43,903 nucleotides of DNA from Opitutales bacterium (GTDB lineage: Bacteria; Verrucomicrobiota; Verrucomicrobiia; Opitutales; Oceanipulchritudinaceae). The DNA lies in assembly GCA_020831525.1 (NCBI GenBank), contig JAFIGH010000037.1:1-43903 (forward strand), read 5' to 3'. Position numbers and translations under genes: made by a program. Position 1 is the stretch's first letter. Each line of letters opens with the position of its first letter. The notes beneath the pieces were generated by a model. The model searched no databases. It saw only the letters and a list, made by a program, of their open reading frames with translations, and was not told the DNA's origin. Positions 1-43,903 of the stretch are shown in pieces.

Positions 1-1
1 T

Positions 2-64
2 CTGGACCTCGCTGTGGCCAACCGCCGCGCGGCTTTCGGGGTGGATGTGCCGGAGAGCGGCTGA
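2..64 (+). CDS. C-terminal tail of a gene cut by the left edge (uncertain)
   Basis: The first 63 bases read as an open frame of 20 codons ending in TGA, with translation LDLAVANRRAAFGVDVPESG. Nearly every third codon position is G or C, as in the real genes of this window, and the frame stops before the less codon-like sequence that follows. The product cannot be recognised from so short a tail. It may be chance, so this is a weak call. Confidence 0.25.
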   Translation: MDLAVANRRAAFGVDVPESG

Positions 65-556
65 GCCGCTTTCCGCTCATTGTCATTTCGACGGAGACGG
101 TGGTTCCGCTCTCCGGTCCGGTGTTACCGTTCTGCCGCGGATTCGTTCCGGTTGGCTGGGCTTGGTTGTCCATGACTCTCGGAAAAGCCGGGTACACGAA
201 GATTTCCGGTCGTTCCAAGTTCGACTCCGCACCATCCGAAGAGTGAGCGAATAGCGGGTTTTGATTGTGGCTGGGACCGCCGCCTGTGCGGTTGTTCGGG
301 GTCCATACGCGGGGAAGGGGGTGAAGGATCACCGCCCTTCGGCTTTGCTTCAGGGCCTTGAGCCTGTCGAAAGGCAGTCCATGGCGGGCTTAGCCCGCAC
401 GATGTAGGGCTTGACCGAGCGCCGTTGCGGGCTGGTGTTCCGCCGGCGTGGTCGTTTCCGGTGTAGACGGGTTTTGTCGGCGGCGGGGACGAGGGTGCCT
501 GGAGCGCGATGATGTGGCCGATAGAAGCGGCATGTCCGTCGGCATGGCGTTGCCTG
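65..556. other. Non-coding stretch downstream of dnaE
   Basis: About 490 bases hold no convincing gene. Short open frames here lack recognisable protein features and good codon use. The stretch contains a perfect GCGGGC-TTA-GCCCGC hairpin (384-398), just after a segment reading CTTGAGCCTGTCGAAAGG. It lies beyond the 3' end of dnaE, which reads leftward, and could hold its transcript end, but no hairpin here has a clear T tract. Confidence 0.5.
384..398. repeat. Perfect short palindrome, REP-like
   Basis: GCGGGC-TTA-GCCCGC is a perfect six-base stem with a three-base loop. Short GC-rich palindromes of this kind are typical of REP elements mobilised by RAYT transposases, and a decayed RAYT gene sits near 10.4 kb. 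I see no second copy in the window, so a family is not shown. It could equally be a simple transcript-end hairpin for dnaE without a U tract. Confidence 0.35.
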
Positions 557-3500
557 TCATTTGCCGTGGCGGGCGCGTTCCCAGCGGGGGCGGGGGGCTT
601 CGACGGGGGGAGCGGAGACTTGGATGTCTTTGACGGCGGGGTGGGCGCGGAGTTTGGCGAAGCCGTCTTTGTCGAGGGTCCATGTGAGGGCGGAGGGGAG
701 GTCGGCGACGAGGATTTGGTCGCCCTCGATGAGGAGACCGAGCTTGATCCGGGTTTGCCCGGGGCGGCGGACGAGTTCGTCGCGCAGGTTGCCGAGAAAG
801 TCGCGGGTTTTGCCGTTGGCGTCGACGATGAAGGTCATTTCGCGCACGAGGCCGCCGAGGGCGCGGTCGAGGGGTGCGACGGAGTTGGCGCTGAGCTGGA
901 ATTCGTCGTCGGAGCGGACCATGACCTGCCCCTCGATGAGGACGACGTTGCCCTCTTCGCAGACGTCTTTGCAGTTTTCGAAGGTCTCGGCATAGGCGTT
1001 GACGCTGTAGGCGTGGGAGCGGGTGGCGACGTGGAGGATGGCCCAGAGGCGGTTGTCTTTGCGGGAGATCTTTTTTTCGACGCCGGTGATGACGGCGCAG
1101 AGGCGGAAGGTGTCGCGGTGGGCGAGTTTTTCGAATTCGGCGCCGCGGAAGGTGTCGAGAGTTTCGGCGATGCCGCGGTAGGCGTTCATGGGATGGCCGC
1201 TGACGTAGAAGCCGAGGAGTTCGCGCTCGTGGCGGAGTTTTGCGGCGCGGGGCTTGGGGGGACCGTCGAGGACCGGCCCGCCGCCGGGGGCGGAGGAGGA
1301 CGCGGCGGTGCCGTCGGCGGCGGAATCGTCAAACATGTCGAACATGTTGGCTTGGCCGATGGCGGCGTCGCGCTGGAGGTCCTGGATTTCGCGGAGGACG
1401 GCGTCGAGGTTGGCGAGGAGGACGCCGCGGTCGTCGCCGAGGGTGTCGAAGGCGCCGGCGCGTATGAGGTTTTCCATGACGCGGCGGTTGGCGGCTTTGC
1501 TGTCGATGCGGGTGGCGAAGTCGCGGAAAGAGGTGAAGGGGCCGTTTTTCTCGCGTTCGGTGATGACGGCGGCGGCGGGAACGTCGCCGACGCCCTTGAT
1601 GGCGGCGAGCCCGAAACGGATGGAGTTTTCGCCGCCGTCGATGACGGGGGTGAACGTCTCGCGCGACTCGTTGATGTCGGGGCCGGAGACGGAGACGCCC
1701 ATGGAGGCGCATTCTTCGATGAAGTGGGCGACCTTGTCGGCCTTGCCGAGTTCGCAGCCGAGGACGCCGGCCATGAACTGCACTGGGAAGTTCGCCTTGA
1801 GGTAGGCCGTGCGGTAGCTGAGCATGGCGTAGGCGGCGGAGTGCGACTTGTTGAAGCCGTACTGGGCGAACTTTTCGAGAATGCCGAAGATCTCCTCGGC
1901 CTGTTTGCGGTTGAGGCCGCGGGTTTCCGCCGCGCCTTTGACGAAGACCTCCTTTTGCGCCTGCATGACGGAGGCGATTTTTTTGCCCATGGCGCGGCGG
2001 AGGATGTCGGCTTGGCCGAGGGTGAAGCCGGCGATGATCTGGGCGACCTTCATTACCTGCTCCTGATAGACGAGGATGCCGTAGGTTTCGGTGACAAGTT
2101 CCTCGAGGAGCGGGTGGGGGATCTGGATTTTGGAGGGATCCCGCTTTCCATCGATATATTGCGGGATGAACTGCATGGGCCCGGGTCGGTAGAGGGCGAT
2201 GAGGGCGATGATTTCCTCGAAGCTGCTCAGGCCGATCTGGCGGCAGAGGGCCTGCATTCCGGAGGATTCGAGCTGGAAGACGCCGGTCGTGCGGCCACTG
2301 TTGAGGAGGGCGAAGGCCTTTTCGTCGTCGAGGGGCACCTTCTCGATGTCGAAGTCCTTGTGCGGGGTGGTGCGGCGGATGTGGTCCTGCGCGTCGGAGA
2401 TGACGGTGAGCGTCTTGAGCCCGAGGAAGTCTGCCTTGAGCATGCCGAGATCTTCGACCGGCCCCTTGGCGTACTGGGTGGTGAGGTCGCCTTCCTGGAG
2501 GGTGACGGGGACAAGGTTGGTGAGGGGCTGGTCGCCGATGATGATGCCGCAGGCGTGTTTGCCAGTGTTGCGGACCATGCCCTCGATGACCTTGCCCTGG
2601 CGGACGATCTCCTTGACGACGGGATTCGACGACATCTCCGCCTGGAGTTCGCGGGATTTGGCGACGGCGTCGTCGAGGGAGATGTTTAGGTCGTCCGGCA
2701 CCATCTTGGCGATGCGGTTGGCCTCGGCGTAGGGGATATCGAGGACGCGGGCGAGGTCGCGCACGACCATCTTGGCGCCGAAGGTGCCGTAGGTGATGAT
2801 ATTGGCGACCTTGTCGGCACCGTATTTGCCGCGCACATAGTCGACGACCTCGTCGCGGCGGCGCATGCAGAAGTCGACATCGAAGTCGGGCGGGGAGACG
2901 CGCTCGAGGTTGAGCATGCGCTCGAAGAGGAGCCCGAAGCGGAGGGGCTCGATGTCGGTAATCTTGAGGACGTAGGCGACGACGCAGCCCGCGCCGGAGC
3001 CGCGGCCGGGACCGACGGGAATGTCCCGGCGCCGCGCCCAGTCGATAAAATCCCATGTAATGAGGAAGTAGTCGATAAACCCGGCGCCGACGATGATCGC
3101 CAACTCGAAGTTGAACTGCTCGACGAGGCGGCGAGCGAAGCCGTCTTCGCCGGGCGCGGGCGGGTCGGCGAGGATGCGGTGGGTCTCCTTGAGCGGATCT
3201 CCGGAGGCGAGGATTTCCCGCATTTCGGCGTCGTAGTCGACGTCGTAGCGTTCCCGCAGACCGGCTTTGCAGAGCCGCAGGAGGAAGAGACCGTTGCGTT
3301 TGAAGGCGTCGCGATCTTCCGTGCCGAGGGTGATTGGTTCTTTGCCATCGCGCTCTAGGACGCGGTTTTTCTCACGCACGTAGAGGTCGATGATGTGATC
3401 GAAGGCGGCTTCGTCGTGGTCGCTTGGTTCGACCTTGGCGACGACGGTCTCGTCCTGTGCGAAGACGGGGTAGTGGTCCTGCCCGAATTCGATTTTGAGG

Positions 3501-4402
3501 TCGACCATCTCGGCGACGCGGAGGGTGTTGTCGAGCGCCTCGGGGACCTCGGCGAAGCGTTCGAGCATCTCACCGCGCGACTTGAGGTAAAACTCATGGT
3601 TGGGGTAGACCATGCGCCCGGTGTCCTTGACGATCTTGCCGGTCTGGATGCAGAGGAGAGCGTCGTGGGGTTCCCAGTCGTCCTTGTAGACGTAGTGGAC
3701 GTCGTTGGCGCAGACGACGGGCAGTCCGAATTCCTTGGCGAGCTTGAGGAGGCCGGGGATAATGCGGCGTTGCACGGGCATGCCGTGGTCCTGCAACTCG
3801 ATGAAGTAGTGGTCTTTGCCGAAGATGTCGATGAACTGCGCGGTGTATTCGCGCGCCTTGGCGTAGTTGTTGTAGATGAGGTGCTGGGCGGCGACGCCGT
3901 TGATGCAGCCGCTCAGCCCGATGATGCCCTTGCTGTGCGCGGCGAGCTTCTCGAGGTCGGTGCGCGGGCGGTAGTACATGCCGTTGACGTGGGCGTCGCT
4001 GACGAGCTTGACGAGGTTTTGGTAGCCTTCGAAATCTTTGGCGATGAGGGTTTTGTGGTGGATCTGGTGCGCCGGAAACTGGTCCGGGCCGAGGGCGTCC
4101 TCGGGGACGTCGTTGATGTCGTCGCTGCGGTTGCGGTCGCGCTTGGGGCGCTCGGCCTGGCTGTGGTCGGCGACGATGTAGATCTCGCAGCCTATGAGCG
4201 GCTTGATGCCGACTTTGGTGGCGGCGCGGTAGAAGTTGATGGCTCCGAAGAGGTTGCCGTGGTCGGTGAGGGCGAGGGCGGGCATGCCCAGCTCGGCGCA
4301 GCGCGCCATGTAGCGGTCGACACGGGCGCAGCCGTCGAGGAGCGAGTAGTCCGAGTGGCAATGCAGATGCACGAACGCGCCGGTTTCCGAGGAGTCTCCC
4401 AT
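557..4402 (-). CDS. dnaE: DNA polymerase III alpha subunit
   Basis: This is the catalytic subunit of the replicative DNA polymerase, making both strands as part of the holoenzyme. The 1281-residue product opens with a PHP domain ([15 protein letters not shown], near residue 11). Next comes the C-family polymerase core with the metal-binding aspartates in [20 protein letters not shown] (about residues 500-520). A helix-hairpin-helix segment follows around [20 protein letters not shown] (about 845-865), and an OB-fold region lies near the C terminus. The length is slightly above the usual 1160 or so. The start is supported by GGAG five bases upstream of the ATG. It stands alone on the minus strand and diverges from rpsP. 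Two very long open frames on the opposite strand are shadows caused by GC-rich codon use. Confidence 0.98.
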
Positions 4403-4501
4403 GCTCTCCGGACTATCCGCGCCGCCCGCCGCGAGGCAAGGTCATCCGCGTGCAATTTCGGCGGGCCGCAGAGAGCGCGCAGAAATCGGTCGAGCGAGAG
4501 C

Positions 4502-4530
4502 TTGACTTCGGAGGTGCGGGGGGGTTCTCT
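4502..4530 (+). promoter_or_regulatory. Candidate sigma-70 promoter for rpsP operon
   Basis: TTGACT at 4502-4507 is followed after 17 bases by TTCTCT at 4525-4530, about 40 bases before the rpsP start. The -35 is close to consensus and the -10 is poor. The placement in the dnaE/rpsP divergent gap makes it plausible, but nothing else supports it. Confidence 0.35.
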
Positions 4531-4568
4531 TGCCGGTTTTCATCATTTAGACGGCAGCTTAAGAGACA

Positions 4569-4877
4569 ATGGCTTTGAAGATTCGATTGCAGCGCGGGGG
4601 GGCGACCCACAACCCGCATTACCGTATGGTGGTGGCGGATTCCCGCTCCCGCCGCGACGGCCGCTTCGTGGAAGTGGTGGGCACCTACGCGCCCAAGGAC
4701 AAGAAAGAGGACAAGCAGATCGTGCTTAAGCTCGACCGCATCGAACACTGGCTGGGCGTGGGCGCACAGCCTTCGGACACGGCCCGTTCGCTCATCAAGC
4801 GCGCGCGCCGCCGGGCTGCCAAGGAAGGCGCCGAGGCTCCCGCAGCGGAGACTGCGGGGGCAACCGCCGCCGAGTAA
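4569..4877 (+). CDS. rpsP: 30S ribosomal protein S16
   Basis: S16 binds 16S rRNA early in assembly of the 30S subunit. The 102-residue protein has the family signature [20 protein letters not shown] at the N terminus, then [19 protein letters not shown]. The conserved core ends near residue 82 and is followed by an Ala/Glu-rich tail ([15 protein letters not shown]) longer than in the shortest homologues. It is the first gene of a rightward operon with trmD and rplS. The rimM gene that usually follows rpsP is absent. Confidence 0.98.
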
Positions 4878-4935
4878 GGCCGCGCCTTACCGCTTTATCT
4901 GTCGGCGCGCCGGTCCGCAGCGGGCCGCTTTGGAC

Positions 4936-4940
4936 GGAGG
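4936..4940 (+). promoter_or_regulatory. Ribosome binding site for trmD
   Basis: GGAGG lies eight bases before a GTG codon at 4949. It fixes that GTG as the trmD start, matching the family N terminus [11 protein letters not shown]. Confidence 0.8.
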
Positions 4941-4948
4941 AAACCGTT

Positions 4949-5647
4949 GTGCGTGTCGATATTCTGACGTTGTTTCCGGAGATGCTCTCGGGTTTTTTGA
5001 CCGAGAGCATGGTGGGCCGCGCTTCGGCCAACGGACTCGTCGACATCCGCACGCACAATCTGCGCGACTGGGCGGGCAACCGTTGGCGGATCACGGACGA
5101 CCGGCCTTTCGGGGGCGGAGCGGGGATGGTCCTGAAGCCGGAACCCCTCGCCGCGGCGATTGACGTGTTGCGCGGAGACGACGGCACGGTGGTCTACATG
5201 ACGCCCGACGGCGAGCCGCTGACCTCGGCGATGGCCCGTGAACTGGCGGAACTGCCGCACCTTGTTCTGCTGAGCGGGCACTACGAGGGGATCGACGAGC
5301 GCATCCGCGAGACGCGGGTGGACCGCGAGGTGAGCATCGGCGACTACATCCTGACCAACGGCACGCTGCCGGCGGCGGTTCTTGTCGATTGTGTGGCCCG
5401 CTACGTGCCCGGTGTGCTCGGCGAAGAAAAGTCCTTGACGCAAGACAGCTTCAATCACAGCTTGCTCGGTTTTCCACAATACACCCGACCGGTGGAGTTC
5501 GAGGGGAAGCGCGTCCCCGACATCCTGCTTTCGGGCAATCACGGGGAGATCGAGCGCTGGCGCAAGGAACGCCGGATCGAGCGGACCCGTGAACGCAGAC
5601 CAGACCTTTACAACCAATTCTCATCACGCCATGAACCCGATCATTAA
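4949..5647 (+). CDS. trmD: tRNA (guanine37-N1)-methyltransferase
   Basis: TrmD is a SPOUT-class enzyme that uses S-adenosylmethionine to make m1G37 next to the anticodon, preventing +1 frameshifts. The 232-residue product shows the family landmarks: N-terminal [17 protein letters not shown], then [17 protein letters not shown], the knot-region cofactor loop [13 protein letters not shown], and [13 protein letters not shown]. The C-terminal domain carries [13 protein letters not shown]. The start is GTG with a GGAGG site. Its 3' end overlaps the start of rplS by 17 bases, so the two are probably translationally coupled. Confidence 0.98.
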
Positions 5648-5999
5648 CGAATTGTCCGAAGAGCAACTACTGGATGGCCGCGACCGCTTCAAGGTCGGCG
5701 ACGGCGTCCGTGTCCACACGCGCGTGCGCGAGGGTAACAAGGAGCGCATCCAGGTGTTTGCCGGCATTGTCATCGCCCGCAAGGGTCATGGTATCCACGA
5801 GACCTTCACCGTGCGCCGCATCAGTTTCGGCGAGGGGGTCGAGCGCGTGTTTCCCGTGCACAGCCCCAATATCGAGAAGATTGAGGTCGACCGTGAGTCG
5901 GTGACGATGCGCGCGCGCATGTATTACCTGCGCGACCGTGTGGGCAAGGCGGCCAACAAGGTGAAGGAAAAGCGCATCTTCGAGGCGCAGCACCGCTGA
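5631..5999 (+). CDS. rplS: 50S ribosomal protein L19
   Basis: L19 sits at the interface of the 50S and 30S subunits. The 122-residue product beginning [16 protein letters not shown] matches the usual family start and ends [19 protein letters not shown]-like ([20 protein letters not shown]). The diagnostic middle reads [20 protein letters not shown] and [21 protein letters not shown] prefer the ATG at 5631. An in-frame GTG at 5589 would add 14 residues with no family resemblance. It is the last gene of the rpsP-trmD-rplS operon. Confidence 0.96.
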
Positions 6000-6003
6000 G
6001 AAG

Positions 6004-6020
6004 GTCCGTCGTCGACGGAC
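6004..6020 (+). terminator. Hairpin after rplS
   Basis: GTCCGTCG and CGACGGAC form a perfect eight-base inverted repeat around one base, beginning five bases after the rplS stop codon. The sequence after it has only a weak T content (GGCGGCTATTCATT). It may end the operon, but it is not a textbook intrinsic terminator. Confidence 0.45.
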
Positions 6021-6126
6021 GGCGGCTATTCATTGCAGCAGCAAACAGAGCCGGGCGGTAATCGCTGGTTGTTTAAGCCCGGGGCCTGAGCTTTGATGGT
6101 TCTCCGGCTTCCGCGTGGAAGCGAGG

Positions 6127-6909
6127 TCAGGCATTGTCCGCTGTTTCCGGAGCTTTCGCCGGGCCATCCTCAGTGGCGTCGGTCAGATGGCTGAGCTGGG
6201 CTTCGAGTTCCTGCAAATCCTGCGCACGGTTGAAGAGCACGTTCTCGCTCTGTTCGATGAAGGCTTCACGCTCGGCAAGCATCTTTTCACGCTCTTCAAT
6301 CTCCCGCAAACGTGCGGCAATTTCGTCCGCCGAAGCTTCCGCGGTGTTTTTCGCGCCTTCTTCGGCTTCTGCCTTTTCGAAGGCCCTCTCACGCTCGCGA
6401 AGCTCCTCTTCGCGCCGGGCCAGCTTTTCCCCCATGCGGCGAAGTTCGCGCTCGCGGGACTCAAGTTTTTCGCGAAGATTCTCGTAGCGCCGCAGTGCGG
6501 AGTTGCTGCCGTCCTCGGGGCTGTCGCTCTCGCCGTCGGAGAGGAGACTTTCCCGCATGGCAACATTGTTCTCGCGGATATCAAGGAGCATTTCACGCTC
6601 GGAGCATTCGCGCTCGCGCTCGTTGAGTCCGATTTCGCGTTCACGGAGCGCGCGGCCTTCTTCCTGCGTTCGCTTTTCGGCTTCGAGGAGGGCGCGCTCA
6701 CGCTCGATCACGTCGGACTCGCGGCGGCGCAGGGCTTTGTCGACGCGGGGTCGCGCACGGGCAAGGATGGCATCCACGGAGGGCACTGCCGGGTCACCGC
6801 CGTCCGCCTTCTCCGTGCCTTCGACGTTGAAACCCGGCGGCGGCTGCTTGTGCGGCGGGCGGGCGAGCCGGAGGGAGTTGCGAAGACTCAGTTTCGGTGG
6901 CGCGGGCAT
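6127..6909 (-). CDS. Charged coiled-coil protein, third gene of ParA operon
   Basis: This 260-residue protein is not a family I recognise. After a Pro-rich N terminus (residues 1-45, including HKQPPPGFNVEG) it becomes almost entirely an Arg/Glu-rich helix from about residue 50 to 235. RERE-type runs such as RRRESDVIERERALLEAEKR and REEELRERERAFEKAEAEE suggest a long coiled coil or single charged helix. One break occurs around DGESDSPEDGSN (about residue 125). There is no signal peptide and no membrane segment, so it is probably cytoplasmic. It lies 47 bases downstream of the preceding gene on the same strand, and I infer cotranscription with the ParA gene. A scaffold or partner role is possible but not shown. 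Confidence 0.75.
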   Translation of the reverse strand: MPAPPKLSLRNSLRLARPPHKQPPPGFNVEGTEKADGGDPAVPSVDAILARARPRVDKALRRRESDVIERERALLEAEKRTQEEGRALREREIGLNERERECSEREMLLDIRENNVAMRESLLSDGESDSPEDGSNSALRRYENLREKLESRERELRRMGEKLARREEELRERERAFEKAEAEEGAKNTAEASADEIAARLREIEEREKMLAEREAFIEQSENVLFNRAQDLQELEAQLSHLTDATEDGPAKAPETADNA

Positions 6910-6956
6910 GGATCGGCAGGTTGCGGACAGGGTCTTTCCGGATGGCGATGCGGGAG

Positions 6957-7919
6957 TTAACGACCGAAGATCCGGGCGAAGAATCCGCGCGTTTTCGTCT
7001 GGGAACTTTCTCCTCCTTCATCGAGGGAGAGCCGGGCAAGCGCGGCGGCGACTTTTTCCTTGTTTGGGTTGTCGAGGGGCACGAAAAACCGCTCCACCGC
7101 GGATCCGCCTTCGGCGAGGGCGTCGCGAAGTCTGTCGGTTTGCTCGCCGAACCAGTCGAAGAGGATCTTCAGCTCCGCGAGCAGGCGCTCCTTCGCCGCT
7201 TCCATTTCTCTGTCGCTCAGAATCCGCACGCCTTTGCGGTCCTCCGGCGCGGGATCACCGCCGTTGGCTTCGAGTAAGTAGAGGTATTCTTCCTTGCCGA
7301 GCCGGTCCACGGCGAGACCGAGGGCCTCGGCGAGGTGCAGTCCGGTGCGGCCGGGGCGGATCGGGAGGTAGGCCGCCATGGCCTTTTCATCCTGGTGGAC
7401 GAAGCTATTGAGAAAGGCTCGGAAATCGCCGCCGACAACGACATTCTGCGCCATGTTCTGGGAGAATTCGATGAAGTCGCCGATTGTGTTGATTCCCTCG
7501 GATTCGCAGAGATCCCGGGTTTCGCGCGCGACGTTGCACAGCGTGATGGGATAGTCGGGCGGGATTTCCAGCGTGCGCATGGCTTTGGCCGCGCTTTCGT
7601 CGTGCTTGGAAGAGGAGTCGACATGCTCGGCCATTTCACCGAACGGGTCGTCGAAGGCCATGGTCTCAATGAAAATATCGGCAAGGAGCCGGGCGCGTTC
7701 GGGCTTTTCAGCGATGCCCGGAGTCATCAAAAGCTCGTCATAGGTAAGGGGCAGGTACTTGAGCGGGATTTCGTCTTTGGCGCGAATGGGCCAGTTTAGA
7801 TCGATGTTCTGCGCGAGCTTGGAGATCTCGGTCTTCACCATCATGGAATGGCGGAAGCGCTCGCGGATGCTGTCCCATTCTGCGGCGGTCAATTGTCCTT
7901 TTGGTGCGGTTTCTTCCAT
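6957..7919 (-). CDS. Helical protein of unknown function, ParA partner candidate
   Basis: The 320-residue product starts at MEETAPKGQLTAAEWDS, chosen because GAGGAG lies nine bases upstream. Two upstream in-frame ATGs would overlap parA and lack such a site. I recognise no known domain. The sequence is mainly helical and soluble, with no signal peptide. It has a central part with FIEFSQNMAQNVVVGGDF and a helical C-terminal part (EMEAAKERLLAELKILFDWF). It ends in a basic aromatic tail, KTRGFFARIFGR, that could be an amphipathic membrane- or partner-binding helix. It sits 22 bases after the parA stop codon, so it is very likely in the same transcript and possibly a partner of that ATPase. Confidence 0.8.
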   Translation of the reverse strand: MEETAPKGQLTAAEWDSIRERFRHSMMVKTEISKLAQNIDLNWPIRAKDEIPLKYLPLTYDELLMTPGIAEKPERARLLADIFIETMAFDDPFGEMAEHVDSSSKHDESAAKAMRTLEIPPDYPITLCNVARETRDLCESEGINTIGDFIEFSQNMAQNVVVGGDFRAFLNSFVHQDEKAMAAYLPIRPGRTGLHLAEALGLAVDRLGKEEYLYLLEANGGDPAPEDRKGVRILSDREMEAAKERLLAELKILFDWFGEQTDRLRDALAEGGSAVERFFVPLDNPNKEKVAAALARLSLDEGGESSQTKTRGFFARIFGR

Positions 7920-7928
7920 TGTCGTGAT

Positions 7929-7934
7929 CTCCTC
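7929..7934 (-). promoter_or_regulatory. Ribosome binding site deciding the start of the ParA partner gene
   Basis: GAGGAG on the minus strand lies nine bases before the ATG at 7919. It is one of the better Shine-Dalgarno sequences in the window and favours this start over ATG codons at 7967 and 8012. Confidence 0.75.
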
Positions 7935-7941
7935 GATTTCT

Positions 7942-8862
7942 TCAGTTGGCGGCGGGTTCGTCCCCATGGCGCAGGATTTGTTTGGTGAGGTTCTTGTAGT
8001 CCATGAGCACACCGTCGGTTCCGGGCGTGTGGGCCACCCGGTTGACAGGGAGCCCGAGGGTCACGGCACGGCGCACCACGACGGCGTCGCGGATGGACGA
8101 CGCGAAAATTTTGGCGTTGGGATCGACCTTCTTCTGGTTGCGGAACTGATTGAGGCGAAATTGCATACGCATCTTCGGCACCTCGATGTCGACGTTCGGC
8201 TTGATGGCGTTGAAGATAATCCCGGTGATGCGCGCGGCCTTGCCCATTCCGCTCTTGCGGAAGCTCGCGGACCGTTCGTTGAACTGGAGCAGCTTGCCGG
8301 TGAGAAGGGTGAATCCAATAAGGCTCAGTGCGTCAGGATTGGAGGGAACATACACCTCGTTGGAGCAGAACAGACCGCATTGCGCCGCCTTCATCACGTT
8401 GGGCGGGCAATCGAACATCACAAAATCGTAATCGTTCTCGATCTCCGCCAGCTGCTCCTGGAACTGCGCATAGACGGGGCGCCCGTCGGCCGGCTTGAAC
8501 TCGTGCTCGATATCGATGAGGTTGAAGGTCGTCGGCAGCAGGTCCAGCCCCGGCAGCACTTTCTCTCCGGCGCGGTCGATGACGACGTCCTTCACGATCG
8601 TGTCCCGAAGACGCTCGCGGGCTGGGTCGAAGGTCGCGTATATCGATCCCTGCCCGGTGATGTTCAGGTTGTTCCAGCGCTCAAGCCGCATCAGCCAGAT
8701 ACTTGTGTTCGACTGCGCGTCGAGATCCACCAGCAGCACCCGGTGGCCGGATTCAGCAAGGCAGGCGGCAATGTTCACGATGCACGAGGTTTTCCCGACC
8801 CCGCCTTTATAGTTGAGTAATGATATTCGTCGCGGCATGTTTGTGGCAATGGTGGTGAACAT
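7942..8862 (-). CDS. Orphan ParA-family ATPase
   Basis: This is a deviant-Walker ATPase of the ParA/Soj class. Such proteins bind DNA or membrane in the ATP form and position plasmids, chromosomes or protein cargo. Visible motifs are Walker A NYKGGVGKTS, Walker A' LLVDLDAQSNTS and Walker B FVMFDCPPNV. The C-terminal ParA pattern IFASSIRDAVVVRRAVTLGLPV is also present. The start is uncertain. ATG 8862 (MFTTIATNMPRRISL) gives 306 residues and has GACGGA upstream. ATG 8838 would begin just before the P-loop strand, and GTG 8913 would add 17 residues. No parB follows; the next two genes are unknown helical proteins. That context suggests a positioning role other than chromosome segregation, which is inference. 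Confidence 0.93.
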   Translation of the reverse strand: MFTTIATNMPRRISLLNYKGGVGKTSCIVNIAACLAESGHRVLLVDLDAQSNTSIWLMRLERWNNLNITGQGSIYATFDPARERLRDTIVKDVVIDRAGEKVLPGLDLLPTTFNLIDIEHEFKPADGRPVYAQFQEQLAEIENDYDFVMFDCPPNVMKAAQCGLFCSNEVYVPSNPDALSLIGFTLLTGKLLQFNERSASFRKSGMGKAARITGIIFNAIKPNVDIEVPKMRMQFRLNQFRNQKKVDPNAKIFASSIRDAVVVRRAVTLGLPVNRVAHTPGTDGVLMDYKNLTKQILRHGDEPAAN

Positions 8863-8930
8863 TACGGTTTTCCGTCGGGGAACCGCAATCCGTCTTCCAT
8901 CTTTTTCGGCCACACCTTAACCCGGCTGCT

Positions 8931-8957
8931 TTTTACAAATCAACTGAATCTGTAAAA
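8931..8957. promoter_or_regulatory. Operator-like dyad upstream of parA
   Basis: TTTTACA and TGTAAAA are perfect seven-base arms separated by 13 bases. Two further pairs extend the symmetry inward. The 27-base dyad sits in an AT-rich gap between the divergent ParA operon and the M20 amidohydrolase gene, so it could serve either promoter. It may be a repressor site, possibly for autoregulation; nothing in the sequence identifies the binding protein. Confidence 0.45.
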
Positions 8958-9082
8958 GGCAGTGGAAAAAGTTCCATTTTTAAGAGTTTCTCACACCCGC
9001 ATTTAATGTATCCGCAATCCAGAGAGTTTAGTCCGTGTAATAAAATTGTAAGCCGTTTTTCGCCGCCGCGGAGGCTCCTCCC

Positions 9083-10297
9083 GTGACGCTCCGAAGCGCC
9101 GAAATACGCCGCAGCATCGAGTCCATCCTGCCCCGCGTCACGGAACTGAGGCGCGACCTCCATGCGCATCCGGAGCTGGGCTACGAGGAGCGGCGCACAT
9201 CGGGCGTCGTCGCGGCCGAGTTGCGGTCGCTGCCGGGAATCGAAGTGCGCACCGGCATCGCCGGGACCGGCGTGGTCGCCGTGCTCGGGGCCGGACTGCC
9301 GGGGCCGTGCGTGGCGCTGCGGGCAGATATGGACGCACTTCCTCTGGAGGAGACTTCCGGTGTGCCCTACGCATCGAAGCATCCGGGCAAGATGCACGCC
9401 TGCGGGCACGACGGACACACCGCCATGCTCGTTGGGACGGCGCATGTCCTGCACGATCTCGCCGACGAGTTGCGCGGTCCGGTGAAACTCATCTTCCAAC
9501 CCGCCGAGGAGGGCGGCGGTGGGGCGTTGAAGATGCGTGATGCGGGGGTTTTGCGCGACCCGGATGTCGCCGCGGTATTTGGCTTGCACAACATGCCGTC
9601 GCCCGAATTTTCCGCTGGCGACATCGCGCTTTGCGACGGGGCGATGATGGCGGGGGCCGGGGTCTTCGAGATCACTGTGCGCGGCCGGGGCGGACACGCT
9701 GCTGTGCCGCAGGCGTGTGTCGACCCGGTTTACGTCGGGGCGCAAATCGTAAACGCGCTCCAATCCGTCGTCTCGCGCGGCAACGATCCACTCGATCCTC
9801 TCGTTCTTTCAGTCACCCGGTTCAACGCTGGCTCCGCGCGGAACATCATACCGGACTCCGCTGTGCTTGCAGGCACCTTCCGTGCACTCGATCCCGCCGT
9901 GCTGCGCCGGACCGGCGAACGCGTCCGCGCGCTGGCGGAGGACACCGCCCGGGCCTTTGGTGCGACTACGGAAGTCGACATTCGCCCGGGCTATCCGCCC
10001 GTTGTAAACGATCCCCGTGCCAACGCCTACATCCGGCAGGTGGCGGAGCATGCGGGTACCAGTGACCGCCTCAGGTCCACCCGCCCCATTCTCGGGAGCG
10101 AGGACTTCGCCTACTACCTTGAGGAAGTGCCCGGATGCTTCTGGTTTCTTGGATCGCGTCCCGCCGACCGCCCGCAGGTGCCCTTCTGCCACAATTCAGC
10201 CTTCGATTTCAACGACGGCGTCCTCGGAGATGGCATCCTCATGCATGTCCAGACCGCCCTTCGCTTCGCCGCACTGTGGCCGACGATGCTGCAGTAG
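9083..10297 (+). CDS. M20 family amidohydrolase (hippurate hydrolase-like)
   Basis: The 404-residue enzyme belongs to peptidase family M20, subfamily D, which hydrolyses N-acyl amino acids such as hippurate or indole-acetyl amino acids. Family landmarks are RRDLHAHPELGYEE, ALRADMDALPLEE, the metal-binding HACGHDGHTAM (Cys and His ligands), the acidic pair in FQPAEEGGGG and the dimerisation-lid segment ITVRGRGGHAAVP. SEDFAYYLEEVPG and the terminal CHNSAFDFND complete the pattern. The start is a GTG with CGGAGG eight bases upstream. There is no signal peptide, so it should be cytoplasmic. The exact substrate cannot be told from sequence. A second, distinct M20 enzyme lies at 22348-23577. Confidence 0.93.
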   Translation: MTLRSAEIRRSIESILPRVTELRRDLHAHPELGYEERRTSGVVAAELRSLPGIEVRTGIAGTGVVAVLGAGLPGPCVALRADMDALPLEETSGVPYASKHPGKMHACGHDGHTAMLVGTAHVLHDLADELRGPVKLIFQPAEEGGGGALKMRDAGVLRDPDVAAVFGLHNMPSPEFSAGDIALCDGAMMAGAGVFEITVRGRGGHAAVPQACVDPVYVGAQIVNALQSVVSRGNDPLDPLVLSVTRFNAGSARNIIPDSAVLAGTFRALDPAVLRRTGERVRALAEDTARAFGATTEVDIRPGYPPVVNDPRANAYIRQVAEHAGTSDRLRSTRPILGSEDFAYYLEEVPGCFWFLGSRPADRPQVPFCHNSAFDFNDGVLGDGILMHVQTALRFAALWPTMLQ

Positions 10298-10415
10298 GGT
10301 TTGTCTCCGTGGCCCCGCATATAAGCAAAACAGAATGTATGACATTAAGATTGCACCCGAAATCCGGCCCTGATTGGATTGGGCCATGTACTGACGACCC
10401 TTCCTCGAAGACTGA

Positions 10416-11012
10416 TTGCCCCGGAGGGCGAGTCCGGCGTGCTACCACTGCTACGGCAGGTGTGTGAACAAGGAGCGGCTGCTCGCCGACGGGGAGGCGA
10501 AGGACCGCTTTGTCGCGGAGCTGCGTGTGGTGGGGGCGTATATCGAGCTGAACCCGGTGCGCGCGGGCTTGGCGGAGCGGGCGGAGACCTACCGCTGGAG
10601 CGGCTGGGGCGCGGCGACCGGCGGGGAGGTCCCGCAATCGCAGCGGGCATGGGCGCGCGCGGGTATCGCGGGGTTGCTGGGCGGGAAGAGGAGAGAGGAA
10701 GATGAAGAGGAGGCGAGGAAGTTCCTTGAGTCGTACGGTTTATTGGTGCGGGTGAAGGACGACATGGACCAAGCGGGACGGGAAGGGCTGTTGCGGTGCG
10801 GCGAAGCTGCGGGGAGTCGCGAAGCCGATGCTCCTTTGCTGACGCGTATTCCCGGATTGCTGCGCGGTGCGGCGGTTGGAACGCTCGAGTATGTGTGCAA
10901 AGCCGTGGGATCGCAGGGAAGGTCGCCGGGAATACTCGTTGAGGAAGAGGGCGGCGTTTCCCTGCACCATGCGAAAGCGTTCCGGGTGCGGGACGGCGAA
11001 GAACCGGGGTGA
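10416..11012 (+). pseudogene. Decayed RAYT (REP-associated Y1 transposase) lacking its catalytic core
   Basis: The frame begins PRRASPACYHCYGRCVNKER, matching the start of RAYT-type transposases in Verrucomicrobiota. It then jumps directly to VAELRVVGAYIELNPVRAG and YRWSGWGAATGG, which in intact proteins lie over 100 residues further on. The missing part normally holds the HUH motif (SNHFHLL) and the catalytic tyrosine region. The C-terminal part (LLRCGEAAGSREAD and onward) also looks degraded. The putative start is a TTG. I read it as an internally deleted, inactive remnant of 198 codons that still has an open frame. Confidence 0.7.
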
Positions 11013-11015
11013 GAC

Positions 11016-11324
11016 CTATTTGACCGCCGCCTCTTTTTCTTCGCGTGTATTCTCGCCGTCGGGAGCGGGAGCGTTTGTTTTACTTTGCGGTGCTTTAGCC
11101 TTGTCGTCTTTTTTCGCCGGTGAGTCCGAAGAGTCCATTGCCTCGCGGAAATCCTCCTGCACTTCCTGCGTGGCTTTTTTGAATTCGGTCATCGATTTGC
11201 CGAGCCCGCGCGCGAGTTCAGGCAACCGCTTGGCACCGAAGAGGAGGAGAATGATAATGAGGATGACGACGAGTTCGGGACCGCTGGGAAGCCAAACCGC
11301 GAGAATTGATCCGTCTTGTAACAT
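11016..11324 (-). CDS. tatA: Twin-arginine translocase subunit TatA-type
   Basis: TatA-type proteins oligomerise in the inner membrane to pass folded proteins carrying twin-arginine signals. The 102-residue product has the classic layout. One N-terminal membrane segment ([14 protein letters not shown]) is followed by the [20 protein letters not shown] amphipathic helix. A charged Lys/Glu/Pro-rich tail completes it. It could be TatA or TatB by sequence; the [14 protein letters not shown] pattern favours TatA. No tatC or tatB is nearby, so the other subunits must be elsewhere. It converges tail to tail with the transposase remnant. Confidence 0.9.
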
Positions 11325-11431
11325 GGTGTATGTTGATCCGAGTGAAGATATAAGAATGGAGGTGCGTGGTCCTTGCCTGTTCGCGCCGCCGTGTGAAAAC
11401 CCGATTCTTCCTAATCTGCCGTAATCAGATC

Positions 11432-12658
11432 ATGAAACGAGCCTTTTTTCAAGCCCTTGTCCTCTTCGCCCTGCTGGGGATTACGTGGTTCTTCGTCGCC
11501 CTGCGTTTTTGCTCGGACGATGCACGGCCGGTGGAGCCCCCGCCGCCCGTTGAGGAGACGCTGCCGCCGGTTTTGGACGACGGATCGCCGGAGACAACTG
11601 AGGAACCGCCGGTGGAGGAGGCGTCACCGACTCCCGGCCCCGAGGACGCGGATGCGGATTTGCCGGATGCCTTGCAGACGGAGGTGGGTGAGGCCGTCCT
11701 CGCTGCCGCCGACGCGCTGGCGGAGAGTCCTTCGCAGGCGTATGCCGCCGGGATATTGCGGGACCTGCGTGCGGCGTTGGCGGCGGCCCCGCGCGGGGAG
11801 GCGGTGGCTGCGGTCACCGCATTTTTGGAAACGGGTCGCGACGAGCGGACGCGGTTGCCGTTCAGCGTGGGCCGCGGGGGGCGTCTCGAAACAGCTCCGT
11901 CGCTCCGGGTTTTTCTGCTCGATGAACTCGGTACGCTGGACCCGGCGGCAGCGACACAAATGGCGGAAACTGGGTTTGAGGCGACGGAATCGGCGGATGA
12001 ATATGCGATCCATTTGCGCAACTTCGCATGGGGAAGTGATCTCCCTCCGGTTGAGCGGATTGCTAAGGTGCGGGAGCGCGCTATGGAGATGACGCAACGA
12101 AACGCATGGCGCGAAGCCCCGACAGACGGCTTCGCCGAGGCTTACGACGCGCTGGTCTACGCGACCGCGACGGAGGTGACGTCGCAGCTCGCACGCGATA
12201 CCGACCGGTCACGTCCGGGCAATATCCGCCGTCCGAGCAATCTCGCGCTGGACCGTCTTGTCATCGCCGCGCCGGAGGAGACCCTACCGCAGATCCTCGA
12301 CGACATGGAGAGTATGCGCGATCAGCCCTACACCCGCGCCGGGTATTTCGCGCGGTCGGACCTCCGCGATCCCGTGCAGCGGGAGATTGTGGAGTCCTAC
12401 CTGCTCTCGGATTCGGTTGGACCCGACGAGCGAACCTACTTTTTCGATCTCTTTCCGAATCAGAATTTCCACCATTCGAGGAATCTCTTGTCGGAGAATC
12501 AGTACCCGTCTCATGAAGAGATCGTGGAACGCCTTCGCGGTGCGCATGAGCAGACATCCCAATGGCTGGAGGACGAGCGTTTCGCGGCCGATGCGGACGA
12601 TATCGCGCGGGCCCGCCAACGCCTCGCGGAGATTCTCGGGGAGACTCCGGAGCCGTGA
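11432..12658 (+). CDS. Membrane-anchored periplasmic protein of unknown function
   Basis: The 408-residue product starts at MKRAFFQALVLFALLGITWF, an N-terminal membrane anchor or uncleaved signal segment. An acidic Pro/Glu-rich linker runs to about residue 85 (PVEPPPPVEETLPP). The rest is a helical, soluble domain with no motif I recognise (for example FDLFPNQNFHHSRNLLSENQ). The upstream in-frame codon at 11366 is unlikely because it would put 22 residues in front of the hydrophobic segment. It is followed 48 bases later by the RlmI-like gene, which may be cotranscribed. The function is unknown. Confidence 0.75.
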   Translation: MKRAFFQALVLFALLGITWFFVALRFCSDDARPVEPPPPVEETLPPVLDDGSPETTEEPPVEEASPTPGPEDADADLPDALQTEVGEAVLAAADALAESPSQAYAAGILRDLRAALAAAPRGEAVAAVTAFLETGRDERTRLPFSVGRGGRLETAPSLRVFLLDELGTLDPAAATQMAETGFEATESADEYAIHLRNFAWGSDLPPVERIAKVRERAMEMTQRNAWREAPTDGFAEAYDALVYATATEVTSQLARDTDRSRPGNIRRPSNLALDRLVIAAPEETLPQILDDMESMRDQPYTRAGYFARSDLRDPVQREIVESYLLSDSVGPDERTYFFDLFPNQNFHHSRNLLSENQYPSHEEIVERLRGAHEQTSQWLEDERFAADADDIARARQRLAEILGETPEP

Positions 12659-12706
12659 CGCGCCGCAAGGCTTGCCGTGAGGGGTGCGGCTGAGTTCCCT
12701 GCCGCC

Positions 12707-13975
12707 ATGGATAAACCGCAACGCAGGCGACCCCGCAAGAAGCAGTCCGGCGCGGGCGCAGCGCCGCCGCCCGAACTGCCGCCGGGCAGCGACGCGTGGA
12801 CCTCACCGTGGGCTCAGATCAAATACTTCCGCTTCAATCCGCTCATCTTCAAGTCCATGGTGGGGGCGGTGTCGCCCGACGCGAAGCCCGGCGACTGGGT
12901 GCGTGTCTATGACCCGGAGGGAAATCCCTTCGGTGAGGGGCTGCTCAACCATTCGCGCCGCGCGCGGATCGGCCTGCGTATTCTGAGGCACGGGCCCGAT
13001 TCGCGCGGTGAGGCGTACTTCGCGGAGGCGGTGGAGCGAGCCCTTGATCTGCGCAGCGCATGGTGCGGTCTCGGCGGCGATCTCAAAGCCACGAATGCCT
13101 ACCGCATTATCCACTCCGACGGCGACGGCCTGAGCGGACTGGTCGTCGACCGCTACGCGGACCTTTTGTCCGTCGAGGTGCATTCGCTTGGGATTTGGCA
13201 GCGGCTTCCCGCCATTCTCGCGCAAGTCCACCGATTCCTCGGCACCTCGCGGCACCGCATCCATCTGGATCCGGAAATCGCGGCGATGGAAGGAATCGAT
13301 ATCCGTGAAGTCCCGTCCGAAGGCGGCGCGGAAAAGATCAAGATCGTGGAAAACGGCATCCGCTACGAAGTCGACTTTGAGCGCGGACACAAGACGGGTT
13401 TTTTCTGCGATCAGCGGGAAAACCGGGCGCGGCTCGCGCGCTGGACAGCGGGCAAACGGGTTCTCGACCTTTGTTGTTACACGGGCGGATTCTCGCTCGC
13501 CGCCAAGGTTCAGGGTAATGCAGAGGAGGTGACGGCGGTCGATCTCGACGAAAAGGCGGTCGCCCAAGCCAAGCGCAACGCCAACCTGAACCAGGCCCGG
13601 GTGAAGTTCGTGCACGCCGATGCGTTTGCCTACGCGCGGCAGATGCAACGCAACGGCGAGACATGGGATGTCGTCGTCCTCGATCCGCCCAAACTCATCC
13701 TCTCCCGCGACACCGACCGGGAGGGCACGCGGAAATACGAGGACCTCAACAGCCTCGGGGTGTCACTCGTTAAGCCGGGGGGCCTCTTCGTCACTTGCTC
13801 CTGCTCTGGACTGCTCGCGCCGGGCGACTTCGAACGCGCCGTCACACGTGGAGTGCACCGCGCCGGGCGGCGCCTCCAATACCTCGACCTCACCGGTCCG
13901 GGCGGCGACCACCCGGTCTTTTCCAACTGCCCCGAGAGCCGCTACCTCAAGGTCTACTGGGGAAGGGTGTGGTGA
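12707..13975 (+). CDS. RlmI-like 23S rRNA (cytosine-5) methyltransferase
   Basis: The 422-residue protein matches class I SAM methyltransferases of the RlmI/RlmK group, which modify 23S rRNA cytosine. The N-terminal part (about residues 45-105) has PUA-like spacing. It is followed by the family segment YRIIHSDGDGLSGLVVDRY. A Rossmann methyltransferase domain shows HKTGFFCDQRENR, the SAM motif VLDLCCYTGGFSLAA, VVVLDPPKL and a Cys-bearing FVTCSCSG that fits the RlmI catalytic site. I chose the ATG at 12707 (MDKPQRRRPRKK) over 12677. The first 30 residues are basic and disordered. The exact target base is inferred from family resemblance only. Confidence 0.88.
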   Translation: MDKPQRRRPRKKQSGAGAAPPPELPPGSDAWTSPWAQIKYFRFNPLIFKSMVGAVSPDAKPGDWVRVYDPEGNPFGEGLLNHSRRARIGLRILRHGPDSRGEAYFAEAVERALDLRSAWCGLGGDLKATNAYRIIHSDGDGLSGLVVDRYADLLSVEVHSLGIWQRLPAILAQVHRFLGTSRHRIHLDPEIAAMEGIDIREVPSEGGAEKIKIVENGIRYEVDFERGHKTGFFCDQRENRARLARWTAGKRVLDLCCYTGGFSLAAKVQGNAEEVTAVDLDEKAVAQAKRNANLNQARVKFVHADAFAYARQMQRNGETWDVVVLDPPKLILSRDTDREGTRKYEDLNSLGVSLVKPGGLFVTCSCSGLLAPGDFERAVTRGVHRAGRRLQYLDLTGPGGDHPVFSNCPESRYLKVYWGRVW

Positions 13976-14343
13976 ATGCGGCGGAATCCTCCGCCGGTGC
14001 GGTAATTGTGATTCAGTCCAAATGCCAGGCATTTGTTTATCACCACCGATCAAATAGAAATGTTTTCCGAATAGGCGCTTCATTCGGGTGCAAGAAAGGC
14101 AGATCCGGAAGTTCGGTATCTATCACTCCGTCCTTTCAAGCTCATGTCCGGCATTCAAATTTACTCATCCGACCGGCTGTAGATTTCATGTGGCAGTTTG
14201 GAGTGATGATGCTGAAGTCGGTTGGTTGCCATTGTATTCCATCGCTCCGGTGGTGCGGGAGAATGGGGGCGCGACTGACGCCGTGCTGTCGGTCGTCAAA
14301 GTCGTTGATATGCCAACTGCCCGCTTTACGAGCTGTTGCGCCC
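13976..14343. other. Intergenic region between convergent genes
   Basis: About 370 bases lie between the RlmI-like gene and the HAD phosphatase gene, whose 3' ends face each other. The base composition is visibly lower in GC than in neighbouring genes and no open frame here looks coding. Apart from the hairpin at 14019-14035 I see nothing recognisable. It could be decayed sequence. Confidence 0.5.
14019..14035 (+). terminator. Candidate intrinsic terminator after RlmI-like gene
   Basis: CAAATGCC-A-GGCATTTG is a perfect eight-base inverted repeat followed at once by TTTAT. It lies about 45 bases after the methyltransferase stop. The stem is moderately AT-rich and the T run is short, so strength is uncertain. 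Confidence 0.4.
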
Positions 14344-15048
14344 TCAGGCGGCGGGTTTGCCGTTGCGGATGAGGATGCCGGGGTCGGCGGGCAGGTCGTA
14401 GCCGAAGACGTCGGCGGCAAGAGAGGCCATGTCGGGATAGGTGGCGCGGGCAGGGGTGGCGCGCAGTTCGTCGAGTGAATGCGAGCCCGTGGCGACGCCG
14501 AACGAGATCATCCCGACAGCGTCCGCGGCGGCGATGTCGTAGGGGCTGTCGCCGATGAGGCAGGTTTGCTCCGGCGCGGTGCCGAGGTGTTCGAGGGCGG
14601 CGCGTGAGAACTCCGGGTCGGGTTTGCGCCATGGTGTGTCGAGCACGCCGAGGACAAAGTCGAAATACGTGGCGAGGCCTACATTTTCGAGGACGGCGCG
14701 CGAGCGGTCGCCCTCTTTGTTCGTGAGGACGGCGGCGGGGACCGCCTCGGCGTGAAGTCGCCGCACGAAGGGGACGACCCCGGGAAAGACCTTGATTTCC
14801 GCGTCCCAGATCTCGTCGAGGTGTTCGCGGAAGATGCGTACAGCCTCGTCGACATGCGCCTGCGGGATGAGTTTGCCGAAGGTGACGGGAATGGACCCGC
14901 CGACGCTGGACTTCACTTTTTCGAAGGTCACCGGAGGCAGCCCGAGCTGCGCCAAAGCGTGGCAATAGCAGCGGTAGATGACCGTGAAATGGTCGACGAG
15001 CGTGCCGTCGAGGTCGAAGATTACAGCTGTTGGGCGGCGGGAATCCAT
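14344..15048 (-). CDS. HAD-superfamily phosphatase (phosphoglycolate phosphatase-like)
   Basis: This 234-residue hydrolase carries the four HAD motifs. The nucleophile motif is VIFDLDGTLVD at residues 8-18. The Ser/Thr motif lies in AAVLTNKEGDRS, a Lys in WRKPDPE, and the acidic motif is CLIGDSPYDIAAADAVGM. A helical cap of the subclass I type lies between motifs one and two. The layout resembles Gph-type phosphoglycolate phosphatases or pyrophosphatase PpaX, but the substrate cannot be fixed. The start is MDSRRPTAVIFDL, which places the nucleophile at the usual distance from the N terminus. It diverges from the MlaE gene with about 60 bases between. Confidence 0.9.
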   Translation of the reverse strand: MDSRRPTAVIFDLDGTLVDHFTVIYRCYCHALAQLGLPPVTFEKVKSSVGGSIPVTFGKLIPQAHVDEAVRIFREHLDEIWDAEIKVFPGVVPFVRRLHAEAVPAAVLTNKEGDRSRAVLENVGLATYFDFVLGVLDTPWRKPDPEFSRAALEHLGTAPEQTCLIGDSPYDIAAADAVGMISFGVATGSHSLDELRATPARATYPDMASLAADVFGYDLPADPGILIRNGKPAA

Positions 15049-15105
15049 GGTTTGATGAGTAGAATGGGCTTTCCTTGTCACGCAAGTTCCCTTTCCTCTG
15101 TTGCC

Positions 15106-16239
15106 ATGCCGACGGGCGAACAGGCCAGCTTTTCCGTAGAGGCGTCCGGCGAGGGCGGGCACCGCGTGGCTCTTTCCGGTGCCTGGACGCTCGGGGCGGT
15201 GCTGCCACCGGTGGACCGGGTGCTCGCCGCGCTGCGGGCGGCCGGCGCGGAACAGGCGTGCGTCGACAGCGGGGGGGTGGAGCGTTACGACTCCGTGCTG
15301 CCGGCTTTTCTTTTTGAGTTAGCGGCGGCGGGTGAGCGCGCCGGCATCAAGCTGACGGAGGACGGACTACCCGGCGACGTGACGCGGTTGCTCGGTATTG
15401 CGCGGTCTGTGCCCGCGCGCGACGACGGAAAGCGAAGCGGTCCGTCCGGGATCGTCGGGCGGTTCGGTCATGCGATCATGGAAGGTTTTCGCTCTGCGGC
15501 GGATCTTCTGCGTTTCTTCGGCCGGGGGATCGCCGCGACAGGCGAGTTGCTGACGGGCCGTAGTGCCATGCGGATGCGCGATCTGACCGATATCTTTGTC
15601 GGCGTGACGGTGGCGGCGCTGCCGATTGTGTCGCTGATCAGCCTGCTTGTGGGGTTGATCATCGCGTTTCTGGGAGCGGTGGTGTTGCGGCAGTTTGCGG
15701 CGGAATTCGCCGTCGCTTACCTTGTGGGTTACGGGATGCTACGCGAAATGGGGGCGGTCATGACCGGCGTGATCATGGCGGGCCGGACGGGCGCGGGATT
15801 TGCCGCCGAGATCGGGAGCATGCGGGTCAACGAGGAGATCGACGCCCTCGAGACTTTCGGGATCCGGCCGTTCGGTTTCCTCGTCCTTCCGCGCGTCATC
15901 GCGCTGTCTATAGCCATGCCGCTCCTCACGGTCTATGCCAACGTGGTCGGAATCTTCGGCGGGTACCTTGTGTCGGATTTCATGATTGGTGTTCCGGCTC
16001 CGATTTTCTTCGAAGAAATGGTGCGCGTGGTCGGGGTAAAGGACTTCTGGCTCGGGGTCTTCAAAGGTTATGTCTTCGGGATTGTCGTCGCGCTCTCGGG
16101 CTGCCTGCGCGGCCTGCAATGCGGGTCGGGCGCGGGCGCGGTGGGGATCGCGGCGACCCGGGCGGTCGTTCTCGGGATCACGCTCATCATTATTTGCAAC
16201 GCAATCATCGACTGGGCGGCGGCCACGCTGGGAATCTGA
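15106..16239 (+). CDS. STAS-MlaE fused ABC lipid transporter permease
   Basis: The 377-residue protein joins two parts. Residues 1 to about 110 look like a STAS (MlaB-like) regulatory domain. Residues 150-377 are an MlaE-type permease with five or so membrane spans. The MlaE signature is clear in REMGAVMTGVIMAGRTGAGF followed by AAEIGSMRVNEEIDALETFG. Such permeases move phospholipids between the inner and outer membrane with an MlaF ATPase and MCE proteins. The start is uncertain: ATG 15106 lacks a ribosome site, and ATG 15055 or 15064 would add residues. The stop overlaps the next start (TGATG), so translation is coupled. No MCE (MlaD) gene follows here. Confidence 0.9.
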   Translation: MPTGEQASFSVEASGEGGHRVALSGAWTLGAVLPPVDRVLAALRAAGAEQACVDSGGVERYDSVLPAFLFELAAAGERAGIKLTEDGLPGDVTRLLGIARSVPARDDGKRSGPSGIVGRFGHAIMEGFRSAADLLRFFGRGIAATGELLTGRSAMRMRDLTDIFVGVTVAALPIVSLISLLVGLIIAFLGAVVLRQFAAEFAVAYLVGYGMLREMGAVMTGVIMAGRTGAGFAAEIGSMRVNEEIDALETFGIRPFGFLVLPRVIALSIAMPLLTVYANVVGIFGGYLVSDFMIGVPAPIFFEEMVRVVGVKDFWLGVFKGYVFGIVVALSGCLRGLQCGSGAGAVGIAATRAVVLGITLIIICNAIIDWAAATLGI

Positions 16240-17018
16240 TGAGAGATACCACGCAGTCGAGTGACACAGAGCGGGAGTCGGCGGTTCGCGTGAGCGGGCT
16301 GCGGCTCGCCTACGATGATTTTCTTGTCCTCGACGGCCTCGAATTCGATATCCGCCGCGGCGAAATCTTCGCCATCATGGGCGGGAGCGGATGCGGCAAG
16401 AGCACCCTGCTCAAGCACCTCATCGGGCTGCGTGATCCGGCAGCGGGATCGATCTTCTTCGGCGGGGAGGATTTTGTGAAGGCATCGGAGAGCGACCGGC
16501 GGCGCATCCAGCGGCGCTTTGGAGTACTCTATCAGCAGGGGGCGCTGTGGAGTTCGATGACCCTCGCGGAAAACGTTGCGCTTCCGCTGGAGACCTACAC
16601 CCGCCTAAAAGCGGCGCGGATCCGGCAGATCGTTGCCTTCAAGCTGGCACTGGTTGGTTTGGCCGGTTTCGAAGCCTTCTATCCCGCGCAGATCAGCGGC
16701 GGCATGCGCAAGCGTGCCGCCCTTGCCCGTGCCATCGCGCTGGATCCCGACATCCTTTTCTTCGACGAACCGTCGGCCGGGCTCGATCCGGTGACTTCCC
16801 GGCGGCTCGACAGGACCATCCTCCAACTGCGCGAAAGCCTCGGCACAACCGTGGTGCTTGTGACGCACGAGTTGGAAAGCCTTTTTGCGCTCGCGGACCG
16901 GGCGCTCTTCCTCGACGCGGAGCAAAAACGTTCGACGGCTCTCGGCAGTCCGACGGATCTGCGGAATAATCCACCGAATGAAGCGGTGGCGGCCTTTCTG
17001 CGGCGCGAAGCGGAGTGA
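16239..17018 (+). CDS. MlaF-type ABC transporter ATPase
   Basis: The 259-residue ATPase powers the permease encoded just upstream. It has the complete ABC set: Walker A MGGSGCGKSTLLKH, Q-loop RFGVLYQQGALWSSM, signature AQISGGMRKRAALARAIA, Walker B ILFFDEPSAGLDPV and H-loop VLVTHEL. The signature ISGGMRKR is characteristic of the Mla lipid-transport branch rather than of importers in general. The start ATG shares one base with the permease stop. The C terminus (DLRNNPPNEAVAAFLRREAE) resembles MlaF tails. It is the last gene before a 220-base gap. Confidence 0.93.
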   Translation: MRDTTQSSDTERESAVRVSGLRLAYDDFLVLDGLEFDIRRGEIFAIMGGSGCGKSTLLKHLIGLRDPAAGSIFFGGEDFVKASESDRRRIQRRFGVLYQQGALWSSMTLAENVALPLETYTRLKAARIRQIVAFKLALVGLAGFEAFYPAQISGGMRKRAALARAIALDPDILFFDEPSAGLDPVTSRRLDRTILQLRESLGTTVVLVTHELESLFALADRALFLDAEQKRSTALGSPTDLRNNPPNEAVAAFLRREAE

Positions 17019-17238
17019 GCGCGGGTCTTCCCGGACGGGCGGGGCGAATTCCCCAAAGCGCGGCACAGACGGTGGGAAATCGGCCCCGTTCTTCCGGATG
17101 GCGGTCTGCGTAGTTCTGTTGTGAAATTTGTATTTTATTGTAGGCCAATGACCTATGGGTTGGGTGAGCGGGTTGGCACGGGCGCTGCATTGATGAGTTC
17201 GGTCAGAATCGCAAAAACTCTCAACCAAGGAACCTACA

Positions 17239-18042
17239 ATGAACATACGAAAATTACTCTCAATCCTCCTCGGCATTGCCGTCTTGTCGGGCACTTCTGC
17301 CTTTGCGCAAGGACTCCGTCCGGGGCAGGACGAAAACGTGGCAATATTGCGTGCCGACCTCGCCAACCTTCAGGCGGAACTCGCCGAGGCCCGCCGCGAC
17401 CTCGTCGCATCGCTTGAGGACGCCTCGGAGGCAGAACGCCGCGCCGCGCTGGCGCAGTTCCGCGCGGACAACGCGGGGCTGATTGCCGAGATTCAGGACT
17501 TGTCCTCGGACCTCCGCGACGCCGTGCGGGAATACCGTCCGGGCCGTCCGGATGTTCCGGCTGTGCCCGGTGAGGTCCTCGCGGCCCGCCGTGAACTGGC
17601 CTCCCTGCGTGCGGAGTTGGCGCAGTCGCGCTCCGCCGTCCTGCGCGAGTTGGGCGAAGACGCCACGCGCGAGGAAATCGCCGAAGCCCTCGCCGTGTGG
17701 CGGCGGGAAAATGCGGAGGAAATTGAAAAGGCGGATGCTTTGCAGGCGCGCATTGACGCGTGGTTTGCGGAGAACCGCCCGGTTCGCCGCGGACCCCCGG
17801 CTGAAGTGGATCCCGAGCTTGCGGAGCGCCGCAACGCCTTCCGCGACCGCGCGCAGGCAATGCGTCAGGACCGCGCTCTCCTGCGCGAGGAAATGCGTCA
17901 CGCGGAAAGCGTGGAAGAGCGTCAACAGCTCATCGAGGATTTCCGCGCCGAGCAGCGCAAGCTGATGGAAGAGCGCCGTGAGATCCGGCGCCAGGAGCGC
18001 ATCAACCGTGCACCCGGCGGCGAACGCCGGCCCGGAGGCTGA
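17239..18042 (+). CDS. Secreted coiled-coil protein of unknown function
   Basis: The 267-residue product has a clear signal peptide (MNIRKLLSILLGIAVLSG, cleaved near SAFAQG). The mature part is rich in Glu, Arg and Ala and appears almost wholly helical. Heptad-like stretches are ILRADLANLQAELAEARRDL and RDRAQAMRQDRALLREEMRH. I see no enzyme motif. AAGGA lies about eight bases before the ATG and supports the start. A strong terminator follows, so it is probably a single-gene transcript with its own promoter in the AT-rich patch near 17115-17145. A periplasmic structural or bridging role is possible but not shown. Confidence 0.85.
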   Translation: MNIRKLLSILLGIAVLSGTSAFAQGLRPGQDENVAILRADLANLQAELAEARRDLVASLEDASEAERRAALAQFRADNAGLIAEIQDLSSDLRDAVREYRPGRPDVPAVPGEVLAARRELASLRAELAQSRSAVLRELGEDATREEIAEALAVWRRENAEEIEKADALQARIDAWFAENRPVRRGPPAEVDPELAERRNAFRDRAQAMRQDRALLREEMRHAESVEERQQLIEDFRAEQRKLMEERREIRRQERINRAPGGERRPGG

Positions 18043-18090
18043 TCCGGCGGACGTGGAGACTTTGATCCTTGTTTCTGTCGAATCTATGAT

Positions 18091-18126
18091 GCGGGTGGCC
18101 CCATTTTCGGGCCACCCGCTTTGTTT
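18091..18126 (+). terminator. Strong rho-independent terminator
   Basis: GCGGGTGGCCC and GGGCCACCCGC form a perfect 11-base stem with a seven-base loop (CATTTTC), followed by TTTGTTT. It ends the transcript of the secreted coiled-coil gene about 50 bases after its stop. Confidence 0.92.
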
Positions 18127-18184
18127 GCGGTGGAATTGCCGGATTGCGGCAGGGCCTCGTGCACCCTACGGATAGCGGAAAAGC

Positions 18185-19381
18185 ATGTTTTGGCTGAGAA
18201 CCGCGACCTTCACGAACATTTGTGCCTTTACGCTGCTGTCCGGGGCGGTGTTCGTCGTGGCAGCGCCCGGCGCGCCGGACGAGGAGGCGGCGTTGTTTGC
18301 CGAGTTGGATGAACTCTTGCGCGATCCGCTGGCGGAGGCACCGCCCGCCGCGGCGGAACTTCCCGACCGCGTTTGGCAAACGGCGGCGGGGGCGGGGCTC
18401 CGGTTCGGATACACCACCAATGCCTTGCTATCCGGAGATGCGCTTGCAATGCCCTATATGACGTGGCGCATGGACGCGACCGTCATGGCGTTTATGGAAA
18501 CGAGTTCGGTCACCCTGATGGTCTCCGGCGAGAACCGGCGTTTTCTTGGCGAGATCGCGCTCGACGACGAAAGGCTTGCCCTCGTCCTCGTCCGGATGGA
18601 GACGGAAGCACCCCTCGTAGACCTCGGTGCGGAGGCGGGGGCAATACACGCCAAACAGGCCTTTGACGCGGCGGTTGCCCCGGTGCCGCAGGTGCCGGAC
18701 GCGGGATTTGTCACGCAGACGCTGCCGTTTGCGCGCGCATGGGTGAGGCATTATCCATTGTCCCGTACCGCCCTGGAGTGGTCGCTGCGGGGAGACCGGG
18801 CGTTTTTCGGCGAGTCGGCGGACGATTACGCCTCCGCCACGGCGCGCGTGCGGTTGAGCCACAGTCTTGCGTCCGGAGTGCTCCTTCACCTCGCCGGGGA
18901 GCGGACGGCGTCGCGCTATGAGCGGAGGAGCCTGCGCCTTGCCAACGGATTTCCGGTGGCGGACTCGCGTCTGCGGCTGGAAACGTGGCGGGGCGAGGCG
19001 GAGCTTGAGGTGCGCGCGGGCAGCCGACTTCCATTGCGGGCTACTGTGCGCGCCTATATCGAAGACCGCAATGACACGATGCGCGGGTACTATGCGCGGT
19101 CTTCGCGGGGAGTGGACGGGCGCATCACCGCGCGCCGGGGCAACTGGCGGGCGACAGTGCACGGGCTCTACGAAGACAGCCCGTTTTCGACTCGGCTGGT
19201 ATCGCCTGTGTCCGTCGAGACGGTGACGCAGAGCAGGCGCAGCGGCACGATGTCTCTTGAGCGGTCCCTTGGCCGCTGGCGTATCGCCGGAAGCGCACAG
19301 CGGACGCGATTTCTATCGAACGCTGTGTTTGAGTCCTATACCGTAAATCAATATGAGCTGAGCGCGGATTTTTACTTTTAA
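18185..19381 (+). CDS. Outer-membrane beta-barrel protein, DUF-type
   Basis: The 398-residue product has a signal peptide (residues 1-27, FTLLSGAVFVVAA). The C-terminal two-thirds show alternating polar and hydrophobic strands such as ARVRLSHSLASGVLLHLAGE and LRATVRAYIEDRNDTMRGYY. It ends in YELSADFYF. The terminal aromatic residue is the recognition signal for outer-membrane barrel assembly, so I infer an outer-membrane beta-barrel. The N-terminal third (residues 30-150) may be a periplasmic domain. I do not recognise the family. The next gene starts 12 bases after its stop, so it heads an operon with a histidine kinase. Confidence 0.75.
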   Translation: MFWLRTATFTNICAFTLLSGAVFVVAAPGAPDEEAALFAELDELLRDPLAEAPPAAAELPDRVWQTAAGAGLRFGYTTNALLSGDALAMPYMTWRMDATVMAFMETSSVTLMVSGENRRFLGEIALDDERLALVLVRMETEAPLVDLGAEAGAIHAKQAFDAAVAPVPQVPDAGFVTQTLPFARAWVRHYPLSRTALEWSLRGDRAFFGESADDYASATARVRLSHSLASGVLLHLAGERTASRYERRSLRLANGFPVADSRLRLETWRGEAELEVRAGSRLPLRATVRAYIEDRNDTMRGYYARSSRGVDGRITARRGNWRATVHGLYEDSPFSTRLVSPVSVETVTQSRRSGTMSLERSLGRWRIAGSAQRTRFLSNAVFESYTVNQYELSADFYF

Positions 19382-19393
19382 CAATTCCATGGC

Positions 19394-20776
19394 ATGGCGA
19401 GTTTGAAACACAGCAACAGCAGGGGAAAGAAACTCGAGACATCGTTTCTCGTTCCCGGCGCGTCTCTCGTTGTCGCCGCGCTGGTGGTGGTTGTGCTTCT
19501 TTTCTGGATACAGAGAGGACAGACCCGCATGCAGATCCTTTCCCGCGACGCGGCGCTTATCGAGGCGGTCGCCCGTATGGAGTTCGACCGGGCGGGGTTC
19601 GGCGTCTCTCCATTCGACGAGGCCGTCGACTTCGCGCTCGGAGCGAGTGAACTGAACGGCATAATCGGTTTGGCGGTGTTCGACGAAGCCGGGGAAACGC
19701 TGGCGCTCGTGCCGGACACACTGCTGCCACGTTCGCCGTATCCATCGGATTCATACGGCGAATCCCGTGCCGTGTGGCATCCGCGCTTTCATTTCGATGC
19801 GCTCTTTGTGGACGCGGGTGCCGACGAAGTACGCCCTCTGGTGGAGATTCACGTGCGTCTGCCCGGCGACGGCGGCGGCGCGGCGCGTGCCGTCTATTGG
19901 ATGGACGGCACGGCAGTGGAGCGGGAGTTCGCCGAACTGGACCGGCATCTGGTTCTGCAGGCGGTCCTCGTCATTCTTGCGTTCGCGGCGGTTGGCGGCG
20001 GACTGGTGTTCACGGGATACCGGCGCCTTGGCTCCGCCCGGCGGGAGATCGTCCGGCGGCACCGCGAACTGGAGCGGGCCAACGCGGAGTTGCTCCTTGC
20101 CGCCAAGGCGTCCGCACTCGGCGCACTCAGCGCCAATCTCGTCCACGGGCTAAAGAATCCGGTGGCGGGTATCGAGCGTTACCTTGAGAACGTTCCCGGT
20201 GCTGCCGATGCCCGTGAGGCGGTGCGCCGCGTGCGCGCGATCCTCGACAACACGACGCATATGCTGCGCGGGGAGGGCCGGGGCGGAAACGGGCTCTCGT
20301 TCACAGTGGAGGAAATTCTTGAGGAGGCCCGCGCTAAAGTAGCGGCAGGTGCGAGGGGGGAGGCGCTGCGCATGGATCCTGCCGGCCACGGCGGGGCAGG
20401 GATTCCCGCGCGCGAGGCCAACCTCATTCTGTTAATCCTCGTAAATCTTATTGAGAACGCTTTTGAAGCCGCGGGACCGGGTGCGGAGGTTGATCTCTCC
20501 GTGCGTCGGGATGACGGCGGGTTTGTGTTTTCGGTGCGCGACAACGGCCCGGGCATTCCCGCCGCCGTGCGTGAGCGACTGTTTGAGGCTACGGCGTCGA
20601 CAAAGGCCGGGGGGACAGGACTCGGGCTGGCGATAAGCCGGCAGCTCGCGCGTCAAATGGAGGGCGACCTTGAACTTGCGGACTCGTCTTCCGCGGGGAG
20701 TGAATTTTCTTTGAAATTGTCTGTGGCCGCCTCCGCGGACGGATTTTCGTCGTATTCCGGGGAGGAGAAGATGTGA
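19394..20776 (+). CDS. Membrane sensor histidine kinase
   Basis: The 460-residue kinase has two membrane segments, at about residues 20-40 and 188-210, flanking a periplasmic sensor domain of roughly 145 residues that I cannot assign. The cytoplasmic part has an H-box at LSANLVHGLKNPVAG (His near residue 251). The ATPase domain has N-box LVNLIENAFEAA, G1 VRDNGPGIP and G2 GGTGLGLAIS. All catalytic residues look intact. No response regulator gene is adjacent, so its partner must be elsewhere. It follows the barrel gene by 12 bases and precedes the beta-propeller gene by 57, implying that it senses something at the envelope linked to those proteins. Confidence 0.92.
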   Translation: MASLKHSNSRGKKLETSFLVPGASLVVAALVVVVLLFWIQRGQTRMQILSRDAALIEAVARMEFDRAGFGVSPFDEAVDFALGASELNGIIGLAVFDEAGETLALVPDTLLPRSPYPSDSYGESRAVWHPRFHFDALFVDAGADEVRPLVEIHVRLPGDGGGAARAVYWMDGTAVEREFAELDRHLVLQAVLVILAFAAVGGGLVFTGYRRLGSARREIVRRHRELERANAELLLAAKASALGALSANLVHGLKNPVAGIERYLENVPGAADAREAVRRVRAILDNTTHMLRGEGRGGNGLSFTVEEILEEARAKVAAGARGEALRMDPAGHGGAGIPAREANLILLILVNLIENAFEAAGPGAEVDLSVRRDDGGFVFSVRDNGPGIPAAVRERLFEATASTKAGGTGLGLAISRQLARQMEGDLELADSSSAGSEFSLKLSVAASADGFSSYSGEEKM

Positions 20777-20833
20777 TATGTCCGCCTCCACTCCAATCCG
20801 AAGCCGTCTTTCCATCGAAGACCCTCGCCGCCT

Positions 20834-22327
20834 ATGAATATCCGGATTTTCCTTCTCCTCTTTCTCGTTTGCCACCCGTTGCGCGCGGACGTGGCGGTCG
20901 GTCCGCTTGAGTGGGTGTTGCCCGTCGGCGGCGCCGTCTTTTCGAGTCCCGCGACCTGCGGTGACGGCAGGGTCTACTTCGGCACGGAAGAGGGTCTGCT
21001 CCTTTGCGTGGATCCCGCCGGTGGCGTTCCGTCGGTTGTATGGACCTTTGACGGTGCGCTGGACTGGATCGACGCTACGCCCCTTGTCACTCCGGAAGGA
21101 TTGGTGGTCTTCGGCTCGTGGGACGGAAAGGTCTACGCTCTGGACAAGGCATCGGGCGAACCTGTCTGGACGTACCAGACCGGAAACTACATCATGGGTT
21201 CGCCCGCCGTGGCGGCGACGGGCGAGATCATCATTGGCGGGGGCGACGGTATTCTCCATTCCTTCACTCCTTCGGGCGAACTCCTGTGGGTGTATATCGC
21301 CGAGGACGCCATTGACGCCTCACCTGCCGTGGCTGACGGGATCGTCTATGTCGGCGACTCAGCGGGTGTCTTCCATGCCGTCCGGGTGGAGGACGGCGAC
21401 GGCGTCTGGACCTTCGAGGTGGAGGCGGTGCCCGGACGCGAAAGCGACATCCTCAGCTCCGCTGCCGTGGGCCCGGACGGGACCGTCTACTTCGGCAGCC
21501 GGAACCACCGCTTTCATGCCCTCAGCAAAGACGGGGTTGAGCTTTGGTCGTTCGAGGCCTTTGAGCCGATCGATTCCTCGCCCGCCGTGTCTCCGGACGG
21601 TACTGTGGCCGTCGGTTCGCGGGAGGGCTATCTCTTCGTCTTTGACGCGGACGGCGTGCTGGAGCGGCAGATCTTCACAGGTGATGTTTTTTATGCCTCC
21701 CCGGCCTATGATGCGGACGGCAATCTTTATATCGGCGCATACGCGGGTGACGAGTTATCCCACGTCCTCGCCATCGGTCCGGACGGAGATTACCTCTGGG
21801 CCTATCCCGCGCCGGGATTCAATGATTCTTCGCCGCTCGTCTCTCCGGACGGGAACCTGTATGTCGGAATGCACGACTTCAGCCTCTACGCCTTTGACCT
21901 CGACGGGGCGCAACCGCAGCTGGCTTCGTGGGCGGCATTCCGCGACAATCCCCGGCGTTCCGGACGGCGGACAGGCTACTACGGGCTAACCAACGTTTTC
22001 CGGCTTTTTCCTTCCGCGCAAGCCGACGCCGGTCACTGGTATTGGCTCGGAGGCTTTGGCAGCGGCTGGTTCCACGGCGAGCACGTGCCTTGGCTTTACC
22101 ACCCCGACCACGGCCACCTCTGGGCGGAGAAAGCCGGCGCGGAGGGTGTGTGGCTTTACGACGAATCGCTTGGCTGGCTCTACACTTTCCGGAATTCGCC
22201 GCACAACTTCTACTACCAGGCAAGCACCGAAGGATGGATCTACCACGAGCCGGGCACAGCCGAGTCCGGCGGCGGGCGGTGGATTTATCACTACGGAACC
22301 GGAACGTGGGAAGTTGGGGAAGGGTAG
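20834..22327 (+). CDS. Secreted PQQ-like beta-propeller with W/Y-rich C-terminal tail
   Basis: The 497-residue product has a signal peptide (MNIRIFLLLFLVCHPLRA). Eight repeats of a blade pattern follow, for example DASPAVADGIVYVGD, DSSPAVSPDGTVAVGS and DSSPLVSPDGNLYVGM. The W-containing strands (VWTFDG, VWTYQT, LLWVYI, LWSFEA) are those of PQQ-type or BamB-like propellers. No dehydrogenase active site is seen, so it is more likely a binding or assembly protein. From about residue 385 a different, W/Y-rich tail begins (HWYWLGGFGSGWFHG, GVWLYDESLGWLY, STEGWIYHEPG). I know such tails as common in marine Opitutae exported proteins, function unknown. It is the last gene of the barrel-kinase operon. 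Confidence 0.87.
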   Translation: MNIRIFLLLFLVCHPLRADVAVGPLEWVLPVGGAVFSSPATCGDGRVYFGTEEGLLLCVDPAGGVPSVVWTFDGALDWIDATPLVTPEGLVVFGSWDGKVYALDKASGEPVWTYQTGNYIMGSPAVAATGEIIIGGGDGILHSFTPSGELLWVYIAEDAIDASPAVADGIVYVGDSAGVFHAVRVEDGDGVWTFEVEAVPGRESDILSSAAVGPDGTVYFGSRNHRFHALSKDGVELWSFEAFEPIDSSPAVSPDGTVAVGSREGYLFVFDADGVLERQIFTGDVFYASPAYDADGNLYIGAYAGDELSHVLAIGPDGDYLWAYPAPGFNDSSPLVSPDGNLYVGMHDFSLYAFDLDGAQPQLASWAAFRDNPRRSGRRTGYYGLTNVFRLFPSAQADAGHWYWLGGFGSGWFHGEHVPWLYHPDHGHLWAEKAGAEGVWLYDESLGWLYTFRNSPHNFYYQASTEGWIYHEPGTAESGGGRWIYHYGTGTWEVGEG

Positions 22328-22347
22328 AGTGAGCCCTGCGCCCGCCG

Positions 22348-23577
22348 TCAGCCCCCGTGTTTTTCGTCGAGCGGCCCCGCGTGCAACTCGAGAAGAGAGC
22401 GCGCGAGAACCTTTGCGCCAATGGCGAGGGCGTCCTCGTGGATATCGAAGGTGTTGCTGTGGAGGTGCCGCACGGGTTGTCCCGGGAAGCCCACGCCGAG
22501 GCGGAGCATGCAGCCGGGAGCATGGTCGAGGTAGTGGGCGAAATCCTCTCCGCCCATACTTGGCCGGGGAACCGGAACGAGGTTGTCGCCGGTGACAAGA
22601 TCGCGCGCGGCTTTGAGGCATCGGTTGGTCACGGCCATATCGTTGCGCACGCCGCCGATGCGGTAGGGCGTGTCGAGGCGGCACTTGACCTTGGCGGCGC
22701 GCTCGATGCCCTCCAGCACTTCCTGAATACGCGTGCGCACGGTGTCTTCGCCGCCGGGCTCGATGGTCCGGATCGTGCCGCGGAGGATCACTTCGTTGGG
22801 GATGACATTTGGATTCACGCCGCCTTCGATCATTCCGATGGAAACGACGGTGGGCGCGTGGGCGTCGACCGAGCGGGGAACCAGCGTGTAGATCATCTGC
22901 ACGGCGAGGGCCGCGGCGGGCACCGGATCGTCGGTCGTGTGCGGGCGCGCGCCGTGGCCGCCCCGGCCCTCGATGGTGATGTGAAACTCTTCGCAGGTTG
23001 CGGTGAGGGCACCGTGGCGGTAACCGATTTCGCCGACGGAGAGCACCGGATCGACATGCAGCGCGATGATTGCGTCGATCCCTTCGATGGCACCGTCTTC
23101 AATCATGGCGAGGGCACCTGTCGCGGTTTCTTCCTCCGGCTGGAAGACCGCGCGCCAGGCAAAGTCCGCGGGCATGGCGTCGGCGCATTCGGCGAGGGCG
23201 AGGACGGCGCCCGCCGCCATCGCGGTGTGGGCGTCGTGGCCGCAGGCGTGCATCCGGTTGGTGGCTCGGGAGCGGTAGTCGACCGACTTCTCGTCGTGGA
23301 GGCGCAGGGCGTCGATGTCGGCGCGGAGGGCAAAGCGCCGGGGCGCGTCGCGTGCACCCGCGTCAATAATGAGGCCTCGGCCTGCGCGCGGTATGCGGAA
23401 GTCGAGCCCCGCGTCCTGTGCGAGGTCGGCAAGGTAGGCGGTCGTCTGGAATTCCTCGCCGGATGGTTCGGGGTGGGCATGCAGAAACCGCCGGATCCCG
23501 CGTATACGACTGTCCAGCGCGTTGACTGTGGCATCGAGTCGTTGAGCGGCGGTTTTAGCGGTTTGCGGTGTCGGCAT
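22348..23577 (-). CDS. M20 family amidohydrolase
   Basis: The 409-residue enzyme is a subfamily M20D amidohydrolase, cleaving N-acylated amino acids. Visible motifs are IRRFLHAHPEPSGEEF, ALRADIDALRLHDE, metal-binding MHACGHDAHTAMAAG, VFQPEEETATG and ITIEGRGGHGARPH, with SMGGEDFAHYLDHAPG and HLHSNTFDIHED near the end. It differs clearly from the M20 enzyme at 9083-10297 and is not a recent duplicate. There is no signal peptide. It converges with the beta-propeller gene and lies downstream of the GH42-like gene on the same strand, with 93 bases between. Substrate unknown. Confidence 0.92.
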   Translation of the reverse strand: MPTPQTAKTAAQRLDATVNALDSRIRGIRRFLHAHPEPSGEEFQTTAYLADLAQDAGLDFRIPRAGRGLIIDAGARDAPRRFALRADIDALRLHDEKSVDYRSRATNRMHACGHDAHTAMAAGAVLALAECADAMPADFAWRAVFQPEEETATGALAMIEDGAIEGIDAIIALHVDPVLSVGEIGYRHGALTATCEEFHITIEGRGGHGARPHTTDDPVPAAALAVQMIYTLVPRSVDAHAPTVVSIGMIEGGVNPNVIPNEVILRGTIRTIEPGGEDTVRTRIQEVLEGIERAAKVKCRLDTPYRIGGVRNDMAVTNRCLKAARDLVTGDNLVPVPRPSMGGEDFAHYLDHAPGCMLRLGVGFPGQPVRHLHSNTFDIHEDALAIGAKVLARSLLELHAGPLDEKHGG

Positions 23578-23670
23578 GGTTGCTTCAGTCTACTACGAAG
23601 AATCCGTATGCTAAGACAACTCTGCCGACGGTGTAAAGTTTACCGACCGCCGCCCCTGTGTCACCTCGGA

Positions 23671-25896
23671 CTATTCGCCCTTCACGCAGCGCACCCAGCG
23701 GCCTGAGTAGGCGGGAATGGTAACGGGCTCGCCTATGGGCAGTGAATCTTCGGTGACGGGGTCTTCCCATGCGCTGTAGCGGTAGGCCGGAGTTTCGAGG
23801 CGGGCGGTGCGTTCTTCGCCTTCGTTGAGGAGGAAGTAGTGGTCGGCGGCGGGTGCGGCGAGGCGGTAGGCGATGGTGTCGCAGGTGTAGGGCAGGGGCG
23901 TGTCGCCGAGAGTGTGGCGCGCGATCCACGACTCGGCGGTGTCGTTGCCGGGTGCGGTGCACATGCGCGAGGCCTCGTAGGCGAGGATGAGGGCTTCCCC
24001 CGTGCCGACGCGGTTGGCGGTGACGGCGGGCGGTCCATGCGTGAAGGACTCGCGGACTTCGGCAGAGGTGGGTTTCAGGTCAAGGGTAGTGCCGTGGACC
24101 ATTTCGCCGCTCTCTTTGATGATCCACTTGCGGGTGGTGTGCCGGGAGAACTGGAAGTCACGCAGGTTGCAGCCGAAGAGGCGCTCGAAGGGGGAGGCGG
24201 CGTGGCTGCGCAGGACGCGGCCGTAGTAGTCGTACCAGCCTCCGGGGGCGTCGAGGACGACGCGCCCGCCGCCTTCGGCGTAATCGCGGAGGATTTCGAG
24301 GAGGCGGTCGTCGAGGGCAAGGCAGGCGGGCAGATAAATCGCCTTGTAGCGCGGGGCGAGGCCCTCGCGCAGGTCTGTGCCTGTGACGTGCTCCCACGGA
24401 ATGTTGTGGTTGATGAGCGCGCGGGCGGCGCCGATGCGGGCGCGGATCGGCTCCTTCTTGAAGAAGTCGCGTCCGCCTACTGAGGTGGCGGCCCAGACGG
24501 CCTCCATGTCCCAGTCCTGAAAGATGCCGACATAGGGTTCTTTGCGCGCGGACCACAGCTCGTCGGCGAAGCGGCGGCAGGCCCGGCCGATCTTTCCGGC
24601 CTCGACGGCGCGGTCGGTGGGTTCGTTGTTGCGGTCGAGGAGGGCGAACTCGCCGCCTTCCCAGCCGGCGGTGCGGATACTCCAGCACCAGAGCCCGAAG
24701 CCGCGGTAGCCGGCCGCGATCCACGAAAGCATGAGCTGGGTCATGGCCGCGCCGTCGATGGTGATGCCCGGTTTTTGCTCGCGCACTTCAGGGACGAACG
24801 GTGCCTTGTGCCCGGTCATCTGCTGCGGCCCGCCGGTGGACTCCCATGTGGCATTCCAGCCGCCCTTGAACCAGTCGGCGGTAATGGAGGCCTGCATATA
24901 CATGGGCCGGGTGGCTTCGAAATCGACCTCCTCGAAGTGCCATGCGGGGTGGAAACTGGGGTAGAAGGAACCGGCATCGCGCATGAGGTCGGCGATGCCC
25001 TCCATGTCGGTTCCGCGCGCCGCAAACGGGAGAAACAGGCCCATTTCCCCGCCGGAGCGCACGGGAATGTTCGGGTCGGCCTCCATGACGGGCTGGAGGC
25101 GGTCGCGCAACCAGTTGATGTAGTTGTCGGCCTTGAAGCGGAGGACGTCGCGGGTGCGCCGGTATTCGCGGAATCCGCCGTTGACAACGTCGCGCAGTTC
25201 ACCGGCGAGGTGGTCCCAACTCTGCCAGCCGGTCTCGTCGCCGCCCATTTCGGGCAGATTGAGCGGACCCGGAACCATGCAGTGATGGACGTTCCATGCT
25301 TCGTTGAGGGCCTCGATGGTCTTGTACTGGCGTTTCAGCCAGTCGAGGAACATGGCCGCCTGCTCTTCGGAGAGGTTGCGGTCGAAGTCGGGCTGGACGG
25401 ACGGCACCCAGTCGGCGGAGCGCTTGCGGTCGGCGTCGGACGCGCCCTTTTTGGCGAGTGCCGCGCCGGCGTCGCCGCGTGCCTCACGGTCGATGCGCTC
25501 GTGCATGACGGCGTCCTGCCGCTTGAGCCAGACCTCGTTGTGGCGCAGCTCTTCGACGGGCATGTCTTCGGGCAGTCCCAGTTCGCGGAGTTTCTCCGGC
25601 GTGGGATCTTCCCATCCGCCTTCGCCGTACCACCACGGGATGATGCCTTCGTCGAGGGCCATGTGCATGACAATGGCTTGGTCGGTGCCGCGGCACACCT
25701 GGCACTGCTTGAGCGCGGTGAAGCCCAGTTGCTTCATGAGCCGGAAGTGGGCGCGGATGTCGTCCATGGACATCTCCGGGTGCTGGATAAAGACGCAGCC
25801 CACCGGCCATGGCCGGATACGGCGGAATTTCGCCTGCTTCGGGGAATCGTGCAGAGAAAGGTATTTCTCCTGGAGAAAGGGATCGTTGGATGGCAT
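23671..25896 (-). CDS. GH42-like glycoside hydrolase (beta-galactosidase family)
   Basis: The 741-residue protein resembles glycoside hydrolase family 42. The TIM-barrel N terminus reads RPWPVGCVFIQHPEMSMDDI, RAHFRLMKQLGFTALKQCQ. The linker TIEALNEAWNVHHC follows, and NATWESTGGPQQ fits the nucleophile-bearing strand. A trimerisation-type Rossmann domain follows from about residue 430 (YKAIYLPACLALDDRLLEIL, YAEGGGRVVLDAPGG), then a beta-sandwich C terminus. I do not see the usual NEYG acid/base motif in its expected place, so activity or specificity may differ. No signal peptide is apparent. I chose the ATG at 25896 (MPSNDPFLQEK); the longer frame upstream is low-complexity shadow. It diverges from the M23 peptidase gene. 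Confidence 0.8.
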   Translation of the reverse strand: MPSNDPFLQEKYLSLHDSPKQAKFRRIRPWPVGCVFIQHPEMSMDDIRAHFRLMKQLGFTALKQCQVCRGTDQAIVMHMALDEGIIPWWYGEGGWEDPTPEKLRELGLPEDMPVEELRHNEVWLKRQDAVMHERIDREARGDAGAALAKKGASDADRKRSADWVPSVQPDFDRNLSEEQAAMFLDWLKRQYKTIEALNEAWNVHHCMVPGPLNLPEMGGDETGWQSWDHLAGELRDVVNGGFREYRRTRDVLRFKADNYINWLRDRLQPVMEADPNIPVRSGGEMGLFLPFAARGTDMEGIADLMRDAGSFYPSFHPAWHFEEVDFEATRPMYMQASITADWFKGGWNATWESTGGPQQMTGHKAPFVPEVREQKPGITIDGAAMTQLMLSWIAAGYRGFGLWCWSIRTAGWEGGEFALLDRNNEPTDRAVEAGKIGRACRRFADELWSARKEPYVGIFQDWDMEAVWAATSVGGRDFFKKEPIRARIGAARALINHNIPWEHVTGTDLREGLAPRYKAIYLPACLALDDRLLEILRDYAEGGGRVVLDAPGGWYDYYGRVLRSHAASPFERLFGCNLRDFQFSRHTTRKWIIKESGEMVHGTTLDLKPTSAEVRESFTHGPPAVTANRVGTGEALILAYEASRMCTAPGNDTAESWIARHTLGDTPLPYTCDTIAYRLAAPAADHYFLLNEGEERTARLETPAYRYSAWEDPVTEDSLPIGEPVTIPAYSGRWVRCVKGE

Positions 25897-26036
25897 ATTC
25901 TTCTGTTGTTGTGGTTCTACGGGGAAGGGGAAAGGCGAACCGCGTGCGGACTGAGGGACAAGCCCTTTCCGCCGCACACAAGAAAAGACTCGCCCCCGCC
26001 CCGCCTTGTTACAACCGTTTTCTCCTGTCTTACGCC

Positions 26037-27143
26037 ATGGATAGCCGGATTTGTGTAGTCTGTTTTTCGCCCTTGCGGAGGATGCTTCCCTGCGTCGCCG
26101 TGCGGAACGGCGGTTCCGGCAGCGGCTATGGGCGGTCCCCTCTTCTCCTCGCTGCGGCAGCTGTGCTTGCGCCATGGGCGGCGGCGCAGCCCCTGCATTG
26201 GCCGACGCCGGGTGACGGCTTCGAGGAGGGCGAGCCTTACGAGAACTGGGTGCAGGCAACGGCCTCAGGCAATCCGGAGAGCGCGCTCTTCGGCTGCGTG
26301 CGCAACAACGGCAACCGTTTTCACGAGGGGCTCGACATCGCGCCCGTATTGCCGCGCCGACGGGGCGAGGCGACCGATCCGGTTTTCGCTGTCATGGACG
26401 GCAGGGTGGCCTACATCAACCGGGCGGCGGGCAACAGCGGCTATGGGCGCTACATCGTGGTCGTGCACGACGGCGTGCGGCCAGCCGTCCACACGCTTTA
26501 CGCCCATCTCGCTTCCATCGCCGAGGGAATTGAAGAGGGTGCGCGTGTGGAAGGCGGTCAGACACTCGGCATCATGGGGCGCAGCGCCGGGGGGTACACT
26601 ATACCGCGGCACCGCGCCCACCTGCACCTCGAGGTCGGCCTGCGCCTGACAGACGGTTTTCAGGCGTGGTACGACCGGCAGGAGTTCGGTTCGGCCAACC
26701 ACCACGGCGTCTGGAGCGGCTTCAACATGGTTGGCTTCGACCCGCTCGACTTTTTCACCCGCATGCGGACCGGGGAGGTCTCCAGCGTCGACGCCTATCT
26801 CGCCTCCATTCCCGTCGGTGCAGTCGTGCGGGTGACAACGGATCGCATTCCCGACTTTGTGCGCCGCTATCCGCGCCTGCTCTGGAGCCCGGTGCCGGAG
26901 GAGGGTGTCGGCGGATGGGAAGTCATGCTGTCTGGCTGGGGGCTGCCGTTGCGCTTCATTCCCTTGTCCATGGACGATCCCGGACTCGCGTCTACGGAGG
27001 GGGTCATTGAGATCATCGCTGTCGATCCCGGCCAGCTCGACCATTACCGCTGCCGCCACATCATATCCATGGGGGCGGGTGGCGCGGCTGCGCTCGGGCG
27101 CGGAGGCAGCCGCGTGCTCCAGCTGCTTTTCGGCTTTAACTGA
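26037..27143 (+). CDS. Secreted M23 family metallopeptidase
   Basis: The product (368 residues from ATG 26037) is a LytM-type zinc endopeptidase expected to cut peptidoglycan cross-links in the periplasm. The metal site is intact: HxxxD in NRFHEGLDIAP and HxH in RAHLHLEVGL, with the usual VFAVMDGRVAYI and VVHDGVRPAVHTLYAHL between. A signal peptide probably ends at APWAAAQ, preceded by a hydrophobic LLLAAAAVLAPWAAA. The start may instead be ATG 26082, nearer the hydrophobic core. After the peptidase domain a C-terminal domain of about 140 residues (from VDAYLASIPVGAVVRVTTD) has no motif I recognise. Confidence 0.9.
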   Translation: MDSRICVVCFSPLRRMLPCVAVRNGGSGSGYGRSPLLLAAAAVLAPWAAAQPLHWPTPGDGFEEGEPYENWVQATASGNPESALFGCVRNNGNRFHEGLDIAPVLPRRRGEATDPVFAVMDGRVAYINRAAGNSGYGRYIVVVHDGVRPAVHTLYAHLASIAEGIEEGARVEGGQTLGIMGRSAGGYTIPRHRAHLHLEVGLRLTDGFQAWYDRQEFGSANHHGVWSGFNMVGFDPLDFFTRMRTGEVSSVDAYLASIPVGAVVRVTTDRIPDFVRRYPRLLWSPVPEEGVGGWEVMLSGWGLPLRFIPLSMDDPGLASTEGVIEIIAVDPGQLDHYRCRHIISMGAGGAAALGRGGSRVLQLLFGFN

Positions 27144-27236
27144 AGGGCGCGTCGGCCAACCCGGAAACCCGTTTGGGCATGCGAAGCGGCGCGGCTATGC
27201 ATGCTTTGCCGGGGAGTTTGGCTCCCGCCCGGTGCG

Positions 27237-28580
27237 TCAATCCTCCAGCACTTCGGGAACAAGATCCTCGGACGGGGCGTGGTGGATGCGGAAGGTGCGC
27301 CAGCCGTAGACGGCGATGACGACGAAGCAGATGAAGGGCAGTAAGAAGGATCCGCGCGTGCTGGAGAGCCCGAGGAAGGAATCCATGTCCATGATGGCAC
27401 CCTGAAGGGGAGGCATGATGCTGCCGCCGCCGATGGCCATGATGAGACCGGCGGAGCCGAGTTTGGCGTCGTCGCCGAGGTTGTCGAGGGCGATGCCGTA
27501 GATTGTCGGGAACATGAGCGACATGCACGCGGAGACCCCGATGAGACAATACATGCCCGCCATTCCCGGAATGAAGATTGTGCCGAGCACGAGGAGTCCG
27601 CCGCCGATGGCCAGCGCCATGAGGAGGCGCCCCGGACTGACGAAGCGCAGGAGGAACGTGCAGATGAAGCGGCTCGTGGCGAAGAGGATCATGGCGATGA
27701 TATTGTAGCCCTGCGCCTCGGCGCGGCCCATGCCCAGCTCGTTGACGCCGTAGTGTATGACAAACGTCCAGCACATGATCTGCGCGCCGACATAAAATGC
27801 CTGTGCGACGACGCCCTCGACGTATCGCTTGTTCTTGAAGAGGCGCTTCAGCGTCGGGACAAGGTTGATCCTGCGGTCGTCCTCGCCGGCGGTCCGCGGC
27901 AGCCGGTAAAGAATGAAGGCGGCGAGGACGACGACCACGACCACGCCCAGCACCGCGTAGGTGCTTGTGATGATGCTCAAGTCGTTGCGCTGGATCTCCG
28001 CGTAAGTCTCCGGTTCGGCCGCTTGCAGCACGGCGCGTTCGTCGGCGTCGGCCGGATCGAGGTTGGCGAGGATCACCTGCATGGCGACGAACATCCCCGT
28101 GAGCGCGCCGAGCGGGTTGAAGGCCTGGGCAAGGTTGAGGCGGCGTGTGGCCGTCAGCTCGTCGCCCATGGAAAGAACGTAGGGGTTGGCGCTCGTTTCG
28201 AGAAACGAGAGCCCGCAGGTCATGATGAAGTAGGCCGTGAGAAACGCCCAGAACGCGGACATCTGCCCGGCGGGGATGAATAGCAGGCAGCCGACGGCGT
28301 AGAGCGTAAGGCCCATGAGGATGCCCTGCTTGTAGCTGAAGCGCTTGATGAAGAGCGCCGCCGGGATGGCCATCACGCAATAGCCTCCGTAGAAGGCGAA
28401 CTGCACGAGCGAACTCTGGAAATGGCTTATGAGCAGGATGTCGCGGAAAGCGGCGACCATCGGATTCGTCACGTCGTTGGCGAAACCCCAGAGGGCGAAG
28501 AGCGAGGTGACGAGAATGAAGGGGACGATCATCCCCGCCGGAAGGAGGGGCGTGCGTTTGATTTCAGCGGGTGTGGGCAT
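27237..28580 (-). CDS. MFS sugar symporter, FucP family
   Basis: The 447-residue protein is a twelve-span major facilitator of the fucose:H+ symporter type. Signature stretches are FALWGFANDVTNPMV (Asp near residue 36), CGLSFLETSANPYVLSMG (Glu near 127) and NLAQAFNPLGALTGM. The Asp and Glu correspond to the proton- and sugar-coupling acids of FucP. The transported sugar cannot be fixed; related proteins take fucose, glucose, galactose or N-acetylglucosamine. The nearby GH42-like gene is a reasonable context for galactose or other hexose uptake, but the two are separated by the peptidase gene. Confidence 0.93.
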   Translation of the reverse strand: MPTPAEIKRTPLLPAGMIVPFILVTSLFALWGFANDVTNPMVAAFRDILLISHFQSSLVQFAFYGGYCVMAIPAALFIKRFSYKQGILMGLTLYAVGCLLFIPAGQMSAFWAFLTAYFIMTCGLSFLETSANPYVLSMGDELTATRRLNLAQAFNPLGALTGMFVAMQVILANLDPADADERAVLQAAEPETYAEIQRNDLSIITSTYAVLGVVVVVVLAAFILYRLPRTAGEDDRRINLVPTLKRLFKNKRYVEGVVAQAFYVGAQIMCWTFVIHYGVNELGMGRAEAQGYNIIAMILFATSRFICTFLLRFVSPGRLLMALAIGGGLLVLGTIFIPGMAGMYCLIGVSACMSLMFPTIYGIALDNLGDDAKLGSAGLIMAIGGGSIMPPLQGAIMDMDSFLGLSSTRGSFLLPFICFVVIAVYGWRTFRIHHAPSEDLVPEVLED

Positions 28581-28691
28581 GGAGGATCGGTGCGGGGTGT
28601 GCGGTTGCGGCGGATTCGGGGCCGCCGTGTTCGGATGTGAAAAGATATTCTGTATGTGAATGCAACGCCGGGAGGTGTCTTTGACAATGCT

Positions 28692-31652
28692 TTAGTTGGG
28701 GCGGTTGCGCGCGGGGGATTGTGATTCCGGAGAAGTGTCGCCGAAAAAGGCCTCGATCGTTTCTTCATCGAGGGTGACACGGTCGGCGGGGAGGCCTTCA
28801 ATGATGGCGTCGACGAGCCCCTGTTTGCGGGCGTGCAGGGCGCGGATTTTCTCTTCCACAGTGCCTTCGGCGATCAGCCGGTGGACGAAGACGGGTTTGT
28901 CCTGCCCGATGCGGTGGACGCGGTCGGTGGCCTGGGCCTCGACGGCGGGGTTCCACCACGGGTCGTAGTGCACGACGGTGTCGGCGCCGGTGAGGTTGAG
29001 TCCGGTGCCGCCGGCTTTGAGGCTGAGGAGCATGACGGGGGCGTCGCCTTCGTTGAAGGCGTTGACGAGACCGGACCGCTCGGCGGGCGGGGTCTCGCCG
29101 GTGAGGCGGAGGAAGCTCCAGCCGCGGGCGGCGATCTCCGCTTCGATGAGGTCGAGCATTTTTGTAAACTGCGAAAAGACGAGGACGCGCCGCCCTTCGG
29201 CGACGAGTTCGGCGAGGAGTTCGAGGAGGCGTACGAGTTTGGCGGAGTCCGTGGCGGCGGCTTTTCCCTCGCCTTCGCCGCGCAGGCGGGGATCGCAGCA
29301 GAGCAGACGCAGGCGTAGGAGCGCGTCGAGGACGAAGACGGTCGACTGCGCCACGCCGCGGCGTTCGAGAAGGGTGCGGATGTCGCGGTTGAGTTGGGCG
29401 CGGAGGGCCTCGTAGGCGCGCGCCTGAAGGTCGGAGAGGGGGAGGATGTGTTCGACCTCGGTCTTCGGCGGCAGTTCGGAGGCGACGTCGTCTTTGCGGC
29501 GGCGTAGAACAAAGGGGGCGATGCGGTGCGCGAGCCATGCGGCGTTTTCGCGGGCGCGCCCGGCGGCTTCTTCGGAGGCGCCGCGGGGAAAGAATTCGCG
29601 GAACTGCTCTTCGGTGCCGAGAAAGCCGGGAATGGCGAAGTGCATCAGCGCCCAAAGCTCGCCGGGGTGATTCTCCACGGGGGTGCCGGAGAGGGCGAGG
29701 CGGTGTTCCGCGCGCAGAGTTGTGGCGGCGGCGAAGGCCTGCGAGGCCGTGTTTTTGATTGCCTGCGCTTCGTCGAGGATGACGGCCGACCATTCCACTT
29801 CGGCGAGGACGGCGGTGTCCTGCCGCAAGTGGCCGTAGCTTGTCACGAAGAGGTCGGCTGCCTCCGGGTCGATGGTGCCGCGGCCGGCGCCGTGGTGGAG
29901 GCGGGTGCGCAGGGCGGGCGTGCGGATACCCGCCTCGCGTATCCAGTTGTCCATGACGCTCACGGGCGCGACCACGAGGGCAGGCTTGCCGAGGCGGCCC
30001 CCGTGCTGGAGTCGGCGCAGGTGGGCGAGGACCTGGAAGGTTTTGCCGAGGCCCATGTCGTCAGCGAGGATGCCGCCTGTGCCGGTATCGCGGAGAAACT
30101 CCATCCACCCGAGGGCGCGCCGCTGGTAGGCGCGGAGCGCGGAGAGATCGTCGGGAAGGCCGGATGGCGGCTCGAGTATGTCATTGCGTCCAAACCATGC
30201 CCGCAGCCGTGCCGTCCGCGCGGCATCCCATTCGCCCGGCGCTTCATAGGCAATGCCGTCGAGGGCCAGCTCGGAGGCTCGCCACGCGCCCACCCGAATA
30301 CCTCCGCCACGCAGGTCCATGCCGTGGCGCAATTCGAAGAGGCTTTCGAAGATATCGCGGATCTTCCCGCCGGGGACGAGGACGCATGCGCCGCCGCCCG
30401 CCTCCTGCAGGGCGAAGGTGGAGCGCGCGAAGCGCTCGCGCAGAACCTCGTCGGGCTCGTCGGCGTGGCGCACAAGGAAATCGCGGATGAGCGGTATGAC
30501 GGGGATGCGCCGTCCCTCGTGCCGCAGGCCCGCCTCGAAGGTGAACCATTGGGCACCGGCGGGGTTGAAGCCGCTGTACCACCCGGATTCGCCGGTGCCC
30601 GTCTTGAGGGTGAGATCGGGCGGGTCTTCGACTTCCCAGCCCTCCTTCCGCAGATCGGGAAAGGCCTTGCGTAAGAGAGTTTCCCATCCGCCCGGTGTGT
30701 CGTCGGCGAGTATGAAGTCTCCCTTGTGGAAGTCGAAGAGACCGGCGGCGGGATCGGGCGGTTTGGGTTCGAAACCGAGGGCATTGAGGCGCGCGAGGGC
30801 CGCACCTTCAAACGCCGTGTCGCGCCGGACACGGCGGGCCTTCGCGCCTTCGCGGTAGGCGATCTCCGGGCGGGGGTCGTCCCACGGCACGGCGCGGGGC
30901 CCGTATTGGAACTCAAGGCGGGCGAGGAGGAGGTCGTGCAGGGTAATGAGGCGGTCCGCGCCGGCGGCGGGCAGCGTGTCTTTTCGGAGGATGCGCAGCC
31001 GGGGCACAGGGCGGACCGTTTCTTCCTCCATCTCCATGCCGGGCGGTGCGGGAACCGGACTGCCGGGATGGCGGTTGACAAGCTTGGTGATAAAGCGGGC
31101 CGCCTCGTCGCCGTCCATCGGTTCGGCGCGCAGCCACTCTCCGGCGAGGGGCTCCGGCCAGTCGGGCACGCGGAGTTCGGCCACGACGTCGGTCTTTTCC
31201 CCGGGACCGAAGCGCACGGGCGGGACCGTCGCCCACACGCCGTCCGCACCGTCGCCGCAGTCGAGGCCGGGTTTCCAGCGCCCGCCATCGACCTCAGCCC
31301 ATGCGGGCTGCGCGGCGGCGGGCTCGCTCCAGCGCAGCCGTCCGCCGCGCCCCGCGGCAAGAAAGGCACGGCCCGTGTCCACCATCGCTCCGAGCAGCTC
31401 GCGGCCCTCCGCGCCGGCGAGGGCGACGCCATTGTGCGACTCGTTTTGCGCGAGACGGGTGAGTAGGCGCCGGTCCTCGGGGACGAGGTATTCGCTGAAC
31501 TGGTCGCGCATCAGCTCCATGAGCCGTTTCACCGGCGCGGGACGGAAAGACTTGCGGTTGAGCAGCCGAGTGAGCTGCACTTCGACGCACAGGCGGTTGC
31601 GCGCGTCGGTGTCGAGCAGGTAGACGAGACGGTGTCCGGAGGGTGCGCTCAT
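28692..31652 (-). CDS. SNF2-family DNA-dependent ATPase/helicase
   Basis: The 986-residue protein has a large N-terminal region (about 500 residues) with no motif I recognise, then a SNF2 ATPase core. Motif I is ADDMGLGKTFQVLAHL (about residue 534), motif II VILDEAQAIKNTAS (about 627), followed by LSGTPVENHPGELWALM. The C-terminal lobe has VLVFSQFTKMLDLIE, LLSLKAGGTGLNLTGADTVV, PWWNPAVEAQATDRVHRIGQ and VHRLIAEGTVEEKI. This matches bacterial RapA/HepA-like or SWI2/SNF2 proteins that remodel nucleoprotein or RNA polymerase complexes. The start is MSAPSGHRLVYLLD, downstream of unlikely upstream in-frame sequence. No methylase, nuclease or other defence gene is adjacent, so a restriction role is not supported. 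Confidence 0.92.
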   Translation of the reverse strand: MSAPSGHRLVYLLDTDARNRLCVEVQLTRLLNRKSFRPAPVKRLMELMRDQFSEYLVPEDRRLLTRLAQNESHNGVALAGAEGRELLGAMVDTGRAFLAAGRGGRLRWSEPAAAQPAWAEVDGGRWKPGLDCGDGADGVWATVPPVRFGPGEKTDVVAELRVPDWPEPLAGEWLRAEPMDGDEAARFITKLVNRHPGSPVPAPPGMEMEEETVRPVPRLRILRKDTLPAAGADRLITLHDLLLARLEFQYGPRAVPWDDPRPEIAYREGAKARRVRRDTAFEGAALARLNALGFEPKPPDPAAGLFDFHKGDFILADDTPGGWETLLRKAFPDLRKEGWEVEDPPDLTLKTGTGESGWYSGFNPAGAQWFTFEAGLRHEGRRIPVIPLIRDFLVRHADEPDEVLRERFARSTFALQEAGGGACVLVPGGKIRDIFESLFELRHGMDLRGGGIRVGAWRASELALDGIAYEAPGEWDAARTARLRAWFGRNDILEPPSGLPDDLSALRAYQRRALGWMEFLRDTGTGGILADDMGLGKTFQVLAHLRRLQHGGRLGKPALVVAPVSVMDNWIREAGIRTPALRTRLHHGAGRGTIDPEAADLFVTSYGHLRQDTAVLAEVEWSAVILDEAQAIKNTASQAFAAATTLRAEHRLALSGTPVENHPGELWALMHFAIPGFLGTEEQFREFFPRGASEEAAGRARENAAWLAHRIAPFVLRRRKDDVASELPPKTEVEHILPLSDLQARAYEALRAQLNRDIRTLLERRGVAQSTVFVLDALLRLRLLCCDPRLRGEGEGKAAATDSAKLVRLLELLAELVAEGRRVLVFSQFTKMLDLIEAEIAARGWSFLRLTGETPPAERSGLVNAFNEGDAPVMLLSLKAGGTGLNLTGADTVVHYDPWWNPAVEAQATDRVHRIGQDKPVFVHRLIAEGTVEEKIRALHARKQGLVDAIIEGLPADRVTLDEETIEAFFGDTSPESQSPARNRPN

Positions 31653-31699
31653 GGAAAATAAGGAGAGCCAAAGCAACGGCGCGCGGGGCGGGGCGCAAT

Positions 31700-31719
31700 G
31701 CGGAAAATTTGCGGAAAAT
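31700..31719 (+). promoter_or_regulatory. Direct repeat GCGGAAAAT upstream of rpmJ
   Basis: Two copies of GCGGAAAAT (31700-31708 and 31711-31719) stand 11 bases apart, one helical turn, just upstream of a TTGACA box. The spacing is what a regulator binding one DNA face would use. In other bacteria zinc-free L31/L36 genes are repressed by Zur; this sequence does not match a Zur palindrome I know, so a regulator is only a guess. Confidence 0.35.
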
Positions 31720-31722
31720 CCA

Positions 31723-31751
31723 TTGACAGCGGAAGCGGGGCGCGGTTTGGT
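31723..31751 (+). promoter_or_regulatory. Candidate sigma-70 promoter for rpmJ-rpmE2
   Basis: A consensus TTGACA at 31723-31728 is followed after 17 bases by TTTGGT at 31746-31751, about 27 bases before the rpmJ start. The -35 is exact and the -10 is poor. Placement in the divergent gap with the SNF2 gene fits. Confidence 0.5.
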
Positions 31752-31778
31752 GACCGTTTTTCCACAAAGGATTTCACC

Positions 31779-31904
31779 ATGAAAGTCGCCTCTTCCATCA
31801 AGTCGTTGAAGACCCGTCACCCCGACTGCCAAGTCGTGCGCCGCCGGGGCCGCGTGTATGTTATCTGCAAGACGAACCCGCGCTTCAAGGCGCGTCAGGG
31901 TTGA
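31779..31904 (+). CDS. rpmJ: 50S ribosomal protein L36, zinc-free type
   Basis: L36 is a small protein of the large ribosomal subunit. The 41-residue product [20 protein letters not shown] continues [21 protein letters not shown]. It lacks the full Cys-Cys-Cys-His set of the zinc-binding form and matches the C-minus paralogue of E. coli called YkgO. AAAGGA lies about seven bases before the ATG and fixes the start; a longer upstream frame is not needed. It is followed 20 bases later by the type B L31 gene, as part of the same operon. Confidence 0.95.
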
Positions 31905-31924
31905 GACCGGAAAGGATCGTAACC

Positions 31925-32170
31925 ATGAAGAGCGACATTCATCCCAAGCTCAATCCCGTCTGTTTCCGCGACGTCTCCACGGGGCGCAATTTCCTCACCG
32001 TTTCGACTATGAAGTCGGACAAGAAGGAGACCATTGACGGGCAGGAATACTTTGTCATCGTCCGTGACGTCACGAGCGACAGCCATCCCGCCTACACGGG
32101 GGAGAAGCGCTTCGTCGACGCGGCGGGCCGCGTCGAGAAGTTCCAGAACAAGTTCCGCCGCCGCCGCTGA
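31925..32170 (+). CDS. rpmE2: 50S ribosomal protein L31 type B
   Basis: The 81-residue protein MKSDIHPKLNPVCFRDVSTG is a type B (zinc-free) L31, shown by the absence of the CxxC motif of the A type. It has the B-type landmarks IDGQEYFVIVRDVTSDSHPA and YTGEKRFVDAAGRVEKFQNK. AAAGGA lies about eight bases upstream. Together with rpmJ it corresponds to the ykgM-ykgO pair of other bacteria, which are often induced when zinc is scarce. Whether zinc-binding copies also exist in this genome cannot be seen here. Confidence 0.95.
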   Translation: MKSDIHPKLNPVCFRDVSTGRNFLTVSTMKSDKKETIDGQEYFVIVRDVTSDSHPAYTGEKRFVDAAGRVEKFQNKFRRRR

Positions 32171-32217
32171 GCGGGCGCGGCTTGACCGGTGGCTTCGGCT
32201 TCGGACCGGAACGTCAT

Positions 32218-32244
32218 TCCCCGCCGCGCGCGGGGATTTTTCTT
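32218..32244 (+). terminator. Rho-independent terminator after rpmE2
   Basis: TCCCCGC and GCGGGGA form a seven-base GC-rich stem with a five-base loop, followed by TTTTTCTT. It lies about 48 bases after the L31 stop and closes the rpmJ-rpmE2 transcript. Confidence 0.88.
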
Positions 32245-32337
32245 GTACGACCTTTCCATTGGGAGGCTTTACGGTTGCATTCTGCGGTGAATTCCTCACG
32301 GTAAGAGCTGACTGTAGCGTCGGAAGATTTTTCATTA

Positions 32338-33264
32338 ATGGGCGAAAAGGCGACCAGAGCGGCCATGCCGCGTATGCCGCGTGAACGGTTCCTCCGCTTG
32401 GGGGCGCTGGGGCTTGCCGGTCTCTTTCTTCCCCGTTTTGCCGTTCGTGCCGCGGACGAGGGAGAGTATGTCGTGCGCGCCGGGGACACGCTTTCGGTCA
32501 TCGCGCGCCGCCATGGTGTGAGCGTGGCCGAGTTGCGCGAGGCCAACGGGCTGCGCGGCGACCGCATCCTGGTGGGGCAGCGTCTGACCATTCCGTCTTC
32601 CGGTGCGACCCATATCGTCCACACCGTGCAGCGCGGCGAATCGCTCAGCGTCATCGCGCGCCGCTACGGCGTGACTGTCGCCGAGGTGCGGGCGGCCAAC
32701 GGCATTGCCTCCGATCTCATCCGGCCCGGTCAGGAACTGCGCATTCCGCAGAAATCCGTCAGTCCCGCCGAGCGGCAGTTCGCCCGCGGCGTCGTCGAGG
32801 CGACACGCCGCATTTCCGTGGACAAGAGCCGGTGGCAGACCATCGTGGGTCACCACAGCGGAATCGACCGCGGCAACGCGGCGAGCTACGACCGTTTCCA
32901 CCGCCGCGAGCGGCGCATGGAAAACGGGCTTGCTTACCACTTTGTCATCGGCAACGGGCGCGACTCCGGTGACGGCGAGATCGAGATCGGTGACCGCTGG
33001 CTGCGCCAAATCCAAGGTGGCCACGTGCGCACGCACGCCGTCAATATGACGAGTATCGGCATCTGCGTGGTGGGCAATTTCGAGACGCGCCGACCCTCTG
33101 TGCGCCAGATGGCCGCCTTCCGCGAATTGGTCGATTTCCTGCGCAATGAAGTCCTCGCCGGGCAGCCGGTAAATTTCGCCGTGCACCGCGAGATTGATGG
33201 CAACCATACTGTCTGTCCGGGCCGATTTTTCCCCACTGCCGCCATGCACCGGCGCTACGGGTGA
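32338..33264 (+). CDS. LysM-repeat N-acetylmuramoyl-L-alanine amidase
   Basis: The 308-residue protein binds and cuts peptidoglycan. A hydrophobic leader (FLRLGALGLAGLFLP) suggests export. Two LysM domains follow: EYVVRAGDTLSVIARRHGVS to GQRLTIPSS, and HTVQRGESLSVIARRYGVT to GQELRIPQK. The C-terminal amidase_2/PGRP-type domain shows IVGHHSGIDRGNA, LAYHFVIGNG, NMTSIGICVVGNFE and AVHREIDGNHTVCPGRFFP, which supply the His and Cys zinc ligands of the family. The true start may be ATG 32365 or 32374, closer to the leader. The leader reads RERFLRLG, resembling but not meeting the twin-arginine consensus. Confidence 0.92.
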   Translation: MGEKATRAAMPRMPRERFLRLGALGLAGLFLPRFAVRAADEGEYVVRAGDTLSVIARRHGVSVAELREANGLRGDRILVGQRLTIPSSGATHIVHTVQRGESLSVIARRYGVTVAEVRAANGIASDLIRPGQELRIPQKSVSPAERQFARGVVEATRRISVDKSRWQTIVGHHSGIDRGNAASYDRFHRRERRMENGLAYHFVIGNGRDSGDGEIEIGDRWLRQIQGGHVRTHAVNMTSIGICVVGNFETRRPSVRQMAAFRELVDFLRNEVLAGQPVNFAVHREIDGNHTVCPGRFFPTAAMHRRYG

Positions 33265-33385
33265 GGGCGGGGTGGTCGAGCCGCCCAATATATTCCGTCC
33301 GCAGCTCCCGTTGGATTGCCCGAGGGGGCGGTCGGGGAGACTTGGGAAAACGACGGGCATGCCGCACCCTTGCGGACGCACGCGC

Positions 33386-33760
33386 TCAGTAAGCTCCCTG
33401 CTGGTCGCTCGGTAGTGCGGAGAGATCGTCCTCCATGCGACCGTCCGGCAGGTAATGCACCGGTGCGATGAAGCAGTCGCGGATGCGGTCGACGCGGCGG
33501 TCGCGGTCGCGGCACCAGACATGGTCCCAATTGTCCTTCCACAAGAAAAAGTCGCCGTGCGCGTAAGGGCTCTCCAGTTGCCAGCCCGTGCCGACCAATC
33601 CCCGGTATTCGTAGGGTCCGTATGGGTTGCGTGCGGTTGCGTAGTGGCCCGAACAACTCAAATAGTAGAGGTCCCCCCACTTATGGAGGGAGTTTTTGTC
33701 CATGCTGGGAAAGGCGCCCTTACGGGAAAAGGAAATCGCCTGCGGCTTCTCCGAGTCCAT
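33386..33760 (-). pseudogene. C-terminal remnant of a GH43-like glycoside hydrolase
   Basis: The 124-codon frame reads like the C-terminal part of a GH43 beta-xylosidase/arabinofuranosidase-type domain. It contains SLHKWGDLYYLSCSGHYATA, NPYGPYEYRG, AHGDFFLWKDNWDHVWCRD and DCFIAPVHYLPDGRM. Intact family members have some 200 further residues before this, with the catalytic Asp residues. The frame upstream closes with a TAA within 75 bases of the first ATG, and no missing part is present. I read it as a truncated pseudogene; a sequenced 5' end elsewhere is not excluded. Confidence 0.65.
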
Positions 33761-33845
33761 AAACTTACTGACTGAATGGGGAATCCGCCGGGCTTTGCAT
33801 AGGCCGTGCGGTGGATAGAGTTAGGCATAAGAGCGCCGTTCCGGC

Positions 33846-33870
33846 CGTGGAACAATACCCTTTTTCCACG
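33846..33870. other. Inverted repeat between the GH43 remnant and methyltransferase
   Basis: CGTGGAA and TTCCACG form seven-base arms around an 11-base loop, in the 262-base gap before the next gene. No gene is seen in this gap. The site might be a transcription signal, but there is no further support. Confidence 0.3.
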
Positions 33871-34022
33871 AGGGCGAGACCGCGGATTCTGCTCAATGAG
33901 TGAAACGGCTCGCGCCCGCGGGGCAACCGGTCGCCTTGTTGGGGTGTGAAGTGTCCGGGGCATTGTGGTTAAAGCGGCGAGGATCGGCTTGCCTCATCGG
34001 TCCGGGGTGCGAGCATGGCGGG

Positions 34023-34778
34023 ATGGATTTGTCGGTTACACGGGAGTATTTCGAGCACGGAAGTGTGGTGGACCACTATGCCCACGCCGCGGCGGAGATC
34101 GGGCTTTGGCGTTCGGAGGAGGTGGTCTTCCGAAAGGTATTCGACCGCGGGGACTGCCTCCTGGAGCTGGGCACGGGCACGGGGCGGATCGCGCTCGGGC
34201 TCTGCGAGTTGGGCTACACGCGGGTGATCGGGGTGGACATCTCGCGTGCCATGATCAAGCGGGCGCAGCGGCTGCGCAAGATCCTTGAATACGAGGCGGC
34301 GTTTCAAGTGATGGACGCCTGTAATCTTTCGTTCGACGACGGCACCTTCGACGGCGCGATTTTTGGGTTCAACGGGCTGATGCAGATTCCCGGGCGGGAG
34401 AACCGGCGCAAGGCCTTGCGGGAGGTCTGCCGCGTTGTGCGGCCCGGTGGGGTTTTTGTATTCACGACACACGACCAGCATACCCCGGCCTACAAGCGGG
34501 TGTGGAAGGAGGAGGCGAAGCGCTGGGCGGCGGGCAAGCAGGACCGCAGTCTGATCGAATTCGGCGACCGCTACGAGGACACGGAGTTCGGGCGCTTGTT
34601 TGTCCATGTGCCGACGGGCAACGAGGTGCGCGAAGACCTGAAGGCGACCGGGTGGAAGTGCGATTCGGACGCGCTTCGCTCGCAGATCGCGAAGGAGCCG
34701 GGCGATGTGACGGAGTTTTCCGACGACTGCCGGTTTTGGATCGCGCGCAAACCGGAGGAGGCGGGGGCGGAGTTGTGA
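34023..34778 (+). CDS. Class I SAM-dependent methyltransferase
   Basis: The 251-residue protein has a Rossmann methyltransferase fold of the Methyltransf_11/25 type. The SAM motif is CLLELGTGTGRIALGLCELG (about residues 45-65), followed by VIGVDISRAMIKRAQ. A substrate-side segment LSFDDGTFDGAIFGFNG and VCRVVRPGGVFVFTTHD follow. I cannot assign a substrate. The ATG at 34023 (MDLSVTREYFEHGSV) gives the usual domain spacing; the longer upstream frame lacks family character. Its stop codon overlaps the next gene start, so the two methyltransferases are coupled. Confidence 0.85.
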   Translation: MDLSVTREYFEHGSVVDHYAHAAAEIGLWRSEEVVFRKVFDRGDCLLELGTGTGRIALGLCELGYTRVIGVDISRAMIKRAQRLRKILEYEAAFQVMDACNLSFDDGTFDGAIFGFNGLMQIPGRENRRKALREVCRVVRPGGVFVFTTHDQHTPAYKRVWKEEAKRWAAGKQDRSLIEFGDRYEDTEFGRLFVHVPTGNEVREDLKATGWKCDSDALRSQIAKEPGDVTEFSDDCRFWIARKPEEAGAEL

Positions 34779-35593
34779 GCGCGGAAGACATGGAGCTGAA
34801 CCGCGCGTTGTGGGACGCATGGGCGGAGGACCACTTCGGGTCCGGATTTTACGGCGTGGAGCGGTTCCGCGCGGGGGAATCGACGCTGCCCGATTTCGAC
34901 ATCGAGGGGGCGGGTCCGGTCGCAGGCAGGCGATTGCTGCACCTGCAATGTCATTTCGGATTGGACACACTTTCGTGGACGCGTCTTGGCGCGGAGGCAA
35001 CGGGGCTGGATTTCTCGCCCAAAGCAATCGGCCTCGCACGCCGTTTGGTGGAAGATTGCGGATTGCGGACCCGCTTCGTCTGCGCCAATGTCTACGACGC
35101 CGCGTCGGCATTGGATGGCGAACGGTTCCCGGTAGTCGTTTCCACCGCAGGCGTGCTGCCATGGTTGCCGGACATCCCGCGCTGGGCCGCGGTGGCGGCT
35201 TCGGTCCTCGAACCGGGCGGATTGTTTTACCTGCGGGAGTTTCATCCGGTTTCGCAGGTTTTTTGCCCTACGTCGGACAGCCCGGCGGCGCCGCGGCTGC
35301 GGTACCCGTATTTTCCCACGGGTGCGCCGGTGAGGGAACCTGCGGAGGCGAGCTATGGGGGCGCCGCCGCGGTCGCGGGCGGGACAAGCTGCGAATGGCC
35401 GCACTCGCTCGGTGAGGTCATTCAATCGTTGCTCGACTCCGGGTTGCGGCTCGACGCGATACGGGAATTTCCTTTCACGACCTACCGCGCCTACCCATGG
35501 CTGGAGGAGGGCACGGACGGCCGCTGGCGGTGGCCCGGCGACCAGTCGCCCCTGCCGCTGATGTATTCCCTGCGCTGCCGTGCGCCGGGTTGA
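34775..35593 (+). CDS. Class I SAM-dependent methyltransferase, second of pair
   Basis: The 272-residue protein begins at a GTG overlapping the previous stop by four bases (GTGA). The N terminus MELNRALWDAWAEDHFGSGF resembles a widespread methyltransferase family. The SAM site is LLHLQCHFGLDTLSWTRLGA, then VTGLDFS-like ATGLDFSPKAIGLARRLVED. A SPAG-type stretch VVVSTAGVLPWLPDIPRWAA follows and the C terminus reads PFTTYRAYPWLEEG. It is a different subfamily from the upstream one, not a duplicate. An ATG at 34790 would remove five residues. Substrate unknown. It lies 17 bases before trmL. Confidence 0.87.
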   Translation: MSAEDMELNRALWDAWAEDHFGSGFYGVERFRAGESTLPDFDIEGAGPVAGRRLLHLQCHFGLDTLSWTRLGAEATGLDFSPKAIGLARRLVEDCGLRTRFVCANVYDAASALDGERFPVVVSTAGVLPWLPDIPRWAAVAASVLEPGGLFYLREFHPVSQVFCPTSDSPAAPRLRYPYFPTGAPVREPAEASYGGAAAVAGGTSCEWPHSLGEVIQSLLDSGLRLDAIREFPFTTYRAYPWLEEGTDGRWRWPGDQSPLPLMYSLRCRAPG

Positions 35594-35600
35594 GGAGGAG
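35592..35600 (+). promoter_or_regulatory. Ribosome binding site for trmL
   Basis: GAGGAGGAG ends 10 bases before the ATG at 35611 and supports that start rather than the ATG at 35632. Confidence 0.7.
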
Positions 35601-35610
35601 ATCCGCTTGT

Positions 35611-36111
35611 ATGGAATCCTGGAATACCGCCATGGAGCCGCCGCGCCTGCACATCATCCTCTTCAATCCCGAGATCCCCCAGAACACCGGCAATGTGGGC
35701 CGCCTCTGCGCCTTTACGGATAGCCGCCTGCACCTCATTGAGCCTCTCGGCTTCACCATCACCGACCGGCACCTGCGCCGCAGCGGCATGGACTATTGGA
35801 AGTCGCTCGACCTCCACATCCACCGCGACTGGGCGGCCTTCCGCGCAAGCCCGGGCGCGCCCCGCCGCCTTTGGTTGTTCACGACGCATGGCGGGCACGG
35901 ATTGTGGGAGGCGGACTTCGCACCGGGCGACGGCCTTGTCTTCGGGAACGAGGGGCATGGTGCGCCGGACTGGCTGCATGCTGAGTTGGGTGATGAGCGT
36001 CGCCTGCGCATTCCGTCCTTCAGCGCGAATCCGCTCCGCTCCCTCAACCTCTCCACCGCGGCCGGTATCGCCGCCTACGAAGCGTTGCGGCAGTTGGATT
36101 GCCCGCGTTGA
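35611..36111 (+). CDS. trmL: tRNA (cytidine34-2'-O)-methyltransferase
   Basis: TrmL is a SPOUT-class 2'-O-methyltransferase acting on the wobble base of tRNA-Leu. The 166-residue product matches the usual length. Landmarks are LHIILFNPEIPQNTGNVGRL at the start, IEPLGFTITDRHLRRSGMDY, and the knot motifs GLVFGNEGHGAP and SLNLSTAAGIAAYEALRQL. It has no C-terminal extension. It lies 17 bases after the second methyltransferase, in the same direction, and is probably cotranscribed with it. Confidence 0.95.
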   Translation: MESWNTAMEPPRLHIILFNPEIPQNTGNVGRLCAFTDSRLHLIEPLGFTITDRHLRRSGMDYWKSLDLHIHRDWAAFRASPGAPRRLWLFTTHGGHGLWEADFAPGDGLVFGNEGHGAPDWLHAELGDERRLRIPSFSANPLRSLNLSTAAGIAAYEALRQLDCPR

Positions 36112-36259
36112 GCGCCGCGGGCGGTTGCGCGCCGCCCGAATACGTCTCGCGGTGGCAGGCTTTTTCATTGCTCCGCTCCCGGCTGCGGCGGAGAGTTTTC
36201 CGCGTCCGGGTCGGCCGCGCAGAGCGGGGCCGTCTCCCGTGTGAAGACAAATCCATCCC

Positions 36260-39200
36260 ATGCCCCAAACGATCCAACCCGCTTTTTCCGCCGACCGCGA
36301 TTCCGCCCGCGTCCGCTTGGAGGCGCTGTCCCGCGCCGAAGAGCTTTCGCCGGACGAGGTCGACTTTGTCGTCTTTCATTTCACGGCGTCTGATCCGGGC
36401 CTATATCAGCCTGCGGCGCTTACTGCGGGTAGGCACCTGACGCGGAGTTTGCGTTTGCGTGAGGCGCTCGGGGCGTACGCGAAGAGCCGCGGACATGCGC
36501 TGGACGAGCCGGTGACGCTTAACGGCAGACGCGCGTTGCGGCGTATCCTGCTCACCCTTGCGGCGGCTGGGGCTGCGGCGGATAAGGCCGGTGCCGCCAC
36601 GGACAAGGCTGACGCGGCGGGCATGGATGCGGTCCCGGTTCCACCCTTTGTTTTGAAGCGGGGGCCGGGCGGGCAGGCGCTTCTTCCGACCGCGCCGGTG
36701 GATCTGTCGGTGTGGCTCTATGCGCTCGATATCCTGTCGCGGAGTCCGGCGGCGGGGGCTGTCGGGCCGGCGGTGCGGCTTGCGTTGGCGGAGGCGCCGG
36801 CGCATCCCGCGTTTCCTGTGTACCGGCGGGCTTCGTGGCGCTGGGGCGAATTGCTCCCGCGGGTCCCGGCGGAGGAGCGCCCGGCTCTATGGCAGCGCGG
36901 GTTTTCCGTGGCCGTGGAGCGGTTGCGGGCAATCGCCGCAGGCGGCGGATTCGCACGGGGGCTGCAAACTCTGTTTCTCGCCGACGGAGTCATCCGTGCC
37001 GGAGTGGTCTTCGGCAATGCCGGTGCGGTGGCGGTTGCGGTGCGGGACGCGGGTGTGTCGCCTGGTTTTCTGAAGGCACGGTTGCGCGCCCACACCCGGC
37101 GCACCGTAGGCGATTCGGCCGAAAACTTCACTGTGCCTGAATCGTCCGATCCGTTGTTTGCGCGCGCTTTGCGGATTTGGGGTCGACCGGAGTCGCTCGA
37201 CGCGGAGCGGCCCGGTGTTGATCCGGTCCATGCCGAGGCGGTAGCCTTGGTTGGCGCCGTGCTCGACCTGCTCGCGGATGAATCGTTATGGACGGGCCTC
37301 GAACCGGGGGCGCGTGCCTTCGCCCTCTTTCTTGCCATGGACCTCCTCGAAACATGGCCGGTGGAGAAAGGGCAGGCGTGGGCCATGCTCCGCCGCGCGG
37401 GGCTCGCGCCGAAGTCCGTATCCGACGACACAGGTATGTCGGCGAACGGCGCGGCGGTCTTGATGCAGCGGATCGTCGTGCGTTGTCTGTCGCTTGAGCC
37501 GACTGTGCCCGAAGGCGTCTTTGAAGAGGGTCTCCTCCATGGCGTGGACGATTCCGCGCTTCTGCTCTCGCTCGTCCCGGGCAACCGGATGACGCCTTTG
37601 GCGGGTGGTTTGGCCGATGCGTTCGAGCATCGCTTGCGCGTCGGGCTGCTAACCGAATCCGGCACCGATCCCGAGGCGGTGCTCGGGCGCTTGCTTGTGC
37701 GCGCCGCCCATGCGGATGTATTCGCCGCCTTGGCGGAGGTCAGCCGGGACCGCCGCTACCCGAAGCCTTCGGGCGGTGAGTTTCCGTTGTATGAGCTTTC
37801 CCGCTACTTGCAGGACGAGGGGCGGCGCGGCGCTGCCTGCTCCGCCGCGGAGGGGGTGCTTCAGCGCATGTGGGCGCTGCGGGAACGGTTGGCGCCGTAT
37901 ACGGGTCCGGCGGAGGGCGCGGCGGGGGAGCCCGCGATGTGGGCCGCCCGGCTGCGCGACTGGTACGGGTTTTCCGGCGACGGCGGGGCGGCGCGCGAGG
38001 ATTCGGTGTTTGGAATCGTCCGCGCATTGAACTACCGCGACGCGCCGATGTTACGGGGAGGAACGCCCGTGTGGAATCCGCACACGGCGGGGGAGTGGAT
38101 TGCGGCGATGGAGCACCGGTTGGAGCGTTTGGATACACTCGCCGCGCGTATGGACCCCGGATGTTGGCAGAGGATCGAGACAGCCCGGCAGGCGGCGGGG
38201 GACTTTTCTGAGGTCCTCGCCGAGCTGGAATCGTCTACCGGGGCGGTCCTTCCGGCTCCTCTTCGTGAGCCCTTCGAAGCGGTCCTTGCGCATGCGCGTT
38301 CCGGGGCCACAGCATGGATGAAGGTGGCCGCGGGCCTCGCCGAGCTGTGGGAGGCAGGCGGCAAAGCCGGGGCATGGTCGCGCGAACTCGCTGAACGGGC
38401 GATGGCCCATGTGGCGGACGGCTTTGCCGGTGAGGTGAGGACGGAGGTCTTCCTGACGGTATTGACGGCCCTCCGCGCGCGTGCGGGGGAGGGCGGTGGA
38501 GCCGGTCAAGAGGACGCCTTTTTCGCATGGGCCGCGGCGGCACCGGACGGAACGGATTGGCCGGACAGCGGGAGAGAGGCATGGCTGGACCGCGCTTCCG
38601 CGCTCTGGTGCGGATGCTTGCAGGCGTCTTTGGATACGCGGAACGCGGAGCGGATGACTGCCCTTTTGCGCGATCCGCGGTTTGCATCCCTGCGGGGGCG
38701 TCCTGCCGCGGCGGGTGTTTTGGCCGACTGCGGGAAATGGGCGATGGACGCGCTGCGTCCCGGCACCGCGCGCACGGCGAGGAATCATGCGGAGGCGGCC
38801 CAGGGCCGTCGGTCCACCGGAAGACTGGCTTTTGCCGGTGCCTTTCTCCTGCACTTTTCACCGGTGTGGATCGGCCTGCTCATCGGTGCCGTGTTGATGT
38901 TCGATTTCGGTGACGCGTGGAAGGCCATGGCCGAGGAGGAACAACTCGGGGGCATTCTCGCGACATTTGTTCTCGGGATCGCGGGTACGTTTCTTTACCT
39001 CGCCAACCAACAGCGCCTCACCGTCCGGCGTCCCGAGGCGGTCGCTCCCGCGCGTTTCTGGGCCGTGGAGATGGGGCGTTGCCTCGCCTTCCTAGGCGGG
39101 TGCCTCGTCTTCACATTTCTCGCCACGACGTTCCTCTGGTTTCTCCTCTCCGGCACCGACGAGGTGGTGAAGGGTGCATGGGCTGTCGGACACATCGTCG

Positions 39201-39265
39201 TGTGGTCGGGCTTTTCGTTGGTCTTCGGCGTGTTCCTCGGCCTCGTTGCCAAGGGCGGCGTGTGA
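36260..39265 (+). CDS. Very large membrane-anchored protein of unknown function
   Basis: The 1001-residue protein has no family I recognise. The bulk (residues 1 to about 850) looks helical and soluble with no catalytic motif. An Ala-rich low-complexity linker AAAGAAADKAGAATDKADAA lies at about 97-118. Four membrane spans occupy the C-terminal 150 residues: LAFAGAFLLHFSPVWIGLLI, LATFVLGIAGTFLYLANQ, CLAFLGGCLVFTFLATTFLW and VVWSGFSLVFGVFLGLV. The N-terminal part lacks a signal peptide and so may face the cytoplasm. The gene stands alone, 148 bases after trmL. It may be a transport, signalling or envelope protein; the sequence does not say. Confidence 0.7.
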   Translation: MPQTIQPAFSADRDSARVRLEALSRAEELSPDEVDFVVFHFTASDPGLYQPAALTAGRHLTRSLRLREALGAYAKSRGHALDEPVTLNGRRALRRILLTLAAAGAAADKAGAATDKADAAGMDAVPVPPFVLKRGPGGQALLPTAPVDLSVWLYALDILSRSPAAGAVGPAVRLALAEAPAHPAFPVYRRASWRWGELLPRVPAEERPALWQRGFSVAVERLRAIAAGGGFARGLQTLFLADGVIRAGVVFGNAGAVAVAVRDAGVSPGFLKARLRAHTRRTVGDSAENFTVPESSDPLFARALRIWGRPESLDAERPGVDPVHAEAVALVGAVLDLLADESLWTGLEPGARAFALFLAMDLLETWPVEKGQAWAMLRRAGLAPKSVSDDTGMSANGAAVLMQRIVVRCLSLEPTVPEGVFEEGLLHGVDDSALLLSLVPGNRMTPLAGGLADAFEHRLRVGLLTESGTDPEAVLGRLLVRAAHADVFAALAEVSRDRRYPKPSGGEFPLYELSRYLQDEGRRGAACSAAEGVLQRMWALRERLAPYTGPAEGAAGEPAMWAARLRDWYGFSGDGGAAREDSVFGIVRALNYRDAPMLRGGTPVWNPHTAGEWIAAMEHRLERLDTLAARMDPGCWQRIETARQAAGDFSEVLAELESSTGAVLPAPLREPFEAVLAHARSGATAWMKVAAGLAELWEAGGKAGAWSRELAERAMAHVADGFAGEVRTEVFLTVLTALRARAGEGGGAGQEDAFFAWAAAAPDGTDWPDSGREAWLDRASALWCGCLQASLDTRNAERMTALLRDPRFASLRGRPAAAGVLADCGKWAMDALRPGTARTARNHAEAAQGRRSTGRLAFAGAFLLHFSPVWIGLLIGAVLMFDFGDAWKAMAEEEQLGGILATFVLGIAGTFLYLANQQRLTVRRPEAVAPARFWAVEMGRCLAFLGGCLVFTFLATTFLWFLLSGTDEVVKGAWAVGHIVVWSGFSLVFGVFLGLVAKGGV

Positions 39266-39272
39266 CCGGCCC

Positions 39273-40286
39273 TCAGCCCTGCCCCAGTTCCCCGGTGATT
39301 GCTTTTTGCAGAGGACCGCGCAGCCGGTCGGCGAGGCGCGGGTTGGCGTAGGCGACCCATGCCACCGGCGATGTCGTGTCGAGGGGAGCGTCGAGGGGAG
39401 AACTGTCGGGCTTTTCGATAACGCACCCCGCTTCTTCGAGGAGCAGGGCGGCGCCGACGTCGTAGGGATGGCAAACGAGAATCTGATCCCAGCCCTCGGC
39501 GGCGAAGATGAGGGGGCGGATGTCCCCCAGCCAGCGGTCGCGACCGGCGAGGATCTCGTAGAACTGGCCGCCGGTGGAGAGGTATTGATCGTCAAAAACC
39601 ATGGCCCCGATTGCTTCGGGACCGTAGGCGTGCACGAGGGTCTGTTGCTCAATGCGCGCGACACGGTCTTTCGCGCCGAGGAAGAACTTCACGAGGGAGG
39701 AGAAGCCATGGGCGACTTCGGTTCCTGAGTAGGGTTCGATTTTCAGGGGGCGGCGGGTTTTGTCGGCGAGGTTGACGCGGTGGGCGCGCACGCCTTGCCC
39801 GCGCACGGCGGAGAGCGTGTCGACGAGAGTTTGTTTTGTCGTGGGCAGTTCCACGAGCACGGCGGCGGCGATATCGCGGAGTGTCGTCTCCGCACCCCGC
39901 TGCGGGGCAAGCGCCCCGATCATCCATGCGGACCGCTTGTCGTGCATGATCATGCGCGTGCCGTCGATCGGATCGATCATGAGTTTCCAGCGGGTGTCGG
40001 CTAGGGCAGTCCCAGAGGGAAACGCCACCGGGCCGTGCTCCTCAAGGCCTTCCATGACAAGCTCCACCGCCTCCGAGGAAGGCCAGTTTTCCGCAAGCCA
40101 CTTGAGGATGGCGGGTTCGACGAGCGCATCGATACCGTAGATCGTGTCGGAGGCGGTGACGGTTGCGACCTCGGCAAGGCGGGGGCTCACGAAGCCTCCC
40201 CGCTGCTCAATAAGGGTGGAGCGGACGTGTTCGCCGAGGGAGACGAGGAGATTGCGGAGGTGTTCGAGCGTAGCGTTGCTGTTCAT
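39273..40286 (-). CDS. Inositol monophosphatase-superfamily protein
   Basis: The 337-residue product belongs to the FIG/IMPase superfamily of metal-dependent phosphatases. The signature DPxDGT appears as LMIDPIDGTRMIMHDKRSAW (about residue 105). A second family segment HPYDVGAALLLEEAGCVIE near residue 275 lacks the usual WD at its start. The length is longer than plain inositol monophosphatases. It may be a phosphatase or nucleotidase of related type, or an inactive relative; the substrate is unknown. It lies 49 bases after the LuxR-type regulator in the same direction, so cotranscription is plausible. Confidence 0.8.
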   Translation of the reverse strand: MNSNATLEHLRNLLVSLGEHVRSTLIEQRGGFVSPRLAEVATVTASDTIYGIDALVEPAILKWLAENWPSSEAVELVMEGLEEHGPVAFPSGTALADTRWKLMIDPIDGTRMIMHDKRSAWMIGALAPQRGAETTLRDIAAAVLVELPTTKQTLVDTLSAVRGQGVRAHRVNLADKTRRPLKIEPYSGTEVAHGFSSLVKFFLGAKDRVARIEQQTLVHAYGPEAIGAMVFDDQYLSTGGQFYEILAGRDRWLGDIRPLIFAAEGWDQILVCHPYDVGAALLLEEAGCVIEKPDSSPLDAPLDTTSPVAWVAYANPRLADRLRGPLQKAITGELGQG

Positions 40287-40335
40287 GAGTTTGCTGATCC
40301 GCCGACGGAGTGGCCGTCGATGCTGTAGGCGTTGG

Positions 40336-41472
40336 TCAGGTAAGGCCGACGGTGCCGCGGCACGAGACGGATTTGCCTTCTTGAAGCAAAGACTGAGCCA
40401 TCAAAAGCGCCGTCTGCCGGTTCTCGACACCGAGTTTACTGTAGATGTGTTCGCAGTGTTTGTGGACGGTACGCGGGCTGATGCCGAGCAACTCCGCGAT
40501 TTCGGGGTTTGTTTTTCCTTCGGCAATCCAGTGCAGGACCTGCCCTTCACGGGTGGAAAGACCGCGTCGGCGGAAACACTCCACCGTCCGTACTTCGGAA
40601 GCTGCGGGGGAGGGCGTTTCGCTCAGGAGCAGGAGCGGTAGGAGAGTGTCCGAGCCCGGTCGCAGCTCCGCTTCAAGTGTGCCGTTTGCGCCTTCGACGC
40701 GGAGCGAACGCCGGACCAGCGGCGGACCGTCCGGCGGAGGTGACGGTTGTTGTTTCATCCATTCGCCGATGACATTGGGAAGGCCGTAGGACCACTGCCC
40801 GGTGCGCGGGAAATAGGCCCGGAGCAGCGCAGCTGCATCATTGGAAAGATTGAGGGGGCGCATGCCGCGGTCGAGCACGACCGGTGCGACACCGGTTGCA
40901 TACGGAGTTTTCTCCAGCCGTTCGGCGATTGCCCTCCAGAGAGCAATCTTCCGTGCGCTGCGGAAGGCCGCCCGCATGTGCTCGCCGAGGAGTGCCGCCA
41001 ATACACGGTCTGCTGTCGCGAACCGGCTGCCCGAGACATGGTTGATGGCCATGACAGCGCAGTCCGACTCGCTTCGCGCCACCTGGAAGCACAATTGCTG
41101 CTGGGTGTCGGATCGGCGGTAATACTCGTTGTATAGGCGGGTGCGGTGATATTCACGCCGCGTGTAGAAGTCTCCGAACTCCATGACACCCGGCGCATTA
41201 TCACAGAGAATTCTCATGATCATGCGGTGTTCGCCCAGATTCTGAAGGAGCGGGGTGTCTTCCTCCACTGGAACTTCGATACCGCGCGAACGGGCGACGC
41301 TGATTTCAGAAAGCCGAAGGTTTATGAGGTTGAACGATGCGTTCGCGCATGGCACAACTCGGGCGCAGGCGTTGGCGAAAGCGAGTGGAATTGCCGCAGA
41401 ATGCTCGACACCATGGAGTAGGGCGACGGCTTGTGAGAGTCCGTTCAGCTGTGCTTGTCGGATGTACGGCAT
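40336..41472 (-). CDS. LuxR-type transcriptional regulator
   Basis: The 378-residue regulator ends in a clear LuxR/FixJ helix-turn-helix: GLSTREGQVLHWIAEGKTNP, EIAELLGISPRTVHKHCEHI, YSKLGVENRQTALLMA (about residues 305-360). The N-terminal 250 residues are a sensor or effector region that I cannot assign. They have no receiver Asp, so it is not a response regulator of the usual kind. It may bind a small molecule. The neighbours are the IMPase-like gene downstream and the PEP-CTERM gene upstream. No Shine-Dalgarno sequence is obvious at this ATG. Confidence 0.88.
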   Translation of the reverse strand: MPYIRQAQLNGLSQAVALLHGVEHSAAIPLAFANACARVVPCANASFNLINLRLSEISVARSRGIEVPVEEDTPLLQNLGEHRMIMRILCDNAPGVMEFGDFYTRREYHRTRLYNEYYRRSDTQQQLCFQVARSESDCAVMAINHVSGSRFATADRVLAALLGEHMRAAFRSARKIALWRAIAERLEKTPYATGVAPVVLDRGMRPLNLSNDAAALLRAYFPRTGQWSYGLPNVIGEWMKQQPSPPPDGPPLVRRSLRVEGANGTLEAELRPGSDTLLPLLLLSETPSPAASEVRTVECFRRRGLSTREGQVLHWIAEGKTNPEIAELLGISPRTVHKHCEHIYSKLGVENRQTALLMAQSLLQEGKSVSCRGTVGLT

Positions 41473-41656
41473 GGAGCGAGCGGGGTGCTATTGACCCCTG
41501 GCCGGAAGACCGTCTGGGCAGATCCTCTCCCGGGCTTCCTGGAGAAGGTTATAAATTTGGGTGATTGCTTTAATGACTTTCGTTTATGAGCATCCGGGGG
41601 TGACGGGTAAAGTGTTTTTCTCAGTGCGTCCGGTTCATGTGACCATCGAGCGGGTA

Positions 41657-41683
41657 CAAAAAAGCGCGCCTTGCGGCGCGCTT
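41657..41683 (-). terminator. Rho-independent terminator after PEP-CTERM gene
   Basis: On the minus strand AAGCGCGCC and GGCGCGCTT form a nine-base perfect stem with a four-base loop, followed by a T run. It lies about 40 bases after the stop codon of the PEP-CTERM gene and ends that transcript. Confidence 0.9.
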
Positions 41684-41721
41684 GGGTGAAATCAACTGGA
41701 TGATCGAATCCGTTGCCGAAC

Positions 41722-42426
41722 TTACTTTGTGCGGCGGCGGTAGACCACAAAGGCCAGCGCCAGCGCGCCGAAGATGGCGGCGTAGGTCGACGGCTCGGGG
41801 ATGGCCACGTTGTCGATGTAGGTGACGGTTTTCTGGCTGCGTAGCTCCATGATGCTGCCTGCGCTCATGTCGATATTGAAGCCGGATGCGTTGCCAACAA
41901 GCGATCCGTCCACGTAAACATCGGCAGAGGTCGCGAACCCGCCGACCACATTGTAGTCGATCGTAAGGTTAAACACCGTTTCAACCGGGAGATTGAGGTC
42001 CGTCAAACTGGTTCCGGGGAACTCAATGAGGTCTAGGTCCAATTTGACTGCAAAGTAGCTCGACCATCCGTTGAACCTTACGAAAAGCTCTGACGGGTGC
42101 GCGTCGATCCCGGGTTGCTTCCACAAGTCCATTGAAAGGTAAGACGGTGTCCCGCCGAACGGAATCGTCGCGAAATCGTCCATATGCTCCCCGCTTGTCG
42201 GCGATCCCCCGAGCGACAGCACCTGACCGCTGAAGCTGGTTGTTCCGCCTGTCGGATCCATCGCAACTGTCGCCTGCGCGGGCGCGGTCCATTGCGGGGT
42301 GCCGAATGCGGGTTGGCCGTCGAGGGCACCCACGGAGTATCCCGAATCGAAGTCGAAGATGACATTCTGCCCGCTCGCGAAGACCGCGAAGGAGCCCATA
42401 AGGCAACCGAATACTAATTTTTTCAT
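41722..42426 (-). CDS. Exported protein with PEP-CTERM sorting signal
   Basis: The 234-residue protein has a signal peptide (MKKLVFGCLMGSFAVFASG) and a C-terminal PEP-CTERM tail. The tail is the IPEPST motif followed by the membrane segment YAAIFGALALAFVVYRRRTK. Such proteins are processed by exosortase and reach the cell surface or extracellular matrix. The middle is a beta-rich, lectin-like or laminin G-like fold by eye (FDFDSGYSVGALDGQPAFG, SMDLWKQPGI, ADVYVDGSLVG), which I cannot assign with certainty. It is a one-gene transcript ending in a strong terminator. The exosortase is not in this window. Confidence 0.88.
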   Translation of the reverse strand: MKKLVFGCLMGSFAVFASGQNVIFDFDSGYSVGALDGQPAFGTPQWTAPAQATVAMDPTGGTTSFSGQVLSLGGSPTSGEHMDDFATIPFGGTPSYLSMDLWKQPGIDAHPSELFVRFNGWSSYFAVKLDLDLIEFPGTSLTDLNLPVETVFNLTIDYNVVGGFATSADVYVDGSLVGNASGFNIDMSAGSIMELRSQKTVTYIDNVAIPEPSTYAAIFGALALAFVVYRRRTK

Positions 42427-42598
42427 AGCACTTTCTGATTTAGGGTTCGAATAAGCAGTAGGGAACTATTTCCATTCTGCAGGGGTAGCAAAGTTGAGTG
42501 GTCTTCTATTCGCAAGAAAAAAGAAAGTAAATCATGAGCGAGAGAGCAAATTCTTTCTCATCGCGATCCTGCCGACTATTCCGGAGGAAAGTGACCGG

Positions 42599-43633
42599 TC
42601 AAAACGGGGCTTCGTCGTCGGGATCCCCGGCAGGGTCGCGGCCGCTGCCGCCCATCTCTTCGTCGAGTTCGCGCTGGCACTCCGGGCAGGAGTCGTGCGT
42701 GCCGAAGTGCTGCACCCAGCCCGAGCCGAACATCCCGGGCAGGACGTTTTCACCGTCGATCACATCCTCGAGCAGAACCTGGTAGGCCTGCCGGGCTGTG
42801 GCGTGTTCACACATATCGAAGGCGATCCCGAAGAGGGCGAACCGTGCGAGAAGCTTTTTGAGGAGCGCCGCCGCCTCGTCCTCGCTGATTTCATCGGCTG
42901 CGGGCAGGACTGTGCCTCCATCAAGGAGGTCTCGCATCGGCATGGTGTCGCCCGATTCCATCTGGGCGTCCATTCGCTCGAGGTTGTCGATAATGTCCGC
43001 CCCTTCGTCGCTTCCGGAGAAAAACCCGTCCTCCGTATCCGCGGAGGCTGCGATCTGTGCTTCAAGGTCTTCGTCAAAAAGGTGGTAGGGGTCTTCATCG
43101 GTGTCGTCGTCCGGCTCGCCGCCGCCATCCCACGCCGCTTCGTCACCGAGCGCGCTTTCCGCCTCTGCAGGCCCGCTCTCCGGAGGTGCCGGATCGTCGT
43201 CAACGGGAGGCACGTCGATGTCGAGGAGGCGGATATGCGCACCGGGCAGTTCGGCGACGACGCGCCCGTTCTGCCCGAACCACTCCATGTAGAGGCAAAA
43301 TTGCCAAATCCCGGCGGAGGTCGCGGCGCTTCCTTCCACATCTTTTGCCGCCACGGTCCGGACCTTACGCGCCGCCGTGATCTCCCCGACCACGCCGATC
43401 TGGCGCGATTCCATCGCGCGCGCGATTTCATAGTCCTCGTCAGAGGTCTCGTCCGGGGACTCCGGCATGACAAATTCAAACGACCGACCGTCCAAGTCTT
43501 CTTCCGGATTTCCCGTTAACTCCAAAGTAATGGGCTCCCGCACGTCGCGAAGAAAAATCTGCCCAGTCACAGAGTTCTTTCGCCGGTGATAGAGCACGCC
43601 GCCCTCAACAAGATCATTCAGTCGGATCGCCAT
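42599..43633 (-). CDS. Acidic protein of unknown function
   Basis: The 344-residue product has no domain I can name. The N terminus (MAIRLNDLVEGGVLYHRRKN, about residues 1-155) looks beta-rich and folded, including WQFCLYMEWFGQNGRVVAEL. Then a long acidic Asp/Glu-rich stretch follows (PDDDTDEDPYHLFDEDLEAQ) that is probably disordered. A helical C-terminal part contains ISEDEAAALLKKLLARFALF and ends DSCPECQRELDEEMGG, with a CxxC. It lacks a signal peptide and membrane span. GGGAG lies three bases before the ATG. Similar N-terminal segments occur in uncharacterised proteins that I remember only vaguely. Confidence 0.75.
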   Translation of the reverse strand: MAIRLNDLVEGGVLYHRRKNSVTGQIFLRDVREPITLELTGNPEEDLDGRSFEFVMPESPDETSDEDYEIARAMESRQIGVVGEITAARKVRTVAAKDVEGSAATSAGIWQFCLYMEWFGQNGRVVAELPGAHIRLLDIDVPPVDDDPAPPESGPAEAESALGDEAAWDGGGEPDDDTDEDPYHLFDEDLEAQIAASADTEDGFFSGSDEGADIIDNLERMDAQMESGDTMPMRDLLDGGTVLPAADEISEDEAAALLKKLLARFALFGIAFDMCEHATARQAYQVLLEDVIDGENVLPGMFGSGWVQHFGTHDSCPECQRELDEEMGGSGRDPAGDPDDEAPF

Positions 43634-43822
43634 TTACTCCCACGGCATACCGTACCGGCCTCAGTGCTGACAAGCCGAGTCTGAGTCCAACGGCAACCCG
43701 GATCACCGGAGGGGCCGCAGCTGATTTCTTTGAGAACAGCCTGCTCAACACAGTCGCTGCGGAGCAGAGGGAAGATGGAAGTACAGCGGGTGTTGCATTT
43801 TCTTGGAGACCTGAGGGCTCGT

Positions 43823-43903
43823 CTATCCGGGAACCTCCGCGCACCCCACCACCCGCGCACTCGCCGCCGCCAGCGGCAGCCCGGAAACCATCTCCACGCG
43901 CGC
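43823..43903 (-). CDS. C-terminal end of a gene cut by the right edge (uncertain)
   Basis: Reading from the right edge on the minus strand gives 26 codons ending in TAG. The translation is ARVEMVSGLPLAAASARVVG followed by CAEVPG, and the third positions are mostly G or C, as in real genes here. It could be the tail of a gene beyond the window, but 26 codons are too few to identify it. Confidence 0.25.
   Translation of the reverse strand, partial: ARVEMVSGLPLAAASARVVGCAEVPG

Follow-up and report, generated by a model that had tools for sequence, protein, structure and literature searches.

What does a ParA-type ATPase serve when it is not accompanied by ParB? The question was raised by a locus within a 43,903-nucleotide stretch of DNA from an Opitutales bacterium (the window), in which three co-directional ORFs on the minus strand, read directly in the window, encode a ParA/Soj-type ATPase, an all-helical protein and a coiled coil. 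The reading preferred here, with a probability of about 0.55, is that these genes specify a ParA-type intracellular positioning system of Opitutales, in which protein 2 would be tethered to the membrane and protein 3 would act as a coiled-coil activator and scaffold.

Structure and conservation of the locus

The ATPase gene occupies 7942..8838 on the minus strand and, read from its conserved start MPRRISLLNYKGG, encodes 298 aa. A ParA with Walker motifs had been proposed with an earlier start at 8862; the ParA assignment stood, but the start conserved among relatives was ATG 8838, 8862 and 8913 being other in-frame starts upstream. Gene 2 (6957..7919, minus strand) follows after 22 bp and encodes a 320-aa all-helical protein, a candidate membrane-tethered partner of ParA; its start is conserved among relatives at ATG 7919 (M16 of P0002 being invariant), and GAGGAG at 7929..7934 on the minus strand, 9 bases upstream, is by its sequence the likely ribosome-binding site. 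After a further 47 bp comes gene 3 (6127..6909, minus strand), the 260 aa of which comprise a Pro/basic N-terminus followed by an acidic, RERE-rich coiled coil. The preliminary description, which had reported a tight three-gene unit with ParA first and an Arg/Glu-rich coiled coil third, was accurate on both counts.

The three genes form a conserved module within Opitutales. Of the 387 phylum genomes sampled, gene 2 was detected in 41, every one belonging to the family or order of the window, and had no match beyond Opitutales in that sample; ATPases of the window type (E<=1e-40) occurred in 43 of the 387, of which 40 were shared with gene 2. ParA lay directly upstream of gene 2 in 20/20 loci from 19 relatives and preceded it in 77 of 80 named loci, the genomes of which partly overlap those of the smaller set. 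Because the order was kept in 77/80 loci, the pairing of ParA with gene 2 reflects more than chance. The order persisted across several Opitutales families, while identity to the window's ParA dropped to about 57%; the genes flanking the module differed between families, and those neighbours that were conserved, and might have given a clue to the cargo, were clade-specific. Five loci possessed gene 2 without an adjoining ParA (L107, L112, L202, L207 and L208), and in one genome (G212) 0.56 Mb separated a canonical gene 2 (L202) from a ParA lacking gene 2 (L204). The expectation that gene order would be conserved beyond close relatives was upheld, these five loci excepted, across much of Opitutales, but the order was not seen outside Opitutales among the 387 genomes.

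The ATPase and the absence of linked ParB

Motifs, family match and Soj fold place the window ATPase among the ParA/MinD P-loop ATPases. Walker A (KGGVGKTS, of the deviant type with its signature lysine), A' (LLVDLD) and B (VMFDCPP) motifs were all present, and the matches to Pfam (AAA_31, E 2e-35, above the family cut-off) and to PHROGs (PHROG 164, 'ParA-like partition protein', E 1.5e-40) agreed with the ParA/Soj-type ATPase recognised initially. The AF2 model (pLDDT 91.3) had Soj (1wcv) as its top Foldseek match (E 1.4e-16), with McdA also among the structural matches. The 69-row ParA alignment omits nine sequences without fit to the start pattern, and residue conservation was taken from 42 rows, in which K11, G12, G13, G15, K16, T17, D38, D40 and D143 were invariant. 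Short matches to PDC-M28B (E 1.2e-8, residues 7–51) in the PHROG and PADLOC searches covered the Walker A region only and were not taken as a link to defence.

A basic stretch, PKMRMQFRLNQFRNQKK (8128..8178, minus strand), was largely invariant in the ParA clade and is a candidate DNA or partner contact; P221, K222, R224, Q226, N230 and Q231 did not vary among the 42 aligned sequences, and residues 219–234 form a helix in the AF2 model. The same genome encodes a Soj-like ATPase with RTNL and RLGEAPS segments on contig C110. The RLGEAPS arginine of this Soj is not retained at the corresponding alignment position of the orphan ParA, a point against the preferred reading; VRRA and a basic helix are found close by, so that DNA binding by the orphan ParA is an inference. 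The fold and catalytic motifs are common to the module ParA and the Soj/Spo0J system, the best structural matches being Soj proteins, while the C-terminal part of the module ParA has a basic helix and VRRA that are specific to its clade.

No parB gene adjoined the three-gene unit, and the only ParB_N match in the genome was a single ParB-domain protein on another contig (C171). It is doubtful, in fact quite improbable, that the ATPase is a second chromosome-partition ParA using this unlinked ParB, with proteins 2 and 3 regulating origin segregation by tethering a ParA/ParB complex to the membrane. The Soj-like closest solved folds would suit such a role, as would a genome with one ParB-domain protein in which Soj and ParB are encoded apart; yet a Soj with RTNL and RLGEAPS is already provided by C110, and the orphan ParA shares 25% identity with it across 190 residues. 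Moreover, the parS 16-mer consensus had no match in the window at up to 3 mismatches or in the genome at up to 1 mismatch, other parS variants being possible. The initial observation that the window contains neither a ParB gene nor a parS-like 16-mer was therefore confirmed, and the module differs from ParABS, a system defined by linked parB and parS.

Protein 2 and its C-terminal tail

Neither protein 2 nor protein 3 exceeded the cut-off of any family in Pfam or NCBIfam, as anticipated when both were first described as unknown. Protein 2 had no match at E<=0.01 in PHROGs or PADLOC and none at E<=1e-3 in plasmid and phage records; a plasmid or phage origin of the module was rejected on the latter result. 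Its AF2 model was confident (pLDDT 88.5); comparison with the PDB by Foldseek gave no match at E<=0.001, which does not prove a new fold, and its profile found nothing better than E>=0.5 among PDB sequences. Residues 116–174 resembled the RNA polymerase alpha-CTD weakly (VIA-align against 3k4g: Z 4.1, with 58 residues aligned at rmsd 3.3); the profile comparison was negative (hhalign probability 2.1), and a relationship is doubtful.

After a variable linker, protein 2 ends in a basic-aromatic, MinD-MTS-like tail, TKTRGFFARIFGR (6960..6998, minus strand), which was compared with the E. coli MinD tail EEEKKGFLKRLFGG. The helical protein with a basic aromatic tail reported for the window proved typical of the family: the pattern occurred in 60/77 complete gene-2 proteins against 6/659 other ORFs, counts that overstate independent support, as do those for the gene 3 N-terminus below, because both motifs were defined after sequence inspection and the sequences are related. 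Three of the six background matches were gene 2 itself (L043, L044 and L202) and another was an L040 ORF that ends in KGFLKKLFGG. A tighter MinD-like pattern was matched by only 12/77. The window's tail has no Trp; among relatives, Trp occurs in some and Phe or Leu in most. The last 14 residues had a mean net charge of +4.0, against -10.6 for the whole, acidic protein. Relative to their own shuffles, the tails had a mean hydrophobic moment percentile of 0.64 (5% above 0.9), and internal 14-mers a mean of 0.67 (18% above 0.9); the tails did not exceed their shuffles, and so amphipathic order is not supported. By its tail, protein 2 is a candidate membrane tether, and may bind the membrane there. 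The tail is close to that of MinD, but in MinCDE the MTS sits on the ATPase, whereas here it sits on the partner; no basic-aromatic tail was seen on ParA in the 25 C-termini examined of 69 aligned.

Protein 3 and comparison with PomX

Of the 80 gene-2 loci, one (L102) was dropped for want of a usable start; 76 of the remaining 79 reach the stop, and three contig ends were set aside, leaving 73 testable loci. An ORF of gene-3 composition was present in 65 of these, while a BLAST match to the window's protein 3 was obtained at 37 of the 80 loci. In the other eight testable loci there was either no ORF (five) or an ORF of other composition (three), and in L101 and L105 gene 3 was short, the basic N-terminus being missing. 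Gene 3 therefore cannot be the sole activator everywhere. Its N-terminal segment was net positive in 63/66 proteins and the remainder net negative in 66/66. A strict LxLRRR-type motif was found in 38/66 N-termini, with a mean of 0.1 among shuffles and 1/711 background N-termini. The window's own motif, KLSLRNSLR (6868..6894, minus strand), a candidate ATPase-activating peptide, fits looser forms only, and these were matched by 51/66 and 50/66, against 25/711 and 53/711 of the background. The lone match of protein 3 to PHROGs or PADLOC was JetC (E 0.0068), of coiled-coil type, and was not taken as a link to defence.

PomX, as presented in PMC7993993 and PMC13170346, combines a basic peptide at its N-terminus with an Ala/Pro-rich region and a coiled coil, and activates a ParA-type ATPase. 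The arrangement of gene 3 appears to follow that of this coiled-coil partner, the disordered N-terminus of which bears an essential basic peptide, and gene 3 is accordingly a candidate PomX-like activator and scaffold. In overall layout the module shares with PomXYZ a ParA-type ATPase and two partners; the compact helical domain and MinD-like tail of protein 2 set it apart, as does the lack of gene 3 from some lineages.

Division, cargo and envelope

The MinC C-domain (PF03775) was found in 0/55 genomes (the relatives, own genome included), while the same search was positive in 6/14 control genomes; in this, too, the group departs from MinCDE. The own genome encodes an FtsZ-family protein. That MinC was found in none of these genomes allows a division role for the module to be considered, and PMC5147048, on division in the superphylum, had no statement on Min proteins in its accessible part. 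The module might be a division-site selector of FtsZ-bearing, MinC-less bacteria, which would place or restrict the Z ring in the manner of PomXYZ or Min, protein 2 bridging nucleoid and membrane; the MinD-like tail and the PomX-like layout of gene 3 fit this idea as well. It is nevertheless unlikely, since 35 of the 55 relatives had no gene-2 match and must still divide (in a single-sequence search, some of these genomes being smaller and less complete), and by eye no division gene was seen among the 25 largest clusters of neighbouring ORFs. Somewhat less probable is the broader claim of a new ParA class in which the ATPase sits on the nucleoid and a MinD-like membrane anchor on its partner, the two linking nucleoid to membrane and, in Opitutales without Min, taking on the task of division-site or cell-cycle positioning.

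Microcompartments were considered as cargo because BMC shell genes were present in 18/18 close relatives with canonical gene 2 (E<1e-40) and in 11/37 others among the 55. This link fell in the 387-genome set, where BMC genes (PF00936) occurred in 25 of 41 module-bearing genomes and were lacking in 16, including four single-contig assemblies that were 98-100% complete (G138, G168, G183 and G311); an obligate BMC cargo was therefore rejected. Positioning of the kind that McdAB provides for carboxysomes, with the linker and terminal helix of gene 2 binding the shell, is very improbable, given also that no BMC gene was seen by eye in the 25 largest neighbour clusters and that the window's tail lacks a C-terminal Trp, a residue given as invariant in McdB in PMC11321042. 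Nonetheless, a ParA-type ATPase without linked ParB and a poorly conserved partner are common to both systems. Chemoreceptors, used as a control, were present in 8/18 gene-2 genomes and 17/37 others; this is no association, and they were discarded as cargo.

Some neighbours hint instead at the envelope. In one subclade, an ORF that we guess to resemble a secreted barrel lies downstream of gene 3 and shares its strand, and at four paralogous loci ParA comes after a Ser/Thr-kinase-like gene and a gene for a small conserved protein. The ATPase could on this basis act as a switch for secretion or for envelope biogenesis, such as the assembly of the outer membrane, rather than as a positioning factor, but such neighbours are clade-specific, other genes flank the module elsewhere, and the proposal is improbable.

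Proposed mechanism and significance

In the preferred positioning system, an ATP-bound ParA dimer would reside on the nucleoid, and protein 2 would be its dedicated partner, in physical contact with it and anchored by the MinD-like tail, either at the inner membrane or on membrane-associated cargo. Protein 3 would self-assemble through its coiled coil and, through its basic LxLRRR-type N-terminal motif, may stimulate the ParA ATPase in the way that PomX acts on PomZ. The trio would thereby fix the position of a membrane-associated cargo or site with respect to the nucleoid. The original suggestion of an undescribed positioning system with activator and scaffold partners gains from the orphan ParA, the unmatched partners, the kept order and the fitting sequence features; its roles were refined, gene 3 becoming the putative activator and gene 2 the putative tether. 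No description of the module was present among the literature matches listed. Noc of Bacillus subtilis also links DNA to the membrane, according to PMC4331003; Noc binds specific DNA sites itself, whereas the module would reach DNA via ParA.

That no MinC was found in 55 genomes of this group raises the question of how the division site is placed. Across one order, a ParA clade of its own occurs together with two families of partners, which offers defined proteins to test, and a partner tethered to the membrane while its ParA is on the nucleoid would, if true, be an unusual arrangement.

Conservation and linkage of the module

The ParA gene (7942–8838, coordinates from the start kept in relatives) heads a run of three genes on the minus strand of the window, which is contig C76, one of 184 contigs in a genome of 5.3 Mb. 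It is followed after 22 bases by gene 2 (6957–7919, minus strand), which has GAGGAG nine bases 5' of its ATG, and after another 47 bases by gene 3 (6127–6909, minus strand). ParA matched AAA_31 in Pfam (E = 2e-35). Protein 2 matched no Pfam or NCBIfam family above cut-off; the matches of protein 3, all to models of the coiled-coil type, were weak and fell short of the cut-offs. A PHROGs search of the module proteins named ParA alone, PADLOC gave no match for protein 2, and predicted promoters and terminators were not clearly more numerous than in shuffled sequences.

Protein 2 was present in 20 of 55 close relatives (own genome counted), and in all 20 loci examined around these hits, which come from 19 other genomes, a ParA of the same clade adjoined gene 2 upstream, with 40–97% identity. 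The genes flanking these loci varied between relatives: the window has what we take to be rplS- and trmD-like genes, other loci presumably recR- and ybaB-like genes. In a scan of named genomes, partly the same as the 55, the best 80 of 85 relatives were retained, with record titles naming Opitutales, Opitutia/Opitutae, their families or genera, or Verrucomicrobia/Verrucomicrobiia/Verrucomicrobiota. ParA lay upstream of gene 2 in 77 of these best 80 of 85; identity was 57–97%, except for a broken copy in locus L102, and some copies were cut by a contig end or frame-broken. The three other loci were L089, where the sequence begins at gene 2, and L107 and L112, whose gene 2 has no ParA beside it. 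Among 387 genomes of Verrucomicrobiota, 41 had a match to the gene-2 profile and 43 a match to ParA (E ≤ 1e-40), with 40 having both, and every match belonged to the organism's own family or order. Gene 2 occurred without ParA within the fetched 9–10 kb in genomes G212, G300 and G409 (loci L202, L207 and L208); G212 carries elsewhere a ParA without gene 2 (L204). The ParA module is real and order-specific, with two undescribed partners.

The ParA ATPase

ParA was predicted by structural modelling to adopt a Soj-like fold, and its catalytic residues were kept across the aligned clade. The arginine in the RLGEAPS segment of the genome's own Soj was not retained at the aligned position; in its place, the clade has VRRAVTLGLP together with a basic helix that hardly varies (in the window, KMRMQFRLNQF). 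Since other ParA proteins are described as binding DNA through residues of positive charge close to the dimer interface (PMC7229837), nucleoid binding by ParA is likely by analogy.

The genome holds Soj on contig C110 and one ParB on contig C171 (loci L052 and L054), the two genes not being adjacent; the module ParA is therefore an additional one. An FtsZ-family protein was present in the genome, and the MinC C-terminal domain was found in none of the 55 genomes.

Second copies of the ParA/gene-2 pair were observed in L049, L201, L203 and L205, each preceded by a kinase-like gene (Pkinase E = 8.8e-29 for L203, the one tested) and a small MQRKFKVTT-type protein; their protein 2 is without the basic-aromatic tail. 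More distant ParA genes (46–48% identity), with no gene-2 match, occurred in G263, G329 and G379; in loci L197, L198 and L199 such a ParA lies at 3889–4917, 5514–6443 and 5106–6050, respectively. All three adjoin a divergently oriented gene of 170–234 aa with a KKATLLDSYFKDL-like tail, its product ending in LLDSYFK plus two residues; this is perhaps a sister system with a different partner.

Protein 2 and its tail

An AlphaFold2 model of protein 2 (75 sequences) was all-helical (mean pLDDT 88.5), with an ordered body and the last 20 residues at low pLDDT (50–57). No PDB match reached E 0.001. The best match on a second look, RNA polymerase alpha-CTD at residues 116–174, was weak (Z = 4.1) and unsupported by profile comparison.

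Beyond the body, protein 2 continues with a linker that differs in length between relatives and ends in a conserved tail, for example KKRGFFARLFGR; the C-terminus of E. coli MinD is EEEKKGFLKRLFGG. The tail pattern (basic, G/S, hydrophobic pair, 1–5 residues, hydrophobic pair) was found in 60 of 77 complete gene-2 proteins against 6 of 659 other ORFs; gene 2 from other loci accounts for three of these six. A tighter MinD-like pattern was found in 12 of 77 against 3 of 659, two of the three being gene 2. The 14-residue tail had a mean net charge of +4.0, against -10.6 for the acidic protein as a whole. Membrane binding by protein 2 is something we infer from this resemblance to MinD, because the hydrophobic moment of the tail was no higher than that of shuffles. 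Separately, a 347-aa protein (FGKHPGWDDH...) in L040 (12267–13310, minus strand), some 5 kb away from the ParA unit and with no Pfam match, has a tail, KGFLKKLFGG, nearly that of MinD.

Protein 3

Of 73 testable loci, 65 have an ORF of protein-3 composition after gene 2; none was found in L080, L092, L093, L094, L097, L104, L107 and L112. BLAST with the window's protein 3 reached a relative in 37 of the best 80 of 85 loci, a yield to be expected of a coiled coil that diverges rapidly. Ahead of the coiled coil the net charge was positive in 63 of 66 proteins, and that of the remainder was negative in all 66 (window included); L101 and L105 encode a short form that lacks the basic part. Proline is often abundant in the N-terminal segment, which carries motifs such as LSLRRR, LVLPRR and KKRVLSLRP. 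A strict motif occurred in 38 of 66 proteins, against a shuffle mean of 0.1 and 1 of 711 background N-termini; the window's version, KLSLRNSLR, matched looser forms only.

PomX combines a coiled coil and a region rich in Ala and Pro with a 22-residue N-terminal peptide in which Lys13 and Arg15 are essential (PMC7993993), and activators of ParA-family ATPases act through a short, positively charged peptide at the N-terminus (PMC13170346; PMC10241942). The basic, often Pro-rich N-terminal segment of protein 3 and its subsequent coiled coil would appear PomX-like.

Neighbouring genes and candidate cargo

Recurrent neighbours of the module were clade-specific. In 36 loci of one subclade (e.g., L083, L085, L099), gene 3 is followed downstream, in the same orientation, by a fast-evolving ORF that we take from its sequence to encode a secreted barrel; a presumably ispH-like gene also lies downstream in that subclade. 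A small MRKFKVST-type protein recurs beside the module in other clades. Near ParA in L042 (4771–5505), L044, L051, L069, L082 and L084 there is also a conserved protein, roughly 240 aa long (MRKFKVSTEIVTYIWADS...); its relative in L203 had no Pfam match.

Bacterial microcompartment genes occurred in 18 of 18 close relatives with canonical gene 2, against 11 of 37 others. This cargo link looked strong among close relatives but failed across the phylum, where 16 of 41 carriers had no such gene. Chemoreceptors showed no association with the module among the 55 close relatives.

Probable function of the module

The module most likely works like a positioning system of the PomXYZ type, a function assigned by inference. 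Unlike in MinD, the MinD-like tail sits on protein 2, and the ParA C-termini listed carry no membrane tail; the novelty of the system would be that such a tail is borne by the partner and not by the ATPase.
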